Below, piece by piece: positions 1 to 64,000 of a DNA stretch of 64,000 nt; the stretch's first letter is position 1; each line of letters starts with the position of its first letter. A model generated the notes under the pieces. The model had not been told where the DNA came from and ran no database searches. It worked only from the letters and a program-made list of their open reading frames with translations. The DNA is from Actinomortierella ambigua (taxonomy: Eukaryota > Mortierellomycota > Mortierellomycetes > Mortierellales > Mortierellaceae). The stretch is taken from contig JAAAJB010000069.1 in the NCBI GenBank assembly GCA_016098155.1, positions 1 to 64,000 of the forward strand. Reading direction: 5' to 3'. The translations under genes and the position numbers were made by a program.

Positions 1-4
1 AGAC

Positions 5-54
<50 letters not shown>
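1..54. repeat. (AG)n microsatellite at window edge
   Basis: The window opens with two AGAC units followed by an uninterrupted AG dinucleotide run. It lies upstream of the P450 fragment and has no coding content. Confidence 0.9.
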
Positions 55-58
<4 letters not shown>

Positions 59-1025
59 GAGTGGGGCGAGCGCACCTAGGTGTTCTTGGTTCTTTTTTCT
101 TTCACTCTTTCTTTTTGGCGGCTTCATGCCATTCCCTTTCCTCTTCGTTCCCACCAAGCGGCCGAACTTCTCTTGAATTTGTTCATGCGCCTTTTTTTCA
201 CGGTATTTTTCCTCTTGGAGGGAAGTATCTCTTCGGACATAAGCTTGTTTTCCTTCCTTCCCCACAACTTTTTGTTTCTCTTACAGCTCGAGCTGTCAAT
301 GTGGCTCATCTTGTCTAGACCTCCACCTCTTGGGGGTTTAGCGTGATATCCCTTTTTTTTTTCTTCCTTCTCTTTCGTGACGAATTCCATGGGAGAGGAG
401 AGGGTGAGGGGAAAACAGGACCACGGACCGATTTTTTTTGATTTCCACATCGTGCTATCTAAAGTCGCTTTGAAAAAAAAAATGGATTTCCAGACGACTA
501 TTGTTTGCAGTGACGGCGCGTGGGGCAATGTTTATTTGGAAACAGAGGACGTTTCTTCTTACTCCACAAAGTGGCAGTGATTTCCCTCAGCGCCATCGCA
601 GGCGGAGTTTGCTCCGCACGCCATAGTCTGAGGCAACCAGGACATGGGGGGTGTAGGCAGGCGAGAGGGCGATAGGGTGTTGTTTGCTAGGAACCTATTC
701 ACTTTAAGACGTTGTTTGCGCGTCATGCATTGTTATCCGCCTTGTTCTGTTTCTTTGCATCCTGGTCATGAGATGTGTCTTGTGTCGTCTAAGCCGCGAA
801 GCTGGAATAGCATCTGCGTTTTATTTGTTTATTGTTGTACAGCATTGAAAGTGCTGTGCTAATTGAGGCGTTGAGCTGGTTTTCATCACTCACACCATCC
901 ACGAGTGCAAAGGAAAAGCCAATGAGCGCCAAGGTTCCTAACAACATGCAATGTACTCCTTCTCCCCCTCCCCTTTTTTTTGTCTTTGATACAAACTTGC
1001 TGTGAACTTGATTTGTACAAAATAG

Positions 1026-2332
1026 GTCCTGCTTTCCATAAGGCATTCTTCCCATTCATGGGGACTGGAATCTTTAACGCCGATGGAGCAGCGTGGAAGA
1101 ACCAACGCGCCCTTGCTCGCCCTCACTTCCAGGTTACAGAGTACAAGGGTGCTGCTCACATCGAGACTCAGATTAACCAGGTGTAAGTGGGACATTTTCA
1201 TTAGCTCGCGTTCAACCCGCATTGGATGTGTAGCGACTTTTTTTTTATCAGTGTTGTCTAACACACATTGCCTTCGCTCTCCTAAACCTTCTGCTCCCTA
1301 AAAAAAAGGTTTGGCATTATCGAAAAATCGATTGCCGATGGTGATGTGATAGACGTCCAAGACCTCTGGTCACGGTACATGATCGACACAGCGACGGGTT
1401 TCTTGTTTGGCCACTGCGTGAATGCGCTAGATGTGCCACAGTCGGCGTTTGTGAGCGCATTCAACTACACCCAAAAGGTGTGCGGTTGGAAGATCCGTCT
1501 GTGTGACTACCAGCACTTTGTCCCCGCGCGCGAGTTTCCACAAAAAGTGAAAGATATGGACGATCTGCTGCTGCCCATCGTCGATGCAGCCATTGCCAAG
1601 CAGATTGCTCGCCGCGATCAAGGCCTCCAAGATGGCGAAGAGGACAAGCATGAGAACTTGCTGACGCACTTTTTGAACTCGGTTGACGAGAATGGCCAGC
1701 CCTTTGACCGCGTCTACCTCCGAGACATGCTGATGAACTTCTTGTTGGCTGGCCGTGACACGTCGACGAACCTGCTGACGTTCCTGTGCTACAACCTCGG
1801 CAAGCACCCGGACGTGATGGAGCGGGTCCGCCAAGAGATCTTCACCGTGGTTGGCCGGGACCGCAAACCCGAGCACGACGACATCAAGAAACTCAAGTTT
1901 ATGAAGCAGGTGATCAACGAGACGCTGCGCCTGTACCCGGCCGTGCCGTTCAATATCAAGACTTGTCTTGAGGACGACGTCCTACCCAACGGCTACTTTA
2001 TCCCCAAGGGCTCGCTCGTCGTCCACTCGTCCTATGTCACCCACCGCATGAAGGAGTACTGGGGTGAGGACGCTGAAGAGTTTGACCCAGACCGCTGGGG
2101 CCCCGAGCGCGTCAAGATGGTCCGTCCGTTCATGTTCTTCCCCTTCCATGCGGGCCCACGTATCTGTCTTGGCCAGAACTTTGCCTACAACCAGGCCATG
2201 AATACCCTGACCCGTCTCATGCAGCGCTACACCTGGAAGGTCGTAGATGGCTTTGAGCCTCGACCCGAGTCGGACATTACCATGTACTCTCGCAATGGCT
2301 GTCAAATTATCTTCTCTCGGTACGAAGACTAA
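1026..2332 (+). CDS. Cytochrome P450 (CYP52/CYP63-like), 3' exons; 5' part not found
   Basis: Two exons are supported: 1026-1182 and 1309-2332, joined by a GTAAGT...AG intron. Together they encode about 393 residues, whereas family members usually have about 500, so roughly the first 100 residues are missing. The exon at 1026 starts in phase 1 after an AG acceptor, which requires at least one upstream exon. Visible P450 hallmarks, in order: a GTGIFNADG...WKNQR segment (helix C region), the I-helix oxygen-activation motif AGRDTST, the K-helix ExxR (ETLRLYP), and the heme-binding loop FHAGPRICLG with the cysteine thiolate ligand. The pattern resembles fungal alkane/fatty-acid omega-hydroxylases (CYP52/CYP63 type), which are ER-anchored heme monooxygenases. 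No N-terminal anchor or proline hinge is visible in 1-1025. Either an intron longer than 1 kb separates it, or the gene is 5'-truncated. Family assignment is firm; substrate is unknown. Confidence 0.85.
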
Positions 2333-2347
2333 GAACAAGAAAGAGCG

Positions 2348-2353
2348 AATAAA
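2348..2353 (+). terminator. Putative poly(A) signal of the P450 gene
   Basis: A canonical AATAAA lies 16 nt after the P450 stop codon. It is unusually close to the stop, so the 3' UTR would be very short. Assignment is by motif and position only. Confidence 0.4.
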
Positions 2354-2636
2354 GTCTATACTCTCAAAGCATTTGTGTCTCACATTGTTTCAATGAGGCC
2401 ATCGTGGTCAGGAACGACGCCACCACCGCAACCACTAACTATGGGCAGTCACAAGGCCCGGCGCTTAGCAACCCTTTGTCAGCATCAGGTCGCATGTCAT
2501 TTGGCATTCTCTCCACTTCCCCACACTACATTACATTCCACCTACCATACATACACCATTACTCCCCCAGGACTCTCTTTCACCTGATATCCATATATTT
2601 ATTTCTCAACATTTTATCCCTCAATTGGTTCCCCTA

Positions 2637-4438
2637 ATGTGGCTCTTTGGATATGGCTCTTTGATCTGGCGACCAGATCTTGAGTATGAGGCGAGGTAAC
2701 GAACGAAGAAAGAATGAAAGAATCAACGAGCGAAAGAAAGGAAGCGGTTGCCTGTCCTGAGATGCCCCAATCAATCTCAAGCGGTATCAACTAACGGATC
2801 CGTTGCGTTTTTGTTGCTCGTTGATGATGATGACTCTGACTGAAACCAGCATTGCCGGATACATTCAAGGTTATGTGAGAAGGTTCTGGCAGAGTAGTAC
2901 AGATCATCGAGGAACGGAGGAGGCACCTGGCCGAGTGGTAACACTCATACCTTACCAAGAGTTTGTTGCAAAGTTCGGGTCAGAAGATGAGGTAAAAATG
3001 AACCTCATGGCCATGAAAATAGTCAACTCAAACATTTGTAGGATAAGCTTCTCACTCAGTGTAATCCCTTCAACTGATTATTGTTGTAACCACAGCACCA
3101 CTCGGAGGCCGATGGCATCACTTGGGGTGTTGCATACAAGATCCCTCATCACAAAGTAGCCGAGACCCGTGCGTATCTGGATCACCGGGAAAAGAACGGC
3201 TACGAGACACACTTTGTCGACATTTACCAGCCAGGTAGCGATATGCCTGTTGTCGAAAAGGTAAACTGCACCATTTCTGCCACATGGTCGCATTGGGACT
3301 GTCTTCTATGTTGCGTATTGTCACACAGATGACCAAGGTCCTACAGTGTCTGTGTGGTGAAATGGAAGGGGAAGGGGAGGGGAGGACAGATATGACTCTT
3401 GTCGATCACCACTTTTTTTTTCTTTCTTTCTTTTGTTGGTTGCCCATGACTGATTGTTGATATTTTGTAATGAATAATAATTTTTTTTAGGCAATTGTCT
3501 ATATTGGCTCGACGACGAACTCGGAGTTTGCTGGGCCTGCGCCTTTGGACGCACTTGCTAAACAGATCTTTGAGTCGCATGGTAACGTTGCACCGTCATC
3601 TAATTCTTTAAGAGAAGGAACAAAAGGAAGATCATGTTGTACAAACGTCGTGCGGGCACTTGATACCTCGAAGAAGGAAAAGGGGAAGATGAGCAAAGAG
3701 GAACGTACGAAAAAAAAAAGTGGCCAAAGTGGCAAAGTCACCAATGTATGTGCGTGTGTGGCGTGTGTGCGTGTGATCTTCTGTTGTGTGTATGTGCGCG
3801 CGTGTGTGTGTGTCTATGTGTATCCGTGTATATCTGAGTGGGTGGGTGAAGAGTGTACCGTACATCTCGATAGGTAGACAGGGTTCCCCTTGGGCTTGTG
3901 CTGCATCTTTTCTTCTTAGATGGTGCCCTGTGCATTTTCCTCGTGACGGTGTATGTGTACGAGTGTGCCTCTCCCAACATTCTGAGGGAACGAACATCCA
4001 CTATCGCAAACCTCCTGAATACCTCTTTGGGTCACACGGGGGAGAGCTGTCTTATACTTACCCGCTCCAATTATTCTGTCTTTAGGTCCAAGCGGCGCCA
4101 ACCGTGACTATCTCCTAAACTTGGCCCACTCGTTGCGGATTGTTGCCCCGACAAGCGAGGACCACCATCTGTTTGAGCTAGAGCGGCGGGTCCAGCAGCA
4201 TTTGATGAAAGAGTCGGCTGGTGGCTCACAAGAAGCATACCAGGCTCTCATGGACAAGATCATTGTGCAATCCCATCCTGCTGCTACTACTAGCGAGACA
4301 GACATGTCAGCCGCTTCTTCGCCAGTCAGTGGTGCTCTGCTCTCTTCTTCCTCGACATCAACAAACTCCTCCTCGGAGCGATCATCTGCAGTTTCGCCAT
4401 CGTCCTCCACTGTTTCTCTGCAGTCCTCAAAACAATAA
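2637..4438 (+). CDS. ChaC-type glutathione-specific gamma-glutamylcyclotransferase
   Basis: Five exons: 2637-2695, 2850-2991, 3096-3260, 3491-3581 and 4086-4438, giving 269 residues. The enzyme family cleaves glutathione to 5-oxoproline and Cys-Gly in the cytosol. Exon 1 encodes the substrate-loop signature GYGSLIW (residues 5-11). Exon 2 carries RRFWQ-STDHRG followed by PGRVVTL. Exon 3 carries the WGVAY strand and the catalytic segment YLDHREKNGY, whose Glu99 aligns with the essential glutamate of the family. Exon 4 holds YIGSTTNSEFAGPAP, and exon 5 starts GPSGANRDYLLNL, both typical. The last ~60 residues are a Ser-rich tail not needed by the family fold. The start ATG is the only one that supplies the GYGS motif. 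Intron 4 (504 bp) is much longer than the others and contains a GT-rich microsatellite. Splice junctions were inferred by frame. Confidence 0.93.
3740..3835 (+). repeat. GT-rich microsatellite in ChaC intron 4
   Basis: Imperfect TG/GTGC runs with interspersed CG steps lie inside the intron between exons 4 and 5 of the ChaC-like gene. Alternating purine-pyrimidine sequence of this kind is common simple repeat. Confidence 0.75.
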
Positions 4439-7400
4439 CAACAACAAAATCAAGCTGCACACAAACACGCAATCGCACAAAAAAGGTTGATGAGAGGTGA
4501 GGCAATAGAACGGTTGTAGTTTAAAAAAACATACCATAGAGTAAATATCAATAGATGTCCCCATCACGCCCCCCTACTTATTTGTGACACATCGAGAAGA
4601 TCTTGGGATGACTTTATCCGTCCGTCGAAAGAGCACTGCATCTGTTGTATATTGTGGCCATGAGTAGGGTGAGAAGAGATTACAGGGAAAGACCACAATG
4701 ACAAAAGAGGAAAGAGAAGACGACCTGGGCCAAAATAACCTCGGTCGAGGTCGATGGCGAGGGAGAGAGTGGGGAGGGGGGGGAAGCAGATGTGGTAATG
4801 AGAAGGAGGGAAAGGAGGCTTGCCCCAATTCGACAATTTCTCTGTTCTCGACTCTTAACAGACTATTTTGCTGTTATGTCGATGAGAGATCCTTGGTGCT
4901 ACCACTACATTCAATAGAGAAATATCAAGGGCATATTGACACGGGATTTAGAAGAATGAGAAGAAAGGGGTTTCGGAGAATTGGGGAGTGGGAAAAAAAA
5001 ACATGCTTTGCAGCTGCAGGAAGTTTGGGTTAGGGATAAAGCAGGAGGAGTAGCGGAGGGGGTAAGGGAGAGATGTGGGAACTGCAGGAACTGGAAGCTT
5101 GCTGGGGGAAAGAGGGAGAGGAGGATGCGTGAGATTCTGTGTGGTGTACAATAGGAGTGTGGGAATGATAGAAACAGTCAAGAGTTGAATGGATAAGGGG
5201 GAAGACACAGACAAAATACACAGAGGACTAGACAAAATGTCGCCGCGATTGATTCTTCGATATAAGAAGAAGAATCAGTCCAGCTCTCGCGTCTTGTTTT
5301 GCCAATGGGCAGTTCACGCGTGTGCACTAATGGCCGTTTTGATCATACTTTCGGATGTTGACTGTCATTGTCGTTGTTGTTGTTGTTTGTTGGTGTCAAG
5401 GCGGCATTTGGTAATTGAAGTTGGATGGTGTGCGACCACAGACATAAGTGATCGGATGTGAAGCTGGGGCACGGGATCTATTCTTGGTCGAGCATGTTCT
5501 CAAGCTTTTTTTTTTGTGCTCGAGTCGATGGCGAGCTCATTCCAATCGAATCTTTGCTGCGAGGGACTGATTATCGCTTCTTCCTCGCCCCCCTTTGTCT
5601 CCTCGTGATACGATCATTTAAAAAAAACAAGCCGTTGCAGCAAGATGATAAAACATTCAATCAGTGAAGATCGTTGGTTCATCGCTATCAGTGATATGAG
5701 CGACAATGGGTGAGTGTGCACTAGACACATCGCCGAAACGGGTGAGCGATGTGCTGGGATAGATTGCCTAGCTTTCGGGGGGGGAAGGAAAGGGGGAAGA
5801 GGGCGAGGGGGGGGGGGGGGGTGAGAACGAAGGATAACGGGGGAGGAGGACATGGGAAGCGACGAAGAGGTGAGGGGGGGGTGTTCAGGCGCTTGGCTCC
5901 ACCAACGAAAAAAAAAAAAAAAAAAAAAAGAAAGTAGGGCGGAGTAATGGCACAACAACCTGAACACAAAATGTTATGGTTGAGACACAAAAAATCGACA
6001 AGCCCAAACTGGTTGCATTAGGTGGACGAAGGAGAAAAAAAGTGCTCAGGAGAGTTTGCATATGCACTTTGGTTTAAAAAAACTTTTGGCATAATGCGTC
6101 GAGGTGGTACGGACGTTTCCTTTGTACTGTACATGTTGTGCAGGGCATGTGCTGTGCGCCCTTTTGTATGTCGAATGAGTTGTGCATGTGTAGCGTTCCC
6201 TTGGTGTGGTCTATCAGAGATGTAGAGATGTGCGTGTGCTTGTGTGTCTGTGTGAGCGTGTGCAAGTGTGCAAGTGTTGGGACCTGTGGATTGGATTATG
6301 GGCTTTCGTGTCTTTGGGTTACATCAGAGGGAAGAAACCCATAGTATTGCTCCATCGAGTTGTACAAAGGCACGGAAAGGAAGCGCGACATCTCAGAGGG
6401 CTAGTTGAGCTGGGACAGGCTATCACGGAGTGGTTGAGTCGAGGATGAGGTGAGGATGGGACGTGAGGGAGGGAGGGAGGGAACAAAAGGGGTGGGGTTG
6501 AGGGAGAGGATGTGGGTCAGGGTGGGTGAGGAAGCAAAGAAAATATAGAGAGCACGGGAAAGTGCCCAAGCAGCGCGCGGAAACAATTGCTACCGGGACA
6601 CGCCTATTCCCCCTGACGGAATTCGTGTTGGTCATCGAAAATGAAATGTGCTCAGTGCTTTACACGCGCAAGGAGTTGCGCGCATGGGTGAGTGACGAAG
6701 CAACACAGGGAAAAAAATGAATGAAGATGTTTGTTCCCACCCTCCCTTACCCCTGGCAGGACATATGAAATAAGAGTGTGAGTAGACATGTAGAGTTGGT
6801 ACCACACACACTCCTCTCGGTGTTCTCTTTGCCACCACTCTTTAGCGATATGGCGTTGACAAAAAATGTTTCTGAATTGTGGAGTGAATGTACAATACCA
6901 GTGCACAACAACAAAGATATGAATCCAACAATGGGAACACAAACTTCAGAGAGAGGGAGAGAGAGAAGGAGGGGACAGAACAACGAGCAGCGACCGCGAC
7001 AGTTTTTGGATGCATGTGGGGAGGGATGATAGATGGGCCAGTGCGACTCGGGAAGTGCAAGAGACAAAGCGAACGGGGGAGGTGGGGAGAGGGGGGAGGA
7101 AGGGTAAGGACACACTTCACAACGTGAACACACCCGATTCCTCAGAGAGGGGTGAGAGGGATTAAGGAGGTGGGGAAAAAAAAAGTGACGAGAGGACAGG
7201 CATGACAACAACAGCAACAACAGCAACAACTACATACAACAGCAACGACAACACATACAACATTCAACGCGAAATGAAATGTTTCCCGAGAACGGAGCGA
7301 ACGAGCCAAGAGAAGTACGGAGGACAAAGGGTGAGATAGACTACGTGGTAAGTGGTCCCACAAAACGCTAACGGAGGGGAAAGGAAGGTTGGGATGATGG

Positions 7401-8940
7401 GAAAAGGCTATTTTACAATCAGGAAATGTCCCACCTTGGGAGGACAAGAAGTGGCGCACACCCACAACACCCAATGTCAATGTGTGACCCGAGCCAAAAG
7501 AGAAAACCAACACTTGTCATGTCATGGCATGTCATGGCAGTTTGTGCAGGTAGTCAAGAGACATGGAAGCAATGATCAAGAGGTGAGAGGCGAGGCCTTT
7601 CTTACCACCACTCTTTACTATCGTTTTGGTGATAATCTCCCCCTCTTGCTCTTTCGCTGGTGCGGCATCATTCATCCATCACCCGGGGGGGGGGGAAGGC
7701 GTGAAGCTCTGTGCCATTCCTCACGTCGCTGGGCAAGAAAGAAAAATCGAGCAACAATGCTCTAGACATGCATGCAGACGCTGGAAGTGTGCTTGTCGTA
7801 GAACTGTACTGTACTACTCCAGCCAACTTGGACGAGATTGGCTCCATGTATGTCCTCCTATATTCCCTCTTTTCTTTTCTGCTGCTGAGAGAGCATACAT
7901 CTTGGTAGCATGCGGGGTAGGGTACCTAGCGCACATCAGCCAACTAATTAAAATGCTTCCGCTCCGCCGTTGGACGGCATTGTGGCCCTCGTCCAACTTG
8001 CCATTTTACGCGGCTTCGTGAAGGCGTCAAAACTTGATTCCGTTAGGTTTGTACCAGCCAAAGTGAGTCAAGCTCGTCAAGCGATTGGCTCTACTATTTT
8101 TTTTGTGTTTGTTCACCAACGCCGGAAGGGCAATCTTCTTTAGAAGAAGACCAGTCAAAGAGAGAGAGAGAGAGAGTGGGTAAAGGATACGGAGCATCCT
8201 CTATCAACTAAGAGGTTTGTTCAACCTGCTTCGAAGCAGCGGGATGGAAGAAGACGGGCGCACGTCCACAAGACGACTGCGTAGTGTATGCTGCTGCTTT
8301 CAGGTACATCCGATGTTATTGTTGTTGTAAGGCTTGTCTGGGAAGAGCAGACTAGACTCGACGTGGGAGGAGGGATGGGGGGGAGGAGAGGGTAACAAGA
8401 GAGTGGTGCTTGGTTGGTTGCATTTTTTGGCTGGTAGGAAGGCAGAGGAAGAGGACAAGCAACGACATAGTGGGAGAGAGGAACGAAAGAGAGAGCACGA
8501 GAGGAAAGAGATAGACAAGACACATTCACATACACACATCCACCACTGAATTGCAAAACTCAATTGAACTGAATAATAGGGTGCTTTTGCCAGCTGCGTC
8601 CAAAGAAAAGAAAGAAAGAAAGAGCAAAAAAAAAAAAAAAAAAAAAGGCCGCGCACAGCACCTGAATTGAATTGACTCTATCGACCTTTGTCGTACACAA
8701 ACACACACGCTCTTGCTCGCTCACACAAGAATAGTCTACTATGGGTGGTGGAGAGTGTTGCATTTCACACACTCACTCACGATACATTGTGAATAGGTTG
8801 AACAATAAAAAAAAAAGGCACGCTTTGTATAAACCGAGAGAACAATAGGGCAAGGGCCAAGCCAGGAAAAGAAGGTAGCCAAGGGGGACGCAAAGGGCAC
8901 ACACCCACATACACGCACGCACACATACAAACACGCACCT
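4439..8940. other. No recognisable gene; purine-rich and simple-sequence DNA
   Basis: No open frame in this stretch shows a recognisable domain or a coherent exon chain. The plus strand is GA-rich at 4690-5130, 5760-5935 (G runs followed by an A20 tract), 6440-6560, 6940-7190 and 8330-8520. TG-rich repeat lies at 6220-6285. Short open frames around 7710-7850 carry a plausible donor (GTATGT at about 7849) but cannot be linked to a family. It may hold non-coding transcripts or regulatory DNA of the flanking genes. Confidence 0.5.
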
Positions 8941-8943
8941 TTT

Positions 8944-8981
<38 letters not shown>

Positions 8982-9120
8982 TCTTCTTTCTCTTCTTCTT
9001 CTTCCTCTTCTTCTTCCTCCTCCTCTTCCTTCCCCCCTTTCCCTATTTTCTTTATTTATTTCTCAACCCTGTCCGCCTGTCTGTGTCTGTCTGTCTGTCC
9101 GTCCAGTCTTTCTTTTTCTC
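8941..9120 (+). promoter_or_regulatory. Long pyrimidine (CT) tract upstream of the NDT80-like gene
   Basis: About 130 nt of almost pure CT/CTT sequence is followed by TGTCTGTC repeats. Similar tracts occur at 9928-9960 and 10057-10080, and TCTGTCTGTC repeats at 10235-10290. CT-rich stretches directly upstream of start codons are frequent in filamentous fungal promoters and 5' UTRs. The nearest downstream coding start is 10741, so these probably belong to its promoter or long leader. Only composition supports this. Confidence 0.4.
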
Positions 9121-9927
9121 CGTCATTCCATTGCTCAGACTTGTTGATTTTGATTCCACTTTCACTCTCGACTCCACTCGACTCTATTCGACTTTACTCC
9201 ACCCACTCCACCCACTCCAGTTGCTCTTCCCTCGACGGCTGTCTGCCTGATTGCCTCAACAATTCTGCATTGGTGCGTGCCCCGCCTGTTTCATACATTC
9301 AACCTCAACAGCAACCAACCAACAACATTACTGCCTCCTCCCTCTCTCTCTGTCCCTCTCTGTCCCACTCCCTCTTTCCTTTGTCCTACTCGGGGAACAC
9401 AGCGTATGAAGGAAAAAAAAAAAGGGCCCAATAGATGTGTTGCTCGGGCCATAAGGGGGGGACTCGAGTGACCACGCATACTCATATGGCTATGAGTGAA
9501 GAGAACAGATAGGGCGACGATGTGTGCTCATCGTATCCTACAGGCGACCGCATCCGCTCTCACTCGCACTCTCCCAACCAGCTGGCTCGCCAACCACTCA
9601 GTCTTGCATCGCCCTTACCTCGGAAGTCGTACTCTCATTCTTCCTTTTCGGCTCCCATTGTCCCTTTTGCTCATCATCCCACTGAAGGAAAGAGGCAAAA
9701 AAAGGAGAGGGTGCACAAACTCACACATTCACACTTTCCCTACTTGGACGCGTGCAACCGAGATTCGTGCACTTTCACCTCAGGAGGGAGGAGGGGGGGG
9801 GTGGTTGTGAATGTGAATGAGAGGTACAACCAACTAACCAACCAACCAACCAGTGGTGGTTGGTTTTGTGAGTCGGCCCACGTTCTGTCGTTTGACAGAC
9901 CATAGAGTCGTGTTGTTGTTATTGTTG

Positions 9928-9958
<31 letters not shown>

Positions 9959-10056
9959 GCTCCCTGAGGTTGTGGGTTGGGTGTGTGACTACACGGACAG
10001 CCGTTGTCCTCCCCCCCCCCCTTCTCCCCTTCCTCGGATACCTTCTCACTTGTATC

Positions 10057-10093
<37 letters not shown>

Positions 10094-10740
10094 TTTGTTG
10101 CGTTATCCATCGTCCATCCCCAACCTTACTTTACTTTTGCATTGCCCATCTTTCTCCTCGAGCTCACTTTTATTTTTCTTTTTTCTCCTTCTCTTTCTTT
10201 TTTGCCCTGTGTGTGTGTTTACTTTTGATATCTGGGCTGTCTGTCCGTCTGTCCGTCTATCTCTATCTCTCTGTCTGTCTGTCTGCCTGGTCGACTAACC
10301 GATTAACGTTTGTTTTCTTTTCACTCTTTCCTTCCTTCCTTCTCTTTCCTTCTCTACTTTCCCTCGTACAACCCCCCCCCTTCCTCCCTCTTCTCTCTTT
10401 CTCTCTTTTCTTGTCCCCCTCTTTGTACTCCACCTTTTCGTGGGAGTAGCTTTCGTTAGCAAAATCCCATTTCCCTTCTTTACCTCCTCAGGATTGACTA
10501 TCCGCTTCCCTTGTCACTCTTTCCCTGTCAACACTCACCCCCCCACACACACACACGCCGCCTTTAGGACACCATCCATTCATTGCCAATACCCAATACC
10601 CAACATCCGGCACTTCCTTACTCTTGTTGACAAAGCCAGCTTGGTGCCCTTCCACCTCCCATTCCTCATACATACATACAACATACATACATACACACAC
10701 GTTCTTCTGTCTCTCTCTCCTTCTCTTCTTTCTTACTCTT
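9121..10740 (+). other. Probable long 5' leader/promoter of the NDT80-like gene
   Basis: This holds CT-rich and CA-rich repeats and several short upstream open frames, for example 9522-9905, which begins just before a TATCCTACAG acceptor-like site and has Ser/Pro/His-rich content. No domain is recognisable. Upstream frames and splice-like sites suggest a structured leader with possible 5' UTR introns. Confidence 0.35.
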
Positions 10741-11336
10741 ATGACTACCACAGCTGTCCCTGCTCCACTAAGCTCAATGACCGATCTTGATGCACGAGAC
10801 AGGTCCGCATCCAACGCCTCCTCCAAGCAACAACCGCAGCAAGACATTCGCTCGTCCGTGTCGGAGCCTCGGACCCTTTCGATGGACTACACAAGCTCCG
10901 CTGCAGGCAACGGAGGCATCAATGGGCTAGGTGGCAACCGCCACGATTCATACTATGACCAGCAACAGCAACAACAACAGCAACAACAACAGGAATATAC
11001 CGCCAATGGATACCACCCATCTGCATCTGCTCCCCCTTCATCTTCGTCTTCGTCCTCGACCTTGGTCCCTTCTCATTATTCCCATGCCCAGGGCAATGCC
11101 TCGGGTTATTTGCCACCCCCTATCCAAACAACGCCTTTGAGTAGCAGCACGAACAACCACAACAGCAATGGCCACCACCTCAACAGCAACAGCAACAGCA
11201 ACAATAACAACAACAATGGCAGTAGCTCCTCCTTGGCCGAGGTGTACTCGAGTGGTGGACACCATGGTCATCCTCACGACTCGTTCACATCACCCACTTC
11301 GCCACTCTCGCCCGTCAACGGCCAGCACTACCACCC

Positions 11337-11370
<34 letters not shown>

Positions 11371-14300
11371 TACTATGACTATGATCAAGGTGGTCCCCAG
11401 CAGCCTCAGCAATACTCGTCACATGCCTACCATGCCTACCACGCATCATACCCCCAGGAACACCATCAACACCCCCTGTAAGTTGCCCCAGTTTGTTGTG
11501 TCTTATTACTCGGTTGGACTTGAGGTGTGTGGTGGCGATTTTCACCTTTGTATATGTGTGTGTGTATGTTTTTCTCTGAACACGAGAATATGCGGATCGC
11601 CTTGGGCGTATTGTGCTCCATGCTGCCTGAGCTTGAGCTGCACCATCACACGGATGATGGGAAGGGTGACCATGCGCCAATGCTCGAGCGAGAGATGTAC
11701 CACCGATTGTTCCATGCCATCCTCCCCTCCCTCGCCTGAACCACCACCATCTACTCCCTTCCAACTGTTTGTCTCCGCCCATCATCTCTATCTCTATCTC
11801 TTCCCTCCTCCCTCCTCCCTCCCTCCCTCCATCCATTCGTTCGTAACACACACTCGCTCTGCTCCAACAAGCAAGCAGGCAGATATGGGCAACCCTGGAT
11901 GCAGACCGAGGATAGTCAGGAACACAAGAGTGATTGGATAATCTGCTCTTGTTCATATCTCTCTTCTGTTTTTCACGCGCAAGGAATGGAGAGGGACACT
12001 TTGAGCGAAGAGAGAGAGAGGGGGGGGTGAGGACCCTCTTTTTTTTCAGTAGAGTAGGACAGTAATGGCCCCAACCTACGTGCGCACAAGCGATGCAGAG
12101 AGGGGAGGGGTGGATGGGAAGAAACAGAAAAAAAAACAGGGAAGGTTGAGGATGGGGAGAAAGAGGGACACGAGGGAGTAGGGGTGAGTGGAGTGGAGTG
12201 GAGCAAGGGGAAGAGGAGGAAGCTTTCTAGGCAGCATTTAGGCCAGAGGCAGGAACAATACATTGCATTTCACGCAGTTAGGCACAAACAGGAACATTTT
12301 TTGAGCACCCATGAACGTGTGGGTTTGTATATGTGTTCACCACAAGATTGAATTGACAAGAAAAAAAGACATAGGAAAAACCACCTCGAAAGGAGAGAGG
12401 AAACATGGTCTCACAGGTGGAGTTGTTTACAATTTCAGGGGCCAACGAAGGAGGAGAGAGCGAAGGAAAGCCAATGGACCCACCCAATGCACACCACAAC
12501 AGTGAAAGCGCAAAAAAAAAAAAAAAAAAGAGAGAACACAAGAAATTATGAGCCGGTACACACAGAAAAGCAACTCGACAGTTGAAGATATCTCCTCCTC
12601 TGTCGTCTAGCCGGGCATTTGTACTCACTAAAAAAAATACGCGATGCTGCATCTCTTCTTTCCTCAATGTTCTTAGGAGCCCTTCCGTCGAAGGAGGCCC
12701 ACACTTCCAGTACATGCCTCAAAGCGGAGGTAATGGCTCAGCCGTGGGCGCCTCGACCATGGGTTCCAACGGCCTGTACTCGACGTCTGCATCATCTTCG
12801 TCCTCTTCTGCCAGGTAAATTCGGACGAAGAGCTACTTTATCTTTTTGCATGGTGTACGTGTGGGTGTGTGGAGGGGAGGTATGTGCTGTGGGACATGGG
12901 CGAGCTTGTTTTTGTGTCACATGACGATGGTTTTAGGAGAAGGGATGAAAAGAAGCAGAGACCTAGACTTCCCCCCCCCTTCCTTCCTCAACTTCAACGG
13001 GACTGAGCTACTACTGTGTATCTCTGTGTATCTGTGTGAACAATGAAAGGCGATCCTTGCCTGGAGAGAACGATCGAAAGAAAGACAGGAAAGAACGAAT
13101 GAAAGAAGGAAGAGCCTCTATTGTCAATTCAAAAGCCTATTTCAACGTTCACAAATACAAGAGTTGCAGCAGGCACCCTTCCACACACACTACCTCTTCC
13201 CATTATGAAAAGAGCTCACTTGGCTGCTGGCGTGTGTGAATAGGCTATGGGCGAGACTATTTTATTCTTCTGGGAGGTTGTTTTTCGCATTCGCTTGCTA
13301 TCCCTCGGTTTCGCAAACATTCATGAGGGAAAGAGGCAGGATATTTGACTCCAACATCCTTCTCATTCAGCAGGCAGCGGCTTCTCAATCGGCCAATCAC
13401 AGCGATTTAACTAAAATCTTTTTTCCCATCCGCCAATTCTTTGCCCTCTCGCCCCTTTCGCCCTGCTCACTCGGTCCAATCGTATCGATTCCGACCCATG
13501 CGACCATCTCTGTTGGGTTCACACCATTCGACCATGCCTGCCTCCCTTCCAACAACAATAACACAGACACAACAGCTATCCCTCGAACTCAAGCAACCAC
13601 CACTCCTCGGCCTCCTCGGGCACCATGTACAATGCGGGTTTTGACGACTTGCAGGACAGCCCCGGCGGGCCGGGCCACCCCGCAGGGTCCATGCCTCTCG
13701 CCAGTCCCGTCGGCTCCTATGTAGGCCACAGGGACTCCATCCCTGGTTTTAGCTACTCGACTTCGGCGCCTTCGCCCTCAACCATCGTCCGTCCAAAGCG
13801 CCGTTCTGACGTTTATGCCTCGCACGAGAGCCCCTATTTTTACCCAGCTCACCAGCATTACAACCTGTACAGCATGGACAGGAGCGCAAGGTAAATGAGC
13901 CCTTCACTTTTCCCGTCTCTCACCCCCCTCCCCATCGCCCGTCCCCTGACTATCTTCCTCTTTCCCTCACTCTCCGTGCTCTCTTCGGACGTCGGCACTG
14001 TTGGATGTACTGTATCAACATGTGCGTACGACCGTCCTCTCCAGATCTCGTACATCCTAGAGGTTGAGAGGGGAAGGCAAGAGCATTCATGGAAGGGCAA
14101 ACTTATGGCTCATGCATCCACGTGAATCAGTCTTTCATTACTGCTCAGTCAGCCAATTGTCTGGGCTGGAAGCTCTGCTCGCATTCCCAGGAGTACTTGC
14201 TTTGTAGCCTTCTCTGTTACCGCAGCTTCTGCGTGTGCAACCATCCAATTTAATTTTTCTCTTCTATCGTGTTCCCAACCGTTCACCAGAAGAGGAAGGA

Positions 14301-15970
14301 TATACATACTAACACGAGTATATTTGGCCTACTCCTCCTTCCTCCCTCCCTCTCTCTCTCTATCTTCTTCTTCTAGCTACAATGTCAAGATCACTGCCAA
14401 GATTGACCGCGGATTCTTTTTGGCTGCGAATGACTGGACATGCTATCGCCGCAACTATTTCCAGCTGAGCGCATCGTTCTCGATCATTGGCCTGGACACG
14501 TCAATGCACTCCGAGGTGCCTTGTTTGCTGGAGCGAGGTGGAGAGTTGATTACAATCACACAGTTTCTGATCTGCATTGGTGCTCGGATCCAAAACGGCG
14601 AAAAGGTTATCGAGTTGGTCCAGCATACCCCGAAGCGAGACAAGGGCCCACAGATGACCCCACGACCGTCACCTGTGCGAGCCGGCGGAGACCTGAACCA
14701 CAACCCTGAAGAGGCCAACCCAACGGTAGTGACCTTTGAGCGTGTCCAGTTCAAGACAGCGACGGCCAACAATGGCAAGCGAAGGGCGGCCCAGCAATAC
14801 TACCAGGTGCACGTGGACTTGTATGCCGAGACGGATCGAGGCGAGTTGATCATGATGGCAACGTCCAACTCTGCTCCATTGGTTGTCCGCGGTCGATCAC
14901 CGGGTCACTATGCTGACAATGATGAACAGATGATGCAGGCATCGACGATGGGCAACGCCGATTTTGACCGAAGCTACTATGACCGGAACAACAGCGTCAG
15001 TAGCAGCAATGGCGACTACTCATATTACCCTCCCTACTCTTACGGCTCCTACCCTTACCAGTCGCTCAGCTCCGCTTCCCACCTGGCCCAGCAGGGCGCA
15101 TCCCATGACGGCGGCTACTATGATCGTGTTGGCCCAAGCGGCGGCAACGGTGGCCAGGGACCCGAGTCATACCCTACCAGCCCCTTATCACCTGTCAGCC
15201 CTCAGGGTCAGGGTCATCCCGATCAGCATGGCCAAGGCGGTGGTAACGGAGGTGGCAGCGCATACCCGAGCTATATTACGCCGCCACAAGTTTCCCATGG
15301 CTCCAGCCCTGAGGCGGTCTCGCCCGATATGTATAGCCCAGCCGGATTTGTGTCTGGACCCACGACAGATCAAAGCCCGCCTTCATCGTCGGCATCGAGC
15401 ATGCACCGAGTTGCGCCTTTCCATACCCACGCTTACCAGCAGGCATCGTCACAGCAATACCCGAGTGCGCTTGGTCATGACCAACAGCAACAACAATTAC
15501 AGCAACAGGCACAGCAACAGGCACTCTCCTCGGACGGATATGACTATGCGAGTAGCCAGTATGGCGGCAGCGAGCAAGGCTTTGAGGACGACGGGCACGA
15601 GGTGCAGATGGCCGGTCTGCGGATCCATTCTCCAGTCAACTCGCCGCCAGGTACGCCGGCGGTGCCACGTCGGCAATCGTTTAGTGTGGCCAACAAGAAG
15701 GGCGACCGATTGTCGTCGATGGCGGGACCTCAAGGTGTGCGGAAACCACGATCCATCACAGTTTCGGCTGGAGTGGTTCCAGCTGGCGTGGCGAAGCGGT
15801 CGACGAGTAAGACACGGGTGACCTCGACGGTGCACAAGACCATGCTGTTGCCCCATGCCGTCAAGGAGGAGTTGGGCAAGGGTGTCAACAACAATGGTTT
15901 TTCGTCGATGGGCAAGGAACGCAGTATCCCCGAGTCGCCGATGGAGGAACATCATCACCAACCAATCTAG
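10741..15970 (+). CDS. NDT80/PhoG-family transcription factor
   Basis: Four exons: 10741-11477, 12677-12814, 13576-13890 and 14377-15970, giving 927 residues. 10741 is the first ATG of the open frame. The NDT80/PhoG DNA-binding fold starts at about residue 395 with NVKITAKIDRGFF. It continues through NDWTCYRRNYFQLSASFS and QYYQVHVDLYAE and closes with the family's most conserved element, PLVVRGRSPGHYAD, at about residue 568. Family members (Ndt80, Vib-1, XprG, RON1) control meiosis, heterokaryon incompatibility, protease secretion and nutrient responses; which role applies here is unknown. Flanks are disordered: poly-Gln at about 10961-10992 and 11338-11368, Asn/Ser/His repeats, then Tyr/Gly/Pro/Gln-rich sequence. 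Introns 1 (1199 bp) and 2 (761 bp) are long for this window. The three junctions share phase 2, and the two internal exons are multiples of three. Confidence 0.9.
11335..11370 (+). repeat. CAG trinucleotide repeat encoding poly-Gln
   Basis: About ten CAG units with one or two CAA interruptions lie in frame in exon 1 of the NDT80-like gene. A second CAA/CAG run is at about 10961-10992. Both are candidates for length polymorphism. Confidence 0.85.
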
Positions 15971-16571
15971 TTTTTTTTTCATTCTCGTCTGTCTTTTTTT
16001 CCCCATTTTTTTCTCCTTCTTCCCTCTTTGTCTCTTGTCTTTCCTGTTTTGACTCGCATGCACACTTGCTTTTTTGTTGGTGCTTTCCTTTACTTCGCTT
16101 TCATCTCTTCCCCCCCCCCCCCGACCCCATATACCTTGCACTCCCCGTCCTCTTTTTCCTTTTTTATGTCTTTTCATCCGGTCCACACCCTCCGTCTCAA
16201 AAAAAAAAATTGCTGTAACCCTCTTGGCGGAAGGGCGAGGAAGTAAAAATGCTGACTGTGCTTCTTGATGGACCACACTACTTCTTTTTTTATTCTTTTG
16301 TTTTTTTATCAACAGTGTGCTCTGAAATTGTCGTTTTTTTTTTTTTTTTTACTTTAACAGAAGCCAGACATCAAGCGCCGGTCGCCCTGTTTGTGTCCCC
16401 TCCTCCCTCTCCAAACTCCTAACTGAAGTTTACGTTTGTTTGTTTGTTTTTGTTTTCTTTTAACATTAAAATTTTGTTGTAAATTTATTTACAGTACACG
16501 CAAAGTTAAGAAGCACTTTGATGATGTTGTTGTTGTTTGGGTAGAGAGAAGGGGGGGGGGGGAATAATTTT
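15971..16571. other. Convergent 3' region between the NDT80-like gene and URA5
   Basis: This stretch is T-rich, with several poly-T runs (for example 16334-16351). It serves as 3' UTR for both converging genes. No open frame of interest. Confidence 0.6.
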
Positions 16572-17240
16572 TTAAACACCATACTGCTCACGGTAAGCGC
16601 GCATGGCCTTCAAATGGTCAGCATAGGTCTCTCCTTGCTCCTCCAGGTACTCCATGATATCGCGCATGGTGACAATCGACTTGACAGGGACGCCAAAGTC
16701 GCGCTCGACCTCCTGGATCGCGGACAGATCGCCGTTCTTGCCCGTCTCCTGACGGTCGACAGCGACCAAGACACCGGCCAACTTGGCCTGACAGGCCTCG
16801 ATGATGGCCACGGACTCGCGGATGGCCGTGCCGGCCGTGATGACATCGTCGATGACCAAGACACGGCCCTCGAGAGGAGAGCCGACGATGGTGCCACCCT
16901 CACCGTGGTCCTTCTTTTCCTTGCGGTTGAAGCAGTAAGGGACGTCCTTGGGAGGGTAGGCGCCGTTGACACCGTTGGCAAGGGCGACGACGGTGGTGCA
17001 GGCGAGGGGGATACCCTTGTAGGCGGGGCCAAAGAGGATGTCGTGCTCAATGTTGGCGTCGTGGACGGCCGAGGCGTAAAAGTTGCCAATCTTGGCGAGG
17101 GAGGCTCCGGTGTTGAAGAGACCGGCGTTCAGAAAGTAGGGCGAGGTACGGCCGGACTTGAGCGTGAACGTGCCAAAGCGGAGGACTTGGTTCTGGATGC
17201 AGAACTCGATGAATTCACGCTGGTACTGCTTGATGGGCAT
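16572..17240 (-). CDS. URA5: Orotate phosphoribosyltransferase
   Basis: Single exon, 222 residues, the usual length of fungal OPRTases. It converts orotate and PRPP to orotidine 5'-monophosphate, step five of de novo pyrimidine synthesis, in the cytosol. The PRPP-binding signature [13 protein letters not shown] is at residues 127-139, with the paired acidic residues that contact the ribose hydroxyls. The N-terminal block ends with [14 protein letters not shown] (residues 28-40), typical of the family, and [11 protein letters not shown] (70-80) forms the orotate/PRPP pocket. The catalytic loop ([11 protein letters not shown], 107-116) is intact. The start gives the conserved short N-terminus. 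Upstream on the same strand lie the purine gene 17978-20462 and an assembly gap. Confidence 0.97.
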
Positions 17241-17864
17241 TGTAGTTTTTGTTTTGAAATGGACAACTTTTTTTTTTGCTGTTTCAAGTAGGAATGGAGG
17301 ACGGCAACGGTAATGACAACGACAACAACGGCAGCAGCTGCGGCGAGAGGGTAGGGGGTTGATGGTACATTTCGAAAAGGAGAAAGGGAAAAAGAACAGA
17401 ATAGCTGCAGAAAGCGGCCCTTTTCAATGCGGGGACAAAGCCAATTGGGACGTGCTTTTTTTCCCCCCTCCTTTCCCAGTAACTGCCCCTCAATAACAAA
17501 AGAGAGAAACAAGCCACACTGAGACAACATGGCATTTGACTCGTCCAGGTCAAGATGAGGTTGAAAGGCCGCCCCCCTTCCCCGCTTCTTATTTTTGATC
17601 ACCGCATTTGAACCTCTCACGACCACCCGATCGTTTCTTTGATAGAACTAAAGTCGGTAGCCCAAAAAAAAATACACATAAACAAAAGTCTTTAATGACG
17701 GCTTGAGACAAAGATGGGAGGATATGAACAGATGCATGGTTACGAGAATAGAGGGTGTGGGGGGGGGGGGGGAAAAAAAGTAAAAAACAAAAACACACCC
17801 ACACATTTTTTTTTTTTTTTTTGGGGGNNNNNNNNNNGGGGGTGGGGCTGCGTTTTGCTGTGGT

Positions 17865-17900
<36 letters not shown>

Positions 17901-17977
17901 GGGAAAAAGGGGGGGGGGGGGGGGGGGGGGAAAGAAAGTGATCAACACAAACACACACACACACTTTTTTTTTCTTC
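17241..17977. other. Upstream region of URA5 with assembly gap and homopolymers
   Basis: This contains the URA5 promoter, then TTTT/GGGG homopolymers around ten Ns, then G-runs at about 17867-17898 and 17909-17930 broken only by short A stretches. It also includes the 3' end of the downstream-reading purine gene. No coding sequence is seen. Base calls across the G-runs are likely unreliable. Confidence 0.7.
17828..17837. other. Assembly gap (10 N) in homopolymer DNA
   Basis: Ten consecutive Ns are preceded by a T18 run and G5 and followed by GGGGGTGGGG. A nominal 10-N gap usually marks an unknown length. The flanking homopolymers explain why assembly failed. Confidence 0.98.
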
Positions 17978-20462
17978 TTAGTGGTGGAAGAGACGCAGAG
18001 TGGTATGCGAGAGGGTCATGCCCAAGGCATCGGCAGCCTCAATGACCACAGCATCCTGGACGGAGCCCGAGGGCGCGGCAACGTACTTGACACCCGACTG
18101 GCGAGCGCGGAAGAGATTGTCCTTGAAGGGGAAGAAGGCATCGGACGACAGCACCACATCGTCGAACAGCTTCATATGGGCCTCACGTTCCTCGGCCGTC
18201 AAGGGCGCAGGCACGGTGTTGAAGACCGACTCCCAAGCCGCACGCGCCTCACCCTCACCAATCTGGTTGGTCACATACAGATCGATGGCGTTCGACTTGT
18301 CGGCACGCTTGGTCTCCTTCTTCCAGTCAAAGGCCAACACCTTGGGGTGGTGACGGAGCCACCAGTTATCGGCCTTGTCACCGGCCAGACGCGTGCAGTG
18401 GATGCGGGACTGCTGGCCGGCGCCGAGGCCGACAATCATGCCGTTCTTGGCATAGCAGACCGAGTTGGACTGGGTATACTTGAGCGCGATCGTGGCGACG
18501 ATCAGGTCGCGGATGGCGCTCTCGGGCAAGTCCTTGTTCTTGCTGACGAGGTTCTTGAACAACGACGCATCAATCTTGGCATCGTTGCGCTTCTGCTGAA
18601 GGGTCAGGCCATAGACGGTACGGGACTCAACCTCCGCGGGCTCATAGGCCGGGTCCATCTGCAACACACAGTACTTGCCGGCCTTCTTCTTCTGAAGAAG
18701 CTCCAACGCATCCGCATCGTAACCGGGAGCAATGATGCCGTCCGAGACCTCGCGCGAAATGATCTTGGCCGTCGCCAGATCCACCGTCGTCGACACTGCG
18801 ATCCAGTCGCCAAAGGACGACATACGGTCCGCTCCGCGTGCGCGCGCATACGCAGCGGCCACGGGCGTCAGCGGCGTCTTGAAATCGTCCACCTGATACA
18901 CCTTCTTCTCCACCTCCGACAGTGGCACACCGACAGCGGCACCGGCTGGCGACACGTGCTTGAACGACGCTGCCGCGGGAAGACCCAGGGCTTGGGTCAG
19001 CTCCTTGACCAAGGGCCAGGCGTTCAAGGCATCCAGCAGGTTGATGTAACCAGGCGATCCAGACAGGACTATTGTAGGTTGTGGGTTGTGTCCATGATAA
19101 GGTTAGTTCAAAGTATTGGTCGGAGCTCGTTTTTCCCCCCTCCTCGCGATAAAATATTTCTTGAACATTCGGAATTTGGTAAAAAAAAAAGAGTCAGAGA
19201 TAAAAAAGAGTGGAGGAAGAAAGGGGGAGGGGGGAGGAGCGGAAAGGGGAAGCAGGAAAGAAGAAGGGCTCACTTACCCTTGATGGGGAGGTCGCCATGC
19301 TTGACAAAGACCTGGGCAGGCTTCTGGTGAGGGTTGGCGCCATAGCGAAGGGTCAACTGCTGGGTGCCGGCAGCGTACTGCTGACGCAGGTAGTTGGCGA
19401 TAGCCTCGTCGTACTCGGAGGTCTGGTTGAAGGCCTTGAGGGCCAGCAGTTGGCGGGTCTCCTCCGTCACCTTCTTGTGCTGCTTGAGCTCGCTAATCAC
19501 CTTGGCATAGTCCTTGGGATCCGACAGGATGCTGACACGGACGTGGTTCTTGGCGGCAGCACGGAGCAGGGTCACACCGCCTGTTGTTTGTTGTTTGTTC
19601 GCAAAAAAAAAAAAAAAAAAAATACAGGGTTTTAGTCATTGTCAAGATCTGGCCTTCTTTCTGGTTGAGACTGTCTCTTTTTTTTTTTCACTGGGTCGGG
19701 GGGAGGGGAAACAACAGGCCAGATCAAACCGACTCCCACGCTCTCTTTTGTAATCTTGATATAGTGGGCAGCGAAATAAAACATACCGATATCAATTTCC
19801 TCAACGGCTTCGGGGATGGTGACGTTAGGGCGAGCAACAGTCTCCTTGAAAGGGTACAGGTTGCACGCGACAATATCGACCTTCTCAATCGCCTGGGCAG
19901 TCAGATCGGCCTCATCCGAAGGGATGTCACGAGCCAGAATGCCACCATGAACAGCCGGGTGCAGCGTCTTGACACGGCCGCCCAGGATCTCAGGGGCCTT
20001 GGTAATGGCCGAGACGTCCCTGAACGATGAAAGAATGAAAAGAACGTATGATTTCAAGGGTTGGGTAGAGTGTCAGTCCTCTCTATTCTTTGCCATGGGT
20101 CGTGCTCCGCTTCCTCTTTGACAGGTTGGTTGGTTGGCTGGATTGTGTCCTTACTCGACAGGAAGACCTGCATTCTGGATGGCCTTGGAGGTACCGCCCG
20201 AAGCGAGGATACGGAAGTCCAGGGCGATCAGCTCCTTGGCGAGGTCAATCAGACCAGTCTTGTCATAGACAGAGAGGATAGCTATTGTTGAGAAAAATAA
20301 ATAAAGTATTTAGCAAACTACCATACTTCATATCCTCCATCCGTTGTGCCCCGAGAAATTCCAAAGGGACAAAAAAAAATGACAAAGGGCGGGCGTGGGA
20401 ACGGAAGCATAATGGCGCTTCCTTGAGCAGTGAATGAGATACATACCAATGCGCTTGGTCAT
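17978..20462 (-). CDS. Bifunctional AICAR transformylase / IMP cyclohydrolase
   Basis: Five exons on the minus strand: 20462-20447, 20281-20155, 20019-19787, 19580-19278 and 19068-17978, giving 589 residues, close to the usual ~590. It catalyses the last two steps of purine synthesis (AICAR to FAICAR with 10-formyl-THF, then ring closure to IMP); the yeast equivalents are Ade16/Ade17. The IMP cyclohydrolase (MGS-like) domain begins [11 protein letters not shown] and includes [29 protein letters not shown] and [14 protein letters not shown]. The transformylase domain includes [27 protein letters not shown] and the catalytic Lys-His in [11 protein letters not shown], and ends [14 protein letters not shown]. 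Exon 1 is only 16 nt (MTKRI plus one base). The neighbour on the same strand is URA5, so two nucleotide-pathway genes sit together. Confidence 0.97.
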
Positions 20463-20921
20463 GGCTAGGCTGAAAGGAGAGAGGGAGGAAAGAGGACGAT
20501 TGTGGGTGGTGGGGTAAGGAGAAAAAGGAGAGAAGAAGAAAAAAAACAAACGCAGTGAGCACGGTGGAAGATTGCGAACAGGAGGAAATCAAAGCCACGT
20601 CCAAAACAGGAAAACAGTGATTGCGGGGAAGAGGGTACCTTGCAAGATAAGACGAGTTGGCCGCCGAAAACAGACACTGGCCGAGGTAGGCTTATGCCAC
20701 ATTATTATTTTCCCCCACCACCGCCTTCTCCCCTTCCCTTGACTCATGCAGTGGTTTCCAAGTCCGTTCAATGGGTTCCTCCCTGCCCCCAATTGCGTGG
20801 ATTTTAAAAGTCCTCTTCTTAGGAGATCAGGGCTTTTGTTCTCAGCTCCGGTAGCGTTTGTCTACCAAGACTAAAAAAAAAATCTATCATAATTCTTATG
20901 GACATCTTTCATTGGCTTTTT
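20463..20921. other. Region between the purine gene start and the F-box gene end
   Basis: This holds the promoter/5' UTR of the purine gene and the 3' flank of the F-box gene, both on the minus strand. No open frame is supported. Confidence 0.6.
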
Positions 20922-23900
20922 CTACGACTGTCGCCGAACAGCTGTGCGTCCACCGGCCTGCGACCCGACACCGACGACGCTCACGCCGCCCAAAAAGACA
21001 TAACTCAGCAACAGGAAAAGATACAAAGCTTGCAGTGCGCGGAACCCCAAACTCTGCACCCACTTGGCCTCCTCGCGCTCAATCTGCATCCACTCCCACG
21101 CGCCATCCTTCTCCGCCAGTAGGTCCCACTGCATCACCGTAAAGGCCTTGAGTCGGGGTAGTGTCGCCAGCACTGCATCAATCGTCGGCCGCCCGACCCC
21201 AAAATGCTCCAGAATCTCGTCCGAGTCCATTGCTTGAAACCGGAACGGGGCTTGATCTCGCCCATGATACTGCTGATGATGTTGCTGCTGATGCTGTTGG
21301 TAGTGTTGAAACAAAGGCGCGGCCGTCGTGGACAGTTGAGGGTGGTGCTGTTGGTGTGCATGCTGGTGCTGTTGATGCAAGGGTACCTGTGTGGTATATG
21401 ACTGCTGGTTCGCGCCCCCGCCTGCCTCAAAATATCCATCAAACACACTTGCCCAAAGCGCACCGTCTCCGTGCGCCACCCACTGGTCCGTCGTCGTCTC
21501 GCCCAACCAATCACTAATCTTTGGAGGCTCCGTTGAGGCTGCAGTTACATCTGTTGGTAGTAATGAGATGATCAATGGCATGTTAGTATCTTATCAATTC
21601 AACCACATCATTCGTCATGTCTCCCCCTCTACTCCCCGGTCCTTTTTTTTTGGATTTTTGTGTACCTCCAGAGTGTCTTGTTGCCTGGCGTCCTTGAGAT
21701 CCTGCACCACCTTGGTGATGATGCTCGACTGTGATCGGGTTGTTGAAATGCAAAGCCTCGAGTGGCATGCCTAGAGGCATCACCACATCCTGCAAGAATG
21801 ACTCGCTCAGGTGCTGGGTTTCCAACACAAGGAACCGCAATGTCGTGCTCACCCCCTTCAAGATCTCCCCCACGCCACGTCGCGTCAACTTCACCGTTCC
21901 AAGCTCAAGGCGCTCCAGTGGCGCTACAATCTCCTTCCGCTTCGGCTTGACTGTTGACCGCGCCCCCTCTCCTCCTCCATATTCAAAGATGGTGTGGTTA
22001 GGCGCAGTTATTGTGTTGGTATTGTTGTTGCCAAAATTCAGGGCTGAGTTGGGTAGGGTGACCGTTGGTGGTGCTAGTGCTAGCGCTGATGCTGGTGCTG
22101 CTGCTGCTACTGCGGTAGAGATTGGTAAGACGACAGTGTTGGTCAAAGCCGTGAGTGCTGCCGTGAGGCCCATGGGAGCGAGTGTGCCCGCAGCTACCCC
22201 AGTTGCAGTAGGGATAGGGGTAGCAGCGGTGTGAGGACCTGGAAATGTAGTAGGCGGGGTCGGAAATCCATCGTCGAGCTCAATGCCCAGCCCTTCGAGC
22301 AGGTCGCGGTCGCGTGCCAAGGAGCGGTACACGCCCAAGACACGTAGCTTTGGACACCGCGTTAACAAAGTCGCCAGCGCGCCTCCACCGACATCGACAC
22401 AGCTCATCACCCGAAAGACCTCCAACGAATGACCTGCTACAGCGACAAGTTTCTCAATGGCGCTATCCGTCACCGAACCAGGGCCAAGAAACACTTGACT
22501 GAGACGACATGGCTGCAAACGAGGCGTAGCAGTTCGGATCTTGGTAGCATACGAATGCGGCATACCACTCTTCTTGGCTTGGTTAGACGTCATTGACGGG
22601 CGAGGAGTGGCTGATGGGCTGCTATTGCTGCTGCCGACAGCGTGATGCTCACTCCAGCTGATGGGGGGTCGCATTCCTTTCAAGAGTGCGCTCAGCAGCC
22701 GATTGTCGACAAACCCGCCCTGGAGCCGCAGATAGCGAAGATTGGTGAAGCCCTGCCCAAAGAGTCGCTCGAGTTCTACAGTCTGCTCCAGTCCTGCGGC
22801 ACGCACCTTTTCGTTTGCATGCAAATCGAGAGCCTGGATCTGGTGGGGGCATTGTCGGTTAACACATTCAAGAACATCCACCAGATGCTGAGGTAAGGCT
22901 TGAGGATGCGCGAAATTGAGAACCAGCCGCCGAACATACCGGCGGTATGGCCAGCGAGACCTCAAGGCCAAATGGCGCTGAGCGACAGGCGGCGGGATAG
23001 TGGGCGACTCATCCAAGCTCCCGTTTGAATGGTTGGGATAGAGACGCTCTTTCCCCTTGAGAGTGGTAGATGGGATGTGAGAGGAGGAAGAGGAGGAGGG
23101 CGACGGGGTAACATCCTGCAGCGAGTGTGGTTTTGGTGAGAATTCGCTGGGGTTGTTGATAGGAGTGGATGTGCGAGCGGTGACACGGGAAGAATTTCCC
23201 AATGTATTGGCCATTGCTACAACTGTGGCAGCGGGCTCCAAACAATCAACGGGTGTTGCAGCCCCTTGCGGGTCTTGTCTCGACGATACCGCTCTGTGTT
23301 TCATCGTGCTGTTGTTTGGACTGTGGACAAGGCAGCAGGTAGGACACAAAGAAGTTCCACAAGGGTGGGAGCCTCCCATAGGACATTCTACTGCAGTTGT
23401 AACTTTCGTCTCAATAGCATCGTCTCTTGTCTCCACGCACGCCATCTCCAATTGGCTTTGGCTGTGGAACGCCCCACTGTCCCTCTCATCAATCGGGGTG
23501 TCTAGACTTGATATCGGTGCTGATATTGTTGCCAGGCGTTCCATTGATGTGGGTCCGCTATGGTCGAGCTTGCGCCTCAATGATGGCAAAGAAGGTACTG
23601 TCATTGAGGGGGTGGAAAAAACAGTAGCGGGAAGAGAGGAGGCATGGAGGACAGTGCAAGGGCTTTCTGTGTCTTGCTGCCCGAGCTCACCCTCCCAACG
23701 GTCGAAGCCTTTGTTGTGTTGTTGTTGTTGTTGTTGTGTTGATGGTGGTTGGTGCTGATGTACATTGGCTGATGTACCTTGAGGTGCTGAACTTTCGACT
23801 GGAAGAAAATCATCATCGACGGCCTCCTCATCGCTCGTCGAACCATTGTCTTTATCGAGCGTCCTCAGCAGTGCTTCCATCTGAATAGGATCGTGCCCGT

Positions 23901-25530
23901 GAAAAACGAGATTCTGCCAAAGAGTGCAGATGGCTGCATCCGCGAACCGCTTGCTCACCAAAAGGAGGTTGACAGGCCCTGAGAGAAGGATCTCGTCCTC
24001 CGAATCCGACTCGGACGAGTCTGTCGTGTTATTGTCACCTTCTTCACACTCATTACAGCTGCAATCTTCGTCGTCAAGATAGCGGTCATTATCGCAAATG
24101 CTGTGCGTGGTGCCTCGAGGCGCGAGTGAATCGTCTCTATCAGAGCTTCCATCACGGAGGTGATACAGCGCGTCGTCATGCATGCTGATGCCAACTCCTT
24201 GTGTTCTCGGTGCAGTCTGTGAGAGCGTGGAAGCAAGACCATCCTGAGCCATGACTCTCCACGATAACGGCTGAGAGTTGGAAGAAGGAGAAGAGGGAGG
24301 AGAGGAAAGCGGTAGGGTAAGAAGGGTACTAGTTGTCTGATGAGGTTGCGAGGTGGTGGACCCCTCGTAAGGTCGACGCCTTCGGCATTGTTGCTGTTGT
24401 TGATGTCGTTGTTTTGGTCGAGCAGAGTGCTGAGATCGACGTAATGAAAACCGTGAGAACGACGAGCTGACACCGCTATCTTGTTGCTGTGCAGACGCCG
24501 TTCTCAAAGGCCTGGACCTCCATGCAGGAATGCGGTGGTGCTGTTGTAGCTGCCGCTGTTGCTGCTGTTGCTGCTGTTGCACACCTGAGGGTTCCTGTCC
24601 AAGAAGACGCTTGCCTCTCCTCCAACAAGATGTCCACCACGCCCATCCTTCGTTACTGAGCTGCAACCGATCCAGGAACGCTAGAAATTCCTGAAACCGA
24701 GCCTGACTTGGTAATGGCCGCGGAGGAAGAGGGTTTCTTGGACGTGGCCCTTGCGGAAAAAGTTGACCTCGTTGAAATTGGAATCGAACGTTGGGGGAGC
24801 TGGCGACGCTTTGGTTGCTGCTGTTGATATTACTGACATTACTAATGAGCCACGACAGCGACAATCCAAAGGGGTATCGTTTCGGTGGAGGGGGAGGAAA
24901 GGATTGGACTGGGTTCAGGGCGCTGTGCTCTTGCTGCCACTGGAGTTGCCGCCGTCGCTGGCGCCGCTGGCGACGCAGGTCATGTATCCGCTGCTCCTCA
25001 CTGTCGACGTGGTGATTACTGCTGGTGTCACGGAGAGGCGAAGCTGTGCGGGTTCTTGGTGGTGTGGTAGAAGACGACGGTCGTGCTAATAGCGATTGAG
25101 ATGGTGGAAGAAGAAGCCCGAGCTTTGTGTCCGGGTCGCTACTGACTTTTGGCGAGGACGTTGATGCTGTTGTGATAGAAGCTGTTGAGATTGTGGTGGC
25201 AGTAGCAGGGACGCCAGTGGCAATGGCTAGTACAGCGGATGTCGCAGTCGGGAGTGAAGTCTTTGAGAGATGGGTAGCACACCGTAGACGGTGTCTCAAT
25301 GTGGCCCGACGTGCACGCTGCTGAGCAAGCAAGTGACACTGGTTGCAGTAGGAGCATTCGAGGCAGAAACCAACTAGGCTGTGGTTCGCCCGGGAAGGGC
25401 ACGACCAAAGTAAAAACGAAAGGTCTTCACAGCAGTAGGACAAAATCTGCTGCAAGATCTCGTCTGGCAAGTCAAACAGATGTCGTGGCCGATGGGTGAC
25501 GGACAGACGCAGCTTGCGAATGATGTGCAT
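20922..25530 (-). CDS. Giant F-box/LRR-like protein with hydrophobic C-terminal helix
   Basis: Two exons: 25530-21666 and 21550-20922, giving 1497 residues. An F-box start, FDLPDEILQQILSYC, is at about residues 18-33. The usual second half (LLLVSKRFADAAICTLWQNLVF) appears only near residue 525, after some 460 residues of low-complexity Ser/Gln/Arg-rich sequence. A Cys-rich CLECSYCNQCH segment is at about 57-67. Residues ~890-1290 contain LRR-like pieces (LRYLRLQGGFVDNRLLSALL, LGPGSVTDSAIEKLVAVAGHSLEVFRV, CPKLRVLGVYRSLARDRDLL), as expected for a substrate-recognition arm. F-box proteins recruit substrates to SCF ubiquitin ligases through Skp1. Near residues 1460-1482 a strongly hydrophobic stretch (LQALYLFLLLSYVFLG) is followed by a short basic tail, suggesting a tail anchor. 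The exon 2 join is supported by frame and splice sites. Substrate unknown. Confidence 0.78.
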
Positions 25531-26671
25531 GAGGAAACGGGTGTGATGTCACAAGAGGCTGTGACTATGAAAGACAAGAGGAGAAGGAGGAACGAGCGGG
25601 ACAAGAAGAGAGGGCTGAAGAGGGAGGCAAGGGAAGAGCGAGAGAGAGAAAGAAGATAGCAAAGAGACGAGAAGGGAGAAAAAGAGAAAGAGAAGTGAGA
25701 GAGAGAAAAAAGAGAGCAAGGCAAATGGGTGGAGAATAAGCAGAGATGTGAGTGTGCGTCTGAGTGGAAGCCAAAGAAAACGAGGCCCATGCGGTGTGCA
25801 TCATGTGCCATGGAAACACACAGCAATCACAATGCGATCAGCAGACATCCTTGCGAGATGACCAACTGACCAGCGGCTGATTGATTGGCCAGGCGAGGTC
25901 AAAGCCCATGCCTCCATACGTTGGTGACACCTTCAAAGAAAGCTAAGGCACTTCTCTCTCACCTGTTCCCACCACGGATGTCGGAGCTGCGTCTGTCTGC
26001 CGGTTCTTTTGGCTCTCTTTAGGCTTTGGAATGGCAGAGTGAGAGGAAAAGGCAAAGAGGAATAGGGGGGAGAGAAGGAGGAAGAGCAGAAAGAGAAAAA
26101 GGAAAAACAATAAACGGATACAGAGGAAAACGCATGGACGCATTGACAAGGGGTGAAGAAAAAGATTCTTTCCATGGATGCATCATGCTGCAGGTTTCTC
26201 TCATATCGTTCCTCGTCTATGCGAAATGTACGACTGCCCAGGACGCGTCTTCTGCTCGTAGTGGTTACGGCCCCTCTCCTTCTGCAAGTGGCAAGTATGG
26301 CGGACCTTTGACATCCCCCAGGTAGACTCTGCTCCTGTCACCAGCGTACCTTGCTGATGAGGAATGAGTGTGGCCCCTGACCAACCCTGAATAGGTAAGT
26401 GTGAGGGGATAAGCAAGAATGACATCCTGCGTTACAAGGCGGAAACATTTGTACACCCGCACACAGAAAGATCCATTGTATGAGATCCATTGTATGAGAT
26501 CCGTTTTATGATACCACCAACCACCGCAATTTCTCGTTCAACGCCTCGGGCGGAGAGTAACCCAGCGTGACAAGGTTTCCGTGAAACGCACAGGCCAAGT
26601 CATTCCACAAAATAGCACAAAGCCAGGCCAGTGGGAAAATGTCATAGTATTGAAAAAAAAAAATAAGACAT
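25531..26671. other. Region between the F-box gene start and the GH95 gene end
   Basis: Plus-strand GA-rich (minus-strand CT-rich) sequence at 25570-25720 and 26020-26110 probably belongs to the F-box gene promoter. A 99-codon frame at 26026-26325 has no recognisable homology. Two tandem copies of ATCCATTGTATGAG lie at about 26471-26498. Confidence 0.5.
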
Positions 26672-29618
26672 TCAGTCGTAATCCAGCGCAATGGTGTAAG
26701 TTGTCCCTTTCGAAACCTCCAACTTAATGAATGTTCCGTCGCGCTCAAATGCAACTGGCTTTGTTCCTTGCAACACCTGAACTTGTACCTTCCCATCCAT
26801 AGTACCAATCTTGACCACCATTGGTCCTGCCTTGCTCAGGGCCTGCAGCTGCACCTGGGTGACTCGGCCTTGACTCCAAATCACATCAACCTTATGGCCC
26901 TCACGTGTCCTGAATCCTTCCACGACTCCCTTTTTCGACCAACGCTCTGGCAGCCCTTGCGGCCACGGGAATACATGCAGTTCACCAGGTCGAAGACTTG
27001 TCACGAGTGTCTCCAGCATGGCCGCGCCAAAGCCAAGGAAGCCTGCCAAGTCACGCGATGACGACGATGAGGCCGGTAGAAGATTCAGCTCATTCTTGTC
27101 CAGATTATGCTTCTTAAACATCTGTAGAGCATCGAGGGCCTTGCCCGTCTCACCCAAACGAGCCCACACGGCCGCCCGCCAGACCTTTGGCCAACCCAAG
27201 TTGCCAAACTCGACGCCTGTGCCCTTGCGATGCAAACTCGTCCTGGCCGCCTCGACCAATTGGTGATGCCGATCTGGATCCTCTGTTCGCTGATAAGACA
27301 GCTGGTTACCTGGGTACACCGCATAGAGATGACCGAGATGGCGACGTCGCTCCGTCCGATCCTCCAGCCCAGCAAGTGTGTATTCCTGTAGCAAACCATC
27401 GGATATAGCGAGCCCCGGGCTGAGGCGTGCATATCTGTCCGTCAGGTTTTGGACAAACACCTTGTCCCGCTCCCCAAGCACCGCGATAGCCTCCAATGTC
27501 GCGTTGAAGAGTTGCCAGATGAGTTGTTGATCCAGTGCTGACCCTTCTGCGAATGGATCTTGCTCTGGAGAATACGAAGGAGAGCTCACAAAGAGACCGG
27601 CATCGTCGTCGTCGATAGGCGTTGGGACAGCACCCTTGTGCGATTGAACGAGAGTGTCGATCCAAAACTGGGAAGCACCCTTGAGCCAAGCGTACGCGTG
27701 ATCGCGCAAAAAGTAATAGTCCTGCGAATAGAGATAGCGATCCCAGGCATGCTGGCAGAGCCAGGCCGCCGCGCCTGGGAAGTAGTAGCTGTTCGAGGTG
27801 CTGGTTGGGCCCGTGTGCGCCCAGACATTGCTATAGGTGTGCGCGATCCAACCGCGCGCGTTATAATGTAGCATCGTTGTGGCCTGCCCGCGATCAACTA
27901 GTAGCTTTTCGATGTAGTCCATCAGAGGTGTCATTGTCTCGCCCAGGTTGGTACTTTCGGCCAGCCAGTAGTTCATCTGCAGGTTAATGTTCAGGCGGAA
28001 GTAGTCTCTAAGAAGAAGAGAAAGGATAGATGGAGTGATTAATTATAAATCATCAATGTACAACACGCTTGCAGATAGGAAAACATCATCCAAACATCAA
28101 CGTTTTCTTACCCAATACCATCCTCGTCTTTGAGAGTGTCATCAGTCCAGGCTATCCGGGAGGCAATGGGCAAAGAGCCTGGCCGCGATGAGATGATCAA
28201 GAGGTACCGTGCGTACTGCAGAAGCAGCAATTCGAGATAGGCCTCTTGATCAAAGGTCTGTCCCTCCTTGGCATAGGCCTTGGTGGCCACCTTGATTAGC
28301 TGATCCGTTGGCAGCGTGTTCACAGGCTGGTTGAAATCGATGCTGAATCCTTTGAAGAGAGCTCCAACATCCTCGGTGTGTTTGATGTACTGATCCTGGT
28401 ACCATAAAGTAGTCGCCTTGTCAAGTAGACTCGTGAGGTGATCGTGTGGGTCCTGGTCCTGGAATCCAGGATAATTGGCTACCGACCAACCAGTACCCAT
28501 GGCATAGTACAAGGTCACCGAGTCAAAGCCCAGGGCTATAATCCTAGTCTTGTCGGACATGGTTACTCCAGTACCACCCTCGGTCTTGAGGGCCACTTGG
28601 GCCTCGATCGTCATGTTGTTCGAGGGAAGGCTGGCGCGGAAAGTGAGGCGGTTATGGACGTTGGAATACTCTGCCGCGTACGGTGTTTCAAAGCGTACGC
28701 TAATATCAACCTTCTTGGGTTCGCTCGCTTGGATTCTCATCATGCATACGGATTCAGGGTTGCTACAAAAGTGCTCTCTGTGGGTAGCAGGCATTTTTTT
28801 TATCAAGACAAGAGAAAGAAGGGGATGGTTTGTTTCAGCCCAAACACAATGCCTTTTTTTCCTCTTCACAACTGGATAAAGTTAACAGAGTATTACCTCG
28901 TATAGTTCACATCGCCAACAGAGAAGGACACTTTGACAACGCCTTTGCTCAGATCCAGCTCTCGCCGATAGTCCCAGACCTGCTCAAAGGGGTACATCTC
29001 CTCAATCACAATGCTGCCAAAGGGCGCTGGGTGCCCAAATCCGTGCTCATCGCCCATCAGGCCCTTGGTGACATCACTCTTGGAGGGCAGGTACGCCTTC
29101 TCTGCCAGGATGTGCTGCACTCGTTCCAAGCTTTTGAGACGCTTTGGAGCGCTCTCCTCATCGACATTGCCGCCTCTATACTTCTTGTACTCGTTAGGAC
29201 CTCCTGTCCAGCACGACTCCTCGCTTAACAAGAGCCGCTCTCGGTTGACCATGCCTGGGACAAGGACCTGCATAGGCCCATTGCCAATAACCAGACCTTC
29301 CCTTTCCACATTATCGTCTTCAGCAGGGCGGCGGTACCAAAGACTAAAGGTGGAGTTGGGAACCGTCGATGTTCCGACCAGGCGAGGTTCAGAAGCACCA
29401 TCAGGGTATGTCTGTTGACGTGATAGAAAGGCAGCGGCTTGGTCGCGCAAAGTTGGACGAGTCGTAGAGGAGGATTCCGCTGGAGACGGCTGGAAGGCTA
29501 CTTGATCGACACCGCCAAAAACATCCTCGACCTCCGCGGTTACGCGTGCCAAGAGCAAGGGTACGCTGCAGAGAAGCCCTAGAGTCAGCCTCTCGTGAGT
29601 ATGAAGTGGTAGCCTCAT
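26672..29618 (-). CDS. Secreted GH95-family glycosidase (1,2-alpha-L-fucosidase-like)
   Basis: Three exons: 29618-28897, 28777-28112 and 28007-26672, giving 907 residues. Residues 1-28 form a signal peptide (basic start, LTLGLLCSVPLLLARVTA), so the enzyme is probably secreted. The N-terminal beta-sandwich carries LWYRRPAEDDN...GLVIGNGPMQVLVPG and LLLSEESCWTGGPNEYKKYRGG, the GH95 signatures. The first junction regenerates NYTREHFCSNPESV, a conserved block. The (alpha/alpha)6 catalytic domain contains NINLQMNYWLAESTNL, with the paired Asn residues that assist the base in the family, then AAAWLCQHAWDRY. The SPSYSPEQDP segment has its Glu where the general acid is expected. GH95 enzymes remove terminal alpha-L-fucose or L-galactose from plant or algal polysaccharides by inversion. 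The exact sugar cannot be read from sequence. Confidence 0.92.
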
Positions 29619-31376
29619 GATGCTTCTAGCTTGAGGCTGTAAACCGCTGCTGCTATTGGTTTGGGAATGAAGATGGTCGACTGAATGAAGAATGGATTGC
29701 GTGTGTGCGAAATGTAAAGAGCGTGCCGATTGTGGTTAGGACACAAACAAAGGGGAGGAGGAAAACTATCCAACCGTTTGGACAGGGTCGCTCCTCTCCT
29801 GAGACGAATCTGCACTGCAAGCTTTGTCATTCCCACACAAATGAGACAAGCTTGTAAAAAAAAATACCGTCAATACGCACGGGGGTGAGAGAAAAAATGA
29901 AGGTTGATCAGAGGACCCGGTTGTTCATGCCGCTCTTCGCCTACCCTTCCCTTTACCATCCCTGTTCCCTCATCCTTTTCAATGCCACGCACACACAGTG
30001 GAAGCTTTCGGGGTCAAGAGACATAGGTACATCAATTCATCGCCAATAGCTCTTTGGCATGATTTCAATGAATCCTCTTCAACCAACCACTGTCAACAGC
30101 AAGAGTGAAAGCTGGCGCAATCAGCCAACACCAGACACTGTTGACAACAGAGTAGAATTATCAAGTGAATTGTTCGCCCACATCCCAGCACTCGGTACCT
30201 ATGTCTTTCAGGGCAAGAAGCTATGATACAAAGCTACCGTTCGCTGGGTGGCGATTGAGTGCCTCGTAGTCATAGAGTCCGCGCTAGAACGCGACAACGA
30301 TACTTAATTGAACATGAATGGCTTTTGCCCCTGAATCATACTATGTGATTGTGTGGGCGGCAGAGAAGACTGTCTGTGCCCCTAATTCTTGTCACTACTT
30401 CTTCCACCATGCGCAAGACAAGGCCATTGCTCAATTAGTGGACTACGTGCTGCGTTTTCATCGTTGTGCTGCCTCCATTCTTTCTTTTTTTCTCTTGTGG
30501 CCAATTCTCGGCGCTTACTCACTATGAGGGTACCTTGTTCACTATATAACGGTAACCGGCCCATCGTTGCGTTGCCCACATCTTTTGTCCTTGTCCTTCG
30601 GCCATCTCTTATGCTTGCGCGCTTCGATGGTGCTATATTGACTGGGACGATGTTCGATCCGTCGTTGCGCTGTCTACATTTGTGTTTCGTTGGGTCATTC
30701 CTGCCTGCCTGCGCGCTTTGAAGGTCGAGCTTGTGAGAAAACTTGTACATGGCCGCTATCGATCCGCCGCCTGCATGCTTTTGTTCTTTCGCCGTTTCTT
30801 CATATTTGCATGCTTCAATGGCTCAGTGTACATAGACATCGTGTATCGAAGCCTTCGTTGTGTTACCTGCATTCGATACCAATCTAGCCGCAGAGTTTTA
30901 TGGTATCCTTGGCTACCTCCGTCCAACACGTTTCTAATGACAGCGAACTCTGCGCCTGCTTGTGGAGTTCAGTATCTTTTTAGCAAATGGTGAGGTCAGC
31001 CTCGCCACTGACCATGGGTGACGCTCCACCCAGCCTCTTGCAGGGCAAGGAAACGATGGTGGAGGTGGGCATGAATCTACCACCGCTTGCGTTGAGTGTC
31101 TTCTTGGTCTCATGGTACAGATGGTTTACGTGCCTTCGGTCCAACTACCCAACCCATAATTGACGCAGAGCACAGCTTATTTCTGTGTTCACTTCCTCCT
31201 CCTGGAGGTGCCACATAGAAGCCCGTCTCTTGTGGTTCGTGGAATAGCCCAACGTGAGCTATGATGCCCTCAACAGGGTGTGGTGACTGCTGAGCATTTG
31301 CGGATGCCACGTTTTTTTGGGGTCAGTCAAGAGAGACGACTCCTCGACGTTTACTTCTGCTCCACACTTCAACACA
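29619..31376. other. 1.7 kb without a supported gene
   Basis: This lies between the divergently transcribed GH95 gene (minus) and Dsc3-like gene (plus) and so contains both promoters. The interval 30450-30800 is T-rich with several short open frames showing no domain. A CTGCCTGCCTGCGCG-like repeat is near 30705. Nothing coding is supported. Confidence 0.5.
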
Positions 31377-33265
31377 ATGAGCGAGAATGGGGGCACTAGC
31401 GATAGAGACCAACATCTCAGCGCCCTCACCACATCATCAGGACGGACGTCGTCTGGACATGCCTCTGCTGCTGCAGCATCATTAGCTCGGCTCAACTCGA
31501 GCTCATCCTTGGCGTCCTCCATTGCATCAGCTGAGGAACGACTTCAAAGTGAGATGCAGAGCGACAGCGTTGGAAACAGACCGACAACGAGCCAAGGAGC
31601 GGCCGCGACGGTAGCCAGTAGCATCCGAGGACCACCCCATGAGCGGCTAGACAGCTATGGCGACCACATCGGTCCGGAGCAACCAACTCAGGTGACCAGT
31701 ATGACGAGTACACATCCTGCGGAGGAGCGTGGTGATCTGGCCGTTAGTATTCGCTTTGGCGAAGGGCCAGACCTTTCGCTCCATGTCGCACAACTAGATA
31801 CCGTGGCAGATGTCAAGGAGAAGGTGAGGACATTAATATCTGTGAATGACCGTCGGGACAACTTTTTTTTTCTCATTTTTTCGAGGGTCGGTCCTTGCTC
31901 CCTCCTGAACTCACAGGACTTTTGACTCGTTGTCTACCATGCAATACTTAGATTAAGGCTGCTCGGCCAGCCATTGAAAACAAGTACCTTCGTCTGATCC
32001 ATGCTGGCAAAATCTTGGCAGACGAAAAAACCATGATCGAGTCGCTTCCAAAGTCGCTTTTTACACATTACGAGGTCCCAGTGGAGCCGTCTACGCGATC
32101 ACGGATATCAACATCATTCGAAGCAGCTGTGAACCATATTCTGACCTCACACCCACATCAGCAGCACCAACAGGACAAATCCCGGACCAGTCATGATAGT
32201 CTGCGGCGAGCGCCCTTGTCCGCTGGGTCTGTCACTGCATCACTCGGGTCCATCCTTCCAACACACATCATGCAACCAGAGACTTCCATTCCATTCTCTT
32301 CAGAGGACGAAACCCATCCTAGTATACCCTCCAGCAACAAAGGCAAGGGCAAAGCGAACGACTATGTCGCGATTGATATTCCGCCCGAGGACTCTGCGTC
32401 GACTTTAGATGCCACAGCCAATACAACCATCAAGACTAGTATACCCCTTCAGACCGGCCCTATCTATATTCTCTGCTCCATCTCTGATCTGCCTCCAAAT
32501 CAGCGACTATCATCTTCCATCAAAGGCAAGGCTGTCGCCAGCAACCGTTCTATTGACAGTAATGGTACAATGACTTCGACTCGGACAGGACGCGTACGGC
32601 GTGGGGGCGGGCCAGCCGGTCGCAGTCGGATAGGCGAAGGGTCGTCGTCAACATCTTCTTCACCCTCGAATATGCAACAACAGCAACATCAACGAGGAGG
32701 AGAGCAAGAAGCGGATTCTGAGGAAGATGAAGAGAACCAAGAGGACACTGCGCTCCTATCACCAGTCATCGTTCCACCAGCGACCGGATTTGATCGGCTC
32801 CGTGAAGCTGGGTTCAGCGAGGAAGAGATTCGGTCGATTCGACGCGAGTTTCATGCTAGTCGACAGGCCACGGACTCGTCGCTGGTGGGTGAAAATGGCA
32901 TCGAAGTAGAGCAAAACGAGGACGCAGAGGCTCAAGCGCGGCGCATCGAAGACGAGTGGATCGACAGGCACGGGTCAGAGACGCTACCGGAAGGCCTTGA
33001 AGGCAGCTATGGCGAGATGGTGTGGGGCCTCATGCTTGGCTTCTTCATGGGCTTGATATCGCTCTTTTGGTTCAAGGAGGCAACCTTTACGCGGCGGCAG
33101 CAAATGGGTACGTATACTGGAACCATCTTTTCGGCAGCGATGCACGGCCAACACTTTCTATTCTTGTTATGTTTTTACTGACTTGCTCTATCTCTTTTCT
33201 GAATGATAGGTATCGTCGCGGGCATGACTCTCAATCTCGTTTTTGGCATCCTTCGGTTCCTGTAG
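31377..33265 (+). CDS. Dsc E3 ubiquitin ligase complex subunit 3-like (DUF2407)
   Basis: Three exons: 31377-31823, 31952-33107 and 33210-33265, giving 552 residues. The start is the first ATG (MSENGG). Residues 1-~120 are Ser/Ala-rich and disordered. A ubiquitin-like fold follows (SIRFGEGPDLSLHVAQL, DTVADVKEKIKAARP, LRLIHAGKILAD), split by intron 1. GPIYILCSISDLP lies in a linker, then the DUF2407 C-terminal block GFDRLREAGFSEEEIRSIRREFH. Two membrane helices close the protein (MVWGLMLGFFMGLISLFWF and GIVAGMTLNLVFGILRFL), the second encoded by a 56-nt last exon. In S. pombe and Aspergillus, the Dsc complex sits in Golgi/endosome membranes, ubiquitinates membrane proteins and activates the sterol regulator SREBP. 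The gene ends 143 bp before the next one, on the same strand. Confidence 0.88.
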
Positions 33266-33280
33266 ATAATATATATCCTC

Positions 33281-33283
33281 AAA

Positions 33284-33307
<24 letters not shown>
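33281..33307 (+). repeat. A27 homopolymer in the Dsc3 3' flank
   Basis: Twenty-seven consecutive A residues lie 15 nt after the Dsc3-like stop codon and about 100 nt before the next start. It could be simple repeat or a retro-inserted tail; nothing nearby supports the latter. Confidence 0.9.
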
Positions 33308-33314
<7 letters not shown>

Positions 33315-33408
33315 TTCATTCGATTCGAAGCCACGTCATGGATTTTGTTTTGCTTTCGTTGCATCATTTCAATTCCCAACTTCGCGTCCATTTGCCCCTT
33401 GATACTAC

Positions 33409-36400
33409 ATGGACACTCCCATTACCGCTCGACCTGCGAGCGCACCCCCGCGCACAGGAGATGCAATCCCTCCTGCCCCTGCATCTAGTGGTACACGGCC
33501 AGCAAAGAACTCCAAGGGCTCCAATCCATCGACTACTAGTGATAGCACGACATCCCCCTCGCCTTCAGGTAGCCGCAAGAGCAAAAGCGGCACGCCCAAA
33601 GGTTCTCCTTCGCCACTGAGGAGGTCAAGACCGCAAGACAAGCAAGGTGATGGAGCCAACAGCGTCGCTGCTAGTGATGGCTCCTCTTCCACCACTGCCG
33701 CCTCGGTTGGATTAGGTGTGTCGACAGGCACCACAATCAAGGATACGTCCACAGGGGCTCAGGACACACCACGGCCTCCTACGTCCAAAGGGCCAGGCAG
33801 CGTCCAGACTAATAGCGGACCATCTGTTAAGAGCGCGAACCGCAAGGAGAAGCAGCAGCAGACATCTGTACCTGAACCATCGGCATCGGCAGGACCGGAG
33901 GGCGTGGCCCGTGAGAATGGCAGTACCAAGCCTGCTGCAAGTGACCAGGCGCCTGTGCAGGCTGGCACAAACGAAACTAGCGACACGGCCAAGGCGGCAG
34001 CGCCACCGCCATTGTCCTCCTCACCAGCGACGTCAGCCAAAGGCGCCGCTGAAGACGTGGAGACCGACTCCAAAAAGGGCCAAAAGTTGACATCAGCAAG
34101 ATCACAAAAGGTTTCGGCCAAACCTCGCAAGAGCCAACAACAGCCAGCAGCCACGACACCAGGAACAAGCGAGCAGAAGGCAAGAGCGGACAATGATACA
34201 ACGGCATCCCGAGAGCCCGTGGTCGATGCCACACCTGGAGCAACACCTTCCACCCTTAGCGGAGCTGCAAGTCCATCGGTTGACGATACCGCTGGAGGCT
34301 CAGCCAACAAGAAGCGCAAAGACAAGCGCAAACCTACCAAAAGAGGGAGTGGCCTGGCATCTGGAGGAGACGAGACATTAGAGGCACCGTTGGCCTTGGT
34401 AGAAACACCCGCGCCATCAGAGGCATCGTCCACAATGCCCCAACGGACGGCTAAGCATCATGGCCCCAAGTCGACTGCAATCTTGGCTGCTGCTGCGGGA
34501 GGAGGAGGAGAAGCAAACAGCAATGAGACAACCGGAAAGTCGACTTCAGAACCACCCACCAAAGGGAATGGCCCTACTGAGGCCTCGCCTTCGACTGGCG
34601 GTGATCCCTCAGATGCTTCAGGGGCTCCACGTGCGTCTTCACCACGTCCTGGCAGAGGGGGCAAGGCAACGACCAAACCACAAAGACCTCCTCGAGAGAA
34701 GCCTGAGCGCCCGTGGCTCCAACCGACTGGTGGAGCAGCTACAACAACGTCTGCTACGGAAGAACGTCGGCCAGCTAGGTCAACACCGCGTAGTAACGCG
34801 AAGGAGTCCTCCACCCCATCACTAGCTTCCTCCTCTGCCAAAGATACCACGGTCGCAGCACCGGACATGGCGACGGAGGGCGAGTCTTCGAGGGCGCCTC
34901 CTCCACTGAACGAACGGCCTGTACGGGAGCGTGGTCCCCGAGCAACAACAATGCGGCAGCAAAGAACCGAGGAGTCTGCATCATCCAGGATGGCCACACG
35001 CGAGAGACCGGCGTTCGCAGAGGGAATTCAGCGGCGGCATGGTGAAGCTCATCAAGGGGGTTCCTTCACGGACACTACCACCCGCGAGCGATTCTCAGAC
35101 AGGGGTGGGCGCTCCACACGAGGTGGTGGTGCTGGTGCTGGTGTTGGCAGTAGCCTGTCTCGTGTGTCTGGAGCGAGGAATGGACCATCATCACTTGATG
35201 CGCGTTCCGCTCGACAAGAGGCCATTCGCCGGGAACGAGAGCTTCGACAGCAGCAGCAGCAGGAGGGGGAAGGGGAGGGGCAGACCAAGCCAGATGGTGA
35301 GACTCAGGGTTCTGAAGCAGACCAGAACAACACTGCAACAACGATCCGGGATAAAGAGCCATCTGCAAGGCCCCCCAGGCTTGAAGCTGGCCCCTTCAGG
35401 CAGCCATCTACCACCGAGCCGGTTAGAGGAGGAGGCCCATTTTCAAAGGGTGCTCCGACGTCCTCTGCACCGCCTGCGGCCAGAAAGGACGCGGATGGAC
35501 ATGGATCCTGGAGAGAAATCAAGGCCCCTGGAATGGCGACATCGCGCTTTGGCCCTTCAACATCACGACCCCTGCGCCCCGAACGAAAGGAAGGCTTTGG
35601 CACAGGCCCCAGGATAACGAAGGTAAGATATTCACACTTTTATTGTCACATGCACTTATTCTTGAATCACCCAGATGAACAATGATAAGCTACGGCAGTG
35701 TACCTAAACCTGACGTTGTCATTCGATTGTGATTCCTTTAGGATGGACTCCTTGCCAACTCGATGATCTGCTATATGACCTGGGAAGAGATGAAGCTCCG
35801 ACCGGATGTCATTGAGCGCATTCACCGAAACGGGTATGTTCTTTTAAGACGTCAAAAGAAAGAAAGAAAGAAAAGGGCTACGACAACTTGATACAGTTCC
35901 TTTTTATATGAGAAGGGACTCTCATCATTCAACTACCCTCCCCTCCTATAATTAGATTGAAACGCCCTTCAAATGTGCAAAAGCTAGCCCTGGTTCCGTT
36001 TGGGGAGGGCAAGGACATTATTGCGCAGGCACAATCGCAAAACGACCGAACCAACACGTTCGCCATTGGGGCTCTACAAAAGCTTAAGAGAGATGTCAAG
36101 CGCTGCCAGGCGGTGGTGATTTGCTCCGATGCAGTACAACCGCAGCAGGTATTCAAGGATCTGGAACGGTGGTTTGAAGGCAGCGGATTGAGTTGCGTGA
36201 TGCTGAACGAGACATCGAACGAAGAGTTGGAGAGGCTTTACGGATCGGCAAAGACAACAACAAATGGAGCAGCGGCTGTGGACCATCCTTCATCACCACA
36301 GGTGGCTGTGACGACACTCGGACGGCTGACCGAGGTGATGGATCAAGGGCTGTTAGAGACGAGTACGGTTGACACAGTCGGGATCTGTATGGCACAGCAC

Positions 36401-37188
36401 GAGATTGTCGATTTTGAAGCGTTCAAGAATCTGTGGCCCAAACTGTCATTGTCGCGAGAGGCCCAGGTGGTGGTGATGACGGGAATCATGTTGCGGAGGC
36501 TGCGGCAGGTCAAGACGCAGTACCTTCGACCCAACGCGCTGGTTCTGCGAGCGGATGAGCTGACACTCAAGTGGAGCGACCATTATGTGATTCGACTCGA
36601 TTCTCCGGAGCAGCGGTGGCCAACGCTGGTTGAAATCTTCCAGAGGAACAAAACGATCAGCCACACAGTGATTGTGACCCCGTCCCACAGTGTCACCCAG
36701 AATCTGGTCTCACAGCTCAAGGAGCTTGGCGTGCCTGCCCACGGCATCGTAAGTATTTCCTTTTTTTTTTTTTTTCTAGAAGGTCATGAGGATGGAAGTG
36801 AGTCGGGTAAAGTCACAAGGCCAATGGAACATTGTTGGACTCACCCTAAAATTCCCTTCGTTTTTTTTTCCGGTCACTTCTTTTTTAGTGGAGCATGGCG
36901 GACAAAGTTCAGATGGCCGAGCTGTTCAACAAACCAGGCGACTGTGTGCTGGTTGTGGAGAGTGTGCTGACGGCTGAGCTGGACCTGGATCACGATTCGC
37001 TGGTGATCAACTATGAGATTCCGTGGAAGGCGTCGTTCTACATGTCAACCTTTGGACTCTTTGGGCGATCGGGTCTGCGGACGATGATGATCAACCTGTT
37101 GCTCAAGAGCAAGCCGACGGATAGTGCCATGCTTGAAGAGCTCGAGACCCAGTACGATATCAAGATTGCAGAGATGGAACTCGCTTGA
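33409..37188 (+). CDS. eIF4A-like pseudo-DEAD-box protein with 738-residue disordered N-terminus
   Basis: Four exons: 33409-35622, 35742-35833, 35956-36748 and 36889-37188, giving 1132 residues. Exon 1 alone encodes 738 residues rich in Ser/Thr/Pro/Lys/Arg with RGG-like pieces (RGGRSTRGGG), typical of disordered RNA-binding tails. Residues ~745-1132 follow the eIF4A/Fal1 helicase core from Q-motif to C-terminus: TWEEMKLRPDVIERIHRNGLKRPSNVQ, KDIIAQAQS, DLDHDSLVINYEIP and a final LEELETQYDIKIAEM matching the eIF4A end. The catalytic motifs are lost: Walker A AQSGTGKT is AQSQNDRT (794-801), DEAD is AQHE (915-918), SAT is TGI, and HRxGRxGR is STFGLFGR (1086-1093). It should therefore not hydrolyse ATP. 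The frame is open across four exons, so it is probably a functional scaffold or regulator of translation or mRNA complexes rather than a pseudogene. Function is not established. Confidence 0.85.
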
Positions 37189-38138
37189 AGACCAGAAGGA
37201 TAGAAAGAAGAGGGGGGAATTTGCCTCCCAGGGCAAAATTTCCCGCAGCTGCACCTTTTTTTTTTCGATTTGCTCCTTTTTTTTTTTCAACCAACCTTTT
37301 TTTGGGTGATTCCCTATTTTCTCTTGTCTCTAACTCGCTTCCTTTTTTGCATAAATTCCTTTATGAGAATACAAACTTTCTTCCCAACCTCGTAAATGCA
37401 AAGGTATCACCTGTACATCGTAAGATGGCGTACTGAAACTTTCGCATCACGCTGCAACCTATTTTCCGTTTTCCTTTGTCCAAGAGAAAAAAAAAAAAAA
37501 CAACATAGTATCATTGGAAAGACAATCCATCCCCATGTTGCAACAACGGACCGCTTGAGCAATGTTACACAAGATACCAGCGCTTCACCAGTGTAGTGTC
37601 GATAAGAGAGAGAGAGAGCGACTGCGAGCACATGATCAAAAGATAAGGGTGCGTGTCGCGTGGGTAACAACTCTTCACCAAAAAAATAAGGCTTCGCTGT
37701 AACCCCCACAAATGCCTGATGAAGTAAAATAGGACCAATGATAACAGAAGAAAGAACCTAACCTTGCATCCCCACAATTCTCCCGCTGCCCCCCTTTCTC
37801 ACTTGTGCGTATGTGTGTGTGTACGTGTGTGTTTGACACGAGAGGGACAAGAGGAAAAGACGCATGAATGCATAGAGATACGTTGTCATGCCATAACGAA
37901 AAAAAAAAGATAAAGGACAGGAAGATTTTTTTTTTTTTTTTACTTTAGTGGCACAAGTACATATTTACAAGAGGTGAGAATAGGGAAGTTTGGCGTTTCG
38001 GTAGGGTATGGTACAACTGGGCAAGCAATCATCCATTGGGTGAAGATGATGTGCCCAAGGAAGAAAAAAAATGTTATCAAAGGCAAAATCCAAAGGTAGG
38101 ATAATCTCCGGTACAACAAAGACGGGTGGTGGAAAAGA
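37189..38138. other. Convergent 3' region; no gene
   Basis: This contains the 3' flanks of the pseudo-helicase gene and of the NDUFAF8-like gene. Poly-A and poly-T runs (for example 37486-37500 and 37926-37941) and short GT repeats are present. No open frame is supported. Confidence 0.55.
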
Positions 38139-38579
38139 CTACCACTTGCGCTTCATCTAAACGCGCCCACATGCGAGAGAGAGATAGAAGGAGAGAGAAA
38201 GAAAACAGACGATAAGCACCCAATGCTTGGAATCCCGACAGCCATTTTTCACATGAGAAAGAACACAGAGCGAGACTTACAGCAGCCTGGACACAGTCCT
38301 TGAATGCGAGAAACTCCTTCTCACAGACGCCCTTGGTCACGTCGTTCATCGTGGCCGAGATGCAGGTTCCATAGGCAGCAGCCTGTTTGACAAGCAAAGA
38401 GCAGAGGATTAGGAAAAAATTTCGAGTGAGTTTTGTGCCGAAGCGCAGGCACAAACACGATAATCCCGTGGGTGGACAAACAATACGGAGGAGAAAATAA
38501 AGAAGTGGAGACGTACAGGTTTGGCGCAGGAAGCAATGCTCTTGGAGAAGGAGGCGATGGTCTGCTTGGGCTTGGACAT
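38139..38579 (-). CDS. NDUFAF8-like twin CX9C mitochondrial protein
   Basis: Three small exons: 38579-38517, 38382-38281 and 38156-38139, giving 60 residues. Two CX9C motifs are exact: Cys18-Cys28 (CAKPAAAYGTC) and Cys41-Cys51 (CEKEFLAFKDC). This is the coiled-coil-helix-coiled-coil-helix pattern of small intermembrane-space proteins oxidised by Mia40. The block AAAYGTCISA, then EF-A-DC, matches the complex I assembly factor NDUFAF8 (C17orf89), which partners NDUFAF5. The last exon encodes only MKRKW plus stop, a basic tail. The gene is head-to-head with the methyltransferase gene at 38827. Size makes homology calls weak, but cysteine spacing and the conserved block agree. Confidence 0.8.
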
Positions 38580-38826
38580 TGAATAATGGGGAGAAATGGA
38601 ATCGGATGTGTGCGTGGTTGTTGGTGTGTTGTAGCTGTGATGAGGATGGAAAAAAGGGCAGGGGTTGTTGTAAATATGTGAGTTCGGCGTTCCCACATTT
38701 GGGCCTGGACGGGGTTTGGGTGGCTGAGTAGGCATCTACACACACACACATACTCAAAGAAATTTCTGGGCAAAAGGCCTGCACCTGTTCCATTGGTCAA
38801 ACCTCGACCCTTCCATTGAACGTCAA
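38580..38826. promoter_or_regulatory. Shared divergent promoter, NDUFAF8-like / EFM4-like
   Basis: Only 247 bp separate the two start codons, which point away from each other, so 5' UTRs and promoters of both must lie here. A short CA repeat is at about 38739-38750. No TATA or CCAAT element stands out. Confidence 0.55.
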
Positions 38827-39867
38827 ATGACCGACCACAAGGACACATCCATTCCCAAAGCTGACTTTGGACCTTCCGTGCTTGGCACAAAGGGCTAGTA
38901 TGTTGGTTTTAACTGGGAGGGACAAGGGTGTATGTAAAACAGTCGAATTGGCCTATCTAACGTCTTCTTGTTCTTGCCCCACCCCTTTTTTGATCCGCCA
39001 CTACTCTAATAATATCTCGATGTGAAATAGTTGGGACAACGTCTACGACCGCGAGAACGTCAACTATGACGACCATGGTGATATTGGCGAGGTCTGGTTT
39101 GGAGAGGAGGCTGCTATGAAGATGGTCGATTGGGTCGAGGAACACTATGAGGATGAGAAGGAGACTTGCTCGGTACTTGATCTCGGATGTGGCAATGGCC
39201 ATCTGCTGTTAGACTTGGCTGAGTTGGGCTTTGAGGATCTGACCGGCATCGACTACTCTCCCTCGGCGATCCGGCTAGCCAACTCAATTGCCAAGGACAA
39301 GGAGCTGGATGGAGTCATCCGGTATGCGGCCGTTGACTTTTTGGCGGAAAAGGAAACACTCGAGTGGTCACGACAGGGAGCGGATGGTGAACCCAAGAAA
39401 TTCAAGGTGCTGTTGGACAAAGGTACCTATGATGCAATTAGCTTGCACCAAAAGAAGGATGCGGCCTCCAAGGATCAGCAGCCTCAGTCCCAGCTGAAGG
39501 GTGAAGCTGAAACAAAGGAGGAGGACAAGCACCTTGCCGAGAACGACGACAGCACCGAAGATCTGGCCGATCGATACCCTCGTCGCGTTGCTGCCATGAT
39601 GCAGGACGACGGTCGCCTTTTGATCACATCTTGTAATTGGACCCAGGAGGAGCTGATCCGTCGATTTGCCCATGGTAAGGATGCCCCCAACCTCGGACCA
39701 TGTCAATGCTCGCGCAGCAAAATGCCCCTGATATACTCACCTGCATATTTTTTGTCTTCTAATCATTAGTTTTTGAATACGACTCATATATCCGGTACCC
39801 TACATTCAAGTTTGGAGGCGTTGTTGGCCAGACTATTTCCAGCGTTATCTTTAAGAAGAAACATTAA
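38827..39867 (+). CDS. EFM4/METTL10-like eEF1A lysine methyltransferase
   Basis: Three exons: 38827-38897, 39031-39674 and 39770-39867, giving 270 residues. Exon 1 encodes ADFGPSVLGTKGY, completed across the splice by WDNVYDRE, the conserved N-terminus of the Efm4/METTL10 family. The SAM-binding motif I, LDLGCGNGH, is at about residues 73-81, followed by LTGIDYSPSAI (acidic loop binding the ribose). LLDKGTYDAISL is the family-specific post-motif, and LLITSCNWTQEEL lies near the C-terminal strand. The protein ends GQTISSVIFKKKH. Family members methylate a lysine of translation elongation factor eEF1A in the cytosol. A charged Lys/Glu/Gln-rich insertion (about 145-180) interrupts the fold between conserved blocks. 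Convergent with the eIF1A gene (179 bp apart). Confidence 0.92.
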
Positions 39868-40046
39868 ATCAGTTGAAGATGTGGACAAAACATACACATA
39901 CACACATACCACACACAAGTTTCAATGCCTTTAATGTTTTAGTAAGCGGACAATGAGAAAAGTAGGGAGTAGCCAATGATGCGTAAAAAAAGAAAAAAAA
40001 GGAAGAAAAATATGTTGAGGGTGTTGAAGAGTATCCAAGCATTTGT

Positions 40047-40997
40047 TTAGATATCGTCGATATCGAACTCGACATCGAGCTCGTCCTCGTCGCCCTGGAA
40101 GGTATCGGTCTCGTTGATCTTGGCGCTCTCGGGAAGCTCACCATAGGCCTTCAGGTTACGGGCCTCCTCAGTGCTGTACTTGAGAATGACATCAGCCTTG
40201 TCGTCCTGGAAGTCACGGAGCGAGATCAGAATGATATCACCCTGGTTGATCCAGACCTAAGCCATGAGAAGAAAAAAAAAAGTGAAATAAAAATAAAATG
40301 TTCAGCCGAGATATTCTTGGTGTTGGAAGACATTTCTGGTACGAGATAGGGAGGAGGGGGTCTGTGCGTGGAGCACCCGGGTATTTGTGCATCGATGTTT
40401 TACCTTTTTCCTCATCTTGCCACGGATGTGTGCCAATCGCGTCTCGCCATCGAAGCACAGAGTATCGACACGGCCGTTACCAAGCATCTTTGTGACCTGG
40501 GCGTATTCTAGAAGAGGTTGAAGAAAAAAAAAGGGATTCCATGCATCAGTATTTCATTCTCTCGCCTGTGCTTCGCAACGGTTCCTGAAATTTTGCACAC
40601 ATGGGTTTGTACACCCCCCCCTTGAATTCTCACCTTGGCCATCCTCCTTGAAGACCAGCTCACGCTTCTCGCCCTCGTTCTCGTTCTTTCCACGTCTTCT
40701 GTTCTTTCCTCCCTGTTGTTTGTAACAAAATAGTAAAAAATGGAAGAAGATTAAAAAAAAAGTCAGTATTGGGAGTCTTTGATGTCACAAGGCAACACAT
40801 TTGTCCAATTTCCGAGCGGAAAGGGGCAGAGTAAAAAAAGGACACAAAAAGGTCCAAAGGGTGGTGCACAATGAGCCCGCCTGCGAGTTTCGACCAAACG
40901 GCGCACCTCGAAGATACACCACTATGCTGCCTTTTTCCCATGACATTCAGGCCAACCCGATAAGTGAGCACCGTACCTTTCCCTTGTTCTTAGGCAT
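40047..40997 (-). CDS. TIF11: Translation initiation factor eIF1A
   Basis: Four exons: 40997-40977, 40712-40634, 40507-40404 and 40256-40047, giving 137 residues. eIF1A binds the 40S A-site, stabilises scanning complexes and contacts eIF5B through its acidic tail. The basic N-terminal tail MPKNKGK then GGKNRRRGK is followed by the OB fold ([42 protein letters not shown] in sections), a helix ([23 protein letters not shown]) and an acidic C-terminus ending FDIDDI. Exon 1 has only seven codons. All features are intact, and length is close to yeast (153) and human (144). Upstream 1.5 kb separates it from the divergent coiled-coil gene. Confidence 0.97.
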
Positions 40998-42511
40998 GAT
41001 GACTATGATGCAAAAGATGGAGAGTAAAAATAACTGTCAGTCAGGGGTGTGTTTCTGCTCTTACGCAAGTGTCAAAATGAAAAACTCGGTATGTTGAAGT
41101 GCTGAGAGGCGGATGGAAGCGAGCTGAATCCAAAGTAGGATGGATAAGCATGCTTGTCCACTTTTTTTTTCGCAGGCCAACGGCCGAATGCGGTGTGCAA
41201 CATATTTTCAGGAGAAATTGCATCAATGTGTGGAGAGAGGGCTGATCCTTCCCCCTTGATTGAGTCGAGAGAGGGTTGGAGAGCAGCATTATGGGTAGTG
41301 GTGTAAAGGCGAAGGCTGAGATGCTACGAGGGAGACTGATGGGTGCGGGTAGGGGATAAGGGGCCTTGTGAATCGGTGCTCCCATGACATACAGATGATG
41401 CACTTGGTGTGTAGAAGGATCTCTTTCAATGTCCCCCTCATGCGACTTTCTCTTGTAAGCCCAGTGACTGACCAGCCACACTGCGGCCGCAGAAATTTTC
41501 GCTAAACCAAAAAACAGTGACGTCATAATTTGTGGCCCTAAGCAGTTTCATATTCGATTTCCCCTTGTAAACACCCTCCCTGCCCCACCAGCACTTCTCT
41601 ATCCTTTAGAAGAGTGGCCCAGAGCTCTCCGAGCTAGAGCTTCAGAAATGATCGTCGTGAAAAGAGAAAGGTAGCTCAGGATAGACTGATAAAGGTTGTT
41701 GAGGCTTTCCACTGGAGAACCTCTGAAATCCTTTTCTTATCCGCATCGGACATCGCTGGCTAGTATTGTGGCCATGGAGGGGGGGCCAAAGGAAGTAGAG
41801 AATAGAGGAGACAATTAATGAAGGAAGGAAGGAAGGAGTAAAATAGGGAGCAAAGGGAAAAAAAAATGAGGAGGAGAAAGCAAAGAGCTCGCGACGCGCT
41901 CTTGCCAGCGTATATAGATTTTGGGGGAGAGTGGCTGGCTGGGAGCCAATGATATTGATGGAGTCAAGGGAAGAAGGGGGACGATGGGTATGGGAGAGTT
42001 TGTTTTTGTTTCTTTTGCTGTTCGGTGCAGTCTGTCAAGTCAAACACCGCTGATCACAAAGACCCAAAAGAGTGCATCTCCGACTTTTGCTTTTCTTCAT
42101 CCTTCTTCTCATCCACAATCCCTCATTGTGCCCCCCCCCCTTCCCCCTCCACTCTCCATCAGCCCAACGCTCCCTTCCTTGACTGACCGCGATCAGTACT
42201 TGTGTTTGTGTTGACTGACTGTGTGTGAGTGTGTGTGTGTGTCCCGCCTATTTCCACCGCCCTTCGCTCCCCTGTACGACTGTGCTGTTGAATTGCCTTT
42301 GACTTTTCTCCCTGTTCCTGAGAACGAGGTATGCAGGCCCCTCCTTTACCTTTACGCCGCCTTTTCTTTCTATCCTTTTTCTGCTTCCCATATGGCCCAA
42401 AGGCGACCTCGTCGTCAGTCTTGACTGACCAACTGTTTTACAATTCTGCCTTTTTTTTCTCCTCCTCTGTCTTTCATTCTTTCCTCATTTGGTAGACTCG
42501 AGTTGATCACG
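40998..42511. other. Divergent intergenic region, eIF1A / coiled-coil gene
   Basis: This contains promoters for both genes. A 161-codon minus-strand frame at 41041-41526 has no domain and weak coding character. CT-rich sequence at 42085-42500 immediately precedes the start at 42512. A GGAA repeat is at about 41820-41837. Confidence 0.5.
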
Positions 42512-45500
42512 ATGGAACACATCAATGCAACGACGGTGACCCTCCTCGTGGTGGTGGCCGGTGTCGGTGCATACTACGTCTATCTGAACGTGGTGGAGCC
42601 CAAGGCTCGCATGCAACGGGCCATCCAGGCCGAGCAGGCTCAACGTGAACTCCTGGGCGAGCACGAGAGCCAGCAGAAGCTGCAGCAGAAGCGCGCTAAA
42701 CCCAAGCAGGCTAAGAAGAAGTAAGCTTTTTTTTCAAACATGTTTTCACGCATCATTGTTGCCATCACTGGGGTGCAACAGCTATGACCGAGGGATGAAG
42801 TGAACGTGCGTCTGCCAAGAAGGGTCATGGACGAGAAACCACGCACTAGATCGCCCCACTACGACAACACACAGAATGTACAGTGGGTTAGTCAGCGAGT
42901 GAGCTGTCAGATGGGTCACTTGCCTCCTCTCCCCCTTCCCTTCTTGATCCAACACGGGCGACACTTTGACCCTTTTGCATCTGCCTTGTATTGTCGTCCA
43001 CCCACCCACCCCCCTCCGCTCCACCGTAGGAGGTGATCACAAGAGAATGGACACTCGATCGGTCTATGACAGAGTCGGGGGGGGGGGCGTTGGAGCGGTG
43101 GGATCTCCAGGCCTTTTTGTGGGTGTACGGGAAACGTACAATTCTCCCGTGGCTGCTCAGATGGTGGCACAAATGCTGTGCACCCGGTAACATGTAAAAC
43201 ACTGTTGATGCTGGGAACTTACTTTGGGGATTCTCTCTCTCTGCCTCTCTCTCTCTCTCTTCATCTCTCAGACCTGTTCAGCAACAGCGTGTGCAAAAGA
43301 TCAAGGAGGACAAGGATGAGACCGCTAGCTCGGAAGGCGAAGTCGACGAAAAGGTCGTATCGTTCAACCCTTACGACGCTCTGAACAAGCCCGAGTCTCC
43401 TGTGATCCCCAAGAAGGCCAAAAAGTCCAAGAAGGCTGCATCTGCCTCCCAGACTCCCGCCCCCAAGCCCGCCATCTCTGAGAACAAGAAGACCATTGCC
43501 CCAACACCTGCTGAAGTCGCTACCCCTGCTGTAGCCTCCGTTGCCGCCACTGTTGAGATTGTCCAAAAGTCTGCTGACAAGGAGGAGCCCAAGAGCAAGA
43601 AGGCAAACAAGAAGGCATCTACTCCTGCCCCTGCTTCTGCTGCTGCTCCTGCTCCTGTTGTTACTCCTCCTACTCCTGCTCCCAAGACGGAGGCTGCCAA
43701 GCCTGCTGAGAAGATCAAGTCTGCTCCCGCCCCTGCCCCTGCTGAGGTCACTAAGCCTGTTGCAAAGCCAGAGGTCAAGGAAGAGGTTGTTGAGCGCTCT
43801 GTTCCCGCCCCCGCCCCTGCCCCTGCTGCACCCGTTGTCGCTGCTCAGGATACCGTCCTTAAGAGTGAGCTGGATGAGCTGAAGGTTTTGCTGGAGGCAA
43901 AGGAGCGTCTCGTCAAGGCTGCTGAACAGTCTGCTGCAAAGGCACAGGCCCAGGTCAAGGATTTGCAAAAGAAACTGGATGAGAATGCAGAGGTTGTCAA
44001 GGCCGCCAAGAAGGCCGAGAGCCGCTCGCAGGCAGTCCAGTCCAACGTCGACTCGCTCAACTACACGAACGGTCTGCTTGTGAAGCAGCTGGCCCTGGAG
44101 AAGGAGCACACCAAGGCAGCTCAGGCAGAACTCAAGAGGATCTCGGCGCAAGCCGACATTGTGACCGAGCTGACTAACAAGGTGCAGTACCTGGAGAAGA
44201 CGCGCGATGGCCTCGAGGCCCAGTTCAGCGATGTTCAGCAGCAGCGCACGCGTGCCGAGAACGAGGCTGCCCAGCTGACGCGCCAGATGCACGATGTGGA
44301 GCACCGCCTGGACGGTGCTCTGCGCGAGCGCGCCGACTACTACCACAAGGTGTCGATGGTGCTGACGGAGAAGGACGGTCGCATTGCATCGCTGGAGGCC
44401 GATTACGGCGCGCTGGAGGTTGAGCTCGAGAACACCAAGATGCAGATCGAGCAGTATGCCGAGGCGGTGACGCAGGCCGAGGAGATGTCGCACAGCAACC
44501 TGGAGAAGTTTGAGGCTGAGAAGCACTCGCTGATCGAGGAGATTGATATGCTGCGCAACCAGGTGGCCCAGGAGTCGAGCAAGCATGGCCAGCTCGAGAC
44601 CAAGTACCAGCAGGCCCAGGATCTGCTGCGTGAGGCCGAGACCGACCTTGCCAAGAGCAAGGACGATCACAAGGCCCTGCTGGCTAAGCATGACGACCAC
44701 ACCAAGACTGCCCAGGCCAAGGACGCCGAGACTGTTGCTCTGACGGAGAAGATGGCCGTGCTGCAGACCGACCTGGAGGCGGTTTGCAAGGAGCGCGATA
44801 CAATCCAGTCGCAGCTGACGGAGGTGCAGGCGTCCCACGCCACGCACCTGAAGGTGCAGCAGGAGCAGTTTGACGTGGTGACGAAGGAGCTCGAGACCTC
44901 CAACAGCCAGATTGCGGCGCTGGTGGAGAAGCAGCAGACGTTGACGACACGCATCAACGAACTGACGGAGCGATCGGCCGAGAATGCCGAGAAGGCGCAG
45001 GAGCAGTCCGGCACGTTGCAGAAGCGGATCGAGGAGTTGCAGCAGGAGATGGCTGCCAAGCAGGCGGATGCCAAGCTGATCATGAGCGAGAAGGAGGATC
45101 TGGCCACCAAGCTGACCGCTGCCCAGCAGGCTGCCGAGTCGGCCAAGAAAGAGCACGCCTCGGTGGCTGCTCAGGTGTCGGCGGCCAACAAGGCCGAGCT
45201 CGAGGCTGCTCAGAAGGAGAAGGAGGCCCTGGCGGCTCTGGTGGCCCAGAAGGACGAGGCCCTGGCTGGCTTGACCAAGGCCAAGACGGAGCTCGAGGCC
45301 CAGCTGGCTACCAAGACCGAGGCAGCCAAGTCTGCTGCCGCTGATCAAGAGTCAAAATTGACGGCCCAGATCGAGGAGGCCAAGAAGGCCGCCAAGGACC
45401 TGGAGTCGCAGCTGAAGGCCAAGGCTGAGGAGGCCAAGAAGGCCACCGCGGACCTCGAGTCCCAGCTGGCTGCCAAGGCGGAGGAGGTCGAGCAGGTGAC

Positions 45501-45942
45501 TGAGGAGAAGGTGTCGCTCTCCTTGGACCTGGATCGGGCTAACAAGGCCAAGGCCAAGGCCAACGCCGAGCTCGAGGCCTTGATCGAGTCCACCAACATC
45601 AAGAAGGGTGAGAACGAGACCCAGAAGGCCGCGCTCACCGCTCGTGTTCAGGAGCTGGAGGCTGAGGTTGCAAAGTTGATCAAGCAGCAGAGCGAGCAGA
45701 AGATCGAGTCGGCGCCCGAGACTGATGCTGGTGCCGAAACGGCGACCAACGGCAACGGTACTGCCAAGACCGAGACTGCTACGGAGGGTGGTGCGAAGAA
45801 GAAGAAGAAGAAGAACAAGAAGAAGAAGAACAAGGAGGGCAAGGAGGAGAGCGAGGAGCAGGAGGACAGCGAGGGACAAGAGCCCGAGACCATTAATGTC
45901 CAGCAGGATCAGGTGGAGGGCGTTGCCGTGGCCACCTTCTAA
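42512..45942 (+). CDS. ER-type membrane-anchored lysine-rich coiled-coil protein (p180/kinectin architecture)
   Basis: Two exons: 42512-42720 and 43272-45942, giving 959 residues. Residues ~8-28 are one hydrophobic helix (VTLLVVVAGVGAYYVYLNVV) next to the N-terminus, followed by positive charge, so it should be an N-terminally anchored membrane protein with a cytosolic body. A Lys-rich stretch (KKAKKSKKA), then Ala/Pro repeats (PAPAPAP), resembles the ribosome-receptor KP-rich region. From about residue 260 to 880 the protein is continuous heptad-type coiled coil rich in Glu/Gln/Ala/Lys. The tail carries a KKKKKNKKKKNK cluster and acidic residues. This layout matches p180/kinectin proteins, which organise rough ER and bind ribosomes or microtubules. 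Direct homology cannot be judged from low-complexity sequence. Codon use is strongly biased to C/G-ending codons, suggesting high expression. Confidence 0.75.
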
Positions 45943-46164
45943 AGTAGTACACATCTAGGAGAAGATATTGTCTTTTTTTTTTTGTTTTTTGTTTTTTTTT
46001 TCGTGTGTGCCTTTGAAACCTTTCTCCATGTACCATACCGCATCCCCGCCTAGTATTTTTCTTTTTTTCCTATTTTTCTCGAACAAACAAAAATAACAGT
46101 TTTTCCAGTTCCTTTTATTTGTCTTTCCTTGAGAGTCAACACACTTATCTCCGTCTACGATAGT

Positions 46165-47727
46165 CTACTTTGGAAAAGGGGCGATGGTGTAGACGCTACC
46201 GCCGCCAAGAGAGACGACACGCCCAGGCATAGCGTCATCGCAGGCTGCACGAGCCTTCCAGCCCGAGCAGTGGCCGGGGGCGAGAAGTTCTGGGCCGATT
46301 TCTTGAAGGTCGCGAACGGTGTCTGGAATACGAGCCTCGAAATGGCCGCCAGCGAGATGGAAGCCACCAGCGACAAGGGCAATGTGGTTCGACTTGATTT
46401 CGGACGAAGAAGAGGAGGAGGAGGATGAAGCAGGAGTCTTGAAGGCATTGTGGACATCTTGACAGACATTGACGATGCCGGCATGGGAGCAGCCACTGAG
46501 CACGACGAGGCCGCGGTCCTTGACGCGAGCGACCAGGTAGCGTTCGTCCATGATCTCCTGCTCGTCTTTCCAGCAGCCTTCGGCAGCGAACCAGCGGGAA
46601 TGGCTGGGGAGACCAGTCTCGTAGGAGGTACGTCGTGGGATTTCGCCTGAAACGCCAAAGTATCCCTCACAGAGTGTATGGGCTTTGTCATTCAATGCAA
46701 TCTAAAAAGAAGATAGTCGAAAGAATATAAAATAAAAGGTACATCAGCAGCAGGGCACTTCGTCCCAATCCCTGTTACGTCGAACGGGATTACTCAATGT
46801 GCCGGCTGGGCAAAACAAAAGATCTGATATCAAAGCCCTACCTTGGCGCCTTCTTTTTCGAGAGCATGAAGGGTAGGGTCGGCGCCCCACGCCACGTACT
46901 CGTACCGATCATCTTCGGGTGTAGGACGCTTCAGGCATGCACCTCGTTGATCGGGTCGGTCGGGATGAAGATCAACTGCGCAAGATATGTGCAAAATAAA
47001 AAAGAAGATCGAACGGTCAGACAAAGCCTTTCAGTTCCGCAGCGGGAAAATCACTAACTACTCCTAATACAGATAAAAACACGAAAAGAAAAATGGACAG
47101 TACCAACGACGGGATCGATGGGCTGATGGCGCCGAGCTTCTGTGCAGGACTTGACAGCCTCAAGCATGCCCCCCGAGTGATCGATGTGCCAATGCGACAA
47201 CACAATAGCCTCGATCTTGGCATGGTCGACCTCGAGCCGGCGAGCGTTGGCGCGGTAGAGTGAAGGTGTTGGGCCAGTGTCGAAGAGCACGCGATGCTCC
47301 TTGCCATCCTTGACACCAATCTAGAAAGAGAAGATGGTCATTTTTTAAAGAAGAAAAAAAATGGCGTTTTGATTTAGCATTCCCGTTTTGTAATAATTCA
47401 CTTTTTGGGGGGAGTAAAAAAAAAACTTACGCAGAGCATTGAGAGACCGTGCCCAGCGACAACAAGGTCTTCGAAGTCAAAGGCAACGGTGTCTACACGA
47501 GTGTCGTCACTACCGTGATCGTGGTCACCACAACCACAGCTGCCGCTGCCAGGCTTCGACTTGACAGGGTCGCGATTGCGCGGATCCCTGTAGAGCTCTT
47601 GAGCTTGACCAGACTTGTAGGCGGGTCCTGCCGACATGTGGTCAATCTCGTTGTCGACAATGACTCTGAGCTGGAGCGAGTCGAGTTCAATGAGATCAGG
47701 GTACTCGTTGGGTTCGAAGGCAAGCAT
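46165..47727 (-). CDS. Metallo-beta-lactamase-fold hydrolase (dihydropterin-phosphate synthase-like)
   Basis: Four exons: 47727-47431, 47320-47104, 46975-46842 and 46701-46165, giving 394 residues. The metal-binding motif HWHIDHSGG (HxHxDH) is at about residues 141-149. LFDTGPTPSLYRANARRL precedes it, and the late motif VLSGCSHAGIVN, which supplies another metal ligand, is in exon 4. VVVDLHPDRPDQRG is created across the exon 2/3 splice. GC[SC]HAGIVN with this arrangement is typical of the group annotated as 7,8-dihydropterin-6-methyl-4-(ribofuranosyl)aminobenzene 5'-phosphate synthase-like. In fungi the true substrate is unknown. A Cys/His-rich insert (GSGSCGCGDHDHG) in exon 1 could bind metal. 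Divergent from the mitochondrial carrier gene. Confidence 0.85.
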
Positions 47728-48012
47728 ACTGTTGATCAAGATGTTGTTGTGCGTGGTAAAAAGTGTGATTAAAGTGTGAGAAAAAAAAAGTAAAGAGATC
47801 GAGTGGCAAGTGGGGGAATGTCATGCGCTTTTATACTCTGTCGAAGAGAGTTCTGTGTGACCCATTCAGGTTAGGTTTTTCCCCCCTCCCCTCCCCTCCC
47901 CCAACGAGACCACAAGAGAGGAGAGGGACAAGAGAAGAGAAAGGCAGATGGAATGCATTCCATTTTGCTTCCCTCATTCGCCCCATTGCCTTCCTCGTCA
48001 CCAACGGAATAA
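47728..48012. promoter_or_regulatory. Shared divergent promoter, MBL enzyme / carrier
   Basis: 285 bp separate the two divergent start codons. A run of CCCCTCC repeats lies at 47881-47901 just upstream of the carrier start. Confidence 0.5.
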
Positions 48013-49358
48013 ATGGCTGAAAGCACTGAAAGCACCACCGCTAGCGCCAGCAGCCCTCCAGGAGCTTCGGGAACCGCCGTGCAGCCACAACCGACTTGGA
48101 CTCCATCTCAGGAACTCGGTGCAAAGTTGGTCTTTGGAGGCATTGGGTGCATGGTCGCTGTTGTCTTTACCAACCCTGTCGATGTCATCAAGACAAGGCT
48201 ACAGTTGCAAGGCGAACACCATGGCGGCAGTGCCGCTCACCCACATGCCCAGCGAGCATTGCACCCTGTCGCTGTTCAAAACCCATCTCCGCTGGTGATC
48301 TCAGTCTCCGCTTCGGCGCCGCATTCGCAACCCTTGACACCACCACTTGCCCATACGACAGGCTTCAGGACAGCTCATAGCACGGTGGTGGTCGAAGGAC
48401 TGGCCGAGTCAGCAGCCATGCAGTCGTCGCCACCTAAACCAACACTCCGTCTCCTGCCCTTGCTGCGCGACATTGTTCGAAACGAGGGACCGCGGGTGTT
48501 GCTGGCTGGGCTGGCACCGGCAGTGTTGCGGGAGAGCATCTACTCGACGATCCGATTTGGCAGCTACGATCTCTTCAAGGGCCTCTATAGCGGCATGGGT
48601 GCTGGACTGAGAGGAGGAGAGGAAACGTCGACCATGGTCAAGCTTGGTGCAGGCCTCACCTCGGGCATGGTTGGCAGTGTCATTGCCAATCCTACGGACC
48701 TGATCAAAGGTAAAAAAAAAAAAAAAAAGCAAAATGCTAGAGAAAATATGGGGAAACAGAACAGACGCTTTGGCGTTTCCAACAACTTGTTGACATTTCC
48801 ATTGCATCTCAATCAAATCATGACGAATTATACATAGTCCGGTTACAAGCGCATTCTCCGAGCGGCAAGCCACGTTACCACTCGATTGCAGACGCCTGTC
48901 GATCAATCTACATTGAGGAGGGACTCCCAGGACTGTACCGAGGCGTTGTTCCGACCGCTGCACGCGCTATGGTTGTCACGGCCTCACAGCTCGCCTCGTA
49001 CGATACGACTAAACACTGGCTCTTGGGATTGAAGAGCTCAACAGGACAACGTTATTTCAGTGAGGGCTATGGTGTCCACTTTTTGGCCAGTACTATAGCG
49101 GGTCTTGTCTGTTCCATCTCAACTTCGCCGATCGATACCGTCAAGGTCCGCTACATGAACCAACAGTTTAACGCTCAGGGCAAAGGAAACCTGTATAGTT
49201 CGGCGCTGGACTGCGTCATCAAGACGATGCGCAACGAGGGGCCTTTGGCCCTCTACAAGGGCTTCCTTGCCTGCTGGATGCGTCTTGGCCCACATACTTT
49301 GCTTTCTCTCATGATCTTTGAGAAGCTGCGGAGTCTTGTTGGGATGAATCCTGTCTAG
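48013..49358 (+). CDS. Mitochondrial carrier (SLC25; UCP/dicarboxylate-like)
   Basis: Two exons: 48013-48709 and 48838-49358, giving 405 residues. Three carrier repeats are present with the PxDxxK signatures PVDVIKTR (from residue 55), PTDLIKVR (from 227, completed across the splice) and PIDTVKVRYMNQ (about 330). The paired downstream motifs EGPRVLLAGLAPAVLRE, EGLPGLYRGVVPTAARA and EGPLALYKGFLACWMRLGPHT complete each repeat. The last repeat resembles uncoupling-protein/dicarboxylate/oxoglutarate carriers of the inner mitochondrial membrane. Two additions make it longer than the usual ~300: a 30-residue Ser/Ala/Pro N-terminus, and about 70 residues of His/Ser/Pro/Ala-rich sequence in the first matrix loop. 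The transported metabolite cannot be assigned. Confidence 0.92.
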
Positions 49359-50352
49359 CACTTCCAAAAGATGTATTGGCAATTAAACCATTTGGCTTTG
49401 CATTTGCTTGTCGTTGCTCTGTACCTTTTTGAATGGGTCTTCCTAGGAAGGCTTCGTTTGCCGGAGCGTCCCCTGGCTCGCAGCTGTACGCGTAGTTGTT
49501 TCGTTACAATATAGGGATTTCTACCTGACTATGGGGGCAAAGGCAGAACAAGGATACATAGCGATCACGAGTTCCTCAATGGATCGTATCCTCATCGTCG
49601 TTGTCGTCCTACTTTTTCCTTCGGGTCACATTTTCACCATCGGTTGTGTTCGACGCGGTGCAGGGCAGCAGCAGGAAGAGGGAGGATCTTTTCTGCGTGG
49701 TGCCCTGAAGCTAGAGTTGACGCGCTTCAAGGTTGCGCTCCGCCAGTCGTTGGGGGTGGGAGTGGTTTTTGATTGAGAAACGGAGATCGTCTCAAGGCAG
49801 TATTCTAACAGAACTACATATTGTACAAGGGAAGAGATCCCCAACATCGCGATCGGATCAGTGATTGAGAGCGCGTCAGTGGCAGCAGCAGCAGCAGTTG
49901 TCGATCCCCTCGAATTTCGAACCCCTTACTCTTCGACCCCCAACGTGTCGCCCCCTTGCGATTAAAAATTAACTTTTTTTTGTCCTTTCCTCTGTGGTCT
50001 AATGGTTCAGCAAGGTCCAGCATGGTCCTGTGTAATTTTTATGGTCCAACTGTCCAACTTATTTCTTTTTCACGGGCCTCAAAAGAGGGCTTCATTCTTC
50101 AGCGCGCACCTGTCCGCGATCTGCGAGACGCGACCGCTCGCTGCAACAATAGAGGATAAAAACTATCTGCTACGGAAACAACGGGAGGAGGGTGACCCAG
50201 AAAAGATAAGAGCTAAAAGTACAAGCAGATGGGAGAGTGCAAGATAAAACTACACACTATTCAAAAGGAAAATCCAAAGGGAGTGGCGAGTCGAAAGGCA
50301 GGGTGTACATTTCTCCAATCTGCTTGTATAGGTTATCCGTCGTGACCTCCAC
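49359..50352. other. No gene; 3' flank of the carrier and spacer
   Basis: No domain-bearing frame. Low-complexity CAGCAGCAG is at about 49886. It ends at the left arm of the tRNA inverted repeat. Confidence 0.5.
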
Positions 50353-50421
50353 GGCGCGTCAGTTCAGTGGCAGTGGCAGCAGGATGCAGCGCAATGGCGG
50401 CCAAAATGAAAATGGAAGGCC

Positions 50422-50426
50422 AAAAA
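50422..50426 (-). terminator. Pol III T5 terminator of the left tRNA-Val
   Basis: Five T residues on the minus strand lie 6 nt after the discriminator base. Five Ts are sufficient for termination in most fungi but are one fewer than in the sister copy. Confidence 0.7.
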
Positions 50427-50432
50427 GAGAAG

Positions 50433-50506
50433 TGTCGAAATCCAGGTTCGAACTGGAGACCTTTCGCGTGTGAGGCGAACGTGATAACCAACTACACCAT
50501 TCCGAC
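50433..50506 (-). tRNA. tRNA-Val (anticodon CAC)
   Basis: Reading 50506 to 50433, a 74-nt cloverleaf forms. Acceptor stem GTCGGAA pairs with TTTCGAC (one G-U), discriminator A. D-arm has GTTGGTT, the anticodon stem TTCGC/GCGAA encloses CTCACAC with anticodon CAC, and T-arm TCCAG-TTCGAAC-CTGGA. No intron. Internal A and B boxes are intact. A T5 pol III terminator follows on the minus strand (50426-50422). CAC reads GUG valine codons. An identical copy lies in opposite orientation 155 bp away. Confidence 0.95.
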
Positions 50507-50661
50507 TTGCTTCTTGTAAAGAATGGAAATTTTGCCAATATGGAATGACTGTCTCACATTCCACATCACGTGACACAATTTTGACATTCCTGAATCACGT
50601 GATGTGGAATGTGAGACAGTCATTCCATATTGGCAAAATTTCCATTCTTTACAAGAAGCAA

Positions 50662-50735
50662 GTCGGAATGGTGTAGTTGGTTATCACGTTCGCCTCACAC
50701 GCGAAAGGTCTCCAGTTCGAACCTGGATTTCGACA
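50662..50735 (+). tRNA. tRNA-Val (anticodon CAC)
   Basis: The same 74-nt cloverleaf as the minus-strand copy at 50433-50506, with no difference in the mature sequence. Anticodon CAC sits in loop CTCACAC. A T6 run follows at 50742-50747. Confidence 0.95.
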
Positions 50736-50741
50736 CTTCTC

Positions 50742-50747
50742 TTTTTT
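50742..50747 (+). terminator. Pol III T6 terminator of the right tRNA-Val
   Basis: Six T residues lie 6 nt after the end of the mature tRNA. Confidence 0.75.
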
Positions 50748-50811
50748 GGCCTTCCATTTTCATTTTGGCCGCCATTGCGCTGCATCCTGCTGCCACTGCC
50801 ACCGACGCGCC

Positions 50812-51859
50812 ATCCATCACTGATCGTGGTGCTTGAGGACTCCCTTTTAAAGTCTGGTCTCTCTCTCTTTTCGCGCGTGTATGCATCCTTCGCGAAAATG
50901 TTCACTAGCAGAGGTAGTCAGCTCCTTCTGTACCGATTCGGGAGCAGTTGAGTGGTCGGTGACATTGCACCCTTCTTCTCGCAGGCCATTTTCCACATCT
51001 GTAGAGGAATATTGTGCGTGCGACTGGACAGCAAACAAATTCCTTTCGGCTGACTGTCCAAAAGTCTCAAGATGCGAGCTCACCTAGGCCAAGCTAAAAG
51101 ACGTAAGGGGACAGATAGCCCTACAGATGCAGATGTAGTCGCAGCCCTAGACTAGTCAGATCAACGGATGCGTAGGACCTGGCACCGTACGCCACATAGA
51201 GGAGGTGACCTCTGTATACAGGTGGCCTGTCCTTAGCAGGGTATTCTGACTTGACACCCCTCCTCCCAGAGCTGTCACCAATGGTAGACTGAAGAGCCAA
51301 AGTCGCCTCTTTGTGTTTTTCTCTTGTTTGTGACATGTATTTATCATGCGCTCTTTGTCTGGGTCACCCTCCTTCTTTTGATTCTGTCAACGAGGCAGCT
51401 GCGCCATCTACCGTAACTATTCTTTATAGCTTTCACCTAAATATTTTCGGCTTTCCCTTGCCCGTCGCAAAACCATGTAAGTTTGCCCGCCACCTTGGGT
51501 GTGCCCACTACCACCAGAAACACATTTATACATTTGCCGCTCTTCAAACAAAGCATCGTTTAGGGCACTGTCTTTGGAGAAGGATGATATACAATAAACA
51601 AACAAATAAGAAAAGGTCAGCAATTGACAAAATTTGCTCTTTATTGTCGCCATTAAAGTCGTCGTGAAAAGATAGAAACATTTAAAATACAGTGAGTGGA
51701 GAGTTTAAGTGGTATCCTATGTTCTAGAAATAGAACAATCAGAAAAAATAAGGGGTAAAAGTCTGAGAGTAGGGACAAGGCGTGGGGGTAGGGAGGAGGA
51801 AGAGGCAGTGCTCGCCTGTGTGTGTGTGTGTGTGTGTGTTTTTTCACTCCCTTCAAAGT
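50812..51859. other. Spacer between the tRNA repeat and the kinase gene end
   Basis: No supported gene. A (TG)n run at 51819-51840 lies just beyond the kinase 3' end. The rest is unique, mixed-composition DNA without domain-bearing frames. Confidence 0.5.
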
Positions 51860-54227
51860 TTATTCGTCCTTGGTCATCCACGGGTGAGCCAGCACCTGCG
51901 AGATGGTCAATCGTCGGGACGGATCAACGGCCAGCATCTTCTTCAGCAAGTCCTTCAAGTCATTGTCCATGCTCTTCTCGAGCACAAAGGGGAAAGACCG
52001 TGCCGATCGTCGTTTCCGATGGTATGCTGCCTTGCGTTTCGCGTCAGTCTCCCGCAGCTCTGCTGGGAGGTCACCATGCACCATTGTGAACAGGAGTAAA
52101 CCCATCGCCCACACATCGGCTTCGTAACCGTAAAAGTGCTCCCATCGCTTCGTTGGCGACGATGAGGATGCTGGCGTTGCAGCAGCAGCAGCTCCTGCAG
52201 CTCCTCGGCGGCCGTTCTGGGTATCATCGCCTTGCTTACGCGCGCGTTCCTTTTCGCGTCGTGCAATATTGGCATCCATCTCGGGCGGAGCCAGTATCGT
52301 GGTGCCGTAAAAGGCAAACGATGGCGAGCTGCCGTCATCGACGTGCTTGGAGTGTCCAAAATCGCAAAGCTTGGCTCGGTAGGTATTTGTGCGGGTATCC
52401 ATCGAGATGAGGGCATTCTCGTCCTTGATATCACCGTGGACAATGTTTTGCGAGTGCAGTGAGTGCAGGGCCAGCGAGAGCTGGGTGAAGATGGAACGAA
52501 TCACGCTCGTTTGGATGCCTGAACCCTGAGGGTAGTACTTGACTTGGTCGTCTGGTGTGGGTTCGACCTCGGCCGGTTTGTGCAGCTCGATAAAGTCAAA
52601 GAGTGAATGGCCACCCATCTCGATAACAATATACGAGATATCAGTGTTGGACTGATCGTCAGGGTCCACATCACCATACAAAGACGACGTAAAGTAGTCG
52701 ACAAACTCGAGCACGTTCTCATGTGACTTGAGCGATACGAGAATGTCCAACTCGCGCTGGACCTTTGTCTCGACAAGATCGGCCGTGTGTGGGATGACCT
52801 TGATAGCGACCTTTTGTTGTTGGTTGCGAATAGAATGAATACAGTTAGCTTTTCATCTGGACTAAAAAAAAAAAAAAAAAAAAAAAAAGTGGCCACCCCT
52901 CTTCAAGAAGGAACAATGTCATAGAAGAGATGCTTACATTCTTGCCATCTTGAACGCGTTTGGCGGCGAGCACAAATCCCGAGCATCCACTTCCGAGGAA
53001 ACGATCAATGATAAACTCATCGCGGAGTTTGCGGCTGGTGGCAAGGGCGCGCTCCAAGACTGTTTTTGACGTGGCTTCTTCGTGTGCCGGGAAGATAGTC
53101 TCGACTAGATGGCGCAAGTGTCGGTCGAGTTCGTACTTGTGATGGACACCTGCGTTTGACGACTGGCGGGTTGATGAAGTAGCGGTGGCAGAGACTGGGG
53201 TCGTGATAGATTGGCGGGTAGAGAGGTAGGTAACGGAGGACAGCGTTGACAACGTTGACGGAGACGAGATGGAGAGACTAGGCGAAGGGAAGGCCGCGCC
53301 TGCAGTGGTCAGGACACCGGTCTCATAGTGGTCCTCCTCGTCAGACTCGATGGAGACGATGTTATGCAACTCGTCATCTGAGATGACAATGATCTCTTGT
53401 GGCTGTCTTGCAGCGTGATTCGTCTTTGTCGAAGATGTTGCCCGATTGGCGGAGGACTGGGTCTGTTTCAGTCTCTTTGGTGCCTGGGACCCGATTCGGT
53501 GTTTGGGACGAGGTGACTTTGGAGGGGTGTTCGTCTGTCCGTCCTGGTCTCGTTTACGCTTCTTGGGCGGAACAAGGGAAAGGCTGTGCGGTTGGGAATC
53601 GGATGGGTCGATAATGGAGTGCTCGGCCTCCTTGCCAGTCTTGGATATTGTGAACCACTGCGAGGTCAGTCTTGTGTGCGAGGATGAAGAAAAGGATGTG
53701 GGGGTATTTGAAGGGCCAAGATCAAATGTGTCCACTTCCGAAGTGGACAAAGGTGTGGATAGCATGCCATACTGAGGCGAGCTAGGTGAAAGAGCTGTGG
53801 TAAAGAGTGTGGCTAGAGTAGTAGCCCCACATTGGTCCTCTGGCGAAGGGGTACGGTATGGAGATGGCATTGACGAAGAAGGCAGCAGCTCTTTAGCGGT
53901 TGGCAGGGGATGCGACGATGACGCCAAGGCAAGGCGCTGCTTTGAGGAGCGAGTTTTTGAGATCTTGCCTTGCGCAAAGGCAGACGGGGTTCGTGAATGT
54001 CGGTCGTGAAGGATGTCTCGAGACTTGCGGGAACCCAGGCTCCGCTTGGTCTTTGATGACAAGTTGGAATGCCAGCTGCAGTTGGATGGTGACAGGTCGG
54101 ATGAAGATGAAGAAGAGGAAGAGGATGACGACTCGGTGTACTTGCGGTAGAGGTCCATCGGTATCCAGATGATATTCCTTCTAGGCGTGTCGAGGAAGTG
54201 GTTCGTGTTTGCTGCTGCTGTAGTCAT
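51860..54227 (-). CDS. Serine/threonine protein kinase with Ser-rich N-terminus
   Basis: Two exons: 54227-52938 and 52810-51860, giving 746 residues. Residues 1-~390 are disordered (Ser11 run, basic KKRKRDQDG patch that could be a nuclear signal). The kinase domain begins at about 405: glycine loop GSGCSGFV, VAIK Lys434, EMGGHSLFDFIE hinge region, HGDIKDEN catalytic loop (about 555), CDFGHS, and the APPE segment. It ends LKKMLAVDPSRRLTISQVLAHPWM, typical of CAMK-like Ser/Thr kinases. The HRD arginine is Gly (HGD), making it a non-RD kinase, usually not controlled by activation-loop phosphorylation. A basic/Ala-Ser-rich insertion of about 50 residues follows APPE, before the EADVWAMG helix. 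All catalytic residues (Lys, Asp, Asn, DFG Asp) remain. The intron sits exactly before VAIK and contains an A24 tract. No specific ortholog recognised. Confidence 0.9.
52863..52888 (+). repeat. Poly-A tract in the kinase intron
   Basis: About 24 A residues on the plus strand (poly-T in the transcript) sit within the single kinase intron, upstream of its acceptor. Confidence 0.85.
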
Positions 54228-57200
54228 TTTGTTCGTTCAATGGGATATGATTTGTGTTCAGAAGCAGTGGGCTGTTTGTTGGAAATGTAGCAAGCGAGAA
54301 AGAGATTGGGGTGAGTATTAATCGACGCTGCCTAGATCGAGGTGGAAAGCGAGAGAAGTGAAAAAAGGCGGCGGTGCAGAGGTAAGGAAGGCACAGGCAC
54401 AGACACAGAACACAGACACAGGTACAGGTACAGGCATGCAAAGGAACTGAAGTGGATTTAAGCAGACAAAGGGAGAAGAATAGCCCATGCGATGTGACAA
54501 AGTAGGAGCAAATGAAAGACGGAGGATGCAAGTGGACCGGGTTCAAAATAGGCCCGGATACAGAAGGGAGGGGAAAGGGGTGCGATGGCTGCCGTCGTCG
54601 AGGTAGAGAGAAGGGATGGGTGCTGGTGGTGGTGGTGGATAGAAGGGTTGTGGATAGTGGAAAGAAGGTAGGAGATGGCAGTGGTGGAGGTCAGAGGTGT
54701 TAGAGGGATAACAGGGGGGGGGTGGGCAATATCGCAATACGGGTGAGCGATGAATCTCTGTTCAATAGCATGCAGTGCACACAAGGACAAGACAGAGAGA
54801 AATGCGTTCTACTCGGGCCAGGGGCTGCAGGAGGTGGTCGCTCTGCTGCTCCTTTGACACCCTGTCTTCTCTCTGTGTGTTTTTTTTTGCCCTCCTCGCC
54901 ATACAGGGTATGTATTAGCGAGAAAGAGAGAGACAACTACACCGTACAGCAGCAGGCACAGGGAGCGCGCAAGAGAAGGAGCGTAAATGGGTAAAGACAG
55001 GAGGATGATGCTTCGTTCATTTCTGAGCCTTACCTTGCTTGCAGTGAAAATTCGTAAGCGCGTGTGGTTGAATAAGACTTTTTTGGTCGCAGACGTGCAA
55101 GGAAACAAGGGTTTGGGTCGTGGGCAAAAAAAAAGGGTATCGGATGGAGAGCGAGGAAGAGAGAGAAAGAGAGAGAGAGAAGGAAAGAAAGAGACAGAGA
55201 GAGAGAGAGAAGGCGAGACGAGGAGAGAAAGACAGGGCAGGACGGAAGATCCAGATAGCAATGGACGGATGGCTGTTGAGATTCTGCTACCGATATGGTC
55301 ACAGCAGCTAAAAAAGAAGGGGAGAAGAAAGAGGTGTGTTGGTGTTGAGCCAAGGGAACTGATGCACTATTGGGTGCTGCTACCACTAACACGAATGCGC
55401 TTTGCTGAGCCACGGGCGGGCGGAAGGGCAGGGTCGATGCCATGGACGGTCCAGCCTGACCAAGCCGAGTCGATTCAGGTCAAGCTAGACTAGGCCAGGT
55501 CAGGTCAGGTCAGGCCAAGCCAAGGCCAAGGCCAAGCATGGTAAGCAGCAACAAAAGCAAAGGTGCATAGCTGGCTGTGTCCATGCCGCCGCTGCATCCC
55601 TCGCACGCACAGGCAGGTGAGCGAGTTCACTCCTCCTGAAACAGAGACAAGAAACTGGCAGACCAACTCTAGTGGGCCTAATACGAGAACACATTACACA
55701 GACAGCACACACACAATGACCTGTTTTTTTTCCCTTTCTCCCCCTCTGCCCATTCGGGGCATGGTTGTTTGCTCGTTGTTGGCATGAACTCGAATCAAAC
55801 GAAGAACGACCAACAACAGCAGCAGCAGCCTGGGTGGTTTCTTGGACAGGCATTGTATACAAAGAGGCACCCATACAAGGTTCTGAAGACCCCACCCACC
55901 ACCCTTTCCTCCCCATCGGTTCGTTTAGCCTTTTTACACTTTCCGCTTGCTCACGCCCACACTCTCCTGTGCTGTGAGACAGTTTGAGTGTGTATGTTGT
56001 GTGTCAATATGTGAATGTGGGATGTGTGTGTGGAGTCAGACATATCCACCCAGTGCAACAGGGACATGCACACATGGGAGACAAGGAAACACACCAGGCG
56101 ACGACGATGGGGCAACAGGGCAGACCCGACAGATACAGACAGAGCACAGAACCACAGTCAATCATCCTCTTCTCTGTCCCCTCGTCCCCTTCTCTCGCCT
56201 CCTTTGCTCCCCACAACCTCCTTTTTGTGTGTCTGTTGTGTCTGGCTGTTCATATTGATCCTGCTCCCGGACAATTGACAGATATAAAGCAGAGTGACTT
56301 ACACTAGGAGTTGTTGAGAATAGGGTTCTTTTTGACGGATCGTTACCGGAGAGTGAGAGTAAAGAAGGAGGGAGAGAGGGAGAGCGAGCGAGAATAGAGT
56401 CGACTCGGTACTGGAATAGGGATCAGGATACAGGGAAAGGACACAGAGAGGCTCGCTCGCCTTCCTGGCTGTCTGAATGAAACCAGAACTTGCTGCTTTA
56501 GCCCAGGAATCAGAGTGATATCGGTCGCTACAACGTCTCCCGCTTGCTTGCTTGTTTGTTCCTTTGAGATATCTGCCAGGTCAGAAAGAACAAGAGAACA
56601 GTGGAGAGTGAAAGAGAGAAAAGACTACCGAAGGAGGGTCTATATGAGAGGTGGCTGTGATGTTGATGGTAGATGTTGGCTGAATGAAGATTCCATGGAC
56701 GGAGGAATGGACAGGCGTCAATGAGTTTTAACAAGAAGAAAAAAAAAAAGTGTGCAGAGGGAAGGAGGGATAGTGAGAGGGGGGGGAGAGAGGAACAAAG
56801 GCGGTTATACTTCAGGTCCGTTGAAAGGGGTGGAGGAAGAGAAGAAGACAAAGACGAAGAAGAAGAGGAAAGGTGTGTAGGTGGGGCTCAAAGAGTGGAG
56901 GAAGAAGAAGAGGAAGAAGAAGAGGAGCAAGAACAAAGGTGGAAGCATGAAAAAAAAAAAAGGTGCCCTCCTCACCACTGTCCACTGCCCACCAACACTC
57001 AGACCGGGATAAACGAATATGAAAAAAGTATGTGTGAGGTGCTCTGCGCTGCCTTCAGCCTCCCCGCATGCTCTCCTTCTCTTCCCTACCAGGACACTGA
57101 CATGCCATGCTCTCTGGCTGTGCCCAATGCCCACCCTTGTGTGTGCGTATGTGTGCTTTCGCTCCATGCCCCATTCTCCTCGTCTCTGCAAGTCTTTGTT

Positions 57201-60159
57201 TTTCGCGACGCATCATTGCGCATCACTAGCCTGCTTACTTTTCTTTGTTCGTCCTTGACTCTAACCCTCCGAAGACGTTCCTTTCCTCCCTGCCCGGCGG
57301 TTGTGATCTGACGCTGTCCGCAGTTGCCGGCAAGTTGAGCTTTTGCGGAGATCACCCAACCCTTGGTGGACCCACAACGACGTCATGTACCATTGCTGCG
57401 ACACAATGGAACACCTTGCTCCAACAGGCCTCAACGCCTCAACCGACTTTTTTTTTATTTTCCCTCAGCCGACGACCATGACCATGCCGCTGAGGATTTG
57501 ACTTGCCAGACATCATCAATCCTATCCAGGATGCCAACTGGACCCGCCGACACGGGTGATCTTCTTTCAGCTGCAACTGGAGGCTGGCTCATGTTGGCAA
57601 TTTATGGACATGGTGCCGCACACGCCAAGATTAGACACGACGCAACACAAAACCCGAATAAAAACTAGCCGATTTACAAGACAACCGGGTATCTTCAAGT
57701 TCCCTTCCCCCCACTGCCCTCCTGACCTCCTAGTTTAAAGATATGCATGCCTACCTTTGGCCTTCTTTCGGATCTCCACTTGCTGAACCCCCCTTCATGG
57801 TGTGCCTTGTTCATTTCACGGTCTACTGCAATTTGTTGCTGACTCTGGCCCGGGCAGAAGGGGGTCCGTGATTCCAGTCATGAAAAAAAAAGAGGCAGGG
57901 CTCGCCCAGGAGAGGCCCAGGCTAAAAGACAAAGCGAGGGAGGAGTAGAGAAGCATGATCTGTCCTCCGTGCATCTTGTGTTGTGGTTGTACTTGGCAAA
58001 ACCAGTAGAGTGACCAGTACAAAACGGGCGCAATGGCCCATATTACTGCCGCGAATTGGTCTGTTATCCAATGCATGAAGCGATGACCCAGAGGTGGTAA
58101 AGCCGGGGGGCGTTGGGTGAGGTAGGTCGACAAACAAAAAATAAGCGGCTTTCTTCTCTTGGGTGTTGTCGAGCCGCAAGATCCACTATCGGCCTGGTCA
58201 GATGGCCCACGCACGCATTTTTTCTATTCTTCCCCCTTTTGCTTAGTTGACAGGGTTCCCCACGGAATCCAATCGTGCATTCATATCTCAAATCGAATAT
58301 GAGAGCAATTGAGTGGGCAGCAAATGGATGAAAGCCTAAACAGTCTCACCCAGGGAATGCTTGGGTATGTGTGACACCCGTCTTCCTTCCCATCTGCAGT
58401 ATCCCACATTTCACAGCATTTATTATTAAACATGCATGTGTGTATGTACCCGAAAGAATCACGCTGGCGTTCAGCACCACGCAATAGGCGGAGTGTGATC
58501 CCCACCTGGTCACTACTGCTTTCCCTTTCCCCCCTTTTCCCATCCGCTTCTGGTCTCCATGCAGTCATGCACCTCCTTTCTGTACTGCAGAGCTTGTCTC
58601 ACAGGGACGGACTCGACGAGGCTGCAAACGTTGACGAAAGAGTTGAAAAGGGAATGGATAGAGAGAGAGAGAGAGCGAGAGGGAGAGAGAGAAAGGCCCC
58701 ACATTGCGCGATCTTAGGGATATCTGGCTTGTGGCAGCCAAGCGTTCATAGCGACGTTGCCTTTTGGTCCTTCGATGTCTGCTCCTCCTATCATACTGAA
58801 GTAGAATTCAGTAAGCGTTGGATTGTTTGCCCACAAGTAGAGAACGTGAGCTGGATTGAGACCCTCGTGACAGGTTAGTTTTACCCTACTGAAGTGTTGT
58901 TGCAATAGTAATCGAATATAGTATGAAAGGGACAACTCAATTCGGATAATTGGTATTTGGGCCCACCTGAGCAGGCATGGGCTCGAAGCTATCATCTACT
59001 GGATTATGGCTGAACGCCTCCAAGTCAGAATCCGATTACCGCCTTTCTGATATTTAGTAGAATACGAGTATGCGCTTCGGCGCACCAAATCGTATCTGAC
59101 AAGATCGCATGGGTAAAGGCTGCCTGTGTTCCTGTACATGTTAATTTCAAATATTGAAAGGAATAAATCCAATGCAGGCGACTTTAATTGAACGGGAGAT
59201 TGGCCCATTGTTCTAACAAGAACGACATCTATCACTCACACCACGCTCTTGAAGGGTGGACGTGCTGTAAGTATTCTTCACAATTCCATCCACCCAAGTG
59301 AACAAAGTATGGGTGACGGTAAAAAAAAAGTTAGTCGTGAACGAATGAAGACAAGACAAGAAAATCGTGTGTGAGAGAGAGGAGATGCGTTGTGTGCTGA
59401 GAAGTGAGCAACCACGGCGGTGGTGAAGGTGTGAATTGTGTGATGTGAAGTGGATTCGAATCAAAGGGTGTAACGTGGTGCGGTAAAAGTTGATAGAGTC
59501 AGAGTGCGCAGCCGCGTGTACGTGTGTGAGGTCTTTTGGTGGGACAAGGTAATGAGTATGAGTGAAATCTTAGGAGGAGTAAGAAATCCTCAATAAACGA
59601 CTTTACAGGCGCGTTTCTCGAAGCTCGATGCGTCATCCCAGTCATGATTATATGAGCGACAAGTTGAGGGAAGCCAATATTTAAATGGCAAAGTAGACAA
59701 GAGAGAGGTGCTGGCAGTGCTCGAAGATGTATACATTGACATAGATCTTCTTCTGTCGACCCGGGCGGCAAACTGGATACGGATTCCTTCTCTCCATTCT
59801 TAAAATGCTCCTTGTACATTTTTTTTGACTGTCGATAGCCCACCTCTATAGAGTCGGTAACGGCCTTCATGGCAATAATGCCTGACTTGCTACCAACCCC
59901 GATGCTAGTGATACATGAGCCGGAGTGATGGGCTTTGCGGACGTGTGTCCACATAGCGGAAATGCAAGAATGATTTATGGTATCTCTAGACATTTACCAT
60001 TGAGGACTCTAAAACAGTAGCCTTTGTCAATACTCAATCGATCCACCACTGCACCCCAACAAATCCTCCTCATAGCCCGTATGTTAATCCACGCGAAAAA
60101 CGCCGCCTTCGCGATATCTAGTACAGTGATGAGAATGGCTTGTTTCTAGGTACCCTTTT
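54228..60159. other. About 6 kb without a supported gene
   Basis: This stretch contains the kinase promoter and leader. The plus strand is GA-rich at 55120-55240 and 56340-56950 (AGA/GAA repeats), with GGTCA repeats at 55490-55515 and GA repeats at 58660-58695. A 164-codon minus-strand frame at 59499-59993 begins with sequence that looks somewhat protein-like (GSKSGIIAMKAVTDSIEVGY) but degrades into low-quality sequence and matches no family I know. Minus-strand 58714-58995 is similar. These could be remnants of a decayed gene. Confidence 0.45.
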
Positions 60160-62736
<2,577 letters not shown>

Positions 62737-63433
62737 ATGAGTCGGATTCCCCTCAACGTAGCGCGCACACTGCCCAGGACAATAGGCAAGCAGCCTGCAC
62801 CACTGCCGTCAGACTTCCACCCCACTGATGCTGATGTACGCTCACTCTATCGAGCGCTTTGGCGACAAGCATCGTTGTCAGTTATGTACGCACGACAACC
62901 TCGGGGTTACCTCCTCCGCAAGATTCGCGAAGGACTTGATGAAGCCAAGGAGCAGTACCCAACATGGGATCAGCAGCAAGTTATTGACCGGTGGGAGCGA
63001 GGTATTGGGAGACATTATGTCTTTGACTTCTTCATGGACGCAGCATGTATCCTATGGCATCTGAAAGAGTTTTGTACTAAATATTTTGTCCTCTCTTTCT
63101 TTTCAAAGCGCTCAATACCAAGTTTCTGTTTGAAATAGCATCTTGCAAGTTTGGTATCGAACATCGAGTCATCAGTAACCTGTGCACCATCGGAATCGAG
63201 CGTGAGGCGGGGTAAGCGACGGAGAACATGGAGCCACACCAAGTTCTATTATGGTTCGGTTCATTGGTGCATTCAGTACCTCACCCTTGTCTCTCTTCTT
63301 ACTGTCGGTAACACATAGAACATCACGTATTCCAAACCCGCAGTTACTCCGACAGAGAAAGGAAGCAGAGGAGGATTACAAACAACTTATCCAGCGCCTG
63401 AACAATTCGATGCGACTCTGTCTTCGCACGTAG
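62737..63433 (+). CDS. LYR-motif mitochondrial protein (DUF1763-like)
   Basis: Three exons: 62737-63046, 63109-63211 and 63319-63433, giving 175 residues. The N-terminus (MSRIPLNVARTLPRTIGKQ) is basic and hydroxylated, consistent with mitochondrial import. Leu37-Tyr38-Arg39 within DVRSLYRALWRQA is the LYR signature that starts the three-helix LYRM fold, which binds mitochondrial acyl carrier protein and serves Fe-S or complex assembly. Helix 2 is GYLLRKIREGLDEAKE. The rest (KFLFEIASCKFGIEHRVISNLCTIGIERE, then a charged helix EAEEDYKQLIQRLNNSMR) resembles fungal DUF1763 proteins. An alternative donor at 63002 would break the conserved middle, so 63046 was preferred. Client complex unknown. Paired head-to-head with the mitochondrial GluRS gene. 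Confidence 0.78.
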
Positions 63434-63898
63434 CTGCTTCTTGCCGTGCAAGTGAGTTATGCGGCGGTTAACGGAGATCGGCTACAAGAAGGCGTACACT
63501 CACTTTGACAGTCTCTTTGACGCCCTTGGTATATAAAATGTAGGGCCTTGTTGACAAAGGCCTACGAAGTGACATCTACTGTTGAGTTCCAACGGCCTCT
63601 CCGGTTTTAGGTCGTAACAGTTTGATCAAGGAAAGATAGAGCTGGCGGGTGTTGGTTTCGAACCGAGTGCGCATCGCTTGCTGTGGGTGTTCTAGTTTGT
63701 GCTCTGGATGAGATTCGAGTAGAGAGGGATTGGGTAGACCTACTCGGCCGATCTCGGATAGGATCTCCAGTTATTGCCACCTCGTGCTGTGTTTGGGTGG
63801 AGCGGGTAGATATGCTCCTTTCCCCCCCCATTCCCCTGTTACTTTCCGTTCATGCCACCCGCATATTTCGCGTAGGGAGCTAGGGCTGTTAAGAAGAC
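63434..63898. other. 3' flank of the LYR gene; no gene seen
   Basis: Unique sequence with a tRNA B-box-like word (GGTTCGAAACC on the minus strand, near 63655) but no foldable tRNA. No supported coding frame. Confidence 0.5.
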
Positions 63899-64000
63899 GA
63901 AGAAGAGGCGAGGTAGAGCAAGAGAGCAAGAGAGAGAGAGCAAGAGAGAGAGAGAGAGTGAGAGTGTGTGAGAGAGAGAGAAGTGAGGGGAGAGGGGGGG
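63899..64000 (+). repeat. GA/AGC microsatellite at the right window edge
   Basis: Imperfect GAGCAAGAGA and (GA)n runs finish in a G8 tract. Both window ends fall in GA simple repeat. Confidence 0.9.

Follow-up and report, generated by a model that had tools for sequence, protein, structure and literature searches.

The gene studied here, from the fungus Actinomortierella ambigua, is best explained as an old eIF4A duplicate that has been retained across Mortierellaceae as a non-enzymatic docking module on a disordered tether, with mRNP control as its likeliest role; we give this reading a probability of roughly 60%. The gene lies in the window that we analysed, a stretch of 64,000 nucleotides within the 33.8-Mb assembly of this organism. 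It encodes a long disordered arm followed by a domain that can be aligned to eIF4A from end to end and that lacks the catalytic motifs of a helicase. The original prediction of a dead, selected eIF4A-like domain is right as far as the sequences allow this to be judged. The functions suggested with it, namely an eIF4A decoy, an eIF4G-binding scaffold or a splicing subunit, are candidates at most.

Four exons on the + strand (33409-37188) with GT..AG borders make up the gene. They join, as had been stated, into a single open frame that runs for 1132 codons to a stop, the translation of which is letter for letter the database protein P0001 (Table 1). Exactly 738 codons lie in exon 1.

Table 1. 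Features of the pseudo-eIF4A gene of Actinomortierella ambigua, in window coordinates.
Feature	Position	Strand	Basis
Exon 1, residues 1-738, disordered S/A/P/T-rich arm	33409..35622	+	reading frame, borders, disorder prediction, composition
Exon 1: conserved NLS-like KKRKDKRK, residues 301-308		+	conserved-stretch comparison
Exon 1: conserved SSLDAR stretch, begins predicted helix 595-618		+	conserved-stretch comparison and structure prediction
Intron 1, phase 0	35623..35741	+	frame and borders
Exon 2, residues 739-769, start of pseudo-helicase domain	35742..35833	+	frame; alignment to eIF4A
Intron 2, phase 2, within the Gly codon preceding LKRPSNVQ	35834..35955	+	frame and borders
Exon 3: Q motif (PSNVQK) kept; no intact motif I (AQSQNDRT), Ia, II or III	35956..36748	+	frame; alignment
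Exon 3: Ib altered (TLGR); invariant RADELT linker; second RecA domain begins	35956..36748	+	alignment
Intron 3, phase 0	36749..36888	+	frame and borders
Exon 4: second RecA domain with WSMADK (family-specific), loss of motif V, stop	36889..37188	+	alignment
Exon 4: motif VI replaced by STFGLFGRSGLRT	36889..37188	+	alignment

The expectation that the C-terminal part can be laid along the whole of eIF4A was borne out for residues 739-1132, since phmmer aligned domain residues 13-393 of 394 with human eIF4A-I (105 bits, E 3.2e-29) and profile-profile comparison with eIF4A gave a probability of 100%. Among the DEAD-box families listed eIF4A was the best match, with phmmer scores of 105 bits for eIF4A-I, 94 for yeast eIF4A, 90 for eIF4A3 and 71 for Sub2. 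Pfam placed DEAD above its cut-off (9e-7) and Helicase_C below (0.008); weak extra matches to DRTGG, Asp1 and UvrD_C were all below cut-off and all inside the helicase domain. Two RecA-like domains, a fold that had been set beforehand as a test, are predicted in the model of the domain from the 44%-identical relative P0034 (pLDDT 83), which was modelled with canonical eIF4A sequences in its input alignment. Structural matches of this model include chains solved with MIF4G-type partners, and ATP-analogue-bound eIF4A1 scores almost as high. For the window's own protein the overall quality of the model is low (mean pLDDT 45 across 1132 residues), and the top structural match of this low-confidence model is eIF4A1 (E 8e-12, prob 1.00, TM 0.39, rmsd 16).

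For the motif counts 46 family members were aligned with 104 canonical proteins, and one further member (P0155) was read separately. In the window's protein motif I reads AQSQNDRT (794-801), motif III TGI (944-946) and motif VI STFGLFGR (1086-1093), and both the residue positions and the alignment confirm that all three are destroyed. The reported loss of DEAD also stands, but its proposed replacement AQHE was out of register: M914-A-Q-H917 aligns with DEAD, and E918 is the residue that follows it, invariant in 46/46. The stretches said to be kept (KDIIAQAQS, LVINYEIP and LETQYDIKIAEM) are present in the translation. Across the family the P-loop (Walker A, GxGKT) is absent from 47/47 proteins, while its two Gly and its Lys occur in 104/104 canonical comparison proteins. 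In the alignment Q-[KNRYD]-D-R-T stands in place of G-T-G-K-T: Q replaces the first Gly in 45 of 46 members and R does so in one, and D799 and R800 are fixed in all 46 tabulated members. All 46 members have lost the Asp-Glu of DEAD and read TG. in place of SAT (46/46 each), and HRIGRGGR of motif VI has mostly turned into SSFGPFGR, with the last Arg kept in 36/38 and the first His, first Arg and middle Arg not among the letters listed for 39 members.

Of the 98 columns that are conserved at >=95% among the canonical proteins, the family retains 27 and shows another letter at >=90% in 22; the remaining 49 fall in neither class. Kept residues include the Q-motif Gln Q777 (39/39) as well as S796 and T801 (46/46 each), and residues fixed specifically in the family include W975 (45/46), W990 (44/44), R967-A968 before DELT (46/46) and the WSMADK block. 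From these replacements we infer a loss of activity, the residues that serve to bind and hydrolyse ATP and to grip RNA in the canonical way having been replaced. Replacement followed by fixation would be expected from selection for a non-enzymatic role and not from neutral decay. A predicted DEAD-box-type fold, lost catalytic motifs and a conserved gene together qualify the protein as a putative pseudohelicase.

A domain search returned 33 proteins, namely the window's own, 31 relatives and the ordinary DEAD-box protein P0033. A profile search, which scored the 8000 candidates with most shared words, added 14 relatives (P0034-P0047) among the best 120 of 598 matches, within which the lowest family score is 346 bits and canonical eIF4A starts at 172 bits. 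Searching with the arm of one relative recovered P0155, a clear member that the domain search had missed, and the N-terminal fragments P0152-P0154. The 46 relatives and the window's protein give 47 domain-bearing proteins, some of them fragments. All members with an organism name (36/47) are from Mortierellaceae, where they represent the 11 genera Actinomortierella, Podila, Mortierella, Haplosporangium, Linnemannia, Entomortierella, Dissophora, Lobosporangium, Modicella, Gamsiella and Gryganskiella; no named member from outside Mortierellaceae was found among the 33 domain-search matches, the best 120 of 598 profile-search matches and the 10 arm-search matches. Orthologues with intact motifs, which would have made this a local pseudogene, did not appear in these relatives, the P-loop being kept in 0/47 family proteins. 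The arm evolves faster than the pseudo-helicase domain, with identities of 51-61% against 78-81% within Actinomortierella (two comparisons) and of 18-20% against 50-51% to four relatives of other genera. Selection in place of decay, as originally argued from the intact frame, is thus supported by motif replacements fixed across Mortierellaceae and by the conservation of the domain over the arm. The layout had been thought undescribed. Among open-licence PubMed Central papers we indeed found no published description of a dead eIF4A in fungi or Mortierellaceae, but the protein itself is deposited, under the plain name eIF4A. That name stands on 28 of the 47 database entries and implies an activity that the sequence does not support. 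Pseudo-eIF4A is, by its predicted properties, a new pseudohelicase family.

Both an eIF4A gene and a Fal1-like gene with intact motifs are kept in the A. ambigua genome; the former scores 597 bits against human eIF4A-I, the latter 696 bits against human eIF4A3. In the tree the pseudo-eIF4A family is a single clade (100/100) that falls within the eIF4A+Fal1 group (95/98). Its stem branch is very long, at 3.8-4.0 changes per site (two trees), and its attachment within that group is ambiguous in both trees. Intron 2 is identical in position and phase (2) to an intron of the A. ambigua eIF4A gene. In the Fal1-like gene an intron also interrupts this Gly codon, but in phase 1. The similarity scores and the common intron point to an eIF4A duplicate that was copied at the DNA level. 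Pseudo-eIF4A is thus probably an old duplicate of eIF4A, and we have moderate confidence in this origin and in the DNA-level copying, since a single intron is involved.

In the second tree the BLAST-based Fal1 labels were poor, with both label groups scattered over the tree. Clade tests with these labels gave p-AU values of 4e-45 for family+eIF4A, 1e-4 for family+Fal1 and 0.07 for eIF4A+Fal1, and both groupings of the family were rejected as labelled. Because of the poor labels we drew no inference from the tests, which give no support to an eIF4A origin.

In the reading that we prefer, a copy of eIF4A would have lost the residues needed to bind ATP, to hydrolyse it and to grip RNA canonically, and would then have been retained across Mortierellaceae as a non-enzymatic protein, the two RecA domains of which may dock proteins without an ATP cycle. 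New contact surfaces could be provided by D799, R800, W841, W929, W975, W990, WSMADK (1034-1039) and FG.FGRSGLRT. The disordered arm, with its NLS-like stretch and in most genera with GW/WG repeats, would tether this docking module to other RNP proteins and might give it access to the nucleus. Control of mRNPs might be exerted, for example, by taking the place of eIF4A or DDX6 on a MIF4G partner while unwinding nothing.

The description of the arm as a disordered region of 738 residues is consistent with predicted pLDDT values <50 for residues 2-599, with a single exception, and for residues 620-749 of the window's protein. Its description as RGG-rich and RNA-binding-like fared less well, with 4 RGG in 738 aa and no known RNA-binding domain in the Pfam scan. 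Pfam listed no known domain in the arms of 8 members at E<=10, with filters that drop most weak matches, and a regular-expression scan of 32 arms yielded no PAM2-like, eIF4E-binding, FDF or CIM-like motif; W.PK was the only motif to appear (13/32). Four short islands are conserved among 33 arms, several of which come from incomplete gene models: KKRK..RK, which is NLS-like (26/33; 0.2% in shuffled arms), SSL[DS].R (26/33), PRRGF (23/33) and KWGE..PW (28/33), the last three rare in shuffled arms. The window's arm has only KKRK..RK and SSL[DS].R.

Outside Actinomortierella the arms are rich in GW/WG. The dipeptides exceed shuffles (p<=0.01, uncorrected and among related proteins) in 28 of 29 such arms (P0004-P0032), most strongly in P0028 (33 vs 7.7 expected), with SGGWGE.PA as common context, and the P0155 arm is enriched as well (p 0.001). 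The one arm without enrichment is that of P0024, which looks like the C-terminal part of a gene split in two; the other part would be P0154, which carries a GW-rich stretch and lies on a contig of equal length (12,091). These observations speak for a GW182-like silencing adaptor, in which the GW/WG arm would dock Argonaute, the dead eIF4A domain would dock the eIF4A/DDX6 site of CNOT1 or eIF4G, and small-RNA targets would be translationally repressed. We regard this as possible, though tentative. The spacing of the Trp residues (60% of 260 gaps are 10-17 residues long) fits AGO-binding sites, described in a review as holding at least two Trp separated by at least ten residues (PMC9262622). The A. 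ambigua genome has Piwi-domain matches on four contigs (C521, C89, C49, C434) as well as RdRP matches on two, and the Argonaute on C89 resembles human Argonautes, with 389 bits to AGO3. These matches are in line with such a role, as is the action of eIF4A2 as a miRNA-pathway effector through Ccr4-Not, according to PMC6886185.

Against the adaptor stand the three Actinomortierella arms, including the window's, which have 2 Trp and 0 GW/WG (3/3) even though the A. ambigua genome has Argonautes. The window's protein thus lacks the multiple spaced GW/WG Trp of an AGO hook, and a search for a GW region elsewhere in this genome gave 0 matches to the KWGE..PWE DNA pattern (exact, contiguous). Moreover, GW repeats can bind other proteins, and the MIF4G-contact acids are degraded. 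Under the adaptor reading the Actinomortierella lineage would have to act without Argonaute or by another contact. Because Actinomortierella forms one side of the first split of the family (99/98; the rest 90/89), gain of GW in the others and its loss in Actinomortierella are equally possible. A full Mortierellaceae counterpart of GW182, with the GW/WG arm recruiting Argonaute, the dead eIF4A plugging the CCR4-NOT/eIF4G helicase site and Actinomortierella going without a GW arm, seems to us a shade more doubtful than the adaptor in general; the GW-bearing members do raise the possibility of a fungal GW182 analogue built on a dead helicase.

A decoy or inhibitor of eIF4A, occupying its site on eIF4G and blocking cap-dependent translation, is rather unlikely. 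The similarity of the whole domain, which is higher to eIF4A-I than to the other DEAD-box families listed, would suit it, and so would the structural matches to chains with MIF4G-type partners, with the qualification that ATP-analogue-bound eIF4A1 scored nearly as high. The PMNVADLI end of eIF4A is however missing, the NLS-like stretch points to the nucleus, and the acid pair that contacts CWC22 is only half kept. We take two columns of the family, the placing of which is uncertain by one column, to be the counterparts of D270/D273 of eIF4A3; with this placing the first position is D/E in 26/45 and the second K/R in 44/45. In eIF4A3 itself D270K/D273K abolishes binding of the MIF4G protein CWC22, as stated in PMC4482076. 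The partial retention of these MIF4G-contact acids also counts against a simple MIF4G plug.

We consider equally improbable a nuclear splicing or export factor that would have taken over a role like that of eIF4A3 or Sub2 without ATP. The NLS-like KKRK..RK and the PRRGF island would fit it, within the limits of incomplete gene models, but the window's protein is without PRRGF, and no Btz/CASC3, SR or EJC domain was seen in 8 members (Pfam E<=10, with most weak matches dropped by filters).

More unlikely still is a nucleotide-binding switch, in which the kept Q motif and the Arg replacing the P-loop Lys would bind nucleotide without hydrolysis. Q777 and T801 are compatible with it; the replaced Gly and Lys of the P-loop (Q in 45/46, D and R in 46/46) and the replaced Asp-Glu of DEAD (46/46) count against it. 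The retention of Q777 in 39/39 also counts against our preferred reading, in that some nucleotide binding may be possible. A decaying pseudogene or gene-prediction artefact, to which the lost motifs and the long stem branch might point, is very improbable given the same changes fixed in 47/47 proteins (the named ones from 11 genera), a domain far more conserved than the arm and a frame intact over four exons, and a merely local pseudogene is ruled out by the fixed replacements and the conservation of the domain.

Few pseudohelicases have been described. Pseudo-eIF4A is a family spread across a whole lineage beside an intact eIF4A, with several replacement residues that are no less fixed than the catalytic residues of eIF4A, and it offers a natural test of the role of the eIF4A fold without ATP. 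In most genera it also shows an unexpected link between the eIF4A fold and Argonaute-hook-like repeats. If the GW182-like reading were true, silencing would be achieved by plugging in a dead helicase.

Compared with known systems, the window's domain is closest to eIF4A (human eIF4A-I, yeast), with which it shares two predicted RecA domains, end-to-end alignment, the Q-motif Gln, the DELT linker and the SLVINY block. Unlike eIF4A it has not kept motifs I, Ia, II, III, V and VI, motif Ib is altered, the PMNVADLI end is missing and a disordered arm of 738 aa has been added. eIF4A3/Fal1 is next in similarity (90 bits vs 105 for eIF4A-I) and as a nuclear protein would fit the NLS-like stretch; the pseudo-helicase differs from it in lacking the same motifs and in having the CWC22-contact acid pair half kept. 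Wild-type eIF4A2 and DDX6 are helicases with intact motifs, unlike pseudo-eIF4A. As CCR4-NOT regulators they indicate, according to PMC6736043, that a DEAD-box fold can act via CNOT1 binding without RNA binding. GW182/TNRC6 and AGO-hook proteins have disordered GW/WG repeats, as do 28/29 non-Actinomortierella relatives, mostly at 10-17 residues from each other, but in pseudo-eIF4A the C-terminal part is a dead eIF4A domain and the window's own protein is without GW repeats. The Utp25/DEF pseudohelicase, called only the second proposed pseudohelicase in a 2022 paper (PMC9539457), is alike in that its DEAD-box-like fold is inactive and is extended at the N-terminus by a disordered region. The Utp25 family was not listed at E<=10 in Pfam scans of 8 pseudo-eIF4A members. 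Utp25 is considerably diverged in sequence, according to that paper (PMC9539457), whereas pseudo-eIF4A is recognised as eIF4A by plain sequence search.

The neighbour of the pseudo-eIF4A gene on its upstream side was a gene for a DSC E3 ubiquitin ligase subunit resembling Dsc3, with a Pfam Dsc3_C match of 2e-16 in frame 31952-33178. Placing its stop codon by reading the last exon, we found approximately 140 bp between this stop codon and the start codon of pseudo-eIF4A, an interval that included a run of 27 A.

Further features of the window are listed in the table. The 914-aa and 696-aa open frames overlapped on opposite strands, and GC3 was 0.76 on the + strand. The longer frame showed no Pfam matches at E<=0.001. 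The nearly pure G run was adjoined by a 462-aa open frame, for which a Pfam search likewise gave no matches at E<=0.001.

Features in the window
Feature	Position	Strand	Basis or detail
Cytochrome P450	1286-2329		Pfam
NDT80/PhoG-like DNA-binding protein	14126-15967		Pfam
Nearly pure G run	17868-17930		63 bases, 93% matches
GH95 glycosidase	26675-28042		Pfam
Dsc3-like subunit of DSC E3 ubiquitin ligase	31952-33265	+	Pfam Dsc3_C
Open frame	43198-45939	+	914 aa
Open frame	43264-45351	-	696 aa
Tandem repeat	45349-45487		54-bp repeat
Mitochondrial carrier	48013-48834		Pfam

Among the family relatives, Mortierella alpina encoded P0024 (670 aa, annotated as eIF4A-I) and P0154 (771 aa, a GW-rich hypothetical protein) on contigs of equal size (12,091). 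These two proteins look like a single gene that was cut in two by gene prediction. P0001, the database protein identical to pseudo-eIF4A, and its relative P0002 were both recorded under the name Actinomortierella ambigua. The domain identity between these same-name records was only 81%, which suggests that one of the strains is mislabelled or belongs to a cryptic species.
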